From assembly GCA_947486575.1 (NCBI GenBank), contig CANKUB010000013.1:1-58532 (forward strand): a DNA stretch of 58,532 nucleotides. The letters are read 5' to 3'. Positions 1 through 58,532 of this stretch are shown here, piece by piece (position 1 is the stretch's first letter; each line of letters starts with the position of its first letter). The stretch is from Betaproteobacteria bacterium. GTDB taxonomy: Bacteria; Pseudomonadota; Gammaproteobacteria; Burkholderiales; SG8-41. Under the pieces are notes generated by a model. The model had not been told where the DNA came from, did not search any database, and saw nothing but the letters and a program-made list of their open reading frames with translations. The translations under genes and the position numbers were made by a program.

Positions 1-137
1 ACCGAGAGGAGTTGAAAGCAGCGGTGAGATCACACCTGCACCGTCGCCAACGGCAGCCCGATGTGATCAAGCGTTTCTTCCACGGCGAGCACGTCCGGTA
101 TGCCGCTTGATTCCCTGTGTAGGTCATATTTTCGTAG

Positions 138-248
138 CGGAGTAATATCGTGGCAATGGTTAAAGCCGAAACCGAAGACGAAATCCGCGTCATTTCCATG
201 CGAAAGGCAGAACGTCATGAAGAAGAAATCTACTACCGCAACGTTTAA
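138..248 (+). pseudogene. BrnT-like toxin, C-terminal remnant
   Basis: The frame ending at the TAA at 246-248 reads ETEDEIRVISMRKAERHEEE before the stop, which matches the C-terminal part of BrnT ribonuclease toxins (the conserved RxIS-RKA segment). The frame is closed upstream by a TAG at 135-137, and no frame across 1-137 gives a recognisable BrnT N-terminus. A full BrnT of about 90 residues would start before the window, so the N-terminal half is either lost or in another frame. It overlaps the start of the antitoxin-like gene by 32 bases, the order expected of a brnTA pair. Likely an inactive toxin. Whether the rest lies intact to the left in a shifted frame cannot be seen. Confidence 0.5.
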
Positions 249-507
249 TCCCGATACGCCGATCACGCAGGCGGATATCGACGCAGGAACGCTTATCCCG
301 CGCAAGCGTGTTGCGGGCCGCGTGGTGATGCCCAAAAAACGCGTCACGCTTTATCTCGATGCCGCGCTGGTGGATCAGTTCAAACACATGGCCGGTAAGC
401 GCGGCTATCAGACACTGATCAACGAAACACTGAAAACCTCGCTAAATCAGGCCAGTTTGGAAGGCGTGTTACGGCGCGTAATACGTGAAGAACTAAAGCA
501 CGCGTAG
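217..507 (+). CDS. brnA: BrnA-like antitoxin (ribbon-helix-helix)
   Basis: A 96-residue protein. The N-terminal half is basic and flexible (TTATFNPDTPITQADIDAG) and the second half holds a ribbon-helix-helix-like segment, KKRVTLYLDAALVDQFK, followed by a helix with RGYQTLINETL. This is the usual layout of BrnA antitoxins, which bind the BrnT ribonuclease and repress their own operon. ATG at 217 is chosen because it overlaps the end of the BrnT-like frame; a longer upstream extension in this frame is shadow. Because the toxin appears broken, this may be an orphan antitoxin. Confidence 0.7.
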   Translation: MKKKSTTATFNPDTPITQADIDAGTLIPRKRVAGRVVMPKKRVTLYLDAALVDQFKHMAGKRGYQTLINETLKTSLNQASLEGVLRRVIREELKHA

Positions 508-546
508 CGCGCGTAACACAGAACACGCAATGCGACGGTGATTCAC

Positions 547-885
547 TCACCCCGGCGGCCACTTGAACGCGCGCCCAGCGAGTATGTGCAGATGCAGGTG
601 AAACACACTCTGCCCCGCGTCCGCACCGTTGTTAACGGCCAACCGAAACGCGTCGCCCACGCCTAGCTGTTGCGCGATTTTATTGGCGGTCAGCAGCAGA
701 TGGCCCATTAGTGCAGCATCTTCGGGCTTGGCATCGATCAGTCGCGGGATTTCTTTTTTAGGGATCAGCAGCACATGCGTGGGCGCCTGCGGATTAACGT
801 CACGAAACGCCAGACAAAGATCATCTTCGTAAACGATATCGGCGGGGATTTCGCGCTGGATGATTTTGGTAAAAATTGTGCTCAT
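547..885 (-). CDS. HIT family (histidine triad) nucleotide hydrolase
   Basis: A 112-residue HIT protein of HinT type, expected to hydrolyse adenosine phosphoramidates and related nucleotide conjugates in the cytoplasm. The N-terminal IFTKIIQREIPADIVYEDD is the family's usual opening, and the histidine triad HLHLHIL is seen near the C-terminus after QSVF. The length is normal for bacterial HinT. The start is placed at MSTIFTKI rather than 12 codons upstream, because family members begin there. It sits 11 bases downstream of the lipoprotein gene on the same strand and may be co-transcribed with the lipid-transport genes, although no functional link is evident. Confidence 0.93.
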   Translation of the reverse strand: MSTIFTKIIQREIPADIVYEDDLCLAFRDVNPQAPTHVLLIPKKEIPRLIDAKPEDAALMGHLLLTANKIAQQLGVGDAFRLAVNNGADAGQSVFHLHLHILAGRAFKWPPG

Positions 886-896
886 GATCACTCCGC

Positions 897-1508
897 TTAC
901 TTGATGCTCTGATCGGCCCACGTCACCAGTTCTTCGATCACAGCGTCACTTGCCGCCGCCAGTGCTTGCGCCGCGCCGGGCGCATTGGGCGCCGCTGGCC
1001 GTTCGACAGTGAAGGTGCGTTGCGCGTGCAACGTGCGGGTGTTTTGATCAATCAGTGAAGCGCGCAGGCGTGCAGTGGCTTTGCTCGACTGCGCATCGCT
1101 GAACTGCTGACTGAAATCTTCAAGTTCGATACGCAGCGCGTAGTCGGCCTTGGCACCGTCCTGCACGGTCACTACGCCACGCGATGCGCTGGCGAAGCGC
1201 GCGCGCAGGCGTTCTGTGAGCAGCAACGCCGGGGACATGGTCCAACGGTTTTGTGCATAGGCATCAGGACGGCTGGCGTCTTTAAAGCTCAGCCGGTACT
1301 GGATGTTCGGATTATCGAGCCACGGGCTGGCGGCCACGGGCGGGATCAGCAACGTGGCTTTAATACCGGGTGCGGAAGCCGCCTGTATGCGCTGCGGACC
1401 CAGATCGAACATCACCGGCGCATCGCGCTTATCCGGACCAAGTGCGCAGCCCCCCAGCATTGAATAAAAAAATATCAATAAAAACAATAAATTACGATTT
1501 ATCATCAT
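897..1508 (-). CDS. PqiC/MlaD-associated ABC transport auxiliary lipoprotein
   Basis: A 203-residue lipoprotein with a signal peptide and lipobox LGGC (Cys21). The body matches the ABC-type transport auxiliary lipoprotein family (PqiC-like, formerly DUF330), which anchors to the outer membrane and works with MCE proteins that bridge the periplasm. It is the last of four genes in the order permease, ATPase, MCE protein, lipoprotein. It begins 6 bases after the MCE gene's stop. The signal-peptide codons 2-12 coincide with one copy of the dispersed AT-rich element (1475-1500), so the hydrophobic core NLLFLLIFF is encoded by unusually AT-rich sequence. Confidence 0.88.
   Translation of the reverse strand: MMINRNLLFLLIFFYSMLGGCALGPDKRDAPVMFDLGPQRIQAASAPGIKATLLIPPVAASPWLDNPNIQYRLSFKDASRPDAYAQNRWTMSPALLLTERLRARFASASRGVVTVQDGAKADYALRIELEDFSQQFSDAQSSKATARLRASLIDQNTRTLHAQRTFTVERPAAPNAPGAAQALAAASDAVIEELVTWADQSIK
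1475..1500 (+). repeat. Dispersed AT-rich element, copy 1
   Basis: Exact 16-base core TCAATAAAAACAATAA followed by ATTACGATTT. It lies inside the first codons of the lipoprotein gene, in antisense orientation to that gene. Confidence 0.7.
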
Positions 1509-1514
1509 TTGCCC

Positions 1515-2486
1515 TTATTTGCTATAGCCCGCTTCGCCGGGCCCCGGTTTGCCGCTGGGTCGACCGAACACCAGGCCAGCGGGTTGCTCGTTCAATTCAG
1601 AAATCAGCCGGTCGAGATTGCGCGAGTTTCGCGCGAGCTCTTCCAGCAGTGTATTCATGCGCGGCGCAATGTCGCTGTTCACGGTGGAGGCGGCACCTTG
1701 CGAAGCCGCACCCACCTGCTCCACGCCTTTGGCCACGCGATCCAACGCATCGGCACGCTGCGTGTATTCGCGCGCGAGTTTATCGATACTGGCGAGCGTG
1801 GTTTTTGCTTCTTTCAGCGCGGGCGCAACATCGCGCAGCGCAACGTCGGCGCTGGCGAGCATCTTGCGCGCGTCCGCAGTCAGCGCAGGCACGTTTTTGA
1901 CGCCCGGCTCTAGCGCCTGCGCGAGTGTGCCCACACGTTGCGAGGCCTTTTCAAGCTCGGCAATGGTTTTGATCAATTGGTCCTGATTTTCGTCTTCAAG
2001 CAGCTTGTTCACGCGCTGCGCGACCTGGCCGAATTGGCTGATCAAATCCTTGCCCGATCCCGTGAGTTCGTCGAGAAACGATTTTTCGACGACGATGCGT
2101 TTGTCTTTGTCGTTTGACGGCGGCAGGAACGTCTTGTTCTTGCCGTCATCATCCAGCACGATGTACGCCAATCCGGTGATACCCTGCGTACCCAACTGCG
2201 CCGTGGTGCCGCGCGTGATGCGCGTGCCGCCCTTGACGTTGATCCTGATCAGAATATTACGCGGATCTTCTTCGTCAAAATCGATGGTATCGACCTTGCC
2301 GACTTCCACGCCGCGCAGACGCACTGCCGCCTGCACGTTGAGACCCGACACCGAATGATTTGACACCAGCGTGTACTGCACTTTTTCGTAATTGTCGCGG
2401 CTGAACCATTGCGCAGCCACCAGTACGCCGATGCCCAGCAACAACATAAACAATCCCGCCGCCAGCGCGTGTGCGCGGTTTTCCAT
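1515..2486 (-). CDS. MlaD-family MCE protein
   Basis: A 323-residue protein with one N-terminal membrane anchor (about residues 7-28), one MCE domain (about 38-115, with GLNVQAAVRLRGVEVGKV and a GLAYIVLDD end) and a long helical C-terminal region of coiled-coil character, ending in a short Pro/Gly-rich tail. MCE proteins form periplasmic hexamers that carry phospholipid between inner and outer membranes. It lies 3 bases downstream of the ATPase and 6 bases upstream of the lipoprotein. The longer helical tail resembles PqiB/YebT-type or Burkholderia MlaD-like proteins more than the short E. coli MlaD. Confidence 0.9.
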   Translation of the reverse strand: MENRAHALAAGLFMLLLGIGVLVAAQWFSRDNYEKVQYTLVSNHSVSGLNVQAAVRLRGVEVGKVDTIDFDEEDPRNILIRINVKGGTRITRGTTAQLGTQGITGLAYIVLDDDGKNKTFLPPSNDKDKRIVVEKSFLDELTGSGKDLISQFGQVAQRVNKLLEDENQDQLIKTIAELEKASQRVGTLAQALEPGVKNVPALTADARKMLASADVALRDVAPALKEAKTTLASIDKLAREYTQRADALDRVAKGVEQVGAASQGAASTVNSDIAPRMNTLLEELARNSRNLDRLISELNEQPAGLVFGRPSGKPGPGEAGYSK

Positions 2487-2489
2487 ATG

Positions 2490-3308
2490 CTAAGTCCCCT
2501 GTTGTGCTGCTATCGGTGATGCTGGTGCTTCGATGCCCATACCCTTGATCGCTTCGAGCGCACGCTTGCCGCGTTCGCCCTGAAAAAAATTGGCAATGAA
2601 TTGATGCGTCGCCTTCGCGATATCCTGCACCGAGCCGATCGCCACAATCTGCTGATCAGCCAGCACCGCCACGCGGTCGGACAATGACACCAGTGTATCA
2701 AGATCATGCGTCACCATCACCACGGTGAGACCCAGCTCGCGGCGGATTTCAGCAATCAGCGTGACAAAACTTTCGCTGCGATCCGGGTCGAGACCTGCTG
2801 TTGGCTCATCCAGAAACAGCAGTTCCGGCTCCAGCGCCAGCGCACGTGCGAGGCCGATGCGTTTAATCATGCCGCCGGATAATGCGGAGGGCATTTTTTC
2901 CGCGTGTTTGGCTTCGATGCCAACCATTTCCAGTTTTAAAATCACCAAGTCGTGTATCAGGCCTTCGTCCAGCGCCTTTAACTCACGCAATGGCGTGGCC
3001 ACGTTTTCAAACACCGACAGTGCGGAATACAGCGCACCTTCCTGAAACAGCACACCCCAACGGTTGCGCAATCGGCGCAGCTCCAGCGGATCGCCATTGA
3101 TCAGCGAATGCCCGAACACCAGCACGTCGCCGCGCGAGGGCCGCTCCAATGCGAGCATCTGCCGCAGCATGGTGCTTTTGCCGCTGCCCGAACCGCCCAC
3201 CAGCGACAGAATCTCACCGCGCTCGACGCACAGGCTGATATCGCGATGCACCACCTGCGTACCGAATATCGTCCACAGGTTGCGCAGTTCGATAACGCAA
3301 TCAGCCAT
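2490..3308 (-). CDS. Mla-type ABC transporter ATP-binding protein
   Basis: A 272-residue ABC ATPase of MlaF type. Walker A GGSGSGKST is at residues 38-46, the signature is LSGGM, and Walker B LLFLDEPTAGLD follows; the switch histidine is in VMVTHDLDTL. The C-terminal extension of about 25 residues beyond the nucleotide-binding domain is common in this family. The ATG overlaps the stop of the permease gene by one base, so translation is probably coupled. It should energise lipid movement by the permease and MCE partners next to it. Confidence 0.93.
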   Translation of the reverse strand: MADCVIELRNLWTIFGTQVVHRDISLCVERGEILSLVGGSGSGKSTMLRQMLALERPSRGDVLVFGHSLINGDPLELRRLRNRWGVLFQEGALYSALSVFENVATPLRELKALDEGLIHDLVILKLEMVGIEAKHAEKMPSALSGGMIKRIGLARALALEPELLFLDEPTAGLDPDRSESFVTLIAEIRRELGLTVVMVTHDLDTLVSLSDRVAVLADQQIVAIGSVQDIAKATHQFIANFFQGERGKRALEAIKGMGIEAPASPIAAQQGT

Positions 3309-4453
3309 CAGTAAATCCCCACATTGGAGAACATCACGGCGAAGATGGCATCGACGATAATCACGATGGTAATCGCTGCCACCACCGACCGCGTGGTGCC
3401 CGCGCCGAGGCTCTCGGTATTCGGTTCAATGCGCAAGCCGTAATGGCACGCCAGCAGCGCAATCAAGATGCCGAACACCACGCCTTTGGTAAGGCCCAGC
3501 CACAAATTCGCCACTGGCACTGCTTCGGGCAGCGCCGACAAAAAATAGCGCATGCCCAAGCCCAGCTCCGTTTGCGCCGCCACCATGCCGCCGAACAACG
3601 CAACGGCATCTGTCCATAGCACAATCAATGGCATGGCAATAGCCAGCGCAATCATCTTGGGCAGCACCAGCCGCAGCGTATGCGGTATGCCCATTACTGC
3701 CATTGCATCGATCTCTTCAGTAACCCGCATCACGCCGAGTTGCGCGGTTATCGCCGACCCGGAACGCCCGGCAATGAGTATCGCTGCCAGCACCGGCCCT
3801 AATTCACGAATGACAGCCACGCCCAGAAGATTAACGATAAAGATATCCGCACCGAAGGTCTTGAGTTGCTGGCCGGTGAGATACGACAACACCACACCAA
3901 CCAGAAAGCCCACCAGCGCGGTGATGCCCAGCGCCTGTGTGCCGGTTCGATACACATTGGCGGAAATTTCTTTCCACGGCGCGCGTGACGGGTGACGCAC
4001 TATTTCAAAAAAATTCAGTGTCACAGCACCCAGCAGGCGCACCACACCCACCATGTGTTCCCATAACGCCAGCACTTGCTCGCCCACTGCGACAACGAAT
4101 TTCAGTCGGTCGCGCGACGGCGGCTCATCCGGCGTGGCGTGCACCAGTTTCAGATGTGTAAAAATGATTTCGTGTTCGGGCCGCAGCACCAGCCGCTCTG
4201 CACGTTGATAACCCCACGCTCGCCACAGCATCATTGCCCCGGCGTGATCCAGGCGCGTGACGCCACTTAAATCCCACTGCGCTTCTTGCGGGGGCTCAGT
4301 CAGGCGCGCCGTCATGTCCGCAATCATGGGCTCCAGCGAGCGCAAATTCCAGGCGCCTGCAATCTCTACCGTCTGTGCGCCATCACCAGCCTGCGTCAGC
4401 CTTAACGCGGGTGGAATCCATGCGGGAGTAAGGTTTGATGCGGCAGTAGCCAT
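3308..4453 (-). CDS. MlaE-family lipid ABC permease with N-terminal STAS-like domain
   Basis: A protein of about 381 residues in two parts. The first about 110 residues form a STAS-like region (WDLSGVTRLDHAGAMMLW) similar to MlaB. The rest is an MlaE permease with the family's membrane helices and the cytoplasmic loop ELGPVLAAILIAGRSGSAIT plus EEIDAMAVMGI. In E. coli the STAS protein MlaB is a separate subunit, so here it is fused to the permease. ATG at 4453 is preferred over a TTG 24 bases upstream; neither has a strong ribosome-binding site. First gene of the operon. Confidence 0.9.
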   Translation of the reverse strand: MATAASNLTPAWIPPALRLTQAGDGAQTVEIAGAWNLRSLEPMIADMTARLTEPPQEAQWDLSGVTRLDHAGAMMLWRAWGYQRAERLVLRPEHEIIFTHLKLVHATPDEPPSRDRLKFVVAVGEQVLALWEHMVGVVRLLGAVTLNFFEIVRHPSRAPWKEISANVYRTGTQALGITALVGFLVGVVLSYLTGQQLKTFGADIFIVNLLGVAVIRELGPVLAAILIAGRSGSAITAQLGVMRVTEEIDAMAVMGIPHTLRLVLPKMIALAIAMPLIVLWTDAVALFGGMVAAQTELGLGMRYFLSALPEAVPVANLWLGLTKGVVFGILIALLACHYGLRIEPNTESLGAGTTRSVVAAITIVIIVDAIFAVMFSNVGIY

Positions 4454-4642
4454 GCGGCGCTGAGTATCCGGGGGCAATAGCTAACGACGATAGCTACTAC
4501 AGCTACGGTCTAGGCCCATGATTGTTAGAGTATTTTTGATACTAAAGGTTGTTTTGATGCTAATGGTACGCATGCCAGAAGTCAAAAATGCCACACAATG
4601 TGACATATTTTGCGGCAGCGCACAAAATATTCCCGGAACCCC

Positions 4643-4670
4643 TTGACTTCTCTTTTTAAGCCCTTATAAT
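4643..4670 (+). promoter_or_regulatory. Sigma70 promoter for the phasin gene
   Basis: TTGACT at 4643-4648 and a perfect TATAAT at 4665-4670, with a 16-base spacer. It lies about 100 bases upstream of the phasin start, in an AT-rich intergenic stretch (4478-4772) that holds no other gene. Confidence 0.75.
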
Positions 4671-4772
4671 TTGAATTGTGCATCGCAGCAATAAACAATG
4701 AATTGGCGCTCCAAGCTGCGGCAAAAAGATTACCTGAAAATTTTAACTTATTGTTTATAAAGGAGATTTAAA

Positions 4773-5312
4773 ATGTATCAAGCCCCAGAACAGTTCGCTG
4801 CAATGAACAAAGCCAACTTCGCCACAGCCACCCGTTTTGCCAATGTCGCATTGGGCGGCGCGGAACGTCTGTTTGAAGTGCAGTTGAAAGCCACCAAAGC
4901 CGCACTGGCCGACGGCGCTGACACTGCCAAGACCCTGGCTTCGATCAAAGACATGCAACAATTCACCGAAGTCAAAGACACTGTCGCGCAACCTGCGCTT
5001 GAAAAAGCCGCCGACTACGTGAAAAGCGTCTACGACATCGCCGCCGAAACGCAAGCCGAATTCAGCAAACTGATTGAAGAACAACTCGCCGGCTTCAACA
5101 AGCAGGTTGTGGTTGCGTTGGACAAGTTCGCAGAAACCGCGCCAGCGGGCTCGGAAGCAGGCATTAATGCATTCAAATCGGCACTCGCTTCCGGCAGCAC
5201 TGCCTACGAAAACCTGACGAAAGCCGCCAAGCAGTTTGGCGACACGGCCAAGACCAACATTGAGGCCGCCTCCAAACGCGCTGCCCCGGTTGCAAAAAAG
5301 ACCAAAAAGTAA
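4773..5312 (+). CDS. phaP: Phasin family protein (PHB granule-associated)
   Basis: A 179-residue helical, Ala- and Lys-rich protein without a signal peptide. The opening MYQAPEQFAAMNKANFATA and the central amphipathic helices with VKDTVAQPALEKAADYVKS match phasins that coat polyhydroxyalkanoate granules and control their size. The C-terminus is a basic Lys/Ala tail typical of the group. A strong ribosome-binding site AAGGAG lies at 4760-4765. It is a single-gene unit with its own promoter and a strong terminator, consistent with the high expression usual for phasins. It implies that the organism stores PHB, although no synthase is in the window. Confidence 0.92.
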   Translation: MYQAPEQFAAMNKANFATATRFANVALGGAERLFEVQLKATKAALADGADTAKTLASIKDMQQFTEVKDTVAQPALEKAADYVKSVYDIAAETQAEFSKLIEEQLAGFNKQVVVALDKFAETAPAGSEAGINAFKSALASGSTAYENLTKAAKQFGDTAKTNIEAASKRAAPVAKKTKK

Positions 5313-5330
5313 TCACTAGATTCAGTTGGC

Positions 5331-5368
5331 AAAAATACCCCAAGGCGCGAGCCTTGGGGTATTTTTTT
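5331..5368 (+). terminator. Intrinsic terminator after the phasin gene
   Basis: A perfect 16-base inverted repeat, with arms 5331-5346 and 5351-5366 (GC core CCCCAAGGC/GCCTTGGGG), a GCGA loop and a T run. The AT-flanked stem makes it usable in both directions; the convergent gene on the minus strand ends at 5391. Confidence 0.92.
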
Positions 5369-5390
5369 GACTGTAGATAGCCGAAGGTGA

Positions 5391-6152
5391 TTACGCCCCA
5401 AATTTCGGCGCATCCGTCCACGGAAAATTCATCGCCGTTACGCCTACTTTTAATTCAGCAATCGCCAACGCCACCTGCGCGGGATCACCGCGCGCGCCCA
5501 ATTCGATAAACCGTTCCGGCGACATACGCGGCAGGCTGAATACTTTCAGTGCCGCGTATTTCCCCTGCACAGCTTTCATCAAATCAATCAGCAGACTTTC
5601 GCCAGCCTCACGCACGATAATCGCAGCTTCGCCAATACGGTTTGCATTGAACAGGTGTTTGTAGTTTGTATCCAGCACCCAATCGATCATCGGCCACGCC
5701 ATTTGCGGGAATCCCGGCACGAAGTAAATATTCTTGAAGTTAAAGCCCGGTATGCGATTGTACGGGTTGGGAATAATGCTCGACCCCACCGGGAAAGTGC
5801 CCATCTCAAGCCGCTGCGGCGTGACGCCCTTGGGGTCATCCACGAAGCGCGCGCGGATTTCGCTTTCGGCATCCGGATGTAATTTCAACCCCACGCCCGC
5901 CGCATTCGCTGCACACTGGCGCGTGTGATCGTCGGGTGTTGCGCCGATGCCACCAAAGCTGAACACAATATCGGACATGCTCATCACGCGTTGCAGCGTG
6001 GCGGTGATCAGCGGCGTATCGTCGCCGAGATATTGCGCCCACGCGAGCTCCAGCCCGCGCGTGGACAATGCCTCAATCAGCTTCGCCATATGCTTGTCTT
6101 GCCGCTTGCCGGAGAGAATTTCGTCTCCGATGATGATTGCGCCAAACTTCAT
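5391..6152 (-). CDS. MoaB/Mog-domain (CinA-like) molybdopterin-binding protein
   Basis: A 253-residue protein with a molybdopterin-binding (MoCF biosynthesis) domain in the first about 170 residues: MKFGAIIIGDEILSGKRQD, then the FSFGGIGATPDDHT loop expected to hold the pterin phosphate. This is the N-terminal domain of CinA (competence/damage-inducible protein A), here without the nicotinamide-nucleotide amidase domain. The start is placed at MKFGA; the 21 codons upstream in the frame are unlike the family. The exact substrate of such stand-alone domains is not known. Confidence 0.85.
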   Translation of the reverse strand: MKFGAIIIGDEILSGKRQDKHMAKLIEALSTRGLELAWAQYLGDDTPLITATLQRVMSMSDIVFSFGGIGATPDDHTRQCAANAAGVGLKLHPDAESEIRARFVDDPKGVTPQRLEMGTFPVGSSIIPNPYNRIPGFNFKNIYFVPGFPQMAWPMIDWVLDTNYKHLFNANRIGEAAIIVREAGESLLIDLMKAVQGKYAALKVFSLPRMSPERFIELGARGDPAQVALAIAELKVGVTAMNFPWTDAPKFGA

Positions 6153-6162
6153 TGCACGTCCT

Positions 6163-6591
6163 TTATTGGTGTATGTACGATTCCAGTTGCTTGATCGTCT
6201 CTTCACGATCTGCAATCAGCTCTTTCACCAGATCACCAATCGACAGCACGCCTGCGAGCTTGCCGCCATCGACGACCGGCAGATGACGGATGCGATGCTG
6301 TGTCATCAACGCCATGCAGTCTTCCACGGTTTGTTCTGATCTGACTGTCACCACTTTTGCAGTCATGATTTCACTTACCGGCGTATCCTGCGACGAGCGC
6401 CCATGCAGAATAACCTTGCGCGCATAGTCGCGTTCGGAAACCATCCCTGCCAGCCGCGCGTCCTCCAGCACCACCAGAGCACCGACACCTTTTTCCGCCA
6501 TAACGCGTATGGCATCCAGCACACTGTCGCCGGGCGACACGGCAAACACCGAACCACCCTTCACCTGCAACAACTGTTTCACTGTTTTCAT
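6163..6591 (-). CDS. Tandem CBS-domain protein
   Basis: A 142-residue protein made of two CBS domains (about residues 8-62 and 73-130), which typically bind adenine nucleotides and act as energy or redox sensors. Typical motifs are VLDAIRVMAEKGVGALVVLE and MTQHRIRHLPVVDGGKLAGV. The start is taken at the second ATG because GGAGG lies just upstream; the earlier in-frame ATG is itself part of that Shine-Dalgarno region. It begins just upstream of the MoaB-like gene and ends 10 bases before it, so the two are likely co-transcribed. Confidence 0.9.
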   Translation of the reverse strand: MKTVKQLLQVKGGSVFAVSPGDSVLDAIRVMAEKGVGALVVLEDARLAGMVSERDYARKVILHGRSSQDTPVSEIMTAKVVTVRSEQTVEDCMALMTQHRIRHLPVVDGGKLAGVLSIGDLVKELIADREETIKQLESYIHQ

Positions 6592-6752
6592 CGCTGCCTC
6601 CATTGTTGTTGGCCTGCCACGAAACTACGCGAAAACCACACGCGCAAACAGTGTAGTCCCGTTCGTGCCGCCGATAAAGCGCCCGTTGTAATTACGGGTA
6701 ACATGCCAAAAACCGTTCACCGCGCGTGCAAGGCGTACAAAGGAGTTCTTCG

Positions 6753-8477
6753 ATGGGCAAAATTAATGTCTTCCTCACAGACCTGTGGCGGCTCACCAAG
6801 CCTTACTGGTTTTCGGAAGAACGCGTGCAGGCACGTGCGCTGCTGGCACTGATTGTCGTCATCAATCTGGGGCTGGTCTATCTCGAAGTGCAATTTAACC
6901 AGTGGAACAACGGGTTCTACAATTCATTACAAAACAAAGACTTACCAGCATTCTACGAATTGCTATGGCGCTTCACCGGGCTGGCGGTGATTTTTATCAT
7001 CGCCTCGGTATACCAGCTCTATTTCAACCAGATGCTGCAAATACGCTGGCGGCGCTGGCTGACCGACCGCTACCTGAACGACTGGATCGCCGGGCGCACG
7101 TATTACCGCCTGCAACTCGCCGCTGGCGATACCGACAATCCTGATCAGCGTATCGCTGACGATCTCGCGCAGTTTGTCGATCGCACCTTGAATCTGACGC
7201 TCGGTTTCATGTCATCCGTGGTGACGCTGTTTTCCTTTCTGACGATATTGTGGGGGCTATCAGGCGCGATCAGCTTCACGCTCGGCGGCAGCACGTATAA
7301 CGTTCAAGGTTATATGGTGTGGGTGGCTTTGATCTACGCCGTTGCAGGCACCTGGCTCATGCACCTGATCGGGCGACCGTTGATACCGTTGAATTTCGAG
7401 CAGCAAAAAGTCGAAGCCAACTTTCGCTTCTCGCTGGTGCGCTTTCGCGAAAACGCAGAAGGTGTCGCGCTGCATCACGGCGAAGCTGGTGAAATTCGCG
7501 GACTGCGCGAACGTTTCACTGCCGTCGCCACCAATTGGTGGGAAATCATGAAACGCCAGAAAAAGCTCACCTGGTTTCGTGCGGGCTACTCGCAAATAGC
7601 CGTAATCTTTCCGTTTATCGTGGCTGCGCCGCGCTATTTCTCCGGGCAAATCAAATTGGGTGATTTGATGCAGACCGCCTCTGCATTCGGCCAGGTGCAA
7701 GGTGCGCTGTCGTGGTTTGTTTCCGCATACACGCAACTCGCCTCATGGAAAGCCACGGTAGACCGGCTCACCGGCTTTCAGGCGGCCATGGCGCGCACGC
7801 AGGAAGCGACCCGCGCCGAGCCTGGCATCGTCACTGGCGCCGCCACGGTTTCTGGGGTCATCTGTGAAAATATTGAACTGCGCTTGCCGAACGGCGGCCC
7901 GCTGGTGGCCCCGTTTACGCTCAAGCTGGAACAGGGCCAATCCGTGCTCATCACCGGCGCCTCCGGCAGCGGCAAGAGCACCGTGTTTCGTGCGCTGGCC
8001 GGCCTGTGGCCGTGGGGGCGCGGCACCGTGCACATGCCGCAAAATCAGCGTGTGTTGTTTCTGCCGCAAAAACCGTACTTGATTATCGGTACACTGCGCG
8101 CGCAGCTCAGCTACCCCAGCGCCGCCGATACCTACACCGACGCCGAGCTCAAACGCGCGCTACTCGATTGCGATTTGCCGCAACTCGCTGAGCGCCTGAA
8201 CGAGGAACAACATTGGGCGCAGCAACTTTCTGGCGGTGAACAACAGCGCATCGCCTTCGCCCGCGCCATTTTGCACAAACCCGATTGGCTGTTCATGGAC
8301 GAAGGCACTGCCTCACTCGATGAGGCCTCGGAAGCGCGGCTCTACACGCTGTTGCGCACGCAATTGCCCGGCATCACGGTGATCAGCATCGGCCACCGCC
8401 CTGCACTGGCGCAGTATCACGACAGACGTGTTTTTCTGGTGCGAGAGAATGGCGTTGGGAAGATGGAGTTTGCGTGA
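6753..8477 (+). CDS. ABC transporter, fused permease/ATPase (SbmA/BacA-YddA type)
   Basis: A 574-residue half-transporter. The first about 340 residues are an ABC_membrane_2 (SbmA/BacA-like) domain with several membrane helices and the segment QLYFNQMLQIRWRRWLTDRY, characteristic of the group. The ATPase domain follows, with Walker A GASGSGKST, signature LSGGEQQR and Walker B WLFMDEGTASLDE. It would act as a homodimer in the inner membrane. Relatives include E. coli YddA and mycobacterial Rv1819c, linked to uptake of cobalamin and hydrophilic peptides, but the substrate here is unknown. AAAGGAG lies just upstream of the ATG at 6753; it is a single gene divergent from the CBS gene. Confidence 0.9.
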   Translation: MGKINVFLTDLWRLTKPYWFSEERVQARALLALIVVINLGLVYLEVQFNQWNNGFYNSLQNKDLPAFYELLWRFTGLAVIFIIASVYQLYFNQMLQIRWRRWLTDRYLNDWIAGRTYYRLQLAAGDTDNPDQRIADDLAQFVDRTLNLTLGFMSSVVTLFSFLTILWGLSGAISFTLGGSTYNVQGYMVWVALIYAVAGTWLMHLIGRPLIPLNFEQQKVEANFRFSLVRFRENAEGVALHHGEAGEIRGLRERFTAVATNWWEIMKRQKKLTWFRAGYSQIAVIFPFIVAAPRYFSGQIKLGDLMQTASAFGQVQGALSWFVSAYTQLASWKATVDRLTGFQAAMARTQEATRAEPGIVTGAATVSGVICENIELRLPNGGPLVAPFTLKLEQGQSVLITGASGSGKSTVFRALAGLWPWGRGTVHMPQNQRVLFLPQKPYLIIGTLRAQLSYPSAADTYTDAELKRALLDCDLPQLAERLNEEQHWAQQLSGGEQQRIAFARAILHKPDWLFMDEGTASLDEASEARLYTLLRTQLPGITVISIGHRPALAQYHDRRVFLVRENGVGKMEFA

Positions 8478-8540
8478 GCGTCATGGAAATACCCAATTAG
8501 TGATATAGTGCGTTCGTGCCATCCTAAATAGGAGGTTTTT

Positions 8541-8816
8541 ATGCCTGCTCTAGCCTCACCCCCTTCTGTAAAAATTGTCGGTACGAACGGCCAGATTTCG
8601 TTGGGCAAACAGTTCGCTGGTCGGCAGGTTCTGGTTGAAGAACGTGAACCCGGCGTGTGGCTGGTGAGAACGGCTACGGTCGTGCCGGACAATGAACGCT
8701 GGCTGCATCAGCCGAAAGCAGCCGCAGACGTGCAAAATGCAATCCAATGGGCGCAGGCTAATAAACCCGCAGACGGTAAGCTGAACGCCACGCTCAAACG
8801 CCTGAAAAATGCCTGA
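8541..8816 (+). CDS. Putative antitoxin of a RelE-like module
   Basis: A 91-residue protein with an N-terminal AbrB-like strand pattern (VKIVGTNGQISLGKQFAGRQVLVEE) and a helical C-terminus rich in Ala, Lys and Asn. It is preceded by TAGGAGG and overlaps the next gene by 8 bases. The order (small DNA-binding protein, then RelE-like toxin) supports an antitoxin role. I do not recognise a named family, so the assignment rests on fold pattern and context. Confidence 0.65.
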   Translation: MPALASPPSVKIVGTNGQISLGKQFAGRQVLVEEREPGVWLVRTATVVPDNERWLHQPKAAADVQNAIQWAQANKPADGKLNATLKRLKNA

Positions 8817-9123
8817 AGGCAAGCAAGAGACACTGGTACGACTGGATTTGAATAATCCGGTCTTTCAACAGAATTTGCTCGCGCTGCAAAAGCAAGAACG
8901 CCACGCCGCGCTGGATACGCTTAACAAGTTGCGTCAGCTGAGCTGGAATCAGGTGTACCGCGATCAAGGCTTGAAGTGGGAAAAAATCATCAGCATAAAA
9001 CCGCCGACCGGCATTGATGCCTTGTATTCATTGCGCATCACGCAGTCACGGCGGGCAACCGCCTATCGGGATGGCGCGTTTATTCGACTGCTGTCCATTG
9101 CGACAGATCACGACAGCACCTAA
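8809..9123 (+). CDS. RelE-like mRNA interferase toxin
   Basis: A 104-residue protein. The C-terminal half, with YSLRITQSRRATAYRDG and FIRLLSIATDHDSTY, matches RelE/ParE-superfamily toxins in which basic residues near the last strand contact mRNA on the ribosome. It overlaps the antitoxin by 8 bases, giving coupled translation. The downstream 9124-9480 stretch holds only eroded reading frames. Confidence 0.72.
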   Translation: MPEGKQETLVRLDLNNPVFQQNLLALQKQERHAALDTLNKLRQLSWNQVYRDQGLKWEKIISIKPPTGIDALYSLRITQSRRATAYRDGAFIRLLSIATDHDST

Positions 9124-9136
9124 GGCAAGAAATAAC

Positions 9137-9271
9137 ATCAAAGTTCGCCGCACGGTTGTGCCCGCGCTGCGCGATGCGCTGCGGGTATCCCACCAGATTT
9201 ACGCGCGAACGGTGAGGCATGCTTTTCTTCTCAGCTCAGGCAATATGTGTGTTCATTGGAAAACAGTTTGA
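9137..9271 (+). pseudogene. Eroded fragment, possibly HTH antitoxin-like
   Basis: The frame at 9137-9208 reads VRRTVVPALRDALRVSHQIY, which resembles helix-turn-helix antitoxins partnered with RelE/HigB toxins. It has no credible start and then degenerates to a stop at 9269-9271. Weak evidence; it may be chance. Confidence 0.25.
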
Positions 9272-9316
9272 CTCCAGTACGAATGGCGGTAATGTTGGGC
9301 TTATCAGCCCAATCTG

Positions 9317-9412
9317 CCGGGCTTGAAAACGCAATCGGGTGTGTTGACCAAGGCTGACATGGCGGCAATAGAGGATGCGATTCTGGTGCATTTGGGCATG
9401 CGCAAGCAATAA
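9317..9412 (+). pseudogene. Eroded fragment, possibly PemK/MazF-like C-terminus
   Basis: The frame ending at the TAA at 9410-9412 reads TKADMAAIEDAILVHLGM before the end, similar to the C-terminal helix of MazF/PemK-type toxins (AIxxAxxxHLGL). There is no upstream continuation in any frame. It suggests a toxin-antitoxin graveyard between 9124 and 9480. Confidence 0.3.
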
Positions 9413-9480
9413 CGCTGCCCCCGTAACACCCTTGTATGCTCTGCCGCGCAAACAGCGCGCAGAGGGAGTCTCAAAATTGG

Positions 9481-10470
9481 CTACCGTACAGCCGCCGATA
9501 CACCCGCAATCGCATCCGCCATGCGCACAATATTCTGCGCCATGCGCAAATTAGCTACATCGATCAACTTGCCATCAATCTGCACCGCGCCACGTTTTTC
9601 GCGTGCGGCTTCTTCCATTGCCGCGAGCACGCGCCGCGCGTCGGCGACTTCTTTTTCGCTGGGGCTGAACGCCACGTTAGATGGCGCAATCTGTGATGGG
9701 TGTATCACCATGCGTCCGGCGAAACCCATTGCTGCGGCGCGCTTGGTTGCGGCCAGAAATCCGGCGGCGTCTTTGATGTCGCCAAATGCACCGTCGAGCG
9801 GACGCAATCCATAGGCGCGGCACGCCACCACCACGCGATTCTGCGCGGCATGCCACGGATCCGTTTGCGTATAGCTGCGCTGGCCTGCGGCATCGGCGTC
9901 GCTCAACACGCCGTGATCGGGATGCAGTCCACCGATGGACGTGGTGCGCATGCGCAGCGATGCTGCAAGATCGCCCGCGCCGAAGTACATCGCCTCCAGC
10001 CGCTTTGATGATTGCGCGATGGCCTCAACATTCGTCAACCCCAAAGCAGTTTCGATCAACGCAACGAAGCCGATTTTTTTACTGCGCGCACGCGATTGCT
10101 CAATCTGCGTCACCAGCATATCCAGCGCGTAAATGTCGGCAGGAACGCCGACTTTAGGCATCATGATCATATCCAGACGCGGGCAGTTTTCAACGATGTC
10201 GATCACGTCGCGATACATGTAGTGCGTGTCTGCGCCGTTGATGCGCACACTCATGCCCTTGGCGCCCCAATCGATTTCGTTCAAGCCTTTGATCACATTG
10301 GCACGCGCCTTTTCTTTGTCGCCGGGCGCAACGGCATCTTCCACATCCAAAAAAATCACGTCGGCGGCGGAGCGTGCGGCTTTCTCGAACAGTGCGGGTG
10401 TCGATCCGGGCACGGCCAACTCGGTGCGATGTAAACGTGCTGCGGGGCCTTCAGGCTGGGTAAAACTCAT
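9481..10470 (-). CDS. CoA-ester lyase of the HpcH/HpaI (citrate lyase beta, malyl-CoA lyase) family
   Basis: A 329-residue TIM-barrel lyase. The N-terminal RTELAVPGSTPALFEKAARS and VIFLDVEDAV, the metal-ligand region with MIMMPKV and FVALIETALGLTNVE, and the C-terminal GFAGRMVIHPSQI are the landmarks of CitE and L-malyl-CoA/beta-methylmalyl-CoA lyases. It should split or form a malyl-CoA-type ester using Mg2+. It follows the 3-hydroxyisobutyrate-dehydrogenase-like gene by 43 bases on the same strand. That gap is filled by a copy of the AT-rich element, and no Shine-Dalgarno is visible before the ATG. Confidence 0.9.
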   Translation of the reverse strand: MSFTQPEGPAARLHRTELAVPGSTPALFEKAARSAADVIFLDVEDAVAPGDKEKARANVIKGLNEIDWGAKGMSVRINGADTHYMYRDVIDIVENCPRLDMIMMPKVGVPADIYALDMLVTQIEQSRARSKKIGFVALIETALGLTNVEAIAQSSKRLEAMYFGAGDLAASLRMRTTSIGGLHPDHGVLSDADAAGQRSYTQTDPWHAAQNRVVVACRAYGLRPLDGAFGDIKDAAGFLAATKRAAAMGFAGRMVIHPSQIAPSNVAFSPSEKEVADARRVLAAMEEAAREKRGAVQIDGKLIDVANLRMAQNIVRMADAIAGVSAAVR

Positions 10471-10480
10471 AATAATTTAC

Positions 10481-10510
10481 TCAATAAAAACAATAAGTTA
10501 CAATTATTTC
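10481..10510 (+). repeat. Dispersed AT-rich element, copy 2
   Basis: Exact core TCAATAAAAACAATAA followed by GTTACAATTATTTC. It fills most of the 43-base gap between two minus-strand genes and ends 10 bases before the lyase start codon, where a Shine-Dalgarno would be expected. Confidence 0.75.
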
Positions 10511-10513
10511 AAT

Positions 10514-11386
10514 TTACTTTCGACTCAGACTTTCCAGCACATCAATCAATACCGAAAGATCACTGCCACCCTCCCCTCGCCCAATCGCTGCGTTGATTTG
10601 CTGCATGGTCACCGCAGACGCAGGCGCCGCCGCGCCGTGCTCATGCACGAGGCCCAGCGCGATATTCATATCCTTGTGATACAGCCGCGTGTCAATGCCA
10701 TTGACGAAATTGCGCTCAACCATGCGCTTGCCAAAAACATCCAGCACGCGGCTCGATGCAATACCACCCATCAGCACCTCGCGCACAATAGCCGGATCAA
10801 CGCCGCAGCGTTTCGCCAGCGCCAGCGCTTCGGCCGCGCCCTGCGCCGTCACCAGCAGCAACAACTGATTACACGCCTTGGTGATTTGTCCGGCGCCACG
10901 GTCACCCACGCGAATAATGGTTTTGCCCATGCACGCGAACAGCGGCTTGATGCGCTCGAACACTTCAGGCTTGCCACCGGCCATGATGGCGAGCGTGGCT
11001 TGCTCCGCACCGGTGGGACCGCCGGATACCGGTGCATCCAGCATCTCCACACCCTTTTTCAGCAACTCGGCCGCGACGTGGCGCGCGACAGTTGGTGAGA
11101 TGGTTTCCATATCCACCAGCACGCTGCCCGCTTTTGCGCCCTGAGCAATACCATCAGCGCCCAGTACGATTTGCTCGACATCTTGCGAATTCGTCACCAT
11201 CGTAAATACCACTTCGCATACTGCTGCCAGCGCAGCAGGCGTGTCATAACGCGTCGCGCCTGCCGCCACCAGTGGCGCTGCGGATTCCGCACGGCGCGCA
11301 TACACGCCCATGCTGTGCCCGTGCTTCATCAAGTGCAGCGCCATCGGGCGACCCATCACACCCAGTCCGATAAAACCCAGCTTCAT
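10514..11386 (-). CDS. NAD(P)-dependent beta-hydroxyacid dehydrogenase (3-hydroxyisobutyrate/tartronate-semialdehyde type)
   Basis: A 290-residue enzyme. The nucleotide-binding loop GFIGLGVMGRPMA is at the N-terminus, the substrate-binding signature DAPVSGGPTGAEQATL lies at about 120, and the catalytic Lys is in GAGQITKACNQL. It belongs to the family of 3-hydroxyisobutyrate dehydrogenase, tartronate-semialdehyde reductase and succinic-semialdehyde reductase; the precise substrate cannot be read from motifs. AAAGGAG precedes the ATG. It is likely in one unit with the CoA-ester lyase. Confidence 0.9.
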   Translation of the reverse strand: MKLGFIGLGVMGRPMALHLMKHGHSMGVYARRAESAAPLVAAGATRYDTPAALAAVCEVVFTMVTNSQDVEQIVLGADGIAQGAKAGSVLVDMETISPTVARHVAAELLKKGVEMLDAPVSGGPTGAEQATLAIMAGGKPEVFERIKPLFACMGKTIIRVGDRGAGQITKACNQLLLLVTAQGAAEALALAKRCGVDPAIVREVLMGGIASSRVLDVFGKRMVERNFVNGIDTRLYHKDMNIALGLVHEHGAAAPASAVTMQQINAAIGRGEGGSDLSVLIDVLESLSRK

Positions 11387-11420
11387 GAGAACTCCTTTGT
11401 TGGATTACGCAACCTGTACG

Positions 11421-11792
11421 CTACGCCGACTGGGTGGCAGCAGCGATTTCTGCCCGCAACCCCTCGTCGGCCAAGGCATACGCTGTCGCGAGCGATTCAA
11501 CCAGTGCCGGACAATCCGCAAGCGCGTTGTTCTTGCCTGCCATTTCAAGCGCGCGCGCGAGTTCACCCACACGCGTCGCCCCCAGACTCAGGCTGGTGGA
11601 TTTCAGTGAATGCGCGTGGCGCGTCAGACCTGCGCTGTCGCCGGCTGCCACCGCAGCCTTGATCTGCGAAACCTGCGCCGGGGCATCACCCAGATAACTG
11701 TTGATAATCTGCGCCAGCAGCCCGGCGGAACCATCAGGATCCAGCGCTCGCAACTCATCCAGTGCAGCTTGATTCAACGCCATAGTGAGCAT
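11421..11792 (-). CDS. Hpt (histidine phosphotransfer) domain protein
   Basis: A 123-residue four-helix protein with the phosphotransfer motif AHSLKSTSLSLGA, His61 being the expected phosphorylated residue. It would pass phosphate between a hybrid sensor kinase and a response regulator, neither of which is encoded nearby. It lies 36 bases downstream of the FIST gene on the same strand. FIST sensors are often paired with signalling domains, so a sensory unit is plausible. An alternative start is the ATG three codons further in. Confidence 0.85.
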   Translation of the reverse strand: MLTMALNQAALDELRALDPDGSAGLLAQIINSYLGDAPAQVSQIKAAVAAGDSAGLTRHAHSLKSTSLSLGATRVGELARALEMAGKNNALADCPALVESLATAYALADEGLRAEIAAATQSA

Positions 11793-11828
11793 CTCAATTT
11801 AATCACCTCTATCAGCAAGCAGCCATCG

Positions 11829-12995
11829 TTAATCAGACAAGCAGGTGATGGTCATTGTCTGATTGTGCAACTGACAACTGATTACACCGGTGGCCCCGGC
11901 GTACGGGCTGATTTCGCCGTTGGAATAAAACCCCGTAATCTGCGCGTGCGGGCCGAATACCTGCGCCACCGCCTCGATTTCTTCATCCACGCGATCGCCC
12001 ATCACCAGCTTGCGGCCCACGCAACTGACCAACAGCGCCAGATACGGCGCGTCTTTTTTGATTTTTTTACGCGCCGCTTGAGCGGCAGCTTCAGCGCCGT
12101 TCACCAACGCGTCGTTACTGGCCGTCATCAAGCGCAGATAATTGCCCTCGGCAATATCACCTGCCAGCGTGAGGCTGCCGTTGGCTTCGTTTATGCCGAG
12201 TATGGTGCGTATCAAACCCGTTTCGCTGTGATCTGCACCCAGCATCGCAAACGGAAACAATAGTCCCGACCCCGGCAAATCACGCGCGTAGTCGCCCAGG
12301 TAGCGCCGGTAAATTTCAAGAGCAGGCTCACCGTCCAGCTCGTACAGCACATTCGCACTGGCACGCGTGATCAGGCGCGTTGCGCCAAACGGCTGCCAGC
12401 CGCCAAACGACCCGTGCGCAAGCCGAATAGCATCGCCATAAAAACCGATGCCCACCACATGCTTATCACTCACGGTGCCATCGCATAATGTCCACGTGTG
12501 CGTAAACTGGCCACCATCGCCCGCGAGACCGCCCACCAACGTAACCTCGGCGCCAGCCACCGCTGCAATACCATCAATCAACGCACTGCCATTGATATTC
12601 ACGCCTTGCGCAAAAACCAGTATTGCGTTTAACTTCGCGCCCGCCCACTCACTTGCCAACTGAGTTGCGAGTCGCTCACCCGCAACTTGCGAATCGGCCA
12701 TGCCGGAATACTCAACGCTGGCAACGCGAAACGCAGGATCCTTGAAGCGGATTGCGGTCATCACCACACTGTCGTCCGCCACGCCATTGGCGGATATTTC
12801 ACCAGCTGTGCTGCATCCTGCGTGATGGGCATCCGCAAAACGGCTGCGTAACAATGCACACAGGCGCGGGTCTGTGAGACGACTCACCGACCCAAACACC
12901 AGCACCAGATGCGGATTGATCAGAGCCAGCGGTGCTAACGCCGCTGACGACGCCGCATCAAACGCGGCTGCAAACTGTGCCTGACGGATTTCCAT
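11829..12995 (-). CDS. FIST domain sensory protein
   Basis: A 388-residue protein with a FIST_N domain (about 30-230, including HLVLVFGSVSRLTDP and the HHAGCSTAGEIS segment) and a FIST_C domain (about 240-370, with CVGRKLVMGDRVDEE and ITGFYSNGEISPY). FIST domains are proposed to bind small ligands such as amino acids. There is no membrane helix and no output domain, so it probably signals through a partner; the Hpt gene immediately downstream is the candidate. Confidence 0.9.
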   Translation of the reverse strand: MEIRQAQFAAAFDAASSAALAPLALINPHLVLVFGSVSRLTDPRLCALLRSRFADAHHAGCSTAGEISANGVADDSVVMTAIRFKDPAFRVASVEYSGMADSQVAGERLATQLASEWAGAKLNAILVFAQGVNINGSALIDGIAAVAGAEVTLVGGLAGDGGQFTHTWTLCDGTVSDKHVVGIGFYGDAIRLAHGSFGGWQPFGATRLITRASANVLYELDGEPALEIYRRYLGDYARDLPGSGLLFPFAMLGADHSETGLIRTILGINEANGSLTLAGDIAEGNYLRLMTASNDALVNGAEAAAQAARKKIKKDAPYLALLVSCVGRKLVMGDRVDEEIEAVAQVFGPHAQITGFYSNGEISPYAGATGVISCQLHNQTMTITCLSD

Positions 12996-13032
12996 AGGCT
13001 GTTATTCTATGATTTTAAATGATAAAAAATAT

Positions 13033-13060
13033 TCAATAAAAACAATTAGTTACGATATTA
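13033..13060 (+). repeat. Dispersed AT-rich element, copy 3
   Basis: TCAATAAAAACAATTA followed by GTTACGATATTA. It overlaps the stop codon (13050-13052) and last codons of the 2-hydroxyacid dehydrogenase, and lies 38 bases upstream of the FIST start. It shares 18 identical bases with the copy inside mmsA. Confidence 0.75.
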
Positions 13061-14039
13061 CTTCACTGCGCCGAAAATCAGGATTAACCAGATTCGGCGG
13101 CACTATTCCACTTAACGCTGCCGCCAGATTTTTCGCGGCTGTCATCGCCATCGCGCGGCGCGTGGCTTCCGTTGAGCTGCCGATGTGCGGCGCAAGCACG
13201 ACGTTTTTAAGTTGTAAAAACCCGGCGTCGAGTTTGGGTTCGCCTTCGTAAACATCAAGCCCCGCCGCGCGAATCACGCCGTTGCTCAATGCGTGTATCA
13301 ATGCTTTATCGTCCACCACGCCGCCGCGTGTGGCGTTAATCAGAATTGCACTCGATTTCATTTTCGCCAATTCTTTTGCGCCGATCATGTGATGCGTTTG
13401 CGGCGAATACGGCATTTGCAGAATAATAAAATCGGCTTGTGCAAACAGCTCATCCAGACTCACATACACCGCCTGCGCACGCGCTTCAATCTCAGCCGCC
13501 ACGCGCTTGCGATTGTGATAAATCACTTTCATGTCAAAGCCCGCGGCGCGTTTGGCAATCACCTGACCAATGCGGCCCATGCCGATGATGCCGAGCGTAG
13601 CGTGATGCACATCCACGCCCAGCCATTGCTTTAGTTTCCAGCCTGTCCATTCGCCGTTGCGTATGTACGATTCCACTTCGGTGATGCGGCGCGCGGTGGC
13701 GAGCATCAGCGCAAACGCGAGATCGGCTGTGCTGTCGTCGAGCACGCCGGGCGTATTGGTCACTTGAATACCGCGCGCAGTGCAGGCGGGCACATCAATA
13801 TTGTTGTAGCCCACCGCGATATTGGCCACAGCTTTTAACTGCGGCGCGGCCGCAAGCAATGCTGCATCCACGCGATCCGTCAGCGCGCACATCAGCCCTT
13901 GTGCGTTTGCAAGCTTGCCCGCCAATGCTTCGGGTGTGTACGGCACGTCGGCCTGATTGTCAGCGACGTCACAGTAATGTTTCAGATAATCAATAGCGTC
14001 ATCGAAAACTTCTCGCGTAATAATGACTTTTGGTTTCAT
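13050..14039 (-). CDS. D-2-hydroxyacid dehydrogenase (glyoxylate/2-ketogluconate reductase-like)
   Basis: A 329-residue enzyme. It has a NAD(P) loop GIIGMGRIGQ, then the three catalytic regions: Arg in INATRGGVVDD, Glu in AGLDVYEGEP and His in LAPHIGSSTEA. The N-terminal NIAVGYNNIDVPACTARGI is typical of GhrB/TkrA-like glyoxylate, hydroxypyruvate or 2-ketogluconate reductases. The frame runs on upstream into the MFS gene, but ATG at 14039 opens the conserved domain (MKPKVIITREVF), so it is taken as the start. It follows the MFS carrier by 10 bases; a transported sugar acid or hydroxyacid is the likely substrate. Confidence 0.92.
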   Translation of the reverse strand: MKPKVIITREVFDDAIDYLKHYCDVADNQADVPYTPEALAGKLANAQGLMCALTDRVDAALLAAAPQLKAVANIAVGYNNIDVPACTARGIQVTNTPGVLDDSTADLAFALMLATARRITEVESYIRNGEWTGWKLKQWLGVDVHHATLGIIGMGRIGQVIAKRAAGFDMKVIYHNRKRVAAEIEARAQAVYVSLDELFAQADFIILQMPYSPQTHHMIGAKELAKMKSSAILINATRGGVVDDKALIHALSNGVIRAAGLDVYEGEPKLDAGFLQLKNVVLAPHIGSSTEATRRAMAMTAAKNLAAALSGIVPPNLVNPDFRRSEVIS

Positions 14040-14049
14040 GTGCCGCTCC

Positions 14050-15297
14050 TCAATGCTTATTCCCTGCGATTTCATCAGCCCAGATATTACGGCATCGCGT
14101 CTCGCGCACATAGAGCGCGCCCACGAAGCCCAGCACCGCGAACACCGCCAGCGACGACATCGCAATACGAAAATCCGCCATGGTTCCAGATGCGGAGCCC
14201 ATTTTACTGGCATCGAGCATGGCCCCTGCCAGCGGCTGCAGAATACCCGCTGCGAGAAATCCGCCGGTGTTGGCGACGCTGATTGCCATGCCCGCATGCT
14301 CGGGCGGATTCACTTCTTTCGATAGTGACCAGGCAAAGGTAAAGCCGGGCGCTGCTGCCCCCATCAACGCGCACATCGTAAACGTCCACTCGCCCGGCAC
14401 ACCCATCAACCACACTGCCCACAACACAAGATAAAGCGCCGCCACCACCAGCAGCACGGGCTTGCGTTTACCCAGATAATCCGACACGCGCGCCATCGCC
14501 ACACTGGAAATCGCCAGCGTAATAATGATAATGGCCGCGTGCTGGCTCGCTACCACGGCGGATTTGCCATACACCTGTGTCAGCATCGGTGCCAGCCACA
14601 GCCCGATAAAACACATGTAGCTGCCAGATAGGCCAAAGCTCACCCAGAACGCGGGCCAGGTGGCACGATTTCTCAGCACAGCAACGAGATCGGCTCGCCA
14701 ATCGCGTACACCAGCATTTTGCGAGATGGTGGAAACATGATCCTCCGCCAACCACCAGGTCAGCAGCGCCACCAGCACAGAGGCCACGCCAATCGCCACG
14801 AACACCTCACGCCACGACACAAAAGTTACCAGCCAAGCCAGCGGTACCGTCGCCGACAGCGCGCCGCAGAGTCCGATGAGATTCACGCCGCTTGCGACAG
14901 TGGCAAAATGGCGTTCTTCGAACCACTGTGAGCAAATCTTGAGCAGCGCAACAAAGGCCACCGACACGCCGAGCCCCGCCAGCGTGCGTCCGAATGCGGC
15001 GGCCCAAAATGTATCTGCCAGACCAAACAGTATGGAACCCCCGCCCGCCACCATACCGCCAGCGGTCAACACCCGCTTCGGACCCAGCGTATCGACCAGC
15101 ACGCCGGTGGGTATCTGCATCACGGTGTAGATGTAGAAGTAGGTGGCCGCCAAGGCGCCGAGGGCGGCGCTGTTGACGGCGAACGCGCGCGTCAACTCGT
15201 CGGCAATGGAAACGGGCGCGACGCGGTGAAAAAACGCCAGCCAGAAGGCTGCGCCGCCGAGCGCGAAGACGATCCAGCGCTGGGATATCTGTTTCAT
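14050..15297 (-). CDS. MFS transporter
   Basis: A 415-residue major facilitator with about 12 hydrophobic helices. The helix 2-3 loop GVLVDTLGPKRVL matches the MFS signature (GxLaDrxGrkxxl), and a second copy is VSDYLGKRKP after helix 8. It is closest in type to organic-acid or hexuronate carriers, but the substrate cannot be told. It is followed by the 2-hydroxyacid dehydrogenase in the same direction, which suggests an uptake-and-reduction pair. Confidence 0.88.
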   Translation of the reverse strand: MKQISQRWIVFALGGAAFWLAFFHRVAPVSIADELTRAFAVNSAALGALAATYFYIYTVMQIPTGVLVDTLGPKRVLTAGGMVAGGGSILFGLADTFWAAAFGRTLAGLGVSVAFVALLKICSQWFEERHFATVASGVNLIGLCGALSATVPLAWLVTFVSWREVFVAIGVASVLVALLTWWLAEDHVSTISQNAGVRDWRADLVAVLRNRATWPAFWVSFGLSGSYMCFIGLWLAPMLTQVYGKSAVVASQHAAIIIITLAISSVAMARVSDYLGKRKPVLLVVAALYLVLWAVWLMGVPGEWTFTMCALMGAAAPGFTFAWSLSKEVNPPEHAGMAISVANTGGFLAAGILQPLAGAMLDASKMGSASGTMADFRIAMSSLAVFAVLGFVGALYVRETRCRNIWADEIAGNKH

Positions 15298-15318
15298 TGA
15301 GGCGCGTGAATCGTAATA

Positions 15319-15371
15319 CGTGAAACGTGAATCTGGTTTTTATGTTTCACGGCCCACAATCACGTTTCACG
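15319..15371. repeat. Perfect 12-base inverted repeat with internal copies
   Basis: CGTGAAACGTGA at 15319-15330 and its exact complement TCACGTTTCACG at 15360-15371. A further GTTTCACG lies between them at 15344-15351. It fills the gap between the MFS start and the TRAP permease end. No T run is present, so a simple terminator is unlikely. Confidence 0.6.
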
Positions 15372-15380
15372 CCGGGGAAA

Positions 15381-17423
15381 TCATCCCGCCCCATACAGGA
15401 AGTTCGGCAGCCACAACGTCATGCCCGGCCAGATGTACATGAACGCCAGGCACAGAATGACGATCAGCATATAAGGCATCATGCCGGCGAAAATCTGATT
15501 GAGTGTGACGTGTTTCGGTGCAACACCCTTGAGATAAAACGCCGACATCGCCACCGGTGGCGACAGGAATGCCGCTTGCAGGTTCACCGCCACCATCGTT
15601 CCGAACAGTATCGGGTCTACCTGAAAATGCGTCAGCAAGGGAATGAAAATCGGCACGAAGATTACGATGATCTCGGTCCATTCGAGCGGCCAGCCGAGGA
15701 TGAAAATAATCGCCTGCGACAACATCAAAAACTGTAGCGGCGTGAGGTCCATGCTCAGCACCCAGCGCTCGATCAATTGCTGGCCACCGTGCAAGGCAAA
15801 TACCGCAGAGAACAGCGCCGAACCCACAAACAACCAGCACACCATCGCCGTGGTTTTCGCCGTCAGGAAAGTGGATTCCTTGATGTTGCTCACCAGCTTC
15901 TTCTGCGTGGCAAGGTCCCAAATCCAAGGCACCGCCGTGCCAGCAAACAGTGCGCCGAGGCATGCGGAAACGATCAACGTTACGACGCCGCCCTGCATAG
16001 TTCCCAGCGCCAAACCAACGATTCCGCCGACCAGACTCGCCCACAGCGCGCGTCGTGCATATTTTGCATAACTGGCAAGATACAACGCACCCAACGCGCC
16101 AATGCCCGCCGATTCCGATGCTGTGGTAATACCGAACAGAATCACTGCGAGTACGATGAAGGTGAGCAAGCCTAACGGCACCACCGACGATTCGAGCATT
16201 TTCAGAATTTCAAGCTGCTCGCCATCCATACGCCAGTAGTAAATGCCCAAAACACCCAGTGACAGCAAAGCCAGCGACCAGAACCAAGCGTAAAAATTTT
16301 TTGGAACTTTGCCCATATCCGCGCTCGTCGCCTGCGCAGCCTCAGAACCCATTTGCTCCGGCGCACCTTCTTTTACCGGCGCGGCAACGGATTCAGTGCT
16401 TGCACCACCCAGTTCTAACGGCTTTTCAGCACCGACTTCAACGGGCGGCTCCCGCACGCCGCCGTCGGCCATGGCCGCGGCCTGTGGCGCTGTCACAGCC
16501 ACGACCGGCACTACCGGTGGCGGCGCATTGTGAATAATCACATACCACCACCCGGCCACAAACAACATCACGGTGAGCGCAACCGGTACCAGCGCCGCCA
16601 GAAAATTTTGCACGATCAAGCCATACACGACAGGCTTGCCTTCGGGCGTTTGCGCGCCCGCAAGCGTTGATGGCTTGAACACCGCAGCAATCAATCCACC
16701 CATTACCCGTTGCGAGGCGCCGCGCTGCATGCGCTGGATCCACGCGGGCGCATCGACGTGATACAGGTCGGGCGGCAGCTTGGGCGCAATCTTGGGGTTA
16801 ATCAGCGCCCAGCCGATGATGTAGATTAGGTACAGCAAAGTAAGAAAAAAGCCGGGGAACATCGCCGCTGCATACAGTTTCACAATCGATTGGCCCGCAA
16901 CGGCGGCGTAAACGATCAGCATGACGGAAGGCGGGATCAGAATGCCCAGCGTGCCTCCCGCCGTAATCACACCGGAAGCCAGCCGCACGTCGTAGCCCGC
17001 ATTCAGCATCGGACGCAATGCAATGACACCCATCAACACCACCACCGCACCGACGATGCCCGAAGCAATGCCCCAGAACGCGCACACCAGCAAGGTGGTC
17101 ACCGCCAGTGACGCAGGTACGCGACGGAATGCCAACTGCACGCTATGGAACATTTTGTCCACTAGCGCCGCCCGCTCGATGACGTAGCCCATGAACACGA
17201 ACAACGGTATCGATAGCAAAGTTTCGTTGTTCATCGCGCCGAAGGTGCGCTGCACGAACAGATCGAACACCTGATTATTAAGCCACGGGCGCGCCGGATC
17301 AAAAAATGCCAGGAAGCCAAAGATCATCCCCAGCCCCATCATGGTAAACGCCGTCGGAAAACCCATCATGATCGCGGCCACGATCAGGCCCAGCATCAAC
17401 AGCCCGAGATACGGATCGCTCAT
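15381..17423 (-). CDS. TRAP transporter large permease (DctM type) with a large internal insert
   Basis: A 680-residue inner-membrane protein. The N-terminal third is a standard DctM half (MGFPTAFTMMGLGMIFGF, ETLLSIPLFVFMGYVIE, GGTLGILIPPSVMLIVYA), and the C-terminal third completes it (QAIIFILGWPLEWTEI, NLQAAFLSPPVAMSAFYLKG). Between them, about residues 215-385 add two hydrophobic segments flanking a Pro/Ala/Glu-rich stretch (about 295-370). Usual DctM proteins have about 430 residues; longer forms exist in some TRAP groups. Its ATG overlaps the stop of the DctQ gene. Confidence 0.9.
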   Translation of the reverse strand: MSDPYLGLLMLGLIVAAIMMGFPTAFTMMGLGMIFGFLAFFDPARPWLNNQVFDLFVQRTFGAMNNETLLSIPLFVFMGYVIERAALVDKMFHSVQLAFRRVPASLAVTTLLVCAFWGIASGIVGAVVVLMGVIALRPMLNAGYDVRLASGVITAGGTLGILIPPSVMLIVYAAVAGQSIVKLYAAAMFPGFFLTLLYLIYIIGWALINPKIAPKLPPDLYHVDAPAWIQRMQRGASQRVMGGLIAAVFKPSTLAGAQTPEGKPVVYGLIVQNFLAALVPVALTVMLFVAGWWYVIIHNAPPPVVPVVAVTAPQAAAMADGGVREPPVEVGAEKPLELGGASTESVAAPVKEGAPEQMGSEAAQATSADMGKVPKNFYAWFWSLALLSLGVLGIYYWRMDGEQLEILKMLESSVVPLGLLTFIVLAVILFGITTASESAGIGALGALYLASYAKYARRALWASLVGGIVGLALGTMQGGVVTLIVSACLGALFAGTAVPWIWDLATQKKLVSNIKESTFLTAKTTAMVCWLFVGSALFSAVFALHGGQQLIERWVLSMDLTPLQFLMLSQAIIFILGWPLEWTEIIVIFVPIFIPLLTHFQVDPILFGTMVAVNLQAAFLSPPVAMSAFYLKGVAPKHVTLNQIFAGMMPYMLIVILCLAFMYIWPGMTLWLPNFLYGAG

Positions 17424-18079
17424 GACTTGCCTGCCCCGCCGCGCTGATGCGCGGCTTCATCAATATTTTGCGCCTGCTCGGCGATGCGGCGTGACTCCTC
17501 GTCCAAAAATTCGCTTTGTGCGAGCTGCTCGCCTACCACGTCGATTTCCTCTACGTCTTTAAGCCGCGCGGGCCATTCACCGCTGCGCAGGCAAACGATG
17601 CAGCGCAAAATCTCGGCAGCACCCTGAAACAACACCAGCGCGCCGGCAATCGGAATAATCATTTTGAACGGATACACCGGAGGGCCATCGGAAGTTACAT
17701 TGGAATGCTCGTTGATGCGCCACGACTCCATGCCAAAAGTGTAACCGGCATACACCAGGGCCACGATGCCGGGAATGAAAAACAGAAAATACAGCGCGAG
17801 ATCAAGCGATGCCTGAGTGCGCGGCTTCATGTTGCTGTAAAGAAAATCGCCTCGCACATGCCCGTCTTGGGCCAGCGTATAGGCGCCGCACATCATGAAT
17901 AGCGTGCCGTAGAGCATGCTGTCGAGATCAAAAATCCACGCCGTTGGTGCGTTGAAAATATAGCGCTTGAATACCTCGACGGACACCGCTAGCATCAACA
18001 CGCAGATCAGCCAGGCACATGCCTTGCCCGACCAGGTGCTGACGTTATCGGCCAAACGAAGAAATGACGGAACACTCAT
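17420..18079 (-). CDS. TRAP transporter small permease (DctQ type)
   Basis: A 219-residue protein with four hydrophobic helices. The helix 1-2 region has SVEVFKRYIFNAPTAWIFDL, the family landmark for DctQ, followed by a long charged C-terminal tail rich in Glu and Gln that is longer than in most DctQ proteins. The start is placed at MSVPSFLRL, after an AGGAA, and not at the upstream frame opening. It overlaps DctM by four bases (ATGA). A terminator separates it from the receptor gene upstream. Confidence 0.88.
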   Translation of the reverse strand: MSVPSFLRLADNVSTWSGKACAWLICVLMLAVSVEVFKRYIFNAPTAWIFDLDSMLYGTLFMMCGAYTLAQDGHVRGDFLYSNMKPRTQASLDLALYFLFFIPGIVALVYAGYTFGMESWRINEHSNVTSDGPPVYPFKMIIPIAGALVLFQGAAEILRCIVCLRSGEWPARLKDVEEIDVVGEQLAQSEFLDEESRRIAEQAQNIDEAAHQRGGAGKS

Positions 18080-18115
18080 AAGAAAGGAATTCCTGACGAA
18101 AGCCTGCTGGAAAAC

Positions 18116-18151
18116 AAAACACCATCCGCGCACTGCTGCGGATGGTGTTTT
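18116..18151 (-). terminator. Hairpin terminator between DctP and DctQM
   Basis: Inverted repeat with arms AAAACACCATCCGC (18116-18129) and its complement (18138-18151), an 8-base loop and T/A runs at both ends. It lies between the receptor stop (18183) and the DctQ start (18079). Partial termination here would give more receptor than permease. Confidence 0.8.
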
Positions 18152-18182
18152 GACCTTACTGCGCGACCGTAGCGTTTAAAAC

Positions 18183-19382
18183 TTAAGCCTTCTTCGCCGG
18201 GAAGAAGTGGTTCATCGCCATGCGGCGTCCGACGTAGGTGTCCTGATCCCATTTCACCGCGCGCTCGGCAAACGCCCTTTGCGAAGCGACGATTTCCTTG
18301 AACATGGGGTTTTCCGCCGATTTCTTTTCCACTATCGCGCTCCACAACTTGAGCTGCGCCTGCAACACCGAATCCGGCGTCTTGTAGAACTTGACGGCGT
18401 GCTTGGTCTGAAGCTCAATGTAATCCTGTGAGTAGCGATTGATGGCCTTCCACGACATATCGGCGGACGCTGCTTCCACGGCATTCGCGATGACCGCCCT
18501 GATTTTGACGGGCAGCGCATCGTACTTCGGTTTGTTAAACATGATCTCGAAGGTCTCGGCGCTCTGGTGATAGCTCTGCAGCATGCACACCTTGGACACG
18601 TCCGGGAAGCCGAGGATGCGGTCGGAGGTGGCATTGTTGAACTCGGCTGCATCGAGCAGACCGCGGTCCATTGCCGGGACGATTTCGCCGCCGGGCAGCG
18701 CGTTGACTGCGGCGCCCATCGCGGTGAACAAGTCAATGGCCAGACCGTTGGTGCGGAACTTGAGGCCCTTGAAATCCGCAGCACTGGTAACAGGCTTCTT
18801 GAACCAGCCCAGCGGCTGCGTTGCCATTGGACCGTAGAGGAACGACTGCACCGTGGTGATACCGATGGAAGCGTAGAGCTTGGCCAGCAGTTCCTGGCCG
18901 CCGCCATACTTGTGCCAGGAAAGCAGCATGTTGGCATCCATGCCGAATGCCGGGCCGGAATTCCACAGGGCCAGCGCATTCTGCTTGCCGTAGTGGTAGC
19001 CCAACACCCCGTGTCCGCCGTCCAGCGTGCCCTTGGATACCGCTTCGAGCAGACCAAAGGCCGGCACCACCGCACCCGCCGGCAGCACTTCAATCCGCAG
19101 TTCGCCGCCGGTCATGTCATTTACCTTTTTGGCGAAATCCAGCGCGTATTCGTGGAAGATATCCTTCGCGGGCCAGGTGCTCTGCCACCGCATGGTGATG
19201 GGGCCGCCAACGACGGCAGGCGCTGCAGGCGCGGCTTTTTTGTCTTGCGCCTTTGCCATCATTGGCAAAGCCGCCATTGCTGCACCGGTGGCTGCTACAG
19301 CCTTGGTCAGGAATGAGCGGCGATTGGCGACAGCACCGGTAGTTTTGGCTGACGCAACTGTAGTTTTTAATTTCTTCGACAT
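18183..19382 (-). CDS. TRAP transporter substrate-binding protein (DctP type), Tat-exported
   Basis: A 399-residue periplasmic receptor. The N-terminus has a twin-arginine signal (NRRSFLTKAVAATGAAMAAL) ending near AKAQDKKA. The mature part has the DctP features, including the substrate-contacting Arg segment LKFRTNGLAIDLFTAMGA and DAAEFNNATSDR. Ligands of this subgroup are often 2-oxo or aromatic carboxylates, but this is inference. GGAGG lies just before the ATG at 19382. It is the first gene of the TRAP unit; the 19383-19777 region upstream may carry its promoter. Confidence 0.92.
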   Translation of the reverse strand: MSKKLKTTVASAKTTGAVANRRSFLTKAVAATGAAMAALPMMAKAQDKKAAPAAPAVVGGPITMRWQSTWPAKDIFHEYALDFAKKVNDMTGGELRIEVLPAGAVVPAFGLLEAVSKGTLDGGHGVLGYHYGKQNALALWNSGPAFGMDANMLLSWHKYGGGQELLAKLYASIGITTVQSFLYGPMATQPLGWFKKPVTSAADFKGLKFRTNGLAIDLFTAMGAAVNALPGGEIVPAMDRGLLDAAEFNNATSDRILGFPDVSKVCMLQSYHQSAETFEIMFNKPKYDALPVKIRAVIANAVEAASADMSWKAINRYSQDYIELQTKHAVKFYKTPDSVLQAQLKLWSAIVEKKSAENPMFKEIVASQRAFAERAVKWDQDTYVGRRMAMNHFFPAKKA

Positions 19383-19610
19383 GGTTCCTCCAGGAGACAT
19401 ATTTACAGGTTAGAAAAACGTAAGCTACGAAATGCAGCACTAACTGGCCAAGCGGTCAGGCAAATGGAAGCGCTTAAAATTCAATGCAGCCTTGCGACTG
19501 ATTTGCGATTAAATTGCACCTTCAAACGGCTGCTTACGCGGGGCATATGAAACTTAAGGGAGACTTAATGGAATCTTAAGGAAATTTTGCAACCCGGATA
19601 CAGCTCTGTG

Positions 19611-19625
19611 TATTTGTTTTTATTA
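19611..19625 (-). repeat. Dispersed AT-rich element, partial copy
   Basis: The minus strand reads TAATAAAAACAAATA, sharing 14 identical bases with the 32370 copy. It lies in the gene-free stretch 19383-19777, which otherwise shows AT-rich sequence with no recognisable gene. Confidence 0.4.
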
Positions 19626-19777
19626 GGATTTTAAATCAGCCGCCACTGATGGGATCAGCAGCGATGCTATACCGGCCCGTAGGCGAAATCAAGAATGCTG
19701 TCTAAATACTGACACACAACAAATTTACAGCACCCCAGGATCGTACTGCGTAACGCCACGCCCGCAACACAACCGTA

Positions 19778-20185
19778 CTACAGCATTGCCGGTCCGTCAG
19801 CCGCAGTGCGCTTCCAGCGCACTTGCTCGGTGCGCAACAGTTTGTCGCGCAACGCCAGCTTGCGCGTTTGCGCCACGCCGTCATAGGTGAGCGTCGCCAC
19901 GTAATTGCCCGCAGGCAGCAGCGCCAGAAGTATCGGGCCATCCACGGTTTGCTCAAGCACCACCTTGCCACTGGCGTCAGCGACCTTTACCGCGACATCC
20001 GCAATGTAATCACCCTCCACAAACGTAAACAGAAATTTCAGGTTGAATCTGGCCTGCTGCGGGCGCATTACAGCGTTTTCTTCAATGCCGATGCCGCCGG
20101 TAAGCGTTGGAACAGAGCCACTCTGGGCCTGCGCGCCCTGCGTCATCACTGATAAAATACTCAATAAAAACAATAATTTATACAC
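19778..20185 (-). CDS. Small secreted protein, unknown function
   Basis: A 135-residue protein with a signal peptide VYKLLFLLSILSVMTQGAQA and a mature beta-rich domain (VKVADASGKVVLEQTVDGP, LLPAGNYVATLTYDGV) that resembles carboxypeptidase-regulatory or transthyretin-like folds. The start is GTG at 20185: GGAG lies a few bases upstream, and GTG overlaps the last codons of lutC (stop at 20178-20180), which implies coupled translation. The signal-peptide codons coincide with an AT-rich element copy. I do not recognise a named family. Confidence 0.6.
   Translation of the reverse strand: MYKLLFLLSILSVMTQGAQAQSGSVPTLTGGIGIEENAVMRPQQARFNLKFLFTFVEGDYIADVAVKVADASGKVVLEQTVDGPILLALLPAGNYVATLTYDGVAQTRKLALRDKLLRTEQVRWKRTAADGPAML
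20161..20183 (+). repeat. Dispersed AT-rich element, copy 4
   Basis: Exact core TCAATAAAAACAATAA followed by TTTATAC. On the minus strand it encodes the hydrophobic core of the small secreted protein's signal peptide and overlaps the lutC stop codon. Confidence 0.72.
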
Positions 20186-20837
20186 GAGAGTCTCCTTCAG
20201 AAACAAGAATGATGTGCACACGGTACGGCCCGTGCGCACCGAGCGTCAGCGTTTGCTCGATATCTGCCGTTCGCGATGGCCCCGAAATGAAGTTTACCGC
20301 GCGCGGCATTTCGCCGACAGTGTAACGCAAGCGCTGCCAGGCTTCCTCCATTGAGGGCACAATTTGCGAGGTACGCAGCACGGCAATATGGGTTTCTGGC
20401 AACAGGCTGGATACCGGCGGCGTATGTTCACCCGACAATGTCATCAACGTGCCCGTTTCGGCAATCGCGCAAAACACTTCCGTCACGCCCACCATATCGG
20501 TTGCGCGCGCCGGACGTTCCTCCATCAGGATGCCGTTATTCACCCAATCGAGCAGGCGCAGCGCTTTCCAGCACACCGCGCGCATCGGCAGGTTGTATGC
20601 ACGCAGGTAAGCCGCTGCTGTGGCAGGAACATCGCGCACGTGCGGGACTTCGGCAATGGTACTGAGCAAACGCACCGCATTGTCACGAAATTGGGCAATC
20701 AGATCACCGGTAATGTGCGGACGCGGGCTGACGGCATGTGCATCGATATGCGCGCGCACCCGCTCCGCCGCACCATCGCCGTCCGCACGACGCAACGACG
20801 TGCGGATGCGTCCGAGAATAGCCTCGCGAGCGCTCAC
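20178..20837 (-). CDS. lutC: LutC/YkgG-like LUD domain protein
   Basis: A 219-residue LUD-domain protein. The conserved segments FCAIAETGTLMTLSG, LLPETHIAVLRTSQIV and AVNFISGPSRTADIEQTLTLG match LutC, a subunit of the L-lactate oxidation complex LutABC. It is read from GTG at 20837, 8 bases after the mmsA stop, because VSAREAILGRIR is the usual LutC opening. Third gene of the lutB-mmsA-lutC order. No LutA (CCG-domain) gene is present. Confidence 0.88.
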   Translation of the reverse strand: MSAREAILGRIRTSLRRADGDGAAERVRAHIDAHAVSPRPHITGDLIAQFRDNAVRLLSTIAEVPHVRDVPATAAAYLRAYNLPMRAVCWKALRLLDWVNNGILMEERPARATDMVGVTEVFCAIAETGTLMTLSGEHTPPVSSLLPETHIAVLRTSQIVPSMEEAWQRLRYTVGEMPRAVNFISGPSRTADIEQTLTLGAHGPYRVHIILVSEGDSRV

Positions 20838-20844
20838 TCGACTG

Positions 20845-22380
20845 CTACCCGAGCGTCGGCATATTGAACCCGGTCGGCACCGCATTGGCATCCGGCCAGC
20901 GCGTGCTCACCACTTTGCCACGCGTGTAAAAACGCACGCCTTCCATGCCGTGCACGTGCGTGTCACCGAACAATGATGAACGCCAGCCGCCGAACGAGAA
21001 AAACGCCACCGGCACCGGTATCGGTACGTTGATGCCCACCATGCCCACCTCGATCTCGCGCTCGAATTTACGCGCAGCGCCACCGGAGCGCGTGAATACC
21101 GCTGTGCCGTTGGCGTAGGGATTCGCGTTGATCAGATTGATTGCATCGTCCAGCGTTTTTACACGCACCACCACCAGCACCGGCCCGAAAATTTCGTCAC
21201 GATAGATGCTCATGTCCGCACGCACATTGTCGAACAACGATGCGCCCAGGAAGAAACCTTCGCTGGAAGTAAACGTGCGCCCATCAAGCGCGAGCGTTGC
21301 GCCCTCGGCAACACCTTTATCCACGTAACCAGCCACCTTGTCCCGATGCGCCTGCGTCACCAGCGGGCCCATATCCGGCTCTTTGCCATCCACCTTACCC
21401 GCGCCCGGTCCGATGCGCAGCACTGACGCTTTTTTCTTGATCGTCGCCACCAGTGCATCGCCGATATCACCCACCGCGACTACGGCAGAAATCGCCATGC
21501 AGCGTTCACCCGCTGAGCCATAGCCCGCGCCGATCAGCGAATCCGCAACGAAATCGAGGTCGGTTGCACTGCTCATGTCAGGTAACACTACCGCGTGGTT
21601 CTTCGCCCCGCCCAGCGCCTGCACACGCTTGCCGGATTTGGCGCAGGTTTCGTAAATGTATTTTGCAATCGGCGTCGAACCCACGAACGAAATCGCCTTG
21701 ATTTCAGAATGATTGAGAATGGCATCTACAGCTTGTTTATCGCCATGCACCACGTTGAACACACCATCGGGCAAGCCGGCTTCTTTGAACAATTCGGCGA
21801 GCCGCATCGCGGTTGAAGGCACCTTCTCCGACGGCTTCAGCACAAACGTATTGCCACACGCAATAGCCACCGGATACATCCACAACGGCACCATCGCCGG
21901 AAAATTAAACGGTGTAATCCCTGCACAAACACCCAGCGGCTGACGCAGCGAATGGCAATCCACGCCAGTGCCGACTTCTTCGCTGTGCTCGCCTTTGATC
22001 AAGTGCGGAATGCCCATCGCAAACTCAACGACTTCAAGGCCGCGCTGCACTGAACCACCCGCGTCGGTCAACGTCTTGCCGTGCTCGGCGGTGATGAGTG
22101 CGGCGAGTTCATCGCGATGCGCGTCGATCAACTCACGATATTTCATCAGAATGCGCGCGCGGCGCAGCGGCGGCGTATCGCGCCACGCAGGAAACGCGGC
22201 CTTCGCGGCTGCGACGGCGGTATCGATATCGGCTTCATTGCACAGCGGCACTTTGGCCGTGATCACGCCCGTTGCGGGGTTGGTGATATCGCCCATGCGC
22301 GTACTGCTGGCGCTGGCCGACTTGTTATTAATCCACAGGGGAATATTCGTAACTAATTGTTTTTCAACAGGTTTATTCAT
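20845..22380 (-). CDS. mmsA: CoA-acylating methylmalonate-semialdehyde dehydrogenase
   Basis: A 511-residue aldehyde dehydrogenase of MmsA type, expected to convert (methyl)malonate semialdehyde to propionyl- or acetyl-CoA with NAD+. The catalytic cysteine is in GSAGERCMA, with the Rossmann segment VGSTPIAKYIYE; the general-base glutamate of hydrolytic ALDHs is not in its usual place, as expected for the CoA-dependent group. The start at MNKPVEKQ gives an ATGA overlap with lutB. Codons 5-13 contain a copy of the AT-rich element (22341-22367). Sitting inside a lut operon is unusual and suggests a shared 3-carbon acid pathway. Confidence 0.93.
   Translation of the reverse strand: MNKPVEKQLVTNIPLWINNKSASASSTRMGDITNPATGVITAKVPLCNEADIDTAVAAAKAAFPAWRDTPPLRRARILMKYRELIDAHRDELAALITAEHGKTLTDAGGSVQRGLEVVEFAMGIPHLIKGEHSEEVGTGVDCHSLRQPLGVCAGITPFNFPAMVPLWMYPVAIACGNTFVLKPSEKVPSTAMRLAELFKEAGLPDGVFNVVHGDKQAVDAILNHSEIKAISFVGSTPIAKYIYETCAKSGKRVQALGGAKNHAVVLPDMSSATDLDFVADSLIGAGYGSAGERCMAISAVVAVGDIGDALVATIKKKASVLRIGPGAGKVDGKEPDMGPLVTQAHRDKVAGYVDKGVAEGATLALDGRTFTSSEGFFLGASLFDNVRADMSIYRDEIFGPVLVVVRVKTLDDAINLINANPYANGTAVFTRSGGAARKFEREIEVGMVGINVPIPVPVAFFSFGGWRSSLFGDTHVHGMEGVRFYTRGKVVSTRWPDANAVPTGFNMPTLG
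22341..22367 (-). repeat. Dispersed AT-rich element inside mmsA
   Basis: The minus strand reads TTGAAAAACAATTAGTTACG then AATATTC; 18 bases are identical to 13036-13053. It is sense to the gene and encodes residues around EKQLVTNI near the N-terminus of the dehydrogenase. Confidence 0.6.
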
Positions 22381-23798
22381 GATTTTACGGTCCGTCTGGC
22401 TTGATAAAGTTCTCTGAAAGTTTTGCCGCGTAGTCCCGTTGGTGCGGGCATATCGCGACCGCTTGTCCATCCGCCACCAAACGGCAATTTATGGATGAGC
22501 CGGTCACTGCTGCCCATGGCCGCCAGCACCCGCGCCGCAGTCTTGGTCAGCGTCGCATAAATTCTCGGGCGCTGCGCCGCCCAGCGCCAGGCGGCCAGAC
22601 CCCACGTTTCCCTGCGCGGTTTCAAACCCTGCTCGAACTGCCGCTCGCGCAATTTACGCATCAAATCCGGCAGCGGAATTTTCACCGGGCATACCACGCC
22701 GCATTGATTGCACAGCGTGGAAGCGTTCGGCAGATCGCGTGCGTTTTCCAGCCCCACATACATCGGTGTCAAGATGGAACCCATCGGCCCCGGATACACC
22801 CAGCCGTACGCATGCCCGCCGACGCTTTGATACACCGGACAATGATTCATGCACGCGCCGCAGCGTATGCAGCGCAACATGTCCTGCATATCGCCGCCGA
22901 GCAGTTTGGTGCGTCCGCCATCGAGCAGAATGATATGAAAATGTTGCGGGCCGTCCGTATCGCCATCGCGCTGCGGCCCGGTCGTTACCGACACATAGTT
23001 GCTGATGGTTTGCCCCGTGGCGTGGCGCGGCAGGAGGCGTATCAACGTTGATAAATCCTCCAGCGTCGGCACCACCTTTTCAATGCCGGTAATCGCCACA
23101 TGCACGCGCGGCAAGGTGGTCACCATGCGCCCGTTTCCTTCGTTGGTCACAATCATTGTCGAGCCGGTTTCAGCGACAATGAAATTCGCGCCCGAAATAC
23201 CCATATCCGCACTGACAAAATGCCCACGCAGCATATCGCGCGCTTCTTTGCACAATTCCGGGATGCCGGTCTTGCGCGGCAAACCGTGCTTTGCCGCGAA
23301 AAGGTCGGAGACTTCATCCTTGATCTTGTGCACCACCGGTGCCACGATATGCGAAGGCGGTTCCTTCGCCAACTGCAATATGTATTCACCGAGATCGGTT
23401 TCCACCACCTCAACGCCGACCGCTTCCAGCGCGTCGTTCAGCGCGCACTCTTCGCTTACCATCGATTTTGATTTGACCGCTTTTTTCACCGCGTACTTCG
23501 CTGCCAGTTCGCACACAATGCGATTCACTTCTGCTGCGTTTTCCGCCCAATGCACCGTCGCACCGCGCGCCGTGGCGTTGCGCTCGAACTCTTCCAGATA
23601 CACATCAAGATTGGCAAGAGTACGCGCGCGAATATCGGCTGCGGCATCGCGTATCGCCGGAAAATTCTCAAGCTCTGCCACGCGATCAGAGCGGCCTTTG
23701 ACGAAATTGCCCTGCAATTTCTTCAGCGCGCCCTGCAAATTGACGTCGGCAAGCTTCTCGCGCGAGCGAGTCTTGAATTGATGTGAAGTAAGTTGCAC
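22377..23798 (-). CDS. lutB: LutB-like iron-sulfur protein
   Basis: A 473-residue protein. It has an N-terminal LUD domain (about 70-300, with AETGSTMIVTNEGN and LRLLPRHATGQ-like segments), then two [4Fe-4S] motifs, CIRCGACMNHCPVY and CNQCGVVCPVKIPL, and a C-terminal LutB-type tail. It acts as the electron-carrying subunit in L-lactate oxidation to pyruvate. It is the first gene of the operon and starts just downstream of the EthD-like gene. The usual LutA partner is missing here and may be encoded elsewhere or replaced. Confidence 0.9.
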   Translation of the reverse strand: MQLTSHQFKTRSREKLADVNLQGALKKLQGNFVKGRSDRVAELENFPAIRDAAADIRARTLANLDVYLEEFERNATARGATVHWAENAAEVNRIVCELAAKYAVKKAVKSKSMVSEECALNDALEAVGVEVVETDLGEYILQLAKEPPSHIVAPVVHKIKDEVSDLFAAKHGLPRKTGIPELCKEARDMLRGHFVSADMGISGANFIVAETGSTMIVTNEGNGRMVTTLPRVHVAITGIEKVVPTLEDLSTLIRLLPRHATGQTISNYVSVTTGPQRDGDTDGPQHFHIILLDGGRTKLLGGDMQDMLRCIRCGACMNHCPVYQSVGGHAYGWVYPGPMGSILTPMYVGLENARDLPNASTLCNQCGVVCPVKIPLPDLMRKLRERQFEQGLKPRRETWGLAAWRWAAQRPRIYATLTKTAARVLAAMGSSDRLIHKLPFGGGWTSGRDMPAPTGLRGKTFRELYQARRTVKS

Positions 23799-23822
23799 GC
23801 GAAATGTGCTAAATTAAAAACA

Positions 23823-24563
23823 TCAGTTCACTGCGGGCCAGATTCGCTGCGCCAGATTGGGCGAACCCGGTGCATGCACCAGCTTGCGCACGACATCATC
23901 CGTCCACTGTTCCATTTTCGGATTGGCTTTTTCGTGTTCGACAAAGCTGCCGTCGCGCGCGCGGGTGGACGTAAATTCGTACAAAATCATGTGTTTGGCC
24001 CAGCCCGATACCGACGCATATTTACGCACGCGCACACAACCCGGCAGTTTTTGCATGCTCGGCATGCGCCACTGCGCGTACCACGCGGCCAGTTCATCTT
24101 CATCCTGACCAGCGCCCGCGTTGAAGCTGCCCAATTGTATGCCCGGTGCCAAGCCCAGTTCGGGCGGCGACTTTGCATCGGGGCCATAAATCCGCGCTTC
24201 TTCAGTCGCGATATTGGAACGCTCGCCGACACGCATGGCGAGCATTTTTTTATCAGCGTCAGAAAGCCGCGCGCGTATTTGCGCTGGCGTGGGATTGGCA
24301 AACACGTGCGCATCTTTGGCGCCAAACAGCAAAATATACCGATCACCGATGGGTATCGATGGATCGCTAACATGGCCCAGGCGGTTTGGCGCACCGGTCA
24401 TCTTGACGTTGGTTTCCGACGCATAGTGTGCGCCCCACAGGTAGCCCGGCTGTTGCAGCATATTCGGGATGTAATGGCCATGCAACCACTGAAGATACGC
24501 GTCGCGCCCTTGTTCCGGCAGGTTGTACCAGGTCATCCAGATGCCGCGATCGGTGCCTTCCAA
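23823..24563 (-). CDS. Dimeric alpha-beta barrel (EthD-like) protein
   Basis: A 246-residue cytoplasmic protein in two similar halves, each opening with an aromatic-rich strand and a short helix (MTWYNLPEQGRDAYLQWLHG; ELAAWYAQWRMPSMQKLPG). This pattern is that of ferredoxin-like dimeric alpha-beta barrels such as EthD or DUF4286-type proteins. The start is an in-frame TTG with AAGGAG about 6 bases before it; no ATG exists upstream. It lies upstream of lutB on the same strand. The function is unknown. Confidence 0.7.
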   Translation of the reverse strand: MEGTDRGIWMTWYNLPEQGRDAYLQWLHGHYIPNMLQQPGYLWGAHYASETNVKMTGAPNRLGHVSDPSIPIGDRYILLFGAKDAHVFANPTPAQIRARLSDADKKMLAMRVGERSNIATEEARIYGPDAKSPPELGLAPGIQLGSFNAGAGQDEDELAAWYAQWRMPSMQKLPGCVRVRKYASVSGWAKHMILYEFTSTRARDGSFVEHEKANPKMEQWTDDVVRKLVHAPGSPNLAQRIWPAVN

Positions 24564-24644
24564 GATTCTCTCCTTCTGTTGATTTGCGGTTCAATTATAC
24601 GGCTACAATTGCGTGTGGTCACAATACGCTTACTGGAGTTGCTC

Positions 24645-25613
24645 TTGAATAAATCATGCTGGCTGCTGGTCGCCTCAATGGCATTTTGCACCTCTCTGGC
24701 GCATGCTCAGGGATTGGGCGGCATCGGTGGACGACCCATCCGTATCATCGTGCCGGTAGCGCCGGGCGGTCCGTCGGATACTGCTGTGCGCATACTGGTG
24801 CCGCGCCTCTCCGAAGCCTTGCGCCAGACCTTGGTGGTAGACAATCGGCCCAGCAATAACGGCGTCGCCGGCACCGAGATTGCCGCGCGCGCAAATCCGG
24901 ACGGCCTCACACTGAATATTGGCAACAGCGGCACGCACGCCATCAATCCGAGTCTTTACAAGAACTTGCCGTATGACCCGGTGCGCGATTTTCTGCCCAT
25001 CATACAAATTGTCACCAGCGGCATGGTTCTCGTGGCCACGCCAAAATTGCCGGTGAATTCGTTCAAGGATTTCGTCGCCCTGGCCAAAAAAGACCCTGGA
25101 AAACTCAACATGGCTGTCGCAGGCGCTACCGGAGAACTGGCGGGCGAGGCGATGATGTCGATGAGCGGCATCCGTATGAACAACGTGCGTTACAAAGGCA
25201 GTTCGCCTGCGGAAATTGCAACGCTGTCTGGCGAATCGGATGCCAGCATGCTGACACCGCTGGCCAGCATGCAGCACATTGCATCGGGCCGCTTAAAAGC
25301 GCTGGGCATCACCAGCGCCAAGCGCTCGCCGTTGCTGCCGAACATTGCAACCTTGGCAGAACTGGGTGTGGCCGGGTATGACTTTCAAATCTGGCACGGC
25401 TTGTTTGCGCCATTGAAAACACCCGAAGCCGTTACGCAAAAAGTGTACAAGGCTGCGATGCAGGCGCTCGATGCACCTGAAGTCAAGGAACGTTTCACCG
25501 CGCTGGGCTTCACCATCATCGGCAACACGCCGCAGGAATTTGCTGGCATAGTGAAAAGCGAGTTGGCGAAATTTCGTAAAGTGGTGAACGATGCAGGGAT
25601 CAAAATAGAGTAA
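24645..25613 (+). CDS. Bug/TctC-type periplasmic receptor 1
   Basis: A 322-residue extracytoplasmic receptor of the tripartite tricarboxylate transporter (TctC/Bug) family, which bind carboxylated ligands between two lobes. The TTG at 24645, after TGGAG, is taken as start because it opens a signal peptide ending at AHA (about residue 21). The family loop is IRIIVPVAPGGPSDTAVRIL, followed by ANPDGLTLNIGNSGTHAINP and LPYDPVRDFLPI. The long open frame upstream of it is shadow. It diverges from the EthD-like gene and converges with the next receptor. Confidence 0.9.
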   Translation: MNKSCWLLVASMAFCTSLAHAQGLGGIGGRPIRIIVPVAPGGPSDTAVRILVPRLSEALRQTLVVDNRPSNNGVAGTEIAARANPDGLTLNIGNSGTHAINPSLYKNLPYDPVRDFLPIIQIVTSGMVLVATPKLPVNSFKDFVALAKKDPGKLNMAVAGATGELAGEAMMSMSGIRMNNVRYKGSSPAEIATLSGESDASMLTPLASMQHIASGRLKALGITSAKRSPLLPNIATLAELGVAGYDFQIWHGLFAPLKTPEAVTQKVYKAAMQALDAPEVKERFTALGFTIIGNTPQEFAGIVKSELAKFRKVVNDAGIKIE

Positions 25614-25651
25614 GAAGAATATGCGATCCGCAGATTCCGGCAGACACGTTT

Positions 25652-26656
25652 CTATCGCGGCTTGATACCCGCCTGCTGCGCTATCTTGCGGTAGCGATCG
25701 GAATCTGCGGCAACGAACGCACTGATCTCCTGCGGCGTGTAGCTCACGATAAGGCTGGTGCGTGACGCCTGATAAGCGCGTCCTTCCGGGCTGGCCATAG
25801 CCGCCTTGAAGCCTTCATGCAGCTTGTTGACAACGGTGTCAGGCGTTTCGCTGCGCGCAAAAATCGAACTCCACGAGTAGCTCACAAATTCCGGAAAGCC
25901 GCTCTCCTTCATGGTGGGCACATCGGGCAATATCGGGGCACGTACATCCGCTGTGATCGCCAGCGCGCGCATACGTCCGTCACGAATCAGCGGCGCCGCG
26001 CCGCCACTGTCGATCATGCCGGATGGTATCTGCCCGCCGATAACGTCAGTCATCACTTGCGAGCCGCCCTTATACGGCACAGGCGTGATCGCCAGCCCGT
26101 TGACCAGGCCGAACCAGTGGCTGAGCAATTCGTAGCCCGCAGAGTAATTGCCCACCGGCAGCGCATTACTGGTTTTTTTGGTGAGTACGGCAAATTCTTT
26201 CACGGTTTTCCCGGCGGCGTTGCTGCCCACCACAAACACCGTGGGCGACAGGCCAAACAGGATCACCGGGCGGAATTCCCTGATCGGATCGTACGGCAAG
26301 TCTTTCATCACCACCGGGTTTACGGAAATAGTAGACGTGGTGCCGGTGAGCAACGAATAGCCATCCGCCGCCGCGCCCTTGACCGTCTGCACGGCAATGA
26401 TGCCGCTGCCACCGGGCCGGTTATCCACCACGATGCTCTGTCCCCACAGCTTCGACACCAGCTCGCCGTAAAACCGTGGATTGGCATCGGCACCGCTACC
26501 GGCTGCAAACGGCACCACAATGCGTATCGGCTTCACGGGGTAGGCCTGTCCTGCGCCTGCCGCCGCAGCTTGCGCATTCGCCGACACGCCAGCCGCAATT
26601 GCGGTGTTCGCCAACCATGCCCACCGCAATACCAGACACCAGAACGCTTTTATCAC
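25652..26656 (-). CDS. Bug/TctC-type periplasmic receptor 2
   Basis: About 334 residues. The start is placed at a GTG (26656) because GGAGG lies 4-5 bases upstream; an ATG four codons earlier overlaps that site. A signal peptide is followed by IRIVVPFAAGSGADANPRFY and DGYSLLTGTTSTISVNP. The central PYKGGSQVMTDVIGGQIPSG and the C-terminal LPDVPTMKESG blocks are intact. It diverges from receptor 3 across about 115 bases that must hold both promoters. Confidence 0.88.
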   Translation of the reverse strand: MIKAFWCLVLRWAWLANTAIAAGVSANAQAAAAGAGQAYPVKPIRIVVPFAAGSGADANPRFYGELVSKLWGQSIVVDNRPGGSGIIAVQTVKGAAADGYSLLTGTTSTISVNPVVMKDLPYDPIREFRPVILFGLSPTVFVVGSNAAGKTVKEFAVLTKKTSNALPVGNYSAGYELLSHWFGLVNGLAITPVPYKGGSQVMTDVIGGQIPSGMIDSGGAAPLIRDGRMRALAITADVRAPILPDVPTMKESGFPEFVSYSWSSIFARSETPDTVVNKLHEGFKAAMASPEGRAYQASRTSLIVSYTPQEISAFVAADSDRYRKIAQQAGIKPR

Positions 26657-26771
26657 GACACCCTCCATTGAACCACCGCCAGAAACTGCATTTCAGTTTG
26701 CTATCCCACGTCAAGAACGTCAAGTTTGCGTTGCGTGCATCGCACGAGTGATTTGTGGCAAAGTCACGGCC

Positions 26772-27755
26772 ATGATCATTCGATTCATGGTAACAACAAG
26801 CGCTCTCGCTATAGCGGGCGCCGCAACCGGGTATGTGCAAGCCGCATCAATGCAGGCGTACCCCACCAAGCCCCTGCGCCTACTGGTCGGTTTTTCACCC
26901 GGTGGTGCGTCAGATATCACCACACGCATCCTCGGCCAGAAGCTGAGCGAAGCCTTCGGACAACCGGTGATCACGGACAACCGTGCGGGCGCCAGTGGTG
27001 CAATCGCAGCGCGCATTGTCGCGCAATCCGCGCCTGATGGTTACACGCTGCTTTCTGGCGCTACCAGCATACTCGCGCTCAATCCAGCGATGATGGCAAA
27101 ACCAGGCTACGATTCCATCAAGGATTTCACGCCGGTGTCGCAAACTGTTTCAATGCCACAGGTGCTGGTGGTGCATCCGTCCGTCAAGGCGAGTTCGCTG
27201 AAAGAACTTATCGCGCTGGCGAAAGCACGACCGGGCGAACTGAATTATTCATCGTCGGGTCTAGGTAGCTCCAGCCATCTGGCGATTGAACTGCTCAAGT
27301 ACATGACGGGTATTAACCTTGTGCATGTGCCATTCAAGGGTAGCGGACAATCCATGCCGGCGTTACTGGCTGGACAGGTACAAATGATTTTCGATCCACT
27401 TCCAACGTCACTGCCGCACGTCAAAACCGGCAAACTGCGCGCGCTGGCGATCTCCACCGCCAAACGTTCGCCCGCCATGCCCGATTTGCCCACGGCGGCC
27501 GAAGCGGGTGTGCGTGGCTTTGAAAGCAGCCTGTGGTATGGGCTGCTGCTGCCAGCGGGTGCGTCCAATCCGCTGGTGGATAAACTCAATACAGCCGTCA
27601 ACGATGCACTGCGTTCGCCAGATCTGGTGGAACGGTTCGCAGCGCTCGGCGCGGAGCCCGCAGGCAGCACAGCAATCGCCTTCAGCAAAACCATTGCAGA
27701 GGAAATCACCAAATGGGGTCGTGTCATCAAGAGCGCAGGCATACGCGCCGAATGA
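26772..27755 (+). CDS. Bug/TctC-type periplasmic receptor 3
   Basis: A 327-residue receptor with a signal peptide ending at VQA (about residue 24), the ligand loop LLVGFSPGGASDITTRIL and the blocks APDGYTLLSGATSILALNP and VPFKGSGQSMPALLAGQVQM. ATG at 26772 is used; the frame is open further upstream, but that part is shadow. It overlaps receptor 4 by four bases (ATGA), so the two are one unit. Confidence 0.92.
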   Translation: MIIRFMVTTSALAIAGAATGYVQAASMQAYPTKPLRLLVGFSPGGASDITTRILGQKLSEAFGQPVITDNRAGASGAIAARIVAQSAPDGYTLLSGATSILALNPAMMAKPGYDSIKDFTPVSQTVSMPQVLVVHPSVKASSLKELIALAKARPGELNYSSSGLGSSSHLAIELLKYMTGINLVHVPFKGSGQSMPALLAGQVQMIFDPLPTSLPHVKTGKLRALAISTAKRSPAMPDLPTAAEAGVRGFESSLWYGLLLPAGASNPLVDKLNTAVNDALRSPDLVERFAALGAEPAGSTAIAFSKTIAEEITKWGRVIKSAGIRAE

Positions 27756-28741
27756 GCGATGTGCTCAAAGGGCTATTGACCGCCGCCGCCGCGCTGTGCG
27801 TGCAAACCGTGTGCGCACAAACCGCATCGACAGGGTCGGGACAGCCCTATCCCGCCAAGCCGGTTAAATTCATGGTCGGTTTTGCCGCTGGCGGTGCGGC
27901 TGACGTAACGGCACGCATGCTCGCGCCAAAATTGTCCGAGGCATTGGGGCAACAGATCGTGATCGAAAACCGTGGCGGCTCCGGCGGCCTGCTGGCGTCA
28001 GACGCCGTGGCCAAGTCGCCGCCGGACGGCTACACGTTATTGCTGATGCCTGCCGCCGACACCATACAGCCCGCCATGCGACGCAAAATGCCGTACGATC
28101 TGGAGCGGGACTTTGTGCCGGTGACGCGCATCGTGTATGGGCCGTGGTTTCTGGTGGTGCATCCCTCTGTGCCCGCGACGAACGTGAAGGAACTGGTCGC
28201 ACTGGCACGCACGAATCCGGGAAAACTGAATTACGCGTCATCGGGGGTAGGCAGCTCGGCGCACCTGGTAAGCGAACTGCTCAATTCGCTCGGCAAAATC
28301 AGCATTGCGCACGTGCCTTACAAGGGCATTTCCGATGGCGTCACGGCCACGGCCAGCGGTGAAGTGGATATGATTATCGCCAGTATTCCGGCAGCGACGC
28401 CGCTGATTAACGCCAAACGCGCACGGGCGCTGGGCGTCACCACGGGTCAGCGCACGCCGCTTGCGCCAAACATGCCCACACTCAGCGAATCCGGCTTGCC
28501 GGGCTTTGACCGGTCAGGCTGGTATGGCGTGCTGGCACCCGCAGGTGTGCCGCGCGAAATCGTGGCACGTCTAAACGCGGTCATCGTAAAAATCGTAAAT
28601 ACACCCGAGATGCGGCAAGCCTACATGAAGCAGGGGCTTGATCCATCACCCACCACCACCGATGAGTTTGGCGCATTTATACGAAACGAGATTGCGCAGA
28701 ACATGAAGCTGGTTAAAGCGGCAGGGATTAAAGTGGAGTAA
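27752..28741 (+). CDS. Bug/TctC-type periplasmic receptor 4
   Basis: A 329-residue receptor translated from the ATGA overlap with receptor 3. It has a signal peptide ending near CAQ, the loop FMVGFAAGGAADVTARML and VPYKGISDGVTATASGEVDM. The tandem arrangement with receptor 3 looks like an old duplication, although their ligand loops differ. Confidence 0.92.
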   Translation: MSDVLKGLLTAAAALCVQTVCAQTASTGSGQPYPAKPVKFMVGFAAGGAADVTARMLAPKLSEALGQQIVIENRGGSGGLLASDAVAKSPPDGYTLLLMPAADTIQPAMRRKMPYDLERDFVPVTRIVYGPWFLVVHPSVPATNVKELVALARTNPGKLNYASSGVGSSAHLVSELLNSLGKISIAHVPYKGISDGVTATASGEVDMIIASIPAATPLINAKRARALGVTTGQRTPLAPNMPTLSESGLPGFDRSGWYGVLAPAGVPREIVARLNAVIVKIVNTPEMRQAYMKQGLDPSPTTTDEFGAFIRNEIAQNMKLVKAAGIKVE

Positions 28742-28770
28742 TCCGCTTGCCAAAAATAGGGGACTTCGGG

Positions 28771-29166
28771 TTACACCGCTACAAATCCAGGCAACTTTGC
28801 CGCTTTAACGTCAAACGTCGCCGTAGCCCGGCATCCTAACCGGCGGTTATGCGCACCGATAAGGCAATCCGCAAAATTAGCCGCGCTGTCTTTCCAAAAC
28901 TTGAGGCTTTCTTCGATAGCCGATTCAGCCTCAAACTGAATTTCAGTGGCATCAAGCAGTCCCGAAATTGCTGCTGCAATCACTGGTTTCTTCAAGCCAT
29001 ATCGGCTGCGCAGCACCCATTCGGTTTCCAGAAGAACCGGCAGACTTACAAACACAGGTTCCCCGGCGCTAACTTCACGCTTGATCAAACGGTTGGCTTT
29101 TTCAAATTGCGCTTCGTCGTCACGAACGAGGTAACGAACGAGAACATTGGTGTCGATACCCAGCAT
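28771..29166 (-). CDS. vapC: VapC-type PIN ribonuclease toxin
   Basis: A 131-residue PIN-domain toxin. The acidic residues expected at the metal site are seen: Asp5 in GIDTNVLVRYL, Glu47/Glu49 in LLETEWVL and the Asp of ANFADCLIGA. It should cleave specific RNAs when freed from its antitoxin. Its ATG overlaps the vapB stop by one base (TGATG). Confidence 0.92.
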   Translation of the reverse strand: MLGIDTNVLVRYLVRDDEAQFEKANRLIKREVSAGEPVFVSLPVLLETEWVLRSRYGLKKPVIAAAISGLLDATEIQFEAESAIEESLKFWKDSAANFADCLIGAHNRRLGCRATATFDVKAAKLPGFVAV

Positions 29167-29384
29167 CAGCGGGACAATTGCTCAACAGGCACTGGTTTAC
29201 GTCCCTTTTTGTGCAACATACCCGCGAGTTGTGTGATGCTTTTGTTTTTGATACGCATCACCACGGTACGGTCAGGCATCAACGTAAACGTCATCTGGTC
29301 TCCGGATTTCATACCGAGGAATTCGCGGATTTCTTTAGGAATGGTGGTTTGACCTTTGCTGGTCAGGGTTGCGGCGGTGGTCAT
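29166..29384 (-). CDS. vapB: AbrB-fold antitoxin (VapB type)
   Basis: A 72-residue protein with a SpoVT/AbrB swapped-hairpin domain, LTSKGQTTIPKEIREFLGMK, for DNA binding, and a C-terminal tail (LAGMLHKKGRKPVPVEQLSR) of the sort that wraps around the PIN toxin. TAGGAG lies upstream of the ATG. It is first in the vapBC operon, next to a palindrome that overlaps the promoter. Confidence 0.9.
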   Translation of the reverse strand: MTTAATLTSKGQTTIPKEIREFLGMKSGDQMTFTLMPDRTVVMRIKNKSITQLAGMLHKKGRKPVPVEQLSR

Positions 29385-29399
29385 GGTGAATCTCCTATT

Positions 29400-29424
29400 C
29401 CTTACGTTTCACATTATAGTAAGG
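29400..29424. promoter_or_regulatory. Probable VapBC operator palindrome
   Basis: Inverted repeat CCTTAC (29400-29405) and GTAAGG (29419-29424) with a 13-base spacer that contains the -10 box. This position suits autorepression by the VapB-VapC complex. Confidence 0.55.
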
Positions 29425-29441
29425 AGTCAATGGATAAGCAA
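29413..29441 (-). promoter_or_regulatory. vapBC promoter
   Basis: On the minus strand, TTGCTT (29436-29441), a 17-base spacer and TATAAT (29413-29418), located about 30 bases upstream of the vapB start. Confidence 0.7.
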
Positions 29442-29521
29442 CAACCCATTTCTTTGCAAGATTGGCAGGCACGCCAATCGTAGTCGGCGCAATAGGGGTT
29501 GCGCTCCCAACCCAGTCAACA

Positions 29522-29713
29522 TTAGTAGCAATCGCATACTAAAAAAGGGGGCTTGCCCGGCGAGTGCTTTGGATATTCTGGATCAGGCACAACACGTGAG
29601 AAACGAGGATGACATTGCAATCGGCATTCCTGCTCCAAGTCCCTGCCTTGCCAATTCATAGCGAGGAACACAAACCCAATTCCTGCCAGCACATAAACCG
29701 CAGCAACGAACAA
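29522..29713 (-). CDS. Possible small Cys-containing membrane protein
   Basis: An open frame of 63 codons with one hydrophobic helix (VAAVYVLAGIGFVFLAM) followed by a short tail with four cysteines (ECRLQC and VCDCY) and a Pro-rich middle. The layout resembles small uncharacterised betaproteobacterial membrane proteins. The start codon would be TTG and no ribosome-binding site is clear. The rest of the gene-free stretch 29442-29781 shows nothing else recognisable. Confidence 0.35.
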   Translation of the reverse strand: MFVAAVYVLAGIGFVFLAMNWQGRDLEQECRLQCHPRFSRVVPDPEYPKHSPGKPPFLVCDCY

Positions 29714-29781
29714 GGTGCGTTTACACCCAAAATTTGCGCGAAATTCAATCGCTCAATGTTGCCATACGATGCTAACTACGC

Positions 29782-30747
29782 CTACTGCCGAATCCCCAAA
29801 GCCGTAACCAACTTATCATAAAGTTCAAACTGCTCCTTCACATATTTCTCCGTCTCCAATGGCGAGCGAATCGCCGCGATGCCACCGATGCGCGCGTTGC
29901 CCGCCTGCCAATCAGGATCAGCCGCCAGCCGTGAAAATACACCCGCCCACTTATCGACAATCGGTTTGGGCAAACCCGGTGGCCCCATCAGCGCAGTCCA
30001 GCCGACGATTTTTTCCATGTCGGGAAACCCCGCTTCTTTGGCGCTGGGCGTATCGGGCAATTCTTTGATGCGCGTAGGCGTCACAAAAAGCGCGCGTACA
30101 CGATTGGTCTGCGCCTGCGGAATAACCGTGGGCGCGTTGTTACAGGCGAAATCAACCTGATTGCCGACGACGGCCGTGGTGACCTCGCCCCCGCTCTTGT
30201 AATGTATCCCCACCGCGTGGTCTTTGGTCAAGCCTGCCAGCGACATCAAATATTGCACAGCCATGTTCTGACTGGTGCCCACGCCTGACGTGGCGTAGTT
30301 CAACTTGCCGGGATTTCTACGTAGGCCGCCAATCAGATCGGCCGTATTGCGAACCGCTGACTCGGCCTTGACGAAGCACACGTACGGATTCAATTCAATC
30401 AGCGAAATCATGGTGAATTCATGCCACTTGTAGCCGAGCTTCGACTCAATGGCCGGCAACACAGCGTGCGTGGCAATGCGGCCTACCAGCAACGTGTAGC
30501 CGTCTGGCACGGCAGACTTTACGTACTGGCTGGCGATAGCGCCCGATGCGCCGACTTTATTCAGCGAGACGATGGGCCGACTGTTCAAATGTTTTGAGGC
30601 ATGGTGCGCCACGTTACGTCCGGACAAATCCGAATCACCACCCGCAGCGAATGGAATGACGAACAGGATGGGTTTCGTCGGGTAGTCTTGAGCGGCCACT
30701 TGCGTGGCGAACAGCGCGAACACTGCCGGCAGCAGGATTGATTTCAC
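29782..30747 (-). CDS. Bug/TctC-type periplasmic receptor 5
   Basis: A 321-residue receptor. GTG at 30747 is chosen because AAAGGAAA precedes it and VKSILLPAVFALFATQVAAQ is a clean signal peptide. The ligand loop is FVIPFAAGGDSDLSGRNV, and the later block YKSGGEVTTAVVGNQVDFA replaces the usual VPYKG. It is more divergent from the family than receptors 3 and 4. It stands alone, downstream of the peroxiredoxin on the same strand. Confidence 0.88.
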   Translation of the reverse strand: MKSILLPAVFALFATQVAAQDYPTKPILFVIPFAAGGDSDLSGRNVAHHASKHLNSRPIVSLNKVGASGAIASQYVKSAVPDGYTLLVGRIATHAVLPAIESKLGYKWHEFTMISLIELNPYVCFVKAESAVRNTADLIGGLRRNPGKLNYATSGVGTSQNMAVQYLMSLAGLTKDHAVGIHYKSGGEVTTAVVGNQVDFACNNAPTVIPQAQTNRVRALFVTPTRIKELPDTPSAKEAGFPDMEKIVGWTALMGPPGLPKPIVDKWAGVFSRLAADPDWQAGNARIGGIAAIRSPLETEKYVKEQFELYDKLVTALGIRQ

Positions 30748-30870
30748 GATTGCATTTCCTTTGGTTAATTGAGCCGCCGTAGCCACCGTAGCGCGGAAGA
30801 AGCGCAACGTATTCCGGGGCAGCAATATCATGATCCCCGTAATACGATACGCTCCTTACGCACTACCCAA

Positions 30871-31371
30871 TTACAATTTCCCCAACACATACTCCGCCGA
30901 GCTTACGTCATACTGCCCCGGCTTTTCGAGGTGAAACTGTTTCACCACGCCATTCTCAATCAACATGGCGTAACGCTGACCGCGTATACCCATGCCACGC
31001 GCAGTGAGGTCCTGGTCTACGCCCATGGCTTTAGTGAGCTGCGCGTTGCCGTCGGCCATCATGCGCACTTTGCCTTGTGCCTGGCATTCGCGGCCCCACG
31101 CGGACATGGTCGGTGCATCGTTGACTGACACGCACCACACTTCGTCAATGCCTTTGGCTTTGATTTTGTCGATTGCCTGCACGAAACCGGGCAGGTGACG
31201 CTGCGTTCAAGTCTTGGTAAAGGCTGCGGGCACACCAAACAGCACAATGCGTTTGCCGACTGTGGCCTGCTCAATATCGATTTCATTGGCGCCAAGTGAA
31301 CAGGTGTTTTCCCATTCACCAGCGAGTTCCCACAGCTTGCCGCCGGGGAGGTTGTCGCCTGTCTTGATCAT
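30871..31371 (-). CDS. Prx5-type peroxiredoxin, probable selenoprotein (Sec55)
   Basis: A 166-residue peroxiredoxin if the in-frame TGA at 31207-31209 is read through. The frame is continuous on both sides: VPAAFTKT, TGA, TQRHLPGFVQAI. Cys-containing relatives have VPGAFTPTC followed by HxPGY, so the TGA replaces the peroxidatic cysteine exactly. Other family marks are intact: VWCVSVNDAPTMSAWG, VRMMADGNAQLTKAMG, LTARGMGIRGQRYAM. AAGGAG lies 6 bases before the ATG at 31371. A hairpin with a GGU loop follows the TGA (see the SECIS entry). It should reduce peroxides in the cytoplasm. The alternative is a nonsense mutation or assembly error at that one codon. Confidence 0.85.
31176..31209 (-). 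promoter_or_regulatory. Candidate bacterial SECIS element in the peroxiredoxin gene
   Basis: Numbering from U1 of the UGA: bases 15-19 (CCUGC) pair with 30-34 (GCAGG), there is one C-U mismatch, C21 pairs with G28, and the loop 22-27 is GGUUUC. The loop GGU occupies bases 22-24, as in the E. coli fdhF element, where G23 and U24 are required by SelB. Confidence 0.7.
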
Positions 31372-31506
31372 GTGTGTCTCCTTGGATTTCATCAGTACTG
31401 CCGTGATAGTATAACTCTCGATGCAGTCAATTTACGCATTCAATACAGTTGGTGCCGCCCCTTGCAGCCGCAAGCCGTGGAGGCGATTCATCGAAAGGGA
31501 ATGATC

Positions 31507-32376
31507 ATGGCTATTCAATACGAAAAACTGATGAAGTGCGATATTCCGCTGATCGAACAAACGCTGACCCCTCGCGACACCATGCTCTATGCGCTGGGTG
31601 TGGGGCTCGGCGCTGATCCCATGGATGAGCAGCAGTTGCAGTATGTCTATGAAAAAAATCTCAAGGCGCTGCCGACGATGGCGATTGTTTTGGGCTACCC
31701 CGGCCCGTGGCACGCCACCATGGATACCGGCATTACGCGCAGCCACGTGGTGCATGGCGAGCAGGGATTTGTGATTCACAAGCCGTTGCCGGTGGACGGT
31801 GTGGTCACCGGCAAGACGCGTCTCAAAGCCGTGCTCGACAAGGGCGCGGACAAGGGCGCGCTGCTGCTTACGGAATGCGAAGTGCGCAGCAAGGCCAGCG
31901 GCGAACTGATCTGCACGCTGAACTCCACCACCTTCTGCCGCAAGGACGGCGGCTTCGGCGGGCCTTCCAGTACCACGGCTCCGCAAAAGCCGCTGCATGC
32001 AATACCTGAAAGAGCGCCAGATAAAGTCTGCGATATCGCCACGCTGCCGCAAGCCGCGCTGATTTATCGCTTGTCAGGCGACTACAATCCGCTGCATGCT
32101 GAACCTGCCTATGCGGCCAGAGCGGGCTACAAACAACCAATACTGCACGGACGTGCAACCTTCAGCGTCGCTGGCCACGCGCTGCTCAAAACGTGTTGCG
32201 GTTATGACGCAGCAAAATTCAATAGCATGGAAGGCCGTTTTTCGTCACCCGTGTATCCGGGTGAAACCATACGCACAGAAATGTGGATCGACGGCAGCGT
32301 GGTGACATTTCGCGCCACGGTGCCCACACGCAATGTGACGGTGTTGAATAATGGCCGGGCAGAAATTACTCAATAA
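31507..32376 (+). CDS. MaoC-like enoyl-CoA hydratase (hotdog fold)
   Basis: A 289-residue protein with two hotdog-type halves, like the hydratase-2 (MaoC) region of peroxisomal multifunctional enzymes. The C-terminal half has the hydratase-2 motif YRLSGDYNPLHAEPAYAARAG with the catalytic Asp and His, then QPILHGRATFSVAGHALL. It should hydrate trans-2-enoyl-CoA to (R)-3-hydroxyacyl-CoA, which could feed PHA synthesis or an alternative beta-oxidation. The second ATG (31507) is used, as AAAGGGA sits at proper spacing. The stop codon lies inside an AT-rich element copy. Confidence 0.9.
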   Translation: MAIQYEKLMKCDIPLIEQTLTPRDTMLYALGVGLGADPMDEQQLQYVYEKNLKALPTMAIVLGYPGPWHATMDTGITRSHVVHGEQGFVIHKPLPVDGVVTGKTRLKAVLDKGADKGALLLTECEVRSKASGELICTLNSTTFCRKDGGFGGPSSTTAPQKPLHAIPERAPDKVCDIATLPQAALIYRLSGDYNPLHAEPAYAARAGYKQPILHGRATFSVAGHALLKTCCGYDAAKFNSMEGRFSSPVYPGETIRTEMWIDGSVVTFRATVPTRNVTVLNNGRAEITQ

Positions 32377-32396
32377 AAACAAATAATTATAATACG
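32370..32396 (+). repeat. Dispersed AT-rich element, copy 6
   Basis: TCAATAAAAACAAATAATTA then TAATACG, with one extra A relative to the core. Its TAA supplies the stop codon of the MaoC-like gene, between two convergent genes. Confidence 0.65.
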
Positions 32397-32403
32397 TTCG
32401 CAT

Positions 32404-33057
32404 TTAGTCTTCATGCGCCGAAACGCCGTGGCGCGCAGCCACGCGAATCATCTGCGCGTGCGTTTCCACGCCGAGTTTTTGCCGTATCAGTGATTGATGA
32501 TTCGCCACGGTTTTGTAGCTGAGTTGCAGTTTTTCGGCGATAGCCGTCAGCGTATCGCCCGCAACCAATAGCCGCATCACTTCAAACTCGCGGTTCGATA
32601 ACACATTGAGACTGGCTTCACCGCCGGCCACCGATTGTAACGCAATCGCCTGCGCCATGTCAGCGCTTAAATAGCGTTTGCCCGCAGCCACGCTGCGCAC
32701 GGCATCCACCAGCACTTCCGGCGCACTGGCTTTGGTGACGTAACCCAGCGCGCCTGCCTGAAATGCGCGCGTAGCGAATATCGCCTCTTCGTGCATGCTG
32801 AACATCAGCACTTTCGCACCCGCATCGCGTGCCAGCATGCGGCGCATGGCTTCGATGCCACTCGCGCCCGGCAGCGAAATATCCATCACCACCACATCGG
32901 GAGCAAGTCGCTGAAATTCGCTATATGCATCCGCCGCGTTAGCCGCTTCGCCAATAACGCCGATGCCTGCGCTGCGCTCCAGCAAACGGCGATAACCCTC
33001 GCGCACCACCGAGTGATCGTCCACCAGAAAGACGCGGATTGCTGTCACTGCGTTCAT
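32404..33057 (-). CDS. NarL/FixJ-type response regulator
   Basis: A 217-residue two-domain regulator. The receiver domain has the acidic pocket (VFLVDDHS), the phospho-acceptor Asp in VVVMDISLPG and the Lys in YVTKAS. The LuxR-type HTH is in the C-terminal 65 residues (LSNREFEVMRLLVAG, then LQLSYKTVANHQSLIRQKLG). Its ATG overlaps the stop of the sensor kinase by four bases. The kinase is its expected partner. Confidence 0.93.
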   Translation of the reverse strand: MNAVTAIRVFLVDDHSVVREGYRRLLERSAGIGVIGEAANAADAYSEFQRLAPDVVVMDISLPGASGIEAMRRMLARDAGAKVLMFSMHEEAIFATRAFQAGALGYVTKASAPEVLVDAVRSVAAGKRYLSADMAQAIALQSVAGGEASLNVLSNREFEVMRLLVAGDTLTAIAEKLQLSYKTVANHQSLIRQKLGVETHAQMIRVAARHGVSAHED

Positions 33058-34007
33058 GTTGCCACCCGCGTTACAGGAATCACCGCACGTATGCGAAAGC
33101 CCTCGTCTACCGCCGATTCAATGGCAAGGCCACCGCCCAGCGCCTCAATGCGCTCGCGCATGCCCACCAGCCCCAGCCCCTTTGTGTTGGTGATCTGCGA
33201 CGCGCCCGTACCGTCGTCACTGACATTCAGCGCAAGTTGTGCGCCCTGCCGCGCAAAGCGTATGACCACGTTGCGCGCTTGCGCGTGGCGCGCCACGTTA
33301 TTTAACGCCTCTTGCACCAGCCGGTAGCACGTCATGCTTTCATTCTCTTTTAAATTCTCGATAGCCGCATCAGCCTCATCGACTTCAAGCGTCGCGCGCG
33401 TGAGCGGATTGCGTGCCTGCCATTGTGTGAGCAGATGTTCCAGCGCCGCCGTCAAACCCAGCTCATCCAGCCCCGCCGGTCGCAAGCGGCGCAGCATATC
33501 GCGTATGGTGTTCTGCACGTGGTTGGTGACGTCGATAATCGACAGCGCCGCCCCATATATGTCTTCACTTATACCAGCGCTCCAATCGCGTATCGACACC
33601 GCATCAATCTTGATCGCGTTCAAGTGCTGCCCCATTTCGTCGTGAAGTTCGCGCGCCAGTTGCTTGCGCTCGTCTTCCTGCACCTGCACATGCGATAGCG
33701 ACAAGCGGCGATTTTCGACCAACGTTTCCGCCAACTGCTTTTCCAGCGCCATGCGGCGCGCGAGTTCAACCCGTGCCTCAAGAACGCGCCGCCAGCCAAA
33801 CCACGCCAACGCCAGCGCCATAAACAGAAACACGCCAGGCAGTTCGTCGGCCTGATAGCGCTCCCACGGACGGGTCAGCGCCAGCACTTTTTCGCTTAAT
33901 TCAAAGGCCGCACTCAAGCCAAAAAAAATGACCGTGCCCGCCAGCACCCAAACCAGATCACGGCCTGAAGTGCTGCGGCTGATACCACTCTGTACAACGA
34001 CCGTCAT
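33054..34007 (-). CDS. NarL-family sensor histidine kinase
   Basis: A 317-residue kinase with two membrane helices near the N-terminus (about 20-35 and 58-70) around a short periplasmic loop, a coiled linker, a HisKA_3 dimerisation box (ERKQLARELHDEMGQHLNAI, His phosphorylated) and an ATPase domain with NNVARHA and GLGLVGMRERIEALGG. The stimulus cannot be read from the short periplasmic part. It is divergent from the TonB receptor gene, which may be a target of the pair. Confidence 0.92.
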   Translation of the reverse strand: MTVVVQSGISRSTSGRDLVWVLAGTVIFFGLSAAFELSEKVLALTRPWERYQADELPGVFLFMALALAWFGWRRVLEARVELARRMALEKQLAETLVENRRLSLSHVQVQEDERKQLARELHDEMGQHLNAIKIDAVSIRDWSAGISEDIYGAALSIIDVTNHVQNTIRDMLRRLRPAGLDELGLTAALEHLLTQWQARNPLTRATLEVDEADAAIENLKENESMTCYRLVQEALNNVARHAQARNVVIRFARQGAQLALNVSDDGTGASQITNTKGLGLVGMRERIEALGGGLAIESAVDEGFRIRAVIPVTRVAT

Positions 34008-34193
34008 GACACACCTTTCGGGTTAAGCGGGAAAAATTCCCGTTATTTATCGGGAACTTCCTCACCACGCAATAGGTATGGCAAATGCAATACTACAAAC
34101 AGTCTGGTCGCCCATAAAAATCGTCCAAAAGATGGCGCAGGAGTTACACGCCGCGGTCACCAGCAAAAGCCAACACCGCCAGAAAGGGAGATT

Positions 34194-36755
34194 ATGAACC
34201 GAATCCGCCACACACTGGCAAACCGCCAGTGGGCCGTTGCTGCATTGGCAACTGCGCTGTCACTGCTGCCGTTATTCAATGCGCACGCGCAGACTGCTGG
34301 CGGTAAGCCCGCCCCTGCACCTCAACTGCCCGCCGTTGAAGTCATCAGCACCACGCCGCTGCCGGGCCTGAACATGAGCCGCGAACTCGTGCCCGCACCT
34401 GTGCAAACCGCCAACGACGCCGACATTCAGCGCGCCAACAGCATCAACATTGCGGATTTTCTGAATCGCAATCTGGGCAGCGTACACATCAACGAAATGC
34501 AGAATAACCCGTTTCAGCCCGACGTGAATTATCGCGGCTATACGGCTTCACCGCTGCTAGGCACGCCGCAGGGCTTGTCGATCTACATGGACGGCGTGCG
34601 CATGAACCAGCCGTTCGGCGATGTCATGAGCTGGGATTTGATTCCGAAGTCGGCGATCTCGTCTATCACACTGATGCCAGGTTCCAATCCGCTGTTCGGG
34701 TTAAATACACTCGGCGGCGCGCTGTCGATACAGACCAAAGATGGCCGCAGCCACCCCGGCGCGTCGATCACTACCTACGGTGGCAGCAACGGACGGCATT
34801 CGGGCGAATTTGAATACGGCAGCTTCAACCGCAACTGGGACTGGTTCGTCACCGGAACTTACTTCAAGGAACAAGGCTGGCGGGATGCTTCGCCGTCAAA
34901 GGTGGGGCAAATCTTCGGCAAGCTCGGCTGGCGCAATGCTGTCACCGATATTAAAGCCACGCTATCTCACGCCGACAACACCCTCACCGGCAACGGCTTG
35001 CAGGACTTTCGCTTGCTCGCAAACAATTACAACAGCCTCTACAGCAAGCCCGATATCACCGAAAACCGCGCCACCTTGTTTAATCTGCAAGGGAGTCACA
35101 GCGCCAATGATAACCTGATGTTTTCCGGCAACGCCTATTACCGCCGCATTCGCACCAGCACCCTGAATGGTGACGTGAACGAAGGCTCGCTCGATCAATC
35201 GGTGTACCAACCAAGCGCTGGCGAGCGCGCCGCGCTGACTGCTGCAGGCTTCACTGGCTTTCCAGTGGCGGGCGCAACCGCGGCCAACACGCCGTTTCCG
35301 TTCTGGCGCTGCATCGCTAACGTGCTGCTCAACGACGAACCTGCCGAAAAATGCAGCGGTATTATCAACCGCACTACCACCACGCAGAACCAGTGGGGGA
35401 TGACCGGGCAGTTCACCGCACTCGCCAATCTGGGCGGCATCAAACATCAGTTCACCGGCGGCGGCGCCTGGGACGGCAGCAAGGTCAGCTTTGCACAAAC
35501 CGCGCAACTGGGTTATCTGAATCCTGACCGCAGCGTCACCGGGCTGAATTCATTTGCTGATGGCGGCGTGACGGGCGGCAATTTGGATGGCGCGCCGTTT
35601 GACCGGCGCGTCAATCTCGAAGGCCGCACGCGCACTTGGGGCGTCTACGCCACAGACACGATGTCCCTTAGCAGTGCCTGGCATTTAACGCTTTCCGGGC
35701 GCTACAACGAAACACGTATCGACAACACGGATCAATTAAACCTCGCGGCAGGCGCGGGCTCGCTCACTGGCTCGCACCGGTACAGTCGTTTTAACCCGGC
35801 GGCTGGTGTGAGCTTTACGCCCAGCCGCGCGTTTAGCGCCTATGCCAGCTACAGCGAAGGCAGTCGCGCACCCAGCTCCATCGAACTGGGCTGCGCCGAC
35901 CCGCTAAACCCATGTCGGCTACCTAACTCAATGGCCGGTGATCCGCCGCTCAATCAAGTGGTGACAAAAACCTTTGAGTTAGGCGCGCACGGCACGGCGC
36001 CCTTTGGCTTGCGCTGGAACGCAGGCGTGTTCCGCGCCGAGAATCACGACGACATCCTGTTTGTCGCAGCACCCGCGCCCAACACCAATGCAGGTTACTT
36101 CAAGAACTTTGGCAAAACGCGCCGCGATGGCTTTGAAGCTGGCCTCAACCGTAAAGCGGGTGCCTTTAACTTTGGCGCAAACTACACCTGGCTTAAGGCC
36201 ACGTATCAATCCGCCGACACACTCAACGGCGTGGGTAACAGCGCCAACAGCGAATCCGTTGCAGGTGTGAAAGGACACGAAGACGGCACCATCCGCGTGC
36301 TACCTGGCAATCGCATTCCGCTGATTCCCGAGCACATGTTCAAGATACATGCCGACTACGTCGCAACCGGGCAATGGACTGTCGGCGGCAACATGCTGCT
36401 GACGGGAAGCGCCTTTGCACGCGGCAACGAAAACAATCTGCATGCACCGGATGGCCGTTTCTATCTCGGCGAAGGCAAAACCAGCGGCTACACTATTTTT
36501 AATCTGAACACGCGCTTCCAGGTGGATAAGCAACTATCCTTCTTCGCTCAGGTTAACAACGTGTTCGACCGCAAATACAACAGTGGAGCGCAACTTGGTC
36601 CAACCGGATTTACTGCCAATGGCAATTTCATCGCGCGCCCGTTCCCTGCGGATAACGCTGCTGTACAGCAAAGCACCTTCTTCGCACCGGGTGCGCCGCG
36701 CATGGGCTGGATCGGCATACGTTACGTGTTTGATATCCCCAAGCCGAGTATCTAG
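34194..36755 (+). CDS. TonB-dependent outer-membrane receptor
   Basis: An 853-residue receptor. Signal peptide 1-33 ends at AHAQ. The plug domain (about 60-180) has PFQPDVNYRGYTASPLLGTP, SIYMDGVRMNQPFGDV and SSITLMPGSNPLFGLNTLGG, followed by a 22-strand barrel ending in the family's C-terminal aromatic strand (GWIGIRYVFDIP). It would take up a siderophore, cobalamin or another scarce ligand across the outer membrane. GGGAG precedes the ATG. Divergent from the NarL-type kinase; the 34008-34193 gap has a short GGGAA/TTCCC inverted pair near 34029-34055. Confidence 0.92.
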   Translation: MNRIRHTLANRQWAVAALATALSLLPLFNAHAQTAGGKPAPAPQLPAVEVISTTPLPGLNMSRELVPAPVQTANDADIQRANSINIADFLNRNLGSVHINEMQNNPFQPDVNYRGYTASPLLGTPQGLSIYMDGVRMNQPFGDVMSWDLIPKSAISSITLMPGSNPLFGLNTLGGALSIQTKDGRSHPGASITTYGGSNGRHSGEFEYGSFNRNWDWFVTGTYFKEQGWRDASPSKVGQIFGKLGWRNAVTDIKATLSHADNTLTGNGLQDFRLLANNYNSLYSKPDITENRATLFNLQGSHSANDNLMFSGNAYYRRIRTSTLNGDVNEGSLDQSVYQPSAGERAALTAAGFTGFPVAGATAANTPFPFWRCIANVLLNDEPAEKCSGIINRTTTTQNQWGMTGQFTALANLGGIKHQFTGGGAWDGSKVSFAQTAQLGYLNPDRSVTGLNSFADGGVTGGNLDGAPFDRRVNLEGRTRTWGVYATDTMSLSSAWHLTLSGRYNETRIDNTDQLNLAAGAGSLTGSHRYSRFNPAAGVSFTPSRAFSAYASYSEGSRAPSSIELGCADPLNPCRLPNSMAGDPPLNQVVTKTFELGAHGTAPFGLRWNAGVFRAENHDDILFVAAPAPNTNAGYFKNFGKTRRDGFEAGLNRKAGAFNFGANYTWLKATYQSADTLNGVGNSANSESVAGVKGHEDGTIRVLPGNRIPLIPEHMFKIHADYVATGQWTVGGNMLLTGSAFARGNENNLHAPDGRFYLGEGKTSGYTIFNLNTRFQVDKQLSFFAQVNNVFDRKYNSGAQLGPTGFTANGNFIARPFPADNAAVQQSTFFAPGAPRMGWIGIRYVFDIPKPSI

Positions 36756-36758
36756 GCC

Positions 36759-37281
36759 ATGAAAGGCACACTCCTCCTGCTTGCGCTGGCGCTGTATATC
36801 GCGCCACCGGTTGGCGCTCAAACCACGGATAAGGCTTAGACCAAGCCGCCTTCAAGCAACTGTTTGCTCGACGCCAACGACGACGCAGAGCGCTTCCGGC
36901 GGTTGCAAGTCGCCACGGGCGGCACAAAGGCATCAATGTTTGAAATCGGCCAGCGCTTTGAAACCATATATGGCGCCATCACGCGAGGCCATCGGCAACT
37001 TGCCCGGCACAACTGGGAGAAAATCCGCGACCGGATGGAACATTGCGGCCATGAAGCGCCCCACACGCACCGCCAACCTCGAAGACCGGTTTCTGGACAG
37101 CGGCATGTGGAAAGACCTTCAAGACGGGCTGCGCGAAAGTAGCCCGGAGAAATCCCGCGCCGCATTTCTTGCAGCTCGCAAGAGCTTCATGGAATGCCAC
37201 GACGCGGAAAACGTCTCGTGTCAGAATAACAATTCGGTATTTGAAAGAACCATCAGTTTCCCGGGGCCCGCCACAAAATAG
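36759..37281 (+). pseudogene. Broken secreted protein gene (amber stop plus frameshift)
   Basis: A signal peptide MKGTLLLLALALYIAPPVGA is followed by an in-frame TAG at 36837-36839. The same frame continues as LDANDDAERFRRLQVATGG and FEIGQRFETIYGAITRG to about 37045, after which the coding sense moves by one base into the frame ANLEDRFLDSGMWKDLQDGL with FMECHDAENVSCQ and ends at the TAG at 37279-37281. The pieces resemble small periplasmic proteins of about 170 residues related to cytochrome c-like sensors, but with no CxxCH. Two defects make it a probable pseudogene. It begins 3 bases after the TonB receptor stop. Confidence 0.6.
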
Positions 37282-37303
37282 CAGAGCGGTGTATGCTTGT
37301 TGA

Positions 37304-37759
37304 ATGCGCCTCGTTCTCGACACCAACGTGTGGCTGGACTGGCTGGTATTTGATGATCCCGGCATAGCCCCCATCAAACACATAGTGGCGAGCGGCACTG
37401 CCACAATTTTTGTGTCACTGGCTTGTGCTACGGAACTCAAGCGCGTACTCGGCTATGTGCTTTCGGGTCGCGCACTCGATATGCAGGCGCAGTCCGCCGC
37501 ACTCGCACTATGCAAAGCCATGTCCATCGCTGTTGAGGAATGCCACGAAACTCACGCCATCGAAACCCTGCCTCGATGCGCTGACCCGGACGACCAAATG
37601 TTTCTCGAACTCGCACGCGATTGCCGCGCCGATGCGCTGATCACCAAGGATCGCGATCTGTTGGCGCTGGCCGCGCGCAAGGTGAAGCCAATGCCATTTC
37701 GCATACTCACGCCGCGCGAGTTTGCGCGCGATACGCCGGGCGTCTGCGCCATCCGTTAA
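37304..37759 (+). CDS. PIN-domain putative toxin (COG1569 type)
   Basis: A 151-residue PIN protein. The acidic residues are in LVLDTNVWLDWLVF, ATELKRVL and RCADPDDQMFLELA, followed by ADALITKDRDLLALA, the landmark of COG1569 putative toxin-antitoxin PIN proteins. No antitoxin-like gene is seen on either side, so it may be an orphan or use a partner elsewhere. Confidence 0.85.
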   Translation: MRLVLDTNVWLDWLVFDDPGIAPIKHIVASGTATIFVSLACATELKRVLGYVLSGRALDMQAQSAALALCKAMSIAVEECHETHAIETLPRCADPDDQMFLELARDCRADALITKDRDLLALAARKVKPMPFRILTPREFARDTPGVCAIR

Positions 37760-37797
37760 ACTCCTGCTTGCAGCCCCGTCATGCGAAATAAAAGAAT

Positions 37798-37822
37798 TGA
37801 ATAAAAACAATGACTTACAGGA
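37798..37822 (+). repeat. Dispersed AT-rich element, copy 7
   Basis: TTGAATAAAAACAATGACTT then ACAGG. It ends 8 bases upstream of the ModA-like start codon, and the AGG at its end may serve as the Shine-Dalgarno. Confidence 0.6.
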
Positions 37823-37829
37823 TATCACA

Positions 37830-38522
37830 ATGACCAAGCCCGTTACCATCAAAGTCATGGCCACCGCTGCATTCAAAGAGGCTTATCTCGAACTCGTGCC
37901 GCAGTTCGAGCACGCCAGCGGCCACAAGGTCGTCACCACCTGGGCCAGCAACAGCGATGTGGTCACACGCGTGCTGGCGGGAGAACTCACTGATCTGATG
38001 GTGATGTCGGCTGATGCTGTTGACAAACTCATCGCCGCTGGCAAGGTAGCCAAAGATGGCCGCGTTGATATCGCCACTTCATGGGTGGCCGCCGCCGTCA
38101 AAAAAGGCGCGGCACGGCCTGACATCAGTTCCGCCGAAGCCTTTAAACGCAGCATGCTTGCCGCAAAATCCATTGCGTATTCATTTGGCCCGAGCGGCGT
38201 TTATCTCGTGGGGTTGTTCCAACGCATGGGCATCAGCATGCAACTCGCGGGCAAAGTTCAGCAAATCAAAGGCGAACCGGTGGGCGCGGTGGTGGCGCGC
38301 GGCGATGCAGAAATAGGCTTTCAGCAGATGAGCGAATTGATCGCCGTGCGCGGAATCGACATCATCGGAGCCCTCTCCAAGGACATTGAACAGATCACCA
38401 CGTTTTCCACCGGTCGACACGCGCAAAGCCAGATGGCCGACGCTGCTCATGCGCTATCCGCATTTTTCAAGGCATCTGCTGCGCATGCCATCATTCGTGC
38501 CAAAGGCATGGAGCCCATCTGA
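37830..38522 (+). CDS. ModA-like substrate-binding protein without signal peptide
   Basis: A 230-residue protein of the molybdate-binding (ModA, COG0725) family: MTKPVTIKVMATAAFKEAYL, AGELTDLMVMSADAVDKLI, AYSFGPSGVYLVGLFQRMGI and DAEIGFQQMSELIAVRG. Unlike transport receptors it has no signal peptide from the ATG at 37830, and no credible longer start is available because the upstream codons are the AT-rich element. No ModBC genes are nearby. It may bind its ligand in the cytoplasm or be a sensor or scavenger. It is followed by the propeller protein. Confidence 0.8.
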   Translation: MTKPVTIKVMATAAFKEAYLELVPQFEHASGHKVVTTWASNSDVVTRVLAGELTDLMVMSADAVDKLIAAGKVAKDGRVDIATSWVAAAVKKGAARPDISSAEAFKRSMLAAKSIAYSFGPSGVYLVGLFQRMGISMQLAGKVQQIKGEPVGAVVARGDAEIGFQQMSELIAVRGIDIIGALSKDIEQITTFSTGRHAQSQMADAAHALSAFFKASAAHAIIRAKGMEPI

Positions 38523-38537
38523 CCAAGAGGCAAAATA

Positions 38538-39626
38538 ATGAATAAATACAATAATTTACAGACATTTCTCGCAGTGATGCTATTGGTGCTGTGCCAGAGC
38601 ACCTTGGCCGCTGACGCGCCCAAGTTCGAGATCGACCCCACTTGGCCGAAAGTGCCGGAAAAATTCAAACTTGGCGACGCCTCCAGCATCGCCATCGATG
38701 CACAGGACAACGTGTGGGTGCTGCATCGTCCGCGCACTCTGCAAGGCGATAACGCGAAAATGGCCGCGCCTGCGATCATGATCTTCGACAACTCAGGCAA
38801 CTATCTGCGCAGTTGGGGTGGTACGGGGAGTGGATTCGAGTGGCCAGCACGCGAGCACGGCATCCACATCGATTACAAGGGTAACGTGTGGGTAGGCGGT
38901 AACAACTGCCCCGCACGCGCTCTACCTGGCCTGCAACCCGTGGGCGACGATCAGTTATTGAAATTTACGCAAGACGGAAAATTCGTCATGCAGATTGGTA
39001 AAGCCACGCAAAGCACAGGCAATGCCGACACGTTGAATCTGCGGCAACCGGCAGATGTATGGGTGCATCGCAAAACCAATGAAGTGTTCGTCGCCGACGG
39101 CTACGGCAATCACAGAGTAGCGGTATTCGATGCCGACAGCGGCAAATTCAAACGCATGTGGGGCGCCTTCGGTAACAAACCGCTGGATAATTTTGCCTGC
39201 CCGCCGCCAAGCTTAAAAGCCGTGCCCGAAGGCCCCGGCCCCGATCAATTCAGTATCGTTCACGCCATACGTGTTTCCGACGATGGCCTGGTGTATGTAG
39301 CCGACCGCGAAAACCGCCGCATACCAATGTTCACCGCTGATGGAAAATTTCTCAAGCAATACGTAAGACACAATGCGCCGTTCGCACGCAACATCGCGCT
39401 ATCACCTGACGCGGAACAACGTTATTTGTATGTCGGCGGCGGTGTTGATATCGTGATCCTCGATCGCAAGACACTGGAATTCATCGATGTGATCGGCGGC
39501 GGCGGATTGCTCGGCGGCGGGCATCAGATTGCGACTGATTCCAAAGGCAATTTGTATGTGGCGCAGACCGCGCGCGGATTGCAGAAGCTGGTTTACAGAG
39601 GCATGGGGCCGGTGAGACAAAAATAA
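38538..39626 (+). CDS. Secreted NHL/six-bladed beta-propeller protein
   Basis: A 362-residue protein. A signal peptide (MNKYNNLQTFLAVMLLVLCQ to LAADA) precedes a propeller with repeated blades: SIAIDAQDNVWVLHRP, GIHIDYKGNVWVGGN, VFVADGYGNHRVAVFD, VYVADRENRRIPMF and QIATDSKGNLYVAQT. Such propellers bind ligands or act as lactonase- or hydrolase-like enzymes; this one is related to peptidylglycine-lyase-type NHL proteins of unknown role in proteobacteria. AGAGG precedes the ATG. Codons 1-8 are formed by an AT-rich element copy. A Bug receptor follows 20 bases downstream. Confidence 0.85.
   Translation: MNKYNNLQTFLAVMLLVLCQSTLAADAPKFEIDPTWPKVPEKFKLGDASSIAIDAQDNVWVLHRPRTLQGDNAKMAAPAIMIFDNSGNYLRSWGGTGSGFEWPAREHGIHIDYKGNVWVGGNNCPARALPGLQPVGDDQLLKFTQDGKFVMQIGKATQSTGNADTLNLRQPADVWVHRKTNEVFVADGYGNHRVAVFDADSGKFKRMWGAFGNKPLDNFACPPPSLKAVPEGPGPDQFSIVHAIRVSDDGLVYVADRENRRIPMFTADGKFLKQYVRHNAPFARNIALSPDAEQRYLYVGGGVDIVILDRKTLEFIDVIGGGGLLGGGHQIATDSKGNLYVAQTARGLQKLVYRGMGPVRQK
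38539..38563 (+). repeat. Dispersed AT-rich element, copy 8
   Basis: TGAATAAATACAATAATTTA then CAGAC, two mismatches from the core. It supplies the start codon context and first codons of the propeller gene in sense orientation. Confidence 0.55.
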
Positions 39627-39646
39627 TCGGCCCGGCAGGCGCGCTT

Positions 39647-40612
39647 ATGTCACGAAAGCAAATTCTAATTTGGGTCGCAACACTGAGTGTAATCAACCTT
39701 GTAAGCAATGCGCTTGCTCAATCCGCGTTCCCGGCAAAACCGCTGCGCTTCATCGCCATGGGCACTGGATTCCCCGAAAACACCGCACGCGTCATCGGTA
39801 ACGAAATAGCGGCAATGACCAAACAATTGGTCATCGTCGAACCCCGGCCCGGCGCCAACGGCATACTTGCTGCTGAATTTGTCGCCAAGGCGCCGCCAGA
39901 TGGTTACACACTGTTAGCGGGCACCAATTCTACGCATGCCGCCAATCCCAGTCTCTACAAAAAACTGCCGTATCACTATATTAAAGATTTTGCGCCAGTC
40001 AGTGGCATATCGATCGGCATGTCGCTCGCCGTAGTCAACCCCCATGTACCGGTAAAAACCGTGGCGGAACTTACTGCGCTGGCGCGCAAGTCGCCAGGCA
40101 ATCTGACGTTTGGCTCGGGCAGTTCTGTCGGCTTGGTTGCAGTGGAGTATTTCAAACTTGTCACCGGTATCCACATGACGAATGTTCCCTACAAGACTGT
40201 GCCCCAGGCAGCAACAGACCTGATCGCCGGACGCATCGACATGATGATCCTGAATCTTGGCACAGCAATGCCGCAAGTGCAGGCAGGCAAGCTGCGTGCG
40301 CTGGCAGTCACCGGCGCGAAACGCTGGCCGGTGCTACCCAACACGCCCACCATGAGTGAAGCCGGTGTGCCTAACTACGAATGGAGCTTCTGGAATGCGG
40401 CATGGCTGCCTGCGGGGACACCTGTTGAAATTGTTGCGCGCATGAACGAGCTATTGACTGGTGCAATCGATCGTCCCAAGGTGAAAGAATATTTGTTCAA
40501 CGCAGGCAGCACGGCATTTGCCACCACACCCGACGAATTGATGAAATTCCAGATCGCCGAGCATGACAAGTGGCGTAAGGTGATACTCGCTGCAAAAATA
40601 CTGGCTGAATGA
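39647..40612 (+). CDS. Bug/TctC-type periplasmic receptor 6
   Basis: A 321-residue receptor with a signal peptide ending at ALA (about residue 25). The ligand loop reads RFIAMGTGFPENTARVIG and lacks the usual PGG-SD sequence, so its ligand may differ from the others. Later blocks are normal: PPDGYTLLAGTNSTHAANP, VPYKTVPQAATDLIAGRI and LPNTPTMSEAGVPNYEW. It sits between the propeller gene and the second 2-hydroxyacid dehydrogenase, all on the same strand. Confidence 0.88.
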   Translation: MSRKQILIWVATLSVINLVSNALAQSAFPAKPLRFIAMGTGFPENTARVIGNEIAAMTKQLVIVEPRPGANGILAAEFVAKAPPDGYTLLAGTNSTHAANPSLYKKLPYHYIKDFAPVSGISIGMSLAVVNPHVPVKTVAELTALARKSPGNLTFGSGSSVGLVAVEYFKLVTGIHMTNVPYKTVPQAATDLIAGRIDMMILNLGTAMPQVQAGKLRALAVTGAKRWPVLPNTPTMSEAGVPNYEWSFWNAAWLPAGTPVEIVARMNELLTGAIDRPKVKEYLFNAGSTAFATTPDELMKFQIAEHDKWRKVILAAKILAE

Positions 40613-40686
40613 GGTGGCAATTGAATCGGGAATTGCTGCAAATTGATACGATCGTACTCTCGCAACCCATCCACAAGGAGCAGTGA

Positions 40687-41640
40687 ATGAGCAAGCCCGT
40701 TTGCATTGTCCGCATGAATGAAGCCAAAATCTACGAACAGGCCCTTGCACGCGCAGGCCTTGCAGATAAGTTCGAAGTACACTGTCTTACGCTCGATCAG
40801 CCCATTACCGATGCGCTGGCCGCGCGCACCGAGGTGCTCCTCGGATGGCAACCGGCCAGTTACCTCAGCAACATGCCGCGTCTGCGCTGGGTGCAAGCGA
40901 TGACAGCGGGAGTCGAGGCGTGGCTCGCTTGCCCGGACCTCAGAACCAATGTTGCGCTTTGCTGCGCACGCGGTACCCATCGCATATCGATGCCGGAGAA
41001 TATTCTCGGCGCCCTGTTCCATCTGACCAAACCCTACATGCAGTGCGCGCTCGACCAGCGCGACAGCCGCTGGACCAAGCGCCAGTCAATACCACTGGCG
41101 GGCAAAACACTCGGCATCCTCGGGCTGGGGGCCATCGGTCAGGAATTGGCGCGCAAGGCCGATGCACTCGAAATGCGCGTTATCGGCACCAAACGCCAGC
41201 CGCAATCGCTCGCGCATGTCGCGAAGGTTTACCCGCAAGAAGCCACTGACGAGGTGCTTGGCGCAGCAGATTTCGTGCTGCTGCTGTTGCCATCGACGCC
41301 CGATACCGAGAACTTCATCGATGCGCGCAGGCTACGGGCGATGCAGCCCACTGCGTGGCTGCTCAATTTCGCGCGCGGCGCACTAATCGTCGACGTGGAT
41401 CTGATAGCAGCGGTGCAATCGAAGACCATCGCTGGCGCAGTGCTCGACGTGTTCCGCGAAGAGCCACTGCCAGCAACACATCCGTTCTGGCAAACCGAAG
41501 GCATACGGGTGCTGCCGCACATCGGCGGCGGGCATCCCGAGCGCAGTCTGGCCGTAGCCGAGATTTTCGTCGAAAATGCGCGCCGCTTCCTCGCTGGCGA
41601 ACCGCTGAATGCCGTGGTGGACAGAGCGCAGGGGTATTGA
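40687..41640 (+). CDS. D-2-hydroxyacid dehydrogenase (GhrA/phosphoglycerate-dehydrogenase-like)
   Basis: A 317-residue enzyme with NAD(P) loop LGILGLGAIGQELA, catalytic Arg in LNFARGALIVDVD, Glu in LDVFREEPLP and His in VLPHIGGGHPE. The N-terminal half (LLGWQPASYLSNMPRLRWVQ, TAGVEAWL) is typical of the GhrA-type subgroup acting on glyoxylate, hydroxypyruvate or other 2-oxoacids. AAGGAG lies upstream of the ATG. It is adjacent to Bug receptors on both sides, suggesting a 2-oxoacid brought in by them. Confidence 0.92.
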   Translation: MSKPVCIVRMNEAKIYEQALARAGLADKFEVHCLTLDQPITDALAARTEVLLGWQPASYLSNMPRLRWVQAMTAGVEAWLACPDLRTNVALCCARGTHRISMPENILGALFHLTKPYMQCALDQRDSRWTKRQSIPLAGKTLGILGLGAIGQELARKADALEMRVIGTKRQPQSLAHVAKVYPQEATDEVLGAADFVLLLLPSTPDTENFIDARRLRAMQPTAWLLNFARGALIVDVDLIAAVQSKTIAGAVLDVFREEPLPATHPFWQTEGIRVLPHIGGGHPERSLAVAEIFVENARRFLAGEPLNAVVDRAQGY

Positions 41641-41676
41641 GTCCCGCGCACGCTGTCTGCGCAAGGCGCCGTTAAA

Positions 41677-42666
41677 TCACTCGGGGCGGATTCCAGCCTC
41701 GCGGATCACTTTTCTGAATCGCACCACTTCGTTGCGCATGTGCTGTTCGAATACCGCAGGCGTGCTGCCGACCGTCTCCGACCCATCCGCCATGAGACGC
41801 TCCTTGACATCCGCTGCGCGCAGTGCCTCTGCAATCGCGCTACTCAGTCGATTGACGACCACGGAGGGCGTGCGCTTGGGCGCGACTACGCCGTACCAGC
41901 CAATCAGCTCCAGACCCGGTAGCGTTTCTGCCACCGTGGGCACGTCGGGAACAACGCGTGAGCGCGTAAGTGACGTGACGCCCAGCACACGAATCCTGCC
42001 AGCGCGAACCAGCGGCAGGCCCGATGTAATACTGGCAAACGTGAGTTGCAGCTGCCCGCCAGCCAGATCGGCCAGCGCCTGCGGTGGGCCTTTGTACGGC
42101 ACATGCGTTACTTTTATGCCCGCTACCGCGTTGAACACCTCGGTTACCACGTGATTCGAGCCGCCGATGCCGCTCGAACCATAGTTAAGTTTGCCCGGCT
42201 GTGATTTGGCAAGATCGATAAAGTCGCGCACGCTGCGCACCGGCAACGCCAGTGACACCACCATCAGATACGGATTGCGGGCAACATAGCTCACCCCTGC
42301 AAAATCGCGTTCAATGTCATAGCTGAGTCTGGTTTCGAAGGCATTGGACACCAGTTGCGCAACCGCCAGCATCATCACGGTATAGCCGTCGGGCTGTGCT
42401 TTCGCAACCATCTCTGCCGCGATTGCGCCGGTTGCGCCGGGGCGATTGTCGACCACGACGCTGTGGCCAAATATCTCGGAAAGTTTCACCGACACGCTAC
42501 GTGCGGCAATGTCCGATCCGCCACCAGCAACAAAGCCCGTCAGCATGCGTATCGGTCGCGCTGGATAGTCTGCGGCTGTCGCCATCGGCACGGCGGCGGC
42601 CACCATCAGCGAAGTACGAAGCATGCATTGCATCAGTTGCAAAACCAACGTACGAATCGAAATCAT
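41677..42666 (-). CDS. Bug/TctC-type periplasmic receptor 7
   Basis: A 329-residue receptor. ATG at 42666 opens a signal peptide ending at TAA (MISIRTLVLQLMQCMLRTSL to MATAAD); the upstream opening of the frame overlaps receptor 8 and is not used. The loop is RMLTGFVAGGGSDIAARSVS. The blocks QPDGYTVMMLAVAQLVSNA and VPYKGPPQALADLAGGQLQL are present. It follows receptor 8 by 25 bases, so the two form a pair. Confidence 0.9.
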   Translation of the reverse strand: MISIRTLVLQLMQCMLRTSLMVAAAVPMATAADYPARPIRMLTGFVAGGGSDIAARSVSVKLSEIFGHSVVVDNRPGATGAIAAEMVAKAQPDGYTVMMLAVAQLVSNAFETRLSYDIERDFAGVSYVARNPYLMVVSLALPVRSVRDFIDLAKSQPGKLNYGSSGIGGSNHVVTEVFNAVAGIKVTHVPYKGPPQALADLAGGQLQLTFASITSGLPLVRAGRIRVLGVTSLTRSRVVPDVPTVAETLPGLELIGWYGVVAPKRTPSVVVNRLSSAIAEALRAADVKERLMADGSETVGSTPAVFEQHMRNEVVRFRKVIREAGIRPE

Positions 42667-42691
42667 GGATTTCCCGCGCTTTGCCACTGGC

Positions 42692-43693
42692 CTATTCACT
42701 CATGGTAATCCCGGCGTCCTTGATAACCTTTGCCCATTTGTCGATGTCCTGCCTGATGATTGTCACAACTTCATCCGAACCTTTGCCATCAATATCCAGA
42801 CCCATCTGGGCGAACCGTCCACGCATTTCGGAGTTTGCAATAATCTTCATCGATTCCTGATGCACTTTGTTGCGGATAGCCGCTGGCGTGCCGGTCGGCG
42901 CCAGCAGCGCAAACCATGACACCGCCTCAAAACCCGGATAACCGGATTCTGCGATAGTCGGCAGATCCGGTACGTTGGGCGAGCGCTTGAGCGACGTTAC
43001 CGCCAGCCCCCGCAACCGGCCATCGCGCACCACTGGGAGAATGGACCCGGTGTTCTGAATGGTCATCGTCACCCGCCCGCCGATCACGTCCGTAAACACG
43101 GCACCTTTATACGGGATATGCGCAATGTCTATCCCGGCGAGGCCCTTCAGCAACTCGCCTGCGATGTGTTGCGGCGTTCCCGCGCCAGGCGAGGCGTACG
43201 ATAGCTTTCGTGATGGCACCTTGGCGTAGGCGACCAATTCCTGCATAGTCTTCACCGGCACCTCATTGTTAACAGCCAGAATGCTTGGCATCGCGAGCAC
43301 CATTGATATCGGCACCAGATCGCGCACCACATCGTAAAGCGGCTTGCTTTGCAGCGTCGGCAGAATGGTCAGCGCGCCATTGCCTGAGAACATCAAGGTG
43401 TAACCATCGGGCGGCGACTTCGCAACGCGCGAGACCCCAACCGCGCCGCCGATGCCGGGAACGTTATCCACGACGACAGTTACACCCCATGCTTCGCTGT
43501 ATTTTTGTGCAAAGATACGCGCTGTAACGTCAGTCGCGCTGCCGGGCGTAAACCCTACCACCAGACGAACCGATTTGGCAGGATAGCTGGATGCTGCGGC
43601 ACCATCCGTTTGTGCGCGGACGGTAAAAGGAGACAGCGCGAGCACAACGCCACCGATCATGGCACTGCTGGTGCGTAACATCGTTTTCAGCAT
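42692..43693 (-). CDS. Bug/TctC-type periplasmic receptor 8
   Basis: A 333-residue receptor with GGGAG before the ATG and a signal peptide ending near VRAQ. The loop is RLVVGFTPGSATDVTARIF, with a serine where most have a second glycine. The block IPYKGAVFTDVIGGRVTM is shorter than normal. It lies downstream of the DapA-like gene on the same strand, separated by 50 bases. Confidence 0.9.
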   Translation of the reverse strand: MLKTMLRTSSAMIGGVVLALSPFTVRAQTDGAAASSYPAKSVRLVVGFTPGSATDVTARIFAQKYSEAWGVTVVVDNVPGIGGAVGVSRVAKSPPDGYTLMFSGNGALTILPTLQSKPLYDVVRDLVPISMVLAMPSILAVNNEVPVKTMQELVAYAKVPSRKLSYASPGAGTPQHIAGELLKGLAGIDIAHIPYKGAVFTDVIGGRVTMTIQNTGSILPVVRDGRLRGLAVTSLKRSPNVPDLPTIAESGYPGFEAVSWFALLAPTGTPAAIRNKVHQESMKIIANSEMRGRFAQMGLDIDGKGSDEVVTIIRQDIDKWAKVIKDAGITMSE

Positions 43694-43743
43694 GAATTTC
43701 TCCCGAGCATTTTAATTGAGCACAAGCATCTCTTGTCCACGCA

Positions 43744-44706
43744 TTACATGCCGACAGCGTTCTTCGCCATCAACAAACCCGCCTTTTGCAGGCCCAGCCG
43801 TATGGATTCCTTGCGCCCCTTATCCACGCTGAGTGCTGGCGGACGCACCCACGACGACTGAATCTCACCCAGCTGCACCAGTGCTTCCTTGTTGGCACTG
43901 GACGTGCTGAATGGGGAGCGTTGCAACTGGTATTCGTACACTGCATCCATCAGCGGAACGGCAAAGTTATTGTGCAGTTCTTTGGCCTTGCGTGCATCGC
44001 CGTCGGTCGCCTCGCGCACCAGATCCACCCAGTGCTGGGTACCCACCACGCTGATGCCCAGCAGTGCGCCAGGGGCATTGTGCAGCAACATACCCAGCAG
44101 TGACGGCGCATCGCATGCCGCCAGCACCGCGAGCTGGTCACCGAGTACGTCATTGATTTCCGCGTATTTGGTGGCAGTGACGGTCGCGGCCTTGATGCCA
44201 ACCACGTTCCGCAAACCCGCAATGCGCTGCAACGAGGCCACCGAATAGGCGCAGCCCGTCGCTTCAGGGTATTGAAAAACGATCATCGGCAAATCAACCT
44301 CGCGATCCATGCGCTCGAACACGGAATAGACGGCTTCGGGTTGATGGCACAGATGGCGGTAGGGCCGCACATCAAACAGCGGCAGCACCAGCAGCATTTC
44401 GGCACCCGCTTTTTTGGCGATTTGCCCCTCGTGCACCAGCCCGGCCAGCGAGCCGCTTGAAATCCCCGCCACCAGCTTAACCCCTTTGGGCATCACCTTT
44501 TTTGCTGCGGCGACAATTTCGGTGCGCTCTTCGGAAGTCAGTGTGAGCACTTCGCCCGCATGGCCGCTGACAGCAATGCCGTAAATGCCCTTGGTCGAAG
44601 CCACGCGCTCGACATGATGCGCGAAACTCTTGTAGTCGATGGAACCGTCCGCTTTAAACGGCGTGACGACGGCAGAGATCAGTCCGTGAATTTCTTTGTG
44701 ATCCAT
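43744..44706 (-). CDS. DapA-family aldolase/lyase
   Basis: A 320-residue TIM-barrel enzyme of the dihydrodipicolinate synthase/N-acetylneuraminate lyase family. The Schiff-base lysine is in GIKAATVTATKY and the pyruvate-carboxylate loop is in GIAVSGHAGEVLTLTSEER (GxxGE type). It probably condenses or splits a pyruvate-containing acid, such as a 2-keto-3-deoxy sugar acid or 5-keto-4-deoxyglucarate. GGGAG precedes the ATG. It shares a strand and likely an operon with the ThDP enzyme upstream and receptors 8 and 7 downstream. Confidence 0.9.
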   Translation of the reverse strand: MDHKEIHGLISAVVTPFKADGSIDYKSFAHHVERVASTKGIYGIAVSGHAGEVLTLTSEERTEIVAAAKKVMPKGVKLVAGISSGSLAGLVHEGQIAKKAGAEMLLVLPLFDVRPYRHLCHQPEAVYSVFERMDREVDLPMIVFQYPEATGCAYSVASLQRIAGLRNVVGIKAATVTATKYAEINDVLGDQLAVLAACDAPSLLGMLLHNAPGALLGISVVGTQHWVDLVREATDGDARKAKELHNNFAVPLMDAVYEYQLQRSPFSTSSANKEALVQLGEIQSSWVRPPALSVDKGRKESIRLGLQKAGLLMAKNAVGM

Positions 44707-44735
44707 AAAGTTTCTCCCAATCCAAACGAAATCAG

Positions 44736-46388
44736 CTACGCATCTTCACCGTAAAGCATACGCCGATAGGTAATATTCACCACGTTACGCGAAATGCGCA
44801 CATCCAATACCATTGGGCCATCACCCGCCATGAACGCATCGATCCCTGATGCCAGTTCATCCAGCGTGCGCACCACCTGCCCACAACAACCGAATCCGCG
44901 AGCCACAGCGCCGAAATCCGGCGAACGTACTCCCGCCAGATTCTTGTCAAAGCCCGATGCCTTCAGTTTATGGTACTCCGCGCCCAGCCCTTCATCGTTC
45001 TGCACAATGAACAGCAGCTTCAACCCCAAGCGCGCCGCAGTATCCAGTTCCTGAATATTCTGCATCGCGCCGCCATCGCCTTCGATCAGCGCAAAGGGTT
45101 TGCCCAGCGCAACGGCCATGCCGATGGCCGTCGGCAACGTTTGTCCAATGCTGCCAAAGCCATTGACGAACGCATGTAGCGCCCGCGGCTTTTTCATGAT
45201 CATCACAGGAAACGCAAACGAGTGGCCGACGCCGATCGCCACGCCCACGTCTGCCGGCAGTTTTTCGTCGATTACGCGCGACACCTCGCGTGGATCAACG
45301 GTGCCCGCTTCAATCTCGTATTCGGCCGGATCACGGTCGGCATTCGCCAAAATCTTCTTTACTGCAACGCTTCTATAATTCTCTTTATAAACTAATAGTT
45401 GCGATAAAGCATCATCGATAGCCCGCAAGGTGACTTGGGCGTCACCTTGCACATAGCAGTCCGCAGCGCGGTCGTTGCCCATCAACAATACCGGCTCGGT
45501 GTTGATATGCACAAAACGCGCCTTCGGGTAGAGCAAGCCACCTTCGATGGTGTGCGGATTCAGACTCGCGCCGACGCCAATAACGCAGTCAGCCTCTTCA
45601 AACAATTCCATTACGGCCCGGGTGGAAAATAAACCGGAGATGCCCGCATGGAACTCACCAGACATTTCACCTTTTGCCACCAGCGAGGATGCCGTCAACG
45701 CACCTATGCGCTGCGCGAGGCGTTCAGCGATTTCAACAGCGCCGGATTGCACCGCGCCTTCGCCAACGATTACCACCGGCTTTTTGCTCGCGGCAATGAT
45801 TTTGACTGCATGCGCCAATTGTTCATCTGCAGGCCGAATGCGCTGCTGGCCCGCGAACAATGCAGACGAAGGCAGGTAATCATCGCCATCGCTGTCGATA
45901 TTCATGTCCTGCACATTCATCGGATAAGCCAGCACCACTGGACGCCGTTGCACCCGCGCCTGATGAAATGCCTGCCGCACGGCATCCTCGGCAAAAGTCG
46001 GCGACAACACCTCGATATAGCCCGCGCCGGTCGCTGTGACCAGCCGATCCTGATTCAGCGACTGGTTTTGCCATTCATTATTGAAATGGGTACGGCTGGT
46101 GTAGATCACCACTGGCACACGTGTCTTGGTTGAAGCGACCAGTGAAGTCGCCATCCGGGTAATGCCGGGGCCGTGCGTAACGTTGCACACGCCCACCTTG
46201 CCCGTGACACGCGCCCAACCCTCCGCCATCGATAGCCCAGCACCTTCATCACGCACATCGATCATGCGCACGCCGGGTATAGCCGACATGGCCGCCGCCC
46301 ACGACATATTGCCGTCGCCCATCAGTCCAAAGATTGTGGTTGCGCCTTCCTTGACGAAGGCGTTGGCTACGGCTTGGTAGACTTTCAT
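44736..46388 (-). CDS. ThDP-dependent decarboxylase/acetolactate-synthase-like enzyme A
   Basis: A 550-residue enzyme with the three ThDP-fold domains: N-terminal Pyr domain (ATTIFGLMGDGNMSW, catalytic Glu in VRDEGAGLSMAEGWARV), central domain, and C-terminal PP domain with the Mg/ThDP motif EGDGGAMQNIQELDTAARLG ending in QND. This places it with acetolactate synthase, benzoylformate decarboxylase and related 2-oxoacid enzymes; the substrate is unknown. An AT-rich patch encodes QLLVYKENYRSV at 45361-45410 in otherwise GC-rich sequence, next to a perfect 10-base hairpin (45425-45450). Confidence 0.9.
   Translation of the reverse strand: MKVYQAVANAFVKEGATTIFGLMGDGNMSWAAAMSAIPGVRMIDVRDEGAGLSMAEGWARVTGKVGVCNVTHGPGITRMATSLVASTKTRVPVVIYTSRTHFNNEWQNQSLNQDRLVTATGAGYIEVLSPTFAEDAVRQAFHQARVQRRPVVLAYPMNVQDMNIDSDGDDYLPSSALFAGQQRIRPADEQLAHAVKIIAASKKPVVIVGEGAVQSGAVEIAERLAQRIGALTASSLVAKGEMSGEFHAGISGLFSTRAVMELFEEADCVIGVGASLNPHTIEGGLLYPKARFVHINTEPVLLMGNDRAADCYVQGDAQVTLRAIDDALSQLLVYKENYRSVAVKKILANADRDPAEYEIEAGTVDPREVSRVIDEKLPADVGVAIGVGHSFAFPVMIMKKPRALHAFVNGFGSIGQTLPTAIGMAVALGKPFALIEGDGGAMQNIQELDTAARLGLKLLFIVQNDEGLGAEYHKLKASGFDKNLAGVRSPDFGAVARGFGCCGQVVRTLDELASGIDAFMAGDGPMVLDVRISRNVVNITYRRMLYGEDA
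45425..45450. repeat. Perfect 10-base hairpin inside the ThDP enzyme gene
   Basis: GCAAGGTGAC (45425-45434) and GTCACCTTGC (45441-45450) with a 6-base loop. It lies within codons next to an AT-rich patch weakly similar (15 of 18 bases) to the dispersed element. Confidence 0.45.
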
Positions 46389-46431
46389 GCGGAGAGACCT
46401 GGCGCTTCAGTACCGGGATTCAAAACGTATT

Positions 46432-47511
46432 TCAGAATTCCTGAGAAATCCCCAGCAGCTTGCCGGCCGTCTCGCCCAACATCATGCGCTTTTGCGCATC
46501 GTTGAAATGCGGACAATTGAGCACGTGATTGATCGAATCGGCCTGCCACGGAATCGGGTGATCGGTGCCGATCACGAGCCTCTCCACGCCCACTTCATGC
46601 GCCAGGTGGCGCAGCGCTTCGTCAGTGAACACCAGCGTGTCGTAGTACATGTCGCGCATGTATTCGGTAGGCTTCTTCTTCAGTTTGACGCCCGTATCCA
46701 TTTCAGGCGCGACGCGCAGGCTGTTGTCCGATCGGGGGGCGTACGAAGGCAGAAAGCCGCCGCCATGCGCGGAGCAAATCTTGAGCCCGGGGAATTTGTC
46801 GAGCGTACCTTCAAAGATGATGTGCGACAACGCAATCGTGGTATCCAGCGGATTGCCAATGGTATTGGCGAGCCAGCCATTACCCTTGAAACGATTATTG
46901 AGTTCCGGCGTGCTTTGCGGGTGAATAAACAACAGAATGCCGAGGTCCTCGGCCTTGCGCCATACCGCGTCAAATTTCGGATTGGCAAACTCATCACCCA
47001 CCACGCTGCCGCCAATCGCAGCACCGCGCATACCGAGCTTTTTCACCGCGTGCTCAAGCTGCTGCACGGCGACATCAGGCGCTTGCAGCGTCAAAGCGGC
47101 AAAGCCCACGAAACGATCCGGATGCGCCGCGCACAATTCGGCGAGCGTTTCATTATTGATTTTGCAGATCTCGACCGCCTTGTCGCGCCCTTCCATGTAC
47201 CAGTGCGGGTTAATGCTGATAGCCTCTACGTCGATGCCCTGCTCGTCCATTTCTCGCAGACGCCGCGCGCCAACATAGCCTATATCGGGGCCGCGCTCCT
47301 TCGTATGATCTTTGCCCTGCAATTCCAGCGCCTTGGGAATCACGCAGTGTGCATGCACGTCGATGGTTTTCACGCGCTTGCCCGCAACGATCACCTGCCG
47401 ACGGCGTCCTCCGCCTGGTTGCGCCGCAGCTTCGTTGGTGGCCGTCAGTGCATGACCTTGGCAATCAACGAATTGCAATTCGCCCGCGTGGGTATGGTTG
47501 TGGTCATGCAT
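46432..47511 (-). CDS. ACMSD-like metal-dependent amidohydrolase/decarboxylase
   Basis: A 359-residue TIM-barrel enzyme. Metal ligands are seen in IDVHAHCVIP (HxH), ILLFIHPQ, CSAHGGG and VIGTDHPIPW. These are the marks of the amidohydrolase_2 family that includes 2-amino-3-carboxymuconate-6-semialdehyde decarboxylase and gamma-resorcylate decarboxylase. A His-rich N-terminus (MHDHNHTHAG) extends about 45 residues beyond the usual start and may bind metal. It probably decarboxylates an aromatic or ring-cleavage acid. AGGAG precedes the ATG. It is upstream of ThDP enzyme A on the same strand. Confidence 0.9.
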   Translation of the reverse strand: MHDHNHTHAGELQFVDCQGHALTATNEAAAQPGGGRRRQVIVAGKRVKTIDVHAHCVIPKALELQGKDHTKERGPDIGYVGARRLREMDEQGIDVEAISINPHWYMEGRDKAVEICKINNETLAELCAAHPDRFVGFAALTLQAPDVAVQQLEHAVKKLGMRGAAIGGSVVGDEFANPKFDAVWRKAEDLGILLFIHPQSTPELNNRFKGNGWLANTIGNPLDTTIALSHIIFEGTLDKFPGLKICSAHGGGFLPSYAPRSDNSLRVAPEMDTGVKLKKKPTEYMRDMYYDTLVFTDEALRHLAHEVGVERLVIGTDHPIPWQADSINHVLNCPHFNDAQKRMMLGETAGKLLGISQEF

Positions 47512-47571
47512 GGGACTCTCCTGATGAAATTGTGTTGTAATTAAAGGGTGAATTATCGCACGCCTACACGT

Positions 47572-48534
47572 CTATTCGGTCAGCCGCACCCTGGCCTTGC
47601 GGATGACGCCCGTCCATTTGTCCGATTCGGCCTTCAGGAACGTTGCGAATTCCTGTGGCGTATTAGCGACAATTTCGGCAGCCTCATTGGAAAGGCGTGA
47701 CGAGACCTCTTTCGATTTCAGTGCCTTGACCGTGCCCTCGTGCAGCGCGCGCAGAATCGGCCCGGGCGTGGCGGCAGGCAACATCAATCCATACCAGCCG
47801 GTGACCACGTAGCCAGGCACGCCGGATTCAGCAACTGTTGGCACGTCCGGCGCAACGCTGGAGCGCTGGCGACTGGTAACCGCCAAAGCGCGCAGGCGTC
47901 CCGCCTTGATCATCTGCGCCCCCGCCAGAAAATTATTCAGAAAAACGGGCACCTGCCCCGAGAGCAAATCGCTCATCGCCTGCCCGGCGCCCTTGTAGGG
48001 CACATGAACAACGTCAATGCCCGCCATGTTCTTGAACAGCTCCATGCCCAGATGCGGGCCACTGCCGTTGCCCGATGAAGCATACGTCAATTGCCCGGGC
48101 CGCGCCTTGGCAAATGCAACCAGGTCCTTTACGTTTTTCGCGGGCAGTGACGGATGAACCGTAATCACGAACGGATACTCCGCCAGCACCGTCACCGGCG
48201 CATGGTCATCGGGACCATACGGAAGCTTCGCGTACAACGCCGGATTGATCACGTGAGTGGCGAGCGTGATCAACGCCGTGTAGCCGTCGGGCGCCGCTTT
48301 CGCCACGAGGTCCGAACCGATGATGCTGTTGGCACCGGGGCGGTTATCAACGATCACCTGCTGCCCCATCACCTCGGTCATTTTTTGCGCGAGTGTGCGC
48401 GCCACCACATCGGTGCCGCCGCCCGGTGGATACGGGACGATGATGCGGATGGGTTTAACGGGATAGTTTTGTGCGCCACTGGAAGCCGCAAACATCAGTA
48501 GCGCACACTGAACAAGACGAAGAAGTATAATCAT
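47572..48534 (-). CDS. Bug/TctC-type periplasmic receptor 9
   Basis: A 320-residue receptor with a signal peptide ending at SGAQ (about residue 22) and the textbook loop IRIIVPYPPGGGTDVVART. The blocks APDGYTALITLATHVINPAL, VPYKGAGQAMSDLLSGQVPV and VAPDVPTVAESGVPGY are intact. No Shine-Dalgarno is visible: an AT-rich element (48542-48566) occupies the place just before the ATG. It lies between the hydrolase and the amidohydrolase, all on the minus strand. Confidence 0.92.
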   Translation of the reverse strand: MIILLRLVQCALLMFAASSGAQNYPVKPIRIIVPYPPGGGTDVVARTLAQKMTEVMGQQVIVDNRPGANSIIGSDLVAKAAPDGYTALITLATHVINPALYAKLPYGPDDHAPVTVLAEYPFVITVHPSLPAKNVKDLVAFAKARPGQLTYASSGNGSGPHLGMELFKNMAGIDVVHVPYKGAGQAMSDLLSGQVPVFLNNFLAGAQMIKAGRLRALAVTSRQRSSVAPDVPTVAESGVPGYVVTGWYGLMLPAATPGPILRALHEGTVKALKSKEVSSRLSNEAAEIVANTPQEFATFLKAESDKWTGVIRKARVRLTE

Positions 48535-48541
48535 AATTAAT

Positions 48542-48566
48542 TCAATAAAAACAATAACTTATAGAT
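48542..48566 (+). repeat. Dispersed AT-rich element, copy 9
   Basis: Exact core TCAATAAAAACAATAA then CTTATAGAT. It fills the gap between the hydrolase stop (48578) and the receptor 9 start (48534), in the same layout as the copy at 10481. Confidence 0.75.
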
Positions 48567-48577
48567 TATCTCAAGAC

Positions 48578-49384
48578 CTACAGCGGATGCCGTCGCACAA
48601 AATCAAGCAACGCCTGCGCGCAGACATCCGGGTCGGTCGCCGCTGCATGAAACGAATCACCCGGCAGCACCACCAACTCTGAATGCGGCACCTGTTCCTG
48701 CCAGGCACGCGTTTCCGCAACCGATGCCAAGCCACTTTCTTGCGTGGTGAGAACCAGCATTGGACAACGGAGATTTTTCACGTCTTCAGTAATATCCGAA
48801 AAATTGATCGTCGCAGCAAAGCCTGCTTCCGTAGATACCGCTGTACGGCCCATATACTTGATCCACCACTCAATACCCGCTTGCGGAAATTTGCTGCCCA
48901 GCCGCGAAGCCATGCTGCGCCGCGCCCAGTGTTCGATGCCCTGCTCGATCACTTCCTTCACGCGCGCCTCGCGCGTGGCCTTGTCTGCCCGGATAGGCGG
49001 CGGTGAACCGACCACGGTCAATGTATGCACCCTGTCCGGGCGCCGTGCCGCAAACGCACGCCCGATCACGCCGCCGATTTTTGCCCCAACCAGATGAAAG
49101 CGCTGCACACCCAGATGATCCATCAATTTCAAATAATCATTAATCACGACATCCAGCGTCCACGGAAATTCACGCGCCATCGGCGTTGAATCACCAAAGC
49201 CGCGCATGTCCGGACGCACGACTTTATAGTGGCGCGCCAGATGCGGCACCCAGCCATACCATGCGCGGTGGCTTTCGTTGTTGCCGTGACACAGCAAGAT
49301 CGTTTCCGGCTTAAGCCACGGATCGGTGAAGTCATCCACCCTGTAAAAGAGTTCATTAACTGGCGAAATTTCCAGCTTGGCCAT
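48578..49384 (-). CDS. Alpha/beta hydrolase with atypical nucleophile motif
   Basis: A 268-residue alpha/beta hydrolase. The oxyanion region is ILLCHGNNESHRAWYGW, then VRPDMRGFGDS. The nucleophile elbow reads LVGAKIGGVIG: the usual Ser, Asp or Cys of GxSxG is a lysine. The catalytic histidine is kept (GDSFHAAATDPD). Either the enzyme is non-hydrolytic or another residue acts. The start is placed at MAKLEISPV. It lies in a catabolic cluster, upstream of receptor 9 on the same strand. Confidence 0.85.
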   Translation of the reverse strand: MAKLEISPVNELFYRVDDFTDPWLKPETILLCHGNNESHRAWYGWVPHLARHYKVVRPDMRGFGDSTPMAREFPWTLDVVINDYLKLMDHLGVQRFHLVGAKIGGVIGRAFAARRPDRVHTLTVVGSPPPIRADKATREARVKEVIEQGIEHWARRSMASRLGSKFPQAGIEWWIKYMGRTAVSTEAGFAATINFSDITEDVKNLRCPMLVLTTQESGLASVAETRAWQEQVPHSELVVLPGDSFHAAATDPDVCAQALLDFVRRHPL

Positions 49385-49518
49385 ACGGAATTCCTTAATG
49401 TGGAAGCAACGTGCAAGTGACAGCATGTTACCGCAACAATAATCTGGCCGAACTGAAATTCCTGCTATGCTTTTCTGATCAGCATCAAACCTAAACTTTA
49501 CCTTTGCAGGGAACCAGC

Positions 49519-51159
49519 ATGCCCAAGATGACCGGACACCGTTACTTTGCCGAAGCCATGAAAGGCTATGACGTATCGCATTTGTTTTATGTGAATACGA
49601 TTATCCCGCCCGCCATGAACGAGATCGATAAAATTGGCAGCGTGCAACGCGTGGTGACGCACGGCGAAAAAGCCGCCGCCTATATGGCCGACGGCTATGC
49701 GCGCGCTTCGAACAAAGTCGGCGTGTGCCTGTGTCAGGACATCGGCAGCACCAACCTTGCTGCGGGTTTGCGCGATCCGTTCATGGCGGGCTCGCCGGTG
49801 ATCGCAATTTCCGGCGGGCAAAACGACATGCCGCGTTATCGCCATGCCTATCAAAATGCCGAAGACCACGCTGCCTGGGATGGCGTGACCAAAGCGAATT
49901 ATTCTGTCGATAGCGCTGCACGTTTTCCCGATCTGCTGCGTCAGGCCTTTCGAGATGCGACCACCGGCGCGCCCGGGCCGGTGCATCTGGAATTGCGCGG
50001 CAACGTGGGGCAAATGCTCGACAAGGAAGCCGATTACGATCTCACCGTTGAGCAGCGCTACACGCGCTTCCCGCCGTTTCGGCCGCGCGCGGAAGATACA
50101 GATATCAAGGCTGCGCTGAAAGCACTGAAAGAGGCTGCGAAGCCCATCATCGTTGTGGGCGGCGGCGCGGTCAAATCGCTGGCAGGCGCCGAAGTCGTCG
50201 CGCTCGCGGACAAATTGCAGATTCCGATTGCCACCAGTCTTCACGCGCGTGCGCTGGTGCCCGACGATCATGCGCTCGGCGTGGGCGTGCCCGGCAGTTA
50301 CTCCCGCTGGTGTGCCAACAAGTCAGTTGCTGCGGCGGATCTGGTTTTTTTCATTGGCAGTCATACCGGCGGACAAGTCACCAACGGCTGGTCAATTCCG
50401 AAAATCGGCACACGCGTCATACAACTCGATATCAACCCAAACGAATTGGGCCGTAATTACCCGAACACGGTGTCGATGTGCGGTGATGTCAAAGCCACGT
50501 TGACCGACATGCTGGCACAGGCGGGCGGGCCAACGCCGCGTGCGGAGTGGCTGGAACAATGCCGTGGATACGTCGCAGATTATTGGGCCGAGAGCGACCC
50601 GCTGCGCGACTCTGGCGATGTTCCCATCAGACCGGAGCGGATGGCCAAGGAACTGGGCGAATGGATGCCGTCAAACGCCGTATTGGTGGTAGATACCTTT
50701 CACGCAGCATTGTGGACAGCACAGATGACCAAAATGAAAGCAGGCCAGCGTTACATCCGCTGCGGCGGCTCGCTGGGCTGGGGATTCCCCGGCACGCTGG
50801 GCGTGAAAGCCGCGCTGCCCGGCACGCCAGTGATAGGCTTCACGGGTGATGCCGGCTTTTACTATCACATGGCCGAAATGGAGACGGCGGCACGTTGCGG
50901 CATCAACGCGGTGATGGTGGTGAACAACAATTTCTCTGGCGGCGTTGCAGAAACTGCCGCGTTCCAAAAAGAAGTCAACCTGACTAGCGTGGCGAATTCC
51001 ATGGGCTGCGCCGGATTTCGCGTAGAGAAACCTTCAGACATACGCGACGCACTGGATAAGGCACTGGCCTGTGGCAAACCCGCGATTGTTGAAATTATCG
51101 GCGATGCGTCCATACGCGCCAAGCGCGCCTGGGCTCCTGCTGGCGTAACGGGCGAGTAG
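49519..51159 (+). CDS. ThDP-dependent decarboxylase/acetolactate-synthase-like enzyme B
   Basis: A 546-residue enzyme with Pyr domain (VVTHGEKAAAYMADGYARAS, catalytic Glu), central domain (IIVVGGGAVKSLAGAEV) and PP domain with GDAGFYYHMAEMETAARCG and VNNNFSG as the Mg/ThDP site. It is related to sulfoacetaldehyde acetyltransferase and acetolactate-synthase-like enzymes. It differs clearly from enzyme A. ATG at 49519 follows GCAGGGA. It runs straight into two Bug receptors, the first 4 bases downstream, so uptake of its substrate is likely co-expressed. Confidence 0.92.
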   Translation: MPKMTGHRYFAEAMKGYDVSHLFYVNTIIPPAMNEIDKIGSVQRVVTHGEKAAAYMADGYARASNKVGVCLCQDIGSTNLAAGLRDPFMAGSPVIAISGGQNDMPRYRHAYQNAEDHAAWDGVTKANYSVDSAARFPDLLRQAFRDATTGAPGPVHLELRGNVGQMLDKEADYDLTVEQRYTRFPPFRPRAEDTDIKAALKALKEAAKPIIVVGGGAVKSLAGAEVVALADKLQIPIATSLHARALVPDDHALGVGVPGSYSRWCANKSVAAADLVFFIGSHTGGQVTNGWSIPKIGTRVIQLDINPNELGRNYPNTVSMCGDVKATLTDMLAQAGGPTPRAEWLEQCRGYVADYWAESDPLRDSGDVPIRPERMAKELGEWMPSNAVLVVDTFHAALWTAQMTKMKAGQRYIRCGGSLGWGFPGTLGVKAALPGTPVIGFTGDAGFYYHMAEMETAARCGINAVMVVNNNFSGGVAETAAFQKEVNLTSVANSMGCAGFRVEKPSDIRDALDKALACGKPAIVEIIGDASIRAKRAWAPAGVTGE

Positions 51160-51163
51160 TCGC

Positions 51164-52141
51164 ATGCGAAGCCTCCTTGCAGCAGCTGCCATTGCCGGTG
51201 CGTGCGGGCTGGTAGCGCCCGTGTACGTATTCGCCCAGGACACTTACCCCAACCGCCCGATCCGCATTGTCGTGCCGACTGCGCCCGGCGGCCCCAGCGA
51301 CACCACCTCGCGACTGGTTGGCCAGGAACTCACCAAGCGCTGGGGGCGCCAAGTGATCGTCGATCTGCGCCCGGGCGCAGGCACCATTATTGGCACGGAA
51401 ATCGTGGCGAAGGCTGCGCCCGACGGCTACACACTGCTGGCGGCACCGGGCTCGCTGGCCACTAACGTCGCGGGTTACAAAAAACTGCCGTATGACGCGG
51501 TGCGCGACTTTGCCCCGATCACGCAATCGCTGTACGTGCCCATTCTGCTGGTGATACACCCGTCCTTGCCAGCGAAGACGTTGAAAGAATTCATCGCCTT
51601 CGCGCGCGCGCGGCCCAACGACGTGCTGTATTCCGGCGCGGGCCACGGCGTACTGCCACATCTGGCGATGGAGCTTTTCGCCAACATGGCGCAGATACGT
51701 CTCACCGTGGTGCAATTCAAAGGCACCGCGCCTGGCGTGGTGGAACTGCTCTCGGGACGTGTTGCCGCAACCATGACGAGTTCGCTGGCGCTGGTGATTC
51801 CGCATGTCAAAAGCGGCAGGCTGCGTGGGCTGGGCATTACCAGCGGCGTACGCGCCCCGGTGTTGCCGGAGGTTCCCACCATCATCGAGGCAGGTGTGCC
51901 GGGTTATGAAGCTGTCCAATGGTCAGGGTTTCTTGCGCCAGCGGGCATACCCAAAGAAATTCTCGCGCGCCTGCACAGGGAAATTGTAGCCATTCTGCGC
52001 TTGCCAGAAGTGCAGGAACGGCTTGCCAGCGAAATCGCTACCATTGCCACCAGTACGCCTGAACAATTTTCGGCATATCTAAAATCCGAAATTACCAAGT
52101 GGACACGGGCGGCGCAGGCGGCGGGCATACAGCCGGAATGA
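51164..52141 (+). CDS. Bug/TctC-type periplasmic receptor 10
   Basis: A 325-residue receptor beginning 4 bases after ThDP enzyme B. The signal peptide ends at VFAQ (about residue 25). The loop is IRIVVPTAPGGPSDTTSRL, followed by APDGYTLLAAPGSLATNVA. In place of VPYKG it has VQFKGTAPGVVELLSGRV. A third copy of the same kind follows immediately. Confidence 0.92.
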   Translation: MRSLLAAAAIAGACGLVAPVYVFAQDTYPNRPIRIVVPTAPGGPSDTTSRLVGQELTKRWGRQVIVDLRPGAGTIIGTEIVAKAAPDGYTLLAAPGSLATNVAGYKKLPYDAVRDFAPITQSLYVPILLVIHPSLPAKTLKEFIAFARARPNDVLYSGAGHGVLPHLAMELFANMAQIRLTVVQFKGTAPGVVELLSGRVAATMTSSLALVIPHVKSGRLRGLGITSGVRAPVLPEVPTIIEAGVPGYEAVQWSGFLAPAGIPKEILARLHREIVAILRLPEVQERLASEIATIATSTPEQFSAYLKSEITKWTRAAQAAGIQPE

Positions 52142-52165
52142 ACCGATAATTTCTCAGGCGATCCT

Positions 52166-53185
52166 ATGATTTTTCTACAAATCGCGAAGCGTGCGCTCAA
52201 AAATCCAGTATCACGGCCCCCGCTTTTATCACTCGCAGGCATTGCATTGGCACTCTCTGCACTTGCCACCGCCACTGTCGCGCAGGAACCCTGGCCCGCC
52301 CGCCCCATCCGCATCGTTGTACCCAGCGGCAGCGGTTCCGGCAGCGACATCTTTGCGCGCACGATGGCGCAGCGCCTTACCGAGCGTCTGGGCAAACAAG
52401 TGGTAGTCGAAAACCGCACTGGCGCGGGCAACATGATCGGTTATGAGTTTACCGCGCGTTCGGCGGCTGATGGCTACACCATTCTGTCCGCCGTCAGCAC
52501 ACTGGCAATCCACCCGGTCACCTACAGGAAAGTGTCTTACGACGCCATCCGTGATTTCGATCCGATTTCACACACGGCTAATTTGCCCAATTTGCTGGTT
52601 ACCCACCCCGCTCTACCCATCCAGAATCTGAAGGATTTGATTGCACTGGCAAAATCACGCCCCGGCGAATTGCTCTACGCCTCGGCGGGCCACGGCACGA
52701 GCCCCCATTTGTCGATGGAGCTGCTCGCCAGCATGGCGGGCGTGCGCTTCGTGCATGTGCCGTATAAAAGCGGCCCGCCAGGTTTGACCGATCTCATCGC
52801 GGGGCAGATGCAATTGATGGCCACGGCGCTGAACTATCTGCGCCCGCACGTGCAGGCCGGCCGCCTGCGCGCATTGGGAGTCACTACGGCGAAGCGCACG
52901 CAAGCCATGCCTGAAATACCTGCACTTGCGGAATCCGGGCTCCCCGGCTACGAAGCCGTTCAGTGGTACAGCTTGTTCGCGCCCGCAAAAACGCCGCGTC
53001 CTATTGTGGAGCGCCTGAACAAAGAAGTGGTTACCTGGCTGCGATTGCCGGATGTGATCGAGAAAATGACTACGGATGGCAATGAACTGGTGGGCAGTAC
53101 GCCGGAAGAACTTGCCGCATTGCTCAGATCGGAAACGGTGAAGTGGGCAAAGGTGGCGAAGGCGGCTGGTATCAAACCGGAGTAA
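52166..53185 (+). CDS. Bug/TctC-type periplasmic receptor 11
   Basis: A 339-residue receptor with a longer signal peptide ending at TVAQ (about residue 40). The ligand loop is IRIVVPSGSGSGSDIFARTM, with Gly/Ser replacing the usual prolines. Later blocks VPYKSGPPGLTDLIAGQMQL and MPEIPALAESGLPGYEAV are normal. It lies 24 bases after receptor 10. Confidence 0.92.
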   Translation: MIFLQIAKRALKNPVSRPPLLSLAGIALALSALATATVAQEPWPARPIRIVVPSGSGSGSDIFARTMAQRLTERLGKQVVVENRTGAGNMIGYEFTARSAADGYTILSAVSTLAIHPVTYRKVSYDAIRDFDPISHTANLPNLLVTHPALPIQNLKDLIALAKSRPGELLYASAGHGTSPHLSMELLASMAGVRFVHVPYKSGPPGLTDLIAGQMQLMATALNYLRPHVQAGRLRALGVTTAKRTQAMPEIPALAESGLPGYEAVQWYSLFAPAKTPRPIVERLNKEVVTWLRLPDVIEKMTTDGNELVGSTPEELAALLRSETVKWAKVAKAAGIKPE

Positions 53186-53257
53186 CCGGATCCTTCAGGT
53201 GCGTCATATACTCAAGGATCCATAGCATCGCCTCAATATCACTAAGGAGCACAGAGC

Positions 53258-53704
53258 ATGGCTTCCCCTGAGACCCGCACCTACTCCGTAGGCGCAAGCT
53301 CGACTGACACGCACGGTCGCGTTATGTGCAGCGCGCGCAATCATCACTTCATCGTCGATGGCCCGGTACAAAACGGCGCCCCCGGTGAAGCGGTAACCCC
53401 TGCCGAGTTATTTCTAACCGGCATCGCCGCTTGCGGCGTAGAGTTGGTGCAAGCCATTGCCAAGATCGAAGCCACGCCACTGCAAAGTATTCATGTCGAC
53501 ATCTCCGGCACACTGGATCGTTCCAACCCCGTGCGCACGGATGTCAGCGTCTTCAATGCGGTTCATATTCATTTTCATCTGACAGGTGTCAGCGCCGTGC
53601 AGGGCAGCGCGCTCATAGATCGCTTTAAAGGAAGGTGACCGCTTTATGGCAGCGTCGCGGTCGCGACGCCAGATGTTAAGGTCAGCGTCACCACTACAAG
53701 TTAG
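53258..53704 (+). CDS. OsmC-family peroxidase, probable selenoprotein (Sec127)
   Basis: A 148-residue OsmC protein if the in-frame TGA at 53636-53638 is read through. The first catalytic cysteine is present in FLTGIAACGVELVQAIAKIE. The second falls at the TGA: ALIDRFKGR, TGA, PLYGSVAVATPDVKVSV, where relatives have a cysteine followed by PxY/PV. After the TGA, 21 codons of family-like sequence end at the TAG at 53702-53704. A perfect hairpin with loop GGUC follows the TGA. AAGGAG precedes the ATG. Expected function: thiol/selenol-dependent reduction of organic hydroperoxides. If the TGA is a stop, the product is truncated by 22 residues and lacks a catalytic residue. Confidence 0.87.
53636..53669 (+). 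promoter_or_regulatory. Candidate bacterial SECIS element in the osmC-like gene
   Basis: Numbering from U1 of the UGA: bases 17-23 (GCGUCGC) pair perfectly with 28-34 (GCGACGC), leaving the loop GGUC at 24-27. The same GGU(C) loop is used by the E. coli fdhF element, there two bases closer to the UGA. Confidence 0.75.
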
Positions 53705-53902
53705 TGCGCTCGGTTGCGCTTGCCATGTTTTTCCGGCAACTGCAGGACCAGTTTGATGCCCCCGTCTCTGGGTCAGGGACGCTCACGCCGATGAGAATCA
53801 ATTGACTCGGCGCATTGGGTAGATCATACAGCGTCATTTCTCGTTTCGATTGGTTTTGCGGTAACGTTGCCACATAGCTGATCAGAGGCGTTGGAAGGGG
53901 CG

Positions 53903-54628
53903 CTACCAGGTAATCGGCCGTCCGAACACATCAAAAAATCCTCCTGATGCTTCCGGCTTCAAGTTCTCGAGCATATCCAGCATCCGCTTTGCTGCGGTTG
54001 CAGGAGACTGCACCGCAAGCCCCGCCTTGGTATAACGTTCCGATAATCGCGTTGCCACGGTTCCCGGATGTACCGCCACACAAATGGCTTGCGGGCGAGT
54101 TCGGCGCAGCTCAATTGCCGCAGTTCGGACCAACTGATTGAGCGCCGTCTTCGAGGCCCGATAGCTGTACCAGCCACCGAGATGATTGTCACCAATACTG
54201 CCAACCCGTGCGGACAACGTGGCGAAAACACACCGGCTCTCAGTGGGCAGCAATGGCAGAACATGCTTCATCAACAACGCTGGCCCAATCGCATTGACCG
54301 CAAAGGCTTTCGCCATGGCAGCGGCGTCCAACTGGCGCCATGTCTTCTCGGCAAAGCAGCCGCCCCCATCGAGCACACCGGTAGCATCGATCACCAGCCG
54401 CATCTGGGCTGCGTAGGGCAGCATTTCCGATACCACCTGCTCAATGCTCGCTTCGTCAGTGATATTGAACGCGATACTGCTTGAGCGAGAAAAGCCCAAT
54501 ACCGTCGAAAAACTTCCCTCAGCCCTGAGTTGGTCGATCAGTCCCTGGCCTATACCCCCGCTGGCTCCAAAGACAGTGGCAACCCCGTTGGATGGAAAAA
54601 CATCATGCGCAGTTGATTTTTCGTTCAC
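53903..54628 (-). CDS. SDR-family oxidoreductase
   Basis: A 241-residue short-chain dehydrogenase. The cofactor loop reads VFGASGGIGQGLID (GxxGxG type), and the active-site Tyr and Lys are in WYSYRASKTALNQLV. SDR genes of this kind occur in bacterial light-inducible clusters with folE and photolyase genes. The GTG at 54628 is used because it overlaps the HiPIP stop (GTGA). The 53705-53902 stretch downstream has no confident gene; a short minus-strand open frame there is unrecognised. Confidence 0.85.
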   Translation of the reverse strand: MNEKSTAHDVFPSNGVATVFGASGGIGQGLIDQLRAEGSFSTVLGFSRSSSIAFNITDEASIEQVVSEMLPYAAQMRLVIDATGVLDGGGCFAEKTWRQLDAAAMAKAFAVNAIGPALLMKHVLPLLPTESRCVFATLSARVGSIGDNHLGGWYSYRASKTALNQLVRTAAIELRRTRPQAICVAVHPGTVATRLSERYTKAGLAVQSPATAAKRMLDMLENLKPEASGGFFDVFGRPITW

Positions 54629-54933
54629 GCCTTTTTGGACCAGGCAGCACACCACCCCTTACCGTTTACAAGCTTTCCACCCACGGCTGCACATGCAGCC
54701 CAAGCATCCGCCGCTTTGCCCTGGTAAAGCTGGCAGTTGGCGCAGCTATGGCCTGCGGCATAAGACGCGAACTTCTTGTTATCGACCTTGCTGGCATCGT
54801 GCTTGTATCCCAGTGATACGGCCATCGGGTCGGATTCTTCCAATTTGGCCGGCTGTGCGTTAGCTTTGCGCGTAAGCGTTAACGCTATGGCGGTAACGGG
54901 AATGGCAGCGAGGAAAGTGCGACGAGTCGTCAT
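54625..54933 (-). CDS. High-potential iron-sulfur protein (HiPIP)
   Basis: A 102-residue protein with a twin-arginine-like signal (TTRRTFLAAIPVTAIALTLT to ANAQ). Four cysteines of the [4Fe-4S] site are seen in SCANCQLYQGK, WAACAAVGGKLV and GWCAAWSKKA, with a conserved Tyr near the start of the mature domain. HiPIPs carry electrons in the periplasm at high potential. GAGGAG precedes the ATG. It overlaps the SDR gene. Confidence 0.92.
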   Translation of the reverse strand: MTTRRTFLAAIPVTAIALTLTRKANAQPAKLEESDPMAVSLGYKHDASKVDNKKFASYAAGHSCANCQLYQGKAADAWAACAAVGGKLVNGKGWCAAWSKKA

Positions 54934-54975
54934 AATTACTCCTCTTAAGAATCGAGATTGTCAGGGGCGAGCAAG

Positions 54976-55425
54976 TTAAGCGTCAGGCGCTTTTAAAGCA
55001 TACGGGCGGGACACGGATAGTTTTATTGGTTTGCGCCACACACGCCGCATCACCAGAAAACAGCTATAAAAAAAATCAAGCAGGGCGAGGACACATCGGT
55101 TTACGCACAATCGAGCCACCCACTTGAACGCGGGCAGATGGCTCCAGATCTCGACGAACGCCGCTGCGCCAGTCGCGAGCGCTCCATCCGGGCGTTGCAC
55201 ATGGAGACGATTTAGCGCATCAGCCCTGTCGAGCCCTTCACAAAGTTGAGTCGGGGCACACCGGGACGCGTCCACCCATTTAATGGCGTCGCCACCCCTC
55301 AGCCGCCTGTAGGCAGCTATTTCACGGCTGCAGACCGGACACGCGCCGTCGAAAAAAACCGTGCACCTTGTGGCGCTTGGCAAACCTTCGACAGGAGAAA
55401 GAACTTGCGATTTATTGAGCGTCAT
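54976..55425 (-). CDS. DCC-family thiol-disulfide oxidoreductase-like protein (DUF393)
   Basis: A 149-residue protein with the DUF393 motif TVFFDGACPVCSREIA near the N-terminus, giving a thioredoxin-like CxxC. The C-terminal third has a hydrophobic helix (CVLALLDFFYSCFLVM) and a basic tail. Family members are frequent in light-inducible clusters with folE. It lies upstream of HiPIP and SDR on the same strand. Confidence 0.88.
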   Translation of the reverse strand: MTLNKSQVLSPVEGLPSATRCTVFFDGACPVCSREIAAYRRLRGGDAIKWVDASRCAPTQLCEGLDRADALNRLHVQRPDGALATGAAAFVEIWSHLPAFKWVARLCVNRCVLALLDFFYSCFLVMRRVWRKPIKLSVSRPYALKAPDA

Positions 55426-55537
55426 AAGAAAACTTTATCTGTGTGAATATTGATCAGCCGCAGCAAAAAAAGTTTCTGGTTCACTTACAGTTCATAGGGC
55501 TAAACAGGCAGCGTGGAGTAAGTTCGAAGCCGCGTGA

Positions 55538-55966
55538 CTAGTTACCGCGATTGACTACTGCTGCTGTCGCAATCAGTTCATTTAGAAGCGCCATCGACGC
55601 ATGCCCGGAACAATTGAAAGGATCCAAAGTTGCTTTTGTGGCGTATTTGAGCAGCAACGACGGATTAACTTTGTTGATGTTCACCTGGCCCATGGTCCAG
55701 CCACCAAAACGTCGCTCGGCGATCTCTTCGTAACTTAATATGCGAACACCAGCGTTTCGCGGGTCACGCACGATAGTGTTGAACAGCTCGCAAACCTCAT
55801 TACGACCGCCTTCGAGAGCCTGCAGAAAAATATCCTCGCTGAAACACAGCATGCCCGTAATGCCCCGCGGCGCATTATTCTTGCGCGACTGCTCAAGTAT
55901 GGAATCGACGACTGCTGTGGTAAGCGGGGCCGCAGCACGGCTGGCGTAAAGCAGGCGAACTAACAT
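55538..55966 (-). CDS. Short BLUF-domain photoreceptor
   Basis: A 142-residue protein consisting of a BLUF domain and a short C-terminal extension. The flavin-site residues are visible: Tyr in LVRLLYASRA, Asn/Arg in NNAPRGITGML and Gln in DIFLQALEGG, followed by RFGGWTMG, the loop carrying the Trp/Met switch. BLUF proteins change state in blue light. There is no output domain, so it must signal to a partner protein. ATG at 55966 follows GAGG. It is next to FolE and a MerR regulator, which suggests a light-controlled switch. Confidence 0.9.
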   Translation of the reverse strand: MLVRLLYASRAAAPLTTAVVDSILEQSRKNNAPRGITGMLCFSEDIFLQALEGGRNEVCELFNTIVRDPRNAGVRILSYEEIAERRFGGWTMGQVNINKVNPSLLLKYATKATLDPFNCSGHASMALLNELIATAAVVNRGN

Positions 55967-55974
55967 TTTTAGCC

Positions 55975-56694
55975 TCAATTCTTCAGGTTAATAAGCGACA
56001 GAAACTCTCGGCGCAATGCTGAGTTTTTGAGAAAAGACCCGCGCATCACGCTGTTGATCATCTTGGTTTCGGAATCCTTGACACCGCGCCAGTGCATGCA
56101 AAAGTGATCGGCTTCCATGATCACCGCAAGCCCGTCAGGGCTGACTTTGGTCATCAGCAACTCGGCCATCTGCGTGATGGCTTCCTCCTGAATCTGCGGC
56201 CGGCTCATGATCCATTCGGCGAGCCGTGAATATTTCGATAGGCCGATCAGGTTCGAATGCTCATTCGGCATCAGGCCGATCCACAGCCGCCCCATGATTG
56301 GGCAAAAATGGTGACTGCAGGCGCTGCGAACCGTAATCGGACCCACAATCATCAGTTCGTTCAATCGCTCCGCGTTGGGAAACTCCGTCACCGGCGGCGC
56401 GGCGACATAGCGGCCGCGAAACACTTCCGTCAGGTACATCTTGGCGACACGTCGCGCCGTGTCGTGCGTGTTGTGATCACTCTCGGTGTCGATCACCAGA
56501 CTTTCCAATACACCTTTCATCTTGCCGGCGACTTCATCGAGCAGCGCATCGGTTTCACCAGGCGCAATAAACGACGAAATATTGTCGTTGGCGTGAAACC
56601 GATGGTTGGCATGCAATAGTCGGGCTCGAATTCTCGCTGACACCGGTAGCACCGTATCGTCCTCGGCAGCTTTTGCGGACTCCATCATGTTCAT
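55975..56694 (-). CDS. folE: GTP cyclohydrolase I
   Basis: A 239-residue enzyme that converts GTP to dihydroneopterin triphosphate. It is longer than E. coli FolE by about 20 residues at the N-terminus. Zinc and catalytic residues are in RSACSHHFCPIMG and the substrate segment is SKYSRLAEWI; the C-terminal MRGSFLKNSALRREFLSL is standard. In several proteobacteria a folE copy of this kind is light-inducible and supplies pterin for photolyase/cryptochrome, but no photolyase gene is in the window. Confidence 0.93.
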   Translation of the reverse strand: MNMMESAKAAEDDTVLPVSARIRARLLHANHRFHANDNISSFIAPGETDALLDEVAGKMKGVLESLVIDTESDHNTHDTARRVAKMYLTEVFRGRYVAAPPVTEFPNAERLNELMIVGPITVRSACSHHFCPIMGRLWIGLMPNEHSNLIGLSKYSRLAEWIMSRPQIQEEAITQMAELLMTKVSPDGLAVIMEADHFCMHWRGVKDSETKMINSVMRGSFLKNSALRREFLSLINLKN

Positions 56695-56791
56695 GTGTTA
56701 GTCGCTCGTTAGGGTTAGCAAAAGGAAGTTGCTGTTTTGAATCGGTATTGCGGTACTCGGTAATCACTGTCGAGCTCGTAAGAGGCGTGGC

Positions 56792-57790
56792 TCATGCGTC
56801 GGGGTTGGGCAGAACAATGCCTTCCGCCTCCACAACGCGTTCCAGCGCGATTTCCATCATGGCTCGGGCGTTGCCTGTTATTTGAGCCAAATACTGGTGC
56901 AGCGCTGCATCTGCCGGGCTGCGGCTTTCGCACTCGGCACTGTATATCTCAAAATTACCCAGCCGCACCAGCAGATCAGCGATGAGATGTGGACATTCGC
57001 AATTCAGCGCAACAGAGGCCATCGCTATTTCGGCGAGGGTCTTGTTGTCATAACGGCGCGGCGACGCGGCGTAGATGTGTTTTGAGGCGATAGCGCCACC
57101 CGGCTCGACGCTAAGATGTAGCGCGCCGCAGAGCGTGCTCAGTTCATCCATACTCATGGGCGCACGAACCAAATGGCAACCGAGTGACCGTAAGTCCTGT
57201 TCATGCTGCCGCGAGGCGTAACCGTATTCCACCACCACGCGCTGCGCCCCCAATTGCCGCGCCAGTCGTTGAATGGTCTGTGGTGTCTCGCTTTGTAAGA
57301 AGGGTAACTCGACGAGCAGGGTATCCGCCCGCATCCCACGAAAATCATCGGGCGCTTGTGCTGCATTGCGGCTGGTCGCTACCACCTGCAGCGCCGGTAG
57401 TGGGCGCCGCTGAACGCGCAGCGCAAGCCCTTCGCCGACGACTGCGAGCCGTAAGGGCTGCATTGCGTCTTCAACCGGCGTTGTGAGAGGGCGCTTCGCC
57501 TTCATCGGCGCGTGGGATGCCTGTTGCAGCATGGACTGCAACTGATCCAGGCCGAGCGCCGCGATGGATCCAATGGTGAATCCCGAGTCGACCAGGCGCT
57601 TGATCACCGATAAACGCTTCACTTCTTCGGGCGCGTATTGACGCTGCCCCGTTGCACTCTGACGCGGCCCTACGACGTTGTAGCGCCGCTCCCAAACCCG
57701 CAGCGTCTCAACAGGAATACCTGTCAGGCGTGCCACGGCACCACTTCTGTAAGCCGGCGAAGCGGGACCTTCTGGATGATCACCTATCAT
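56792..57790 (-). CDS. MerR-family regulator with C-terminal B12-binding-like fold, no cobalamin motif
   Basis: A 332-residue regulator. The N-terminal MerR domain is SGAVARLTGIPVETLRVWER, followed by QRQYAPEEVKRL and an alpha-helical linker. The C-terminal Rossmann-like region (about 115-220) resembles the LitR/CarH cobalamin-binding fold but lacks the DxHxxG cobalamin ligand. It is therefore likely a B12-independent LitR/BluR-like regulator. The ATG at 57790 is used, after GGGG. Divergent from the FAS1 gene; the BLUF protein is the likely light input. Confidence 0.88.
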   Translation of the reverse strand: MIGDHPEGPASPAYRSGAVARLTGIPVETLRVWERRYNVVGPRQSATGQRQYAPEEVKRLSVIKRLVDSGFTIGSIAALGLDQLQSMLQQASHAPMKAKRPLTTPVEDAMQPLRLAVVGEGLALRVQRRPLPALQVVATSRNAAQAPDDFRGMRADTLLVELPFLQSETPQTIQRLARQLGAQRVVVEYGYASRQHEQDLRSLGCHLVRAPMSMDELSTLCGALHLSVEPGGAIASKHIYAASPRRYDNKTLAEIAMASVALNCECPHLIADLLVRLGNFEIYSAECESRSPADAALHQYLAQITGNARAMMEIALERVVEAEGIVLPNPDA

Positions 57791-57893
57791 AACGAACCCC
57801 ATTAGAACAGTAATTGAACAGATAATATCACAGGCTTTTCAACAACTTTGCCTTTTATACTCGCAATGAACTTGTTTTGTATCGTTAAATACC

Positions 57894-57921
57894 TTGAAAT
57901 ATTAATTTTGAACCGTATTAT
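57894..57921 (+). promoter_or_regulatory. Promoter of the FAS1 gene
   Basis: TTGAAA (57894-57899), a 16-base spacer and TATTAT (57916-57921). It sits in the AT-rich divergent region between the MerR and FAS1 genes. Confidence 0.6.
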
Positions 57922-57930
57922 ACATGTTCA
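57909..57930. promoter_or_regulatory. Candidate MerR-type operator
   Basis: Inverted repeat TGAAC (57909-57913) and GTTCA (57926-57930) with a 12-base spacer overlapping the -10 box. Related GAACAG direct repeats lie near 57804-57820 on the regulator side. Confidence 0.45.
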
Positions 57931-58038
57931 TTAGCAGTGCATAGAGTCTTTTATTCAAACGGAAGCTCGGCAGTGCTAGTGGCGAAAGTGGGACGTCCCA
58001 CTCCGCAGCCCGATACCACCACTCTTAAAGGAAATTTC

Positions 58039-58494
58039 ATGAAGAAGTTATTCTCCACGTTGGCACTATCAGTCTCACTCGCGTCCGCAGCTCAGGCCGC
58101 AGACATCGTTGATACGGCTGTTGCTGCTGGCAATTTCAAGACCCTCGCTACGGCATTGAAGGCTGCCGGACTTATCGAAACGTTGAAGGGTCCTGGCCCA
58201 TTCACTGTTTTTGCACCCACCGATGCAGCCTTCGCCAAGATACCCGCCGATCAGTTGCAGGCGCTCCTCAAGGATAAAGCTAAACTGACCGCGGTGCTGA
58301 CCTACCACGTGGTGCCGGGCAAGGTGATGGCCAAGGATGTCAAAGCCGGCATGGTGAAGACAGTACAAGGCGCCTCACTGACCGTGAGCACCGTGGGCGG
58401 CGTCAAAGTTGACGGAGCCAACGTTACTGCCGTCGATGTGGGCGCGGACAACGGCGTGATCCACGTTATCGATAGCGTGGTCATGCCCAAATAA
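58039..58494 (+). CDS. Secreted FAS1 (fasciclin) domain protein
   Basis: A 151-residue protein: signal peptide 1-21 ([20 protein letters not shown]) and one FAS1 domain with the H1 block [20 protein letters not shown], the YH motif in [10 protein letters not shown] and the H2 block [19 protein letters not shown]1 proteins are adhesion or cell-envelope proteins; in proteobacteria they are often in light- or stress-induced clusters. AAAGGAAA lies upstream of the ATG. Transcribed away from the MerR gene with its own promoter. Confidence 0.93.
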
Positions 58495-58532
58495 GGACGT
58501 GGCTTGGTTTGAGTAAGGGCCGCATCGTGAAA

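Follow-up and report, generated by a model that had tools for sequence, protein, structure and literature searches.

The OsmC/Ohr-like gene at 53258..53701 (+) of the window, i.e., the whole 58,532-nucleotide stretch of DNA that was analysed, very probably encodes a selenoprotein with a redox role, in which UGA codon 127 is translated as selenocysteine (Sec). What is new is the OsmC subfamily with Sec at the second catalytic site, which was previously unlisted; the UxxT form is already catalogued. Comparison among relatives supports the predicted recoding of the UGA codon, the hairpin that follows it, the invariance of both redox positions, and the fold. The gene begins with the ATG at 53258, and its features are as follows.

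53258..53701, + strand: OsmC/Ohr-like selenoprotein gene (predicted), 148 codons with UGA as codon 127, assigned from homologues and fold.
53432..53434, + strand: Cys59, the first catalytic position, at column 73 of the joint alignment and invariant across the 46 homologues aligned.
53636..53638, + strand: in-frame TGA, residue 127, the second catalytic position within the RUPLY motif (column 147 of the joint alignment), assigned from 47 distinct full-length TGA genes and from TGC/TGT in 4.
53639..53701, + strand: conserved C-terminal tail PLYGSVAVATPDV..., forming the final helix and strand, from the homologue alignment and the predicted fold.
53652..53669, + strand: putative SECIS hairpin GCGUCGC-GGUC-GCGACGC within the coding tail, from covariation in 45–48 distinct sequences.
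53652-53658, 53659-53662, and 53663-53669, + strand: the hairpin parts GCGUCGC, loop GGUC, and GCGACGC, respectively.
53659:53662, + strand: apical G-C pair of the hairpin, with the GU inside unpaired.
53702-53704, + strand: TAG stop codon ending the gene, after 21 further codons beyond the TGA.

A scan across genomes recovered 51 loci, of which two end at contig ends and 49 are complete; codon 127 is TGA in 45 of these 49 and TGC or TGT in the other four, which gives the Sec/Cys pair that the preliminary description had proposed to look for at residue 127. Merging of the searches gave 47 distinct full-length UGA genes, distributed over at least six phyla (Pseudomonadota, Acidobacteriota, Chloroflexota, Gemmatimonadota, Actinomycetota, and Myxococcota), and the C-terminal tail is kept in all 47. 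Within the window's own GTDB family, TGA at codon 127 is accompanied by the tail PLYGSVAVATPDV in 19/19 near-full-length matches. The in-frame UGA thus has conserved coding sequence on both sides; variation within the tail falls mostly at third codon positions, and the homologues terminate about 21 codons past the TGA with a stop codon that varies. The 21 codons of family sequence that had been read beyond the TGA are therefore retained throughout the distinct genes, and relatives that end at the TGA with no conservation downstream, an outcome that would have spoken against recoding, were not seen. Among the aligned homologues, Cys59 and residue 127 (Sec or Cys) are invariant, and the region around Sec127 is among the best-conserved parts of the protein in the 46-homologue alignment.

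The four homologues with Cys at the UGA codon (L092, L097, L098, and L101) share about 48–53% identity with the window protein and carry the motif RRCPLYG in the same place, with TGC/TGT where the window gene has TGA. In the tree, these four genes are nested inside the UGA genes and adjoin UGA genes of Gemmatimonadaceae (group support 98/96), and the distribution can be accounted for by one or two Sec/Cys changes; loss of Sec in the four Cys genes would be the simpler reading. A Burkholderiales OsmC protein with CPVY (L053) was also considered as a Cys relative and rejected, being too distant and outside the subfamily. One further locus (L035 in genome G072, around 1501-1584 on the minus strand) is a remnant, a decayed copy in which nothing but the C-terminal tail, with its TGA and an intact hairpin, is preserved.

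The hairpin downstream of the TGA is a perfect 7-bp stem with the loop GGUC, beginning 13 nt past the TGA; the coordinates of the previously described stem are confirmed, and its distance is appropriate, as the apical GU lies within 1 nt of its position in the five other UGA genes examined in the genome (nt 22-23 after the UGA here, nt 21-22 in SelD and four OsmC-like UGA genes). When both window strands were scanned, 26 of 1907 TGA triplets had a GU-loop hairpin of at least 6 bp at such a distance, the other sites including 2115+, 46922+, 53754+, 48208-, and 32662-. An Rfam search of the window gave no match, and the single-sequence folding energy is only mildly unusual (z -1.57); in view of this weak folding signal, covariation was used instead. 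With pairs numbered from the first base after the UGA, such that the hairpin occupies nt 14-31, pairs 15-30, 16-29, 17-28, 18-27, 19-26, 20-25, and 21-24 are canonical in all of 48 distinct UGA tails, a set comprising the 47 genes and one fragment. Thus, seven of the eight hairpin pairs hold in every distinct gene, and five pairs change on both sides, among them pair 15-30, at which C-G is replaced by G-C in about half of the UGA tails, and pairs 18-27, 16-29, and 21-24. For 45 distinct rows of 51 nt, the paired share of cells is 95%, as compared with 82% in shuffles; both-side changes affect 55 cells, as compared with 21.6; and the covariation score reaches 0.375, whereas slid versions of the structure score no higher than 0.099. 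This strong covariation is what the preliminary description had proposed to look for in relatives; with a downstream hairpin, an apical GU, and covariation, the element has the features of a bacterial SECIS. Codons 134-135, which encode A134 and V135, are GCA-GTT (27) or GCG-GTC (20) and nothing else, a restriction by which the exposed GU stays enclosed by either an A-U or a G-C pair and which offers clear evolutionary evidence that such an apical pair with its exposed GU matters in a bacterial SECIS. The hairpin has decayed in three of the Cys genes (L097, L098, and L101), with loss of its apical part; L092 retains CUCGC-GGUC-GCGAG, a probable remnant.

The machinery for Sec insertion, which had been named as a check on the proposal, is present in the genome of the window: selA (C47:17391-18758), selB (C47:18804-20696), and the tRNA-Sec gene, i.e., selC (C47:21857-21947), form one cluster, and selD, itself containing a UGA, lies on C248. 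SelB or tRNA-Sec is found above cut-off in 45/47 genomes with the UGA gene; neither is seen in the remaining two, both of them MAGs, of which one is 72% complete and the other has no stated completeness. Within the GTDB family, SelB exceeds the cut-off in 66/74 genomes, so co-occurrence is uninformative at that level and an order-level sample was used, in which SelB occurs in 8/8 genomes with the UGA gene as compared with 103/399 overall (Fisher p 1.6e-5, a value that ignores kinship). The genome with L092 gave no match to SelB or tRNA-Sec, and the Myxococcota genomes with L097, L098, and L101 keep both; in these three, Sec is absent from the gene without loss of the machinery. As a separate observation, one MAG (G468, with locus L079) carries two selB and two tRNA-Sec genes, on C331 and C103.

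The protein belongs to the OsmC/Ohr superfamily by profile, by fold, and by its two redox-active positions, Cys59 and residue 127. The Pfam OsmC domain (PF02566) spans the TGA, covering residues 42-141 (6.7e-10; 39.7 bits against a cut-off of 27.5). An AlphaFold2 model built from 46 homologues reached a pLDDT of 88.6; it is a monomer in which the Gly-rich loop (36-43) is of low confidence. Foldseek and VIA-align matched the model to OsmC/Ohr chains with Z scores of 9–14, the best being 13.6 for 3cje; hydroperoxide resistance proteins are among the solved structures nearest to it. Like Ohr (TIGR03561; Xylella fastidiosa Ohr, PMC5962072), the window protein combines this fold with a helix-borne first Cys and a CP-type second site, and in Ohr alignments residue 127 stands first in the C-P motif that contains the second Cys; Ohr, however, has Cys at both sites, whereas the window protein would have the pair Cys59/Sec127. 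Furthermore, X. fastidiosa Ohr has the catalytic pair Arg19 and Glu51, whereas the column of the catalytic Glu of Ohr (N-P-E-Q-L-F) is occupied by Ala49 in the window protein and an invariant Glu50 stands one residue on; the active site is thus no plain copy of that of Ohr. No counterpart was assigned to the catalytic Arg of Ohr/OsmC, so that it is the fold and the cysteine pair that point to peroxidase activity, which by this analogy we regard as probable.

The described OsmC selenoprotein subfamily is of the UxxT type (PMC1088965, PMC2398784, PMC9312934, PMC13188914). Four genes of this type are present in the same genome, each scoring 153-163 bits against the UxxT model NF041052 and each containing a TGA, within GF-U-LLT or GA-U-LLT; these OsmC-like genes (L126-L128, genome G000), with putative first-site Sec and a GU-loop hairpin at a matching distance, are located as follows.

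C21:36172-36594: first-site OsmC-like UGA gene.
C21:38774-39190: first-site OsmC-like UGA gene.
C69:18369-18785: first-site OsmC-like UGA gene.
C244:2785-3207: first-site OsmC-like UGA gene.

These proteins resemble the window protein in their PF02566 fold, in having two redox positions of which one is Sec, and in a SECIS hairpin whose apical GU lies some 21 nt downstream of the UGA. However, UxxT proteins have Sec first (GF-U-LLT) and Cys second, whereas the window protein has Cys59 first and Sec127 second (R-U-PLY). In the joint MAFFT alignment, on which the site assignment is based together with the Ohr alignments, the Sec of the four UxxT proteins occupies the column of Cys59 and their Cys that of Sec127; an hhalign profile comparison with the same four proteins gave a meaningless alignment. 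By this assignment, the window protein and the UxxT subfamily are mirror images in the predicted placement of Sec. A 2026 review counts one domain with differing Sec positions as distinct subfamilies, and the 2026 inventory of 119 prokaryotic selenoprotein families and subfamilies holds a single PF02566 entry, UxxT; the second-site form is not in that inventory, and publication elsewhere or single GenBank Sec records are possible. The preliminary description was right that OsmC-like selenoproteins are known from metagenomic surveys, but those form a subfamily apart, in which Sec takes the opposite catalytic position, so the finding is newer than it had implied.

Within the window, the gene is preceded on its 5' side by two TctC-type receptors and followed on its 3' side by a short-chain dehydrogenase on the opposite strand. 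Across the 49 loci, no gene within about 5 kb proved to be a conserved neighbour, so the gene appears to stand alone. Recurrent neighbour clusters at these loci were rejected since they are antisense or other-frame ORFs overlying the OsmC-like gene itself, and no relatives on plasmids were found. Elsewhere in the window, a Redoxin/AhpC-TSA (Prx5-like) gene at 30871-31392 (-) has an in-frame TGA at 31209-31207 within FTKT-U-TQRH, a TxxU motif that matches that of known Sec peroxiredoxins; it is probably the other selenoperoxidase to which the preliminary description had alluded in calling the present gene the second of its genome. That count holds insofar as such a Prx-like UGA gene exists, but understates the number, as there are four first-site OsmC UGA genes besides.

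On the analogy with Ohr, the window protein is most likely a hydroperoxide reductase of the Sec/Cys type, with an intramolecular selenenylsulfide as intermediate. In this proposal, SelB and Sec-tRNA(Sec) would decode UGA codon 127 under the direction of the SECIS hairpin located nt 14-31 downstream. Cys59, on the central helix, would reduce an organic hydroperoxide and become a sulfenic acid, as in Ohr; the selenolate of Sec127 would quickly condense with this sulfenic acid to give the Cys59-Sec127 selenenylsulfide, which a cellular dithiol (a lipoylated protein in Ohr) would then reduce. The resolving role of Sec127 is about evenly balanced. The fuller proposal, which falls just short of an even balance, is that of a widespread subfamily of Ohr-type peroxidases whose resolving position is held by Sec, in which selenium would speed closure of the selenenylsulfide and not attack on the peroxide, coexisting with four first-site proteins.

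The two roles may be reversed, with attack on the peroxide (or reduction of a disulfide) by Sec127 and resolution by Cys59; we consider this a real but somewhat less than even possibility. Sec usually serves as the attacking nucleophile in the selenoenzymes that have been characterised, and this behaviour makes Sec127 almost as likely a candidate for the attacking residue as Cys59 is by analogy with Ohr. The displacement of the catalytic Glu of Ohr from its usual column, which may deprive Cys59 of Ohr-like activation, and the strong conservation of the tail around Sec127 point the same way, whereas the second Cys of X. fastidiosa Ohr is the resolving Cys (PMC5962072) and the known OsmC selenoproteins have Sec at the first position. 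A less likely alternative is that the protein is no peroxidase and instead acts as a selenol/thiol oxidoreductase or a reductase of other substrates on the OsmC fold, comparable to YhfA-type members; the Arg-Glu pair of Ohr/OsmC without an assigned match in the Ohr alignments and the lack of a conserved neighbourhood at the 49 loci that points to a pathway would agree with this, but both redox-active positions are invariant and hydroperoxide resistance proteins are among the nearest solved structures.

The reading of UGA as Sec has itself to be weighed against a protein of 126 residues that truly ends at the TGA, the downstream conservation being due to, e.g., an overlapping element or a terminator. 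In its normal role, TGA stops translation, and conventional ORF calling does end the gene at 53638, as had been anticipated; nevertheless, the downstream variation is coding in pattern, four relatives have Cys there and read on, the Pfam match extends past the TGA, as do the final helix and strand of the predicted fold, and the varying stop codon follows about 21 codons later, which leaves this explanation scarcely credible. Comparably improbable, if by a shade less, is that the gene is just another member of the known UxxT subfamily. The PF02566 domain is shared and there is a weak match to NF041052, but the score is 30.4 bits against a cut-off of 95, the column of the UxxT Sec holds Cys59-GVE with Sec at the opposite catalytic position, and the four true members lie in the same genome, such that membership is already contradicted by score and Sec position. 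Likewise, the Ohr model TIGR03561 gave 25.1 bits against a cut-off of 88.85, and no NCBIfam model reached its cut-off for the window protein. The selenoprotein reading, which the preliminary description had termed probable, is borne out by comparative evidence, i.e., the same TGA, tail, and covarying stem in 47 distinct genes.

The finding adds a selenoprotein subfamily that occurs in six phyla, in bacteria from soil, groundwater, and other environments. With standard gene callers, these second-site OsmC selenoproteins would be cut at codon 126, and a redox residue would be lost. Since second-site and first-site OsmC selenoproteins are encoded in one genome, they provide a natural pair with which the action of selenium can be compared between the two halves of a two-site redox enzyme; if Sec indeed occupies the resolving position, one fold in one genome would have selenium placed both ways.
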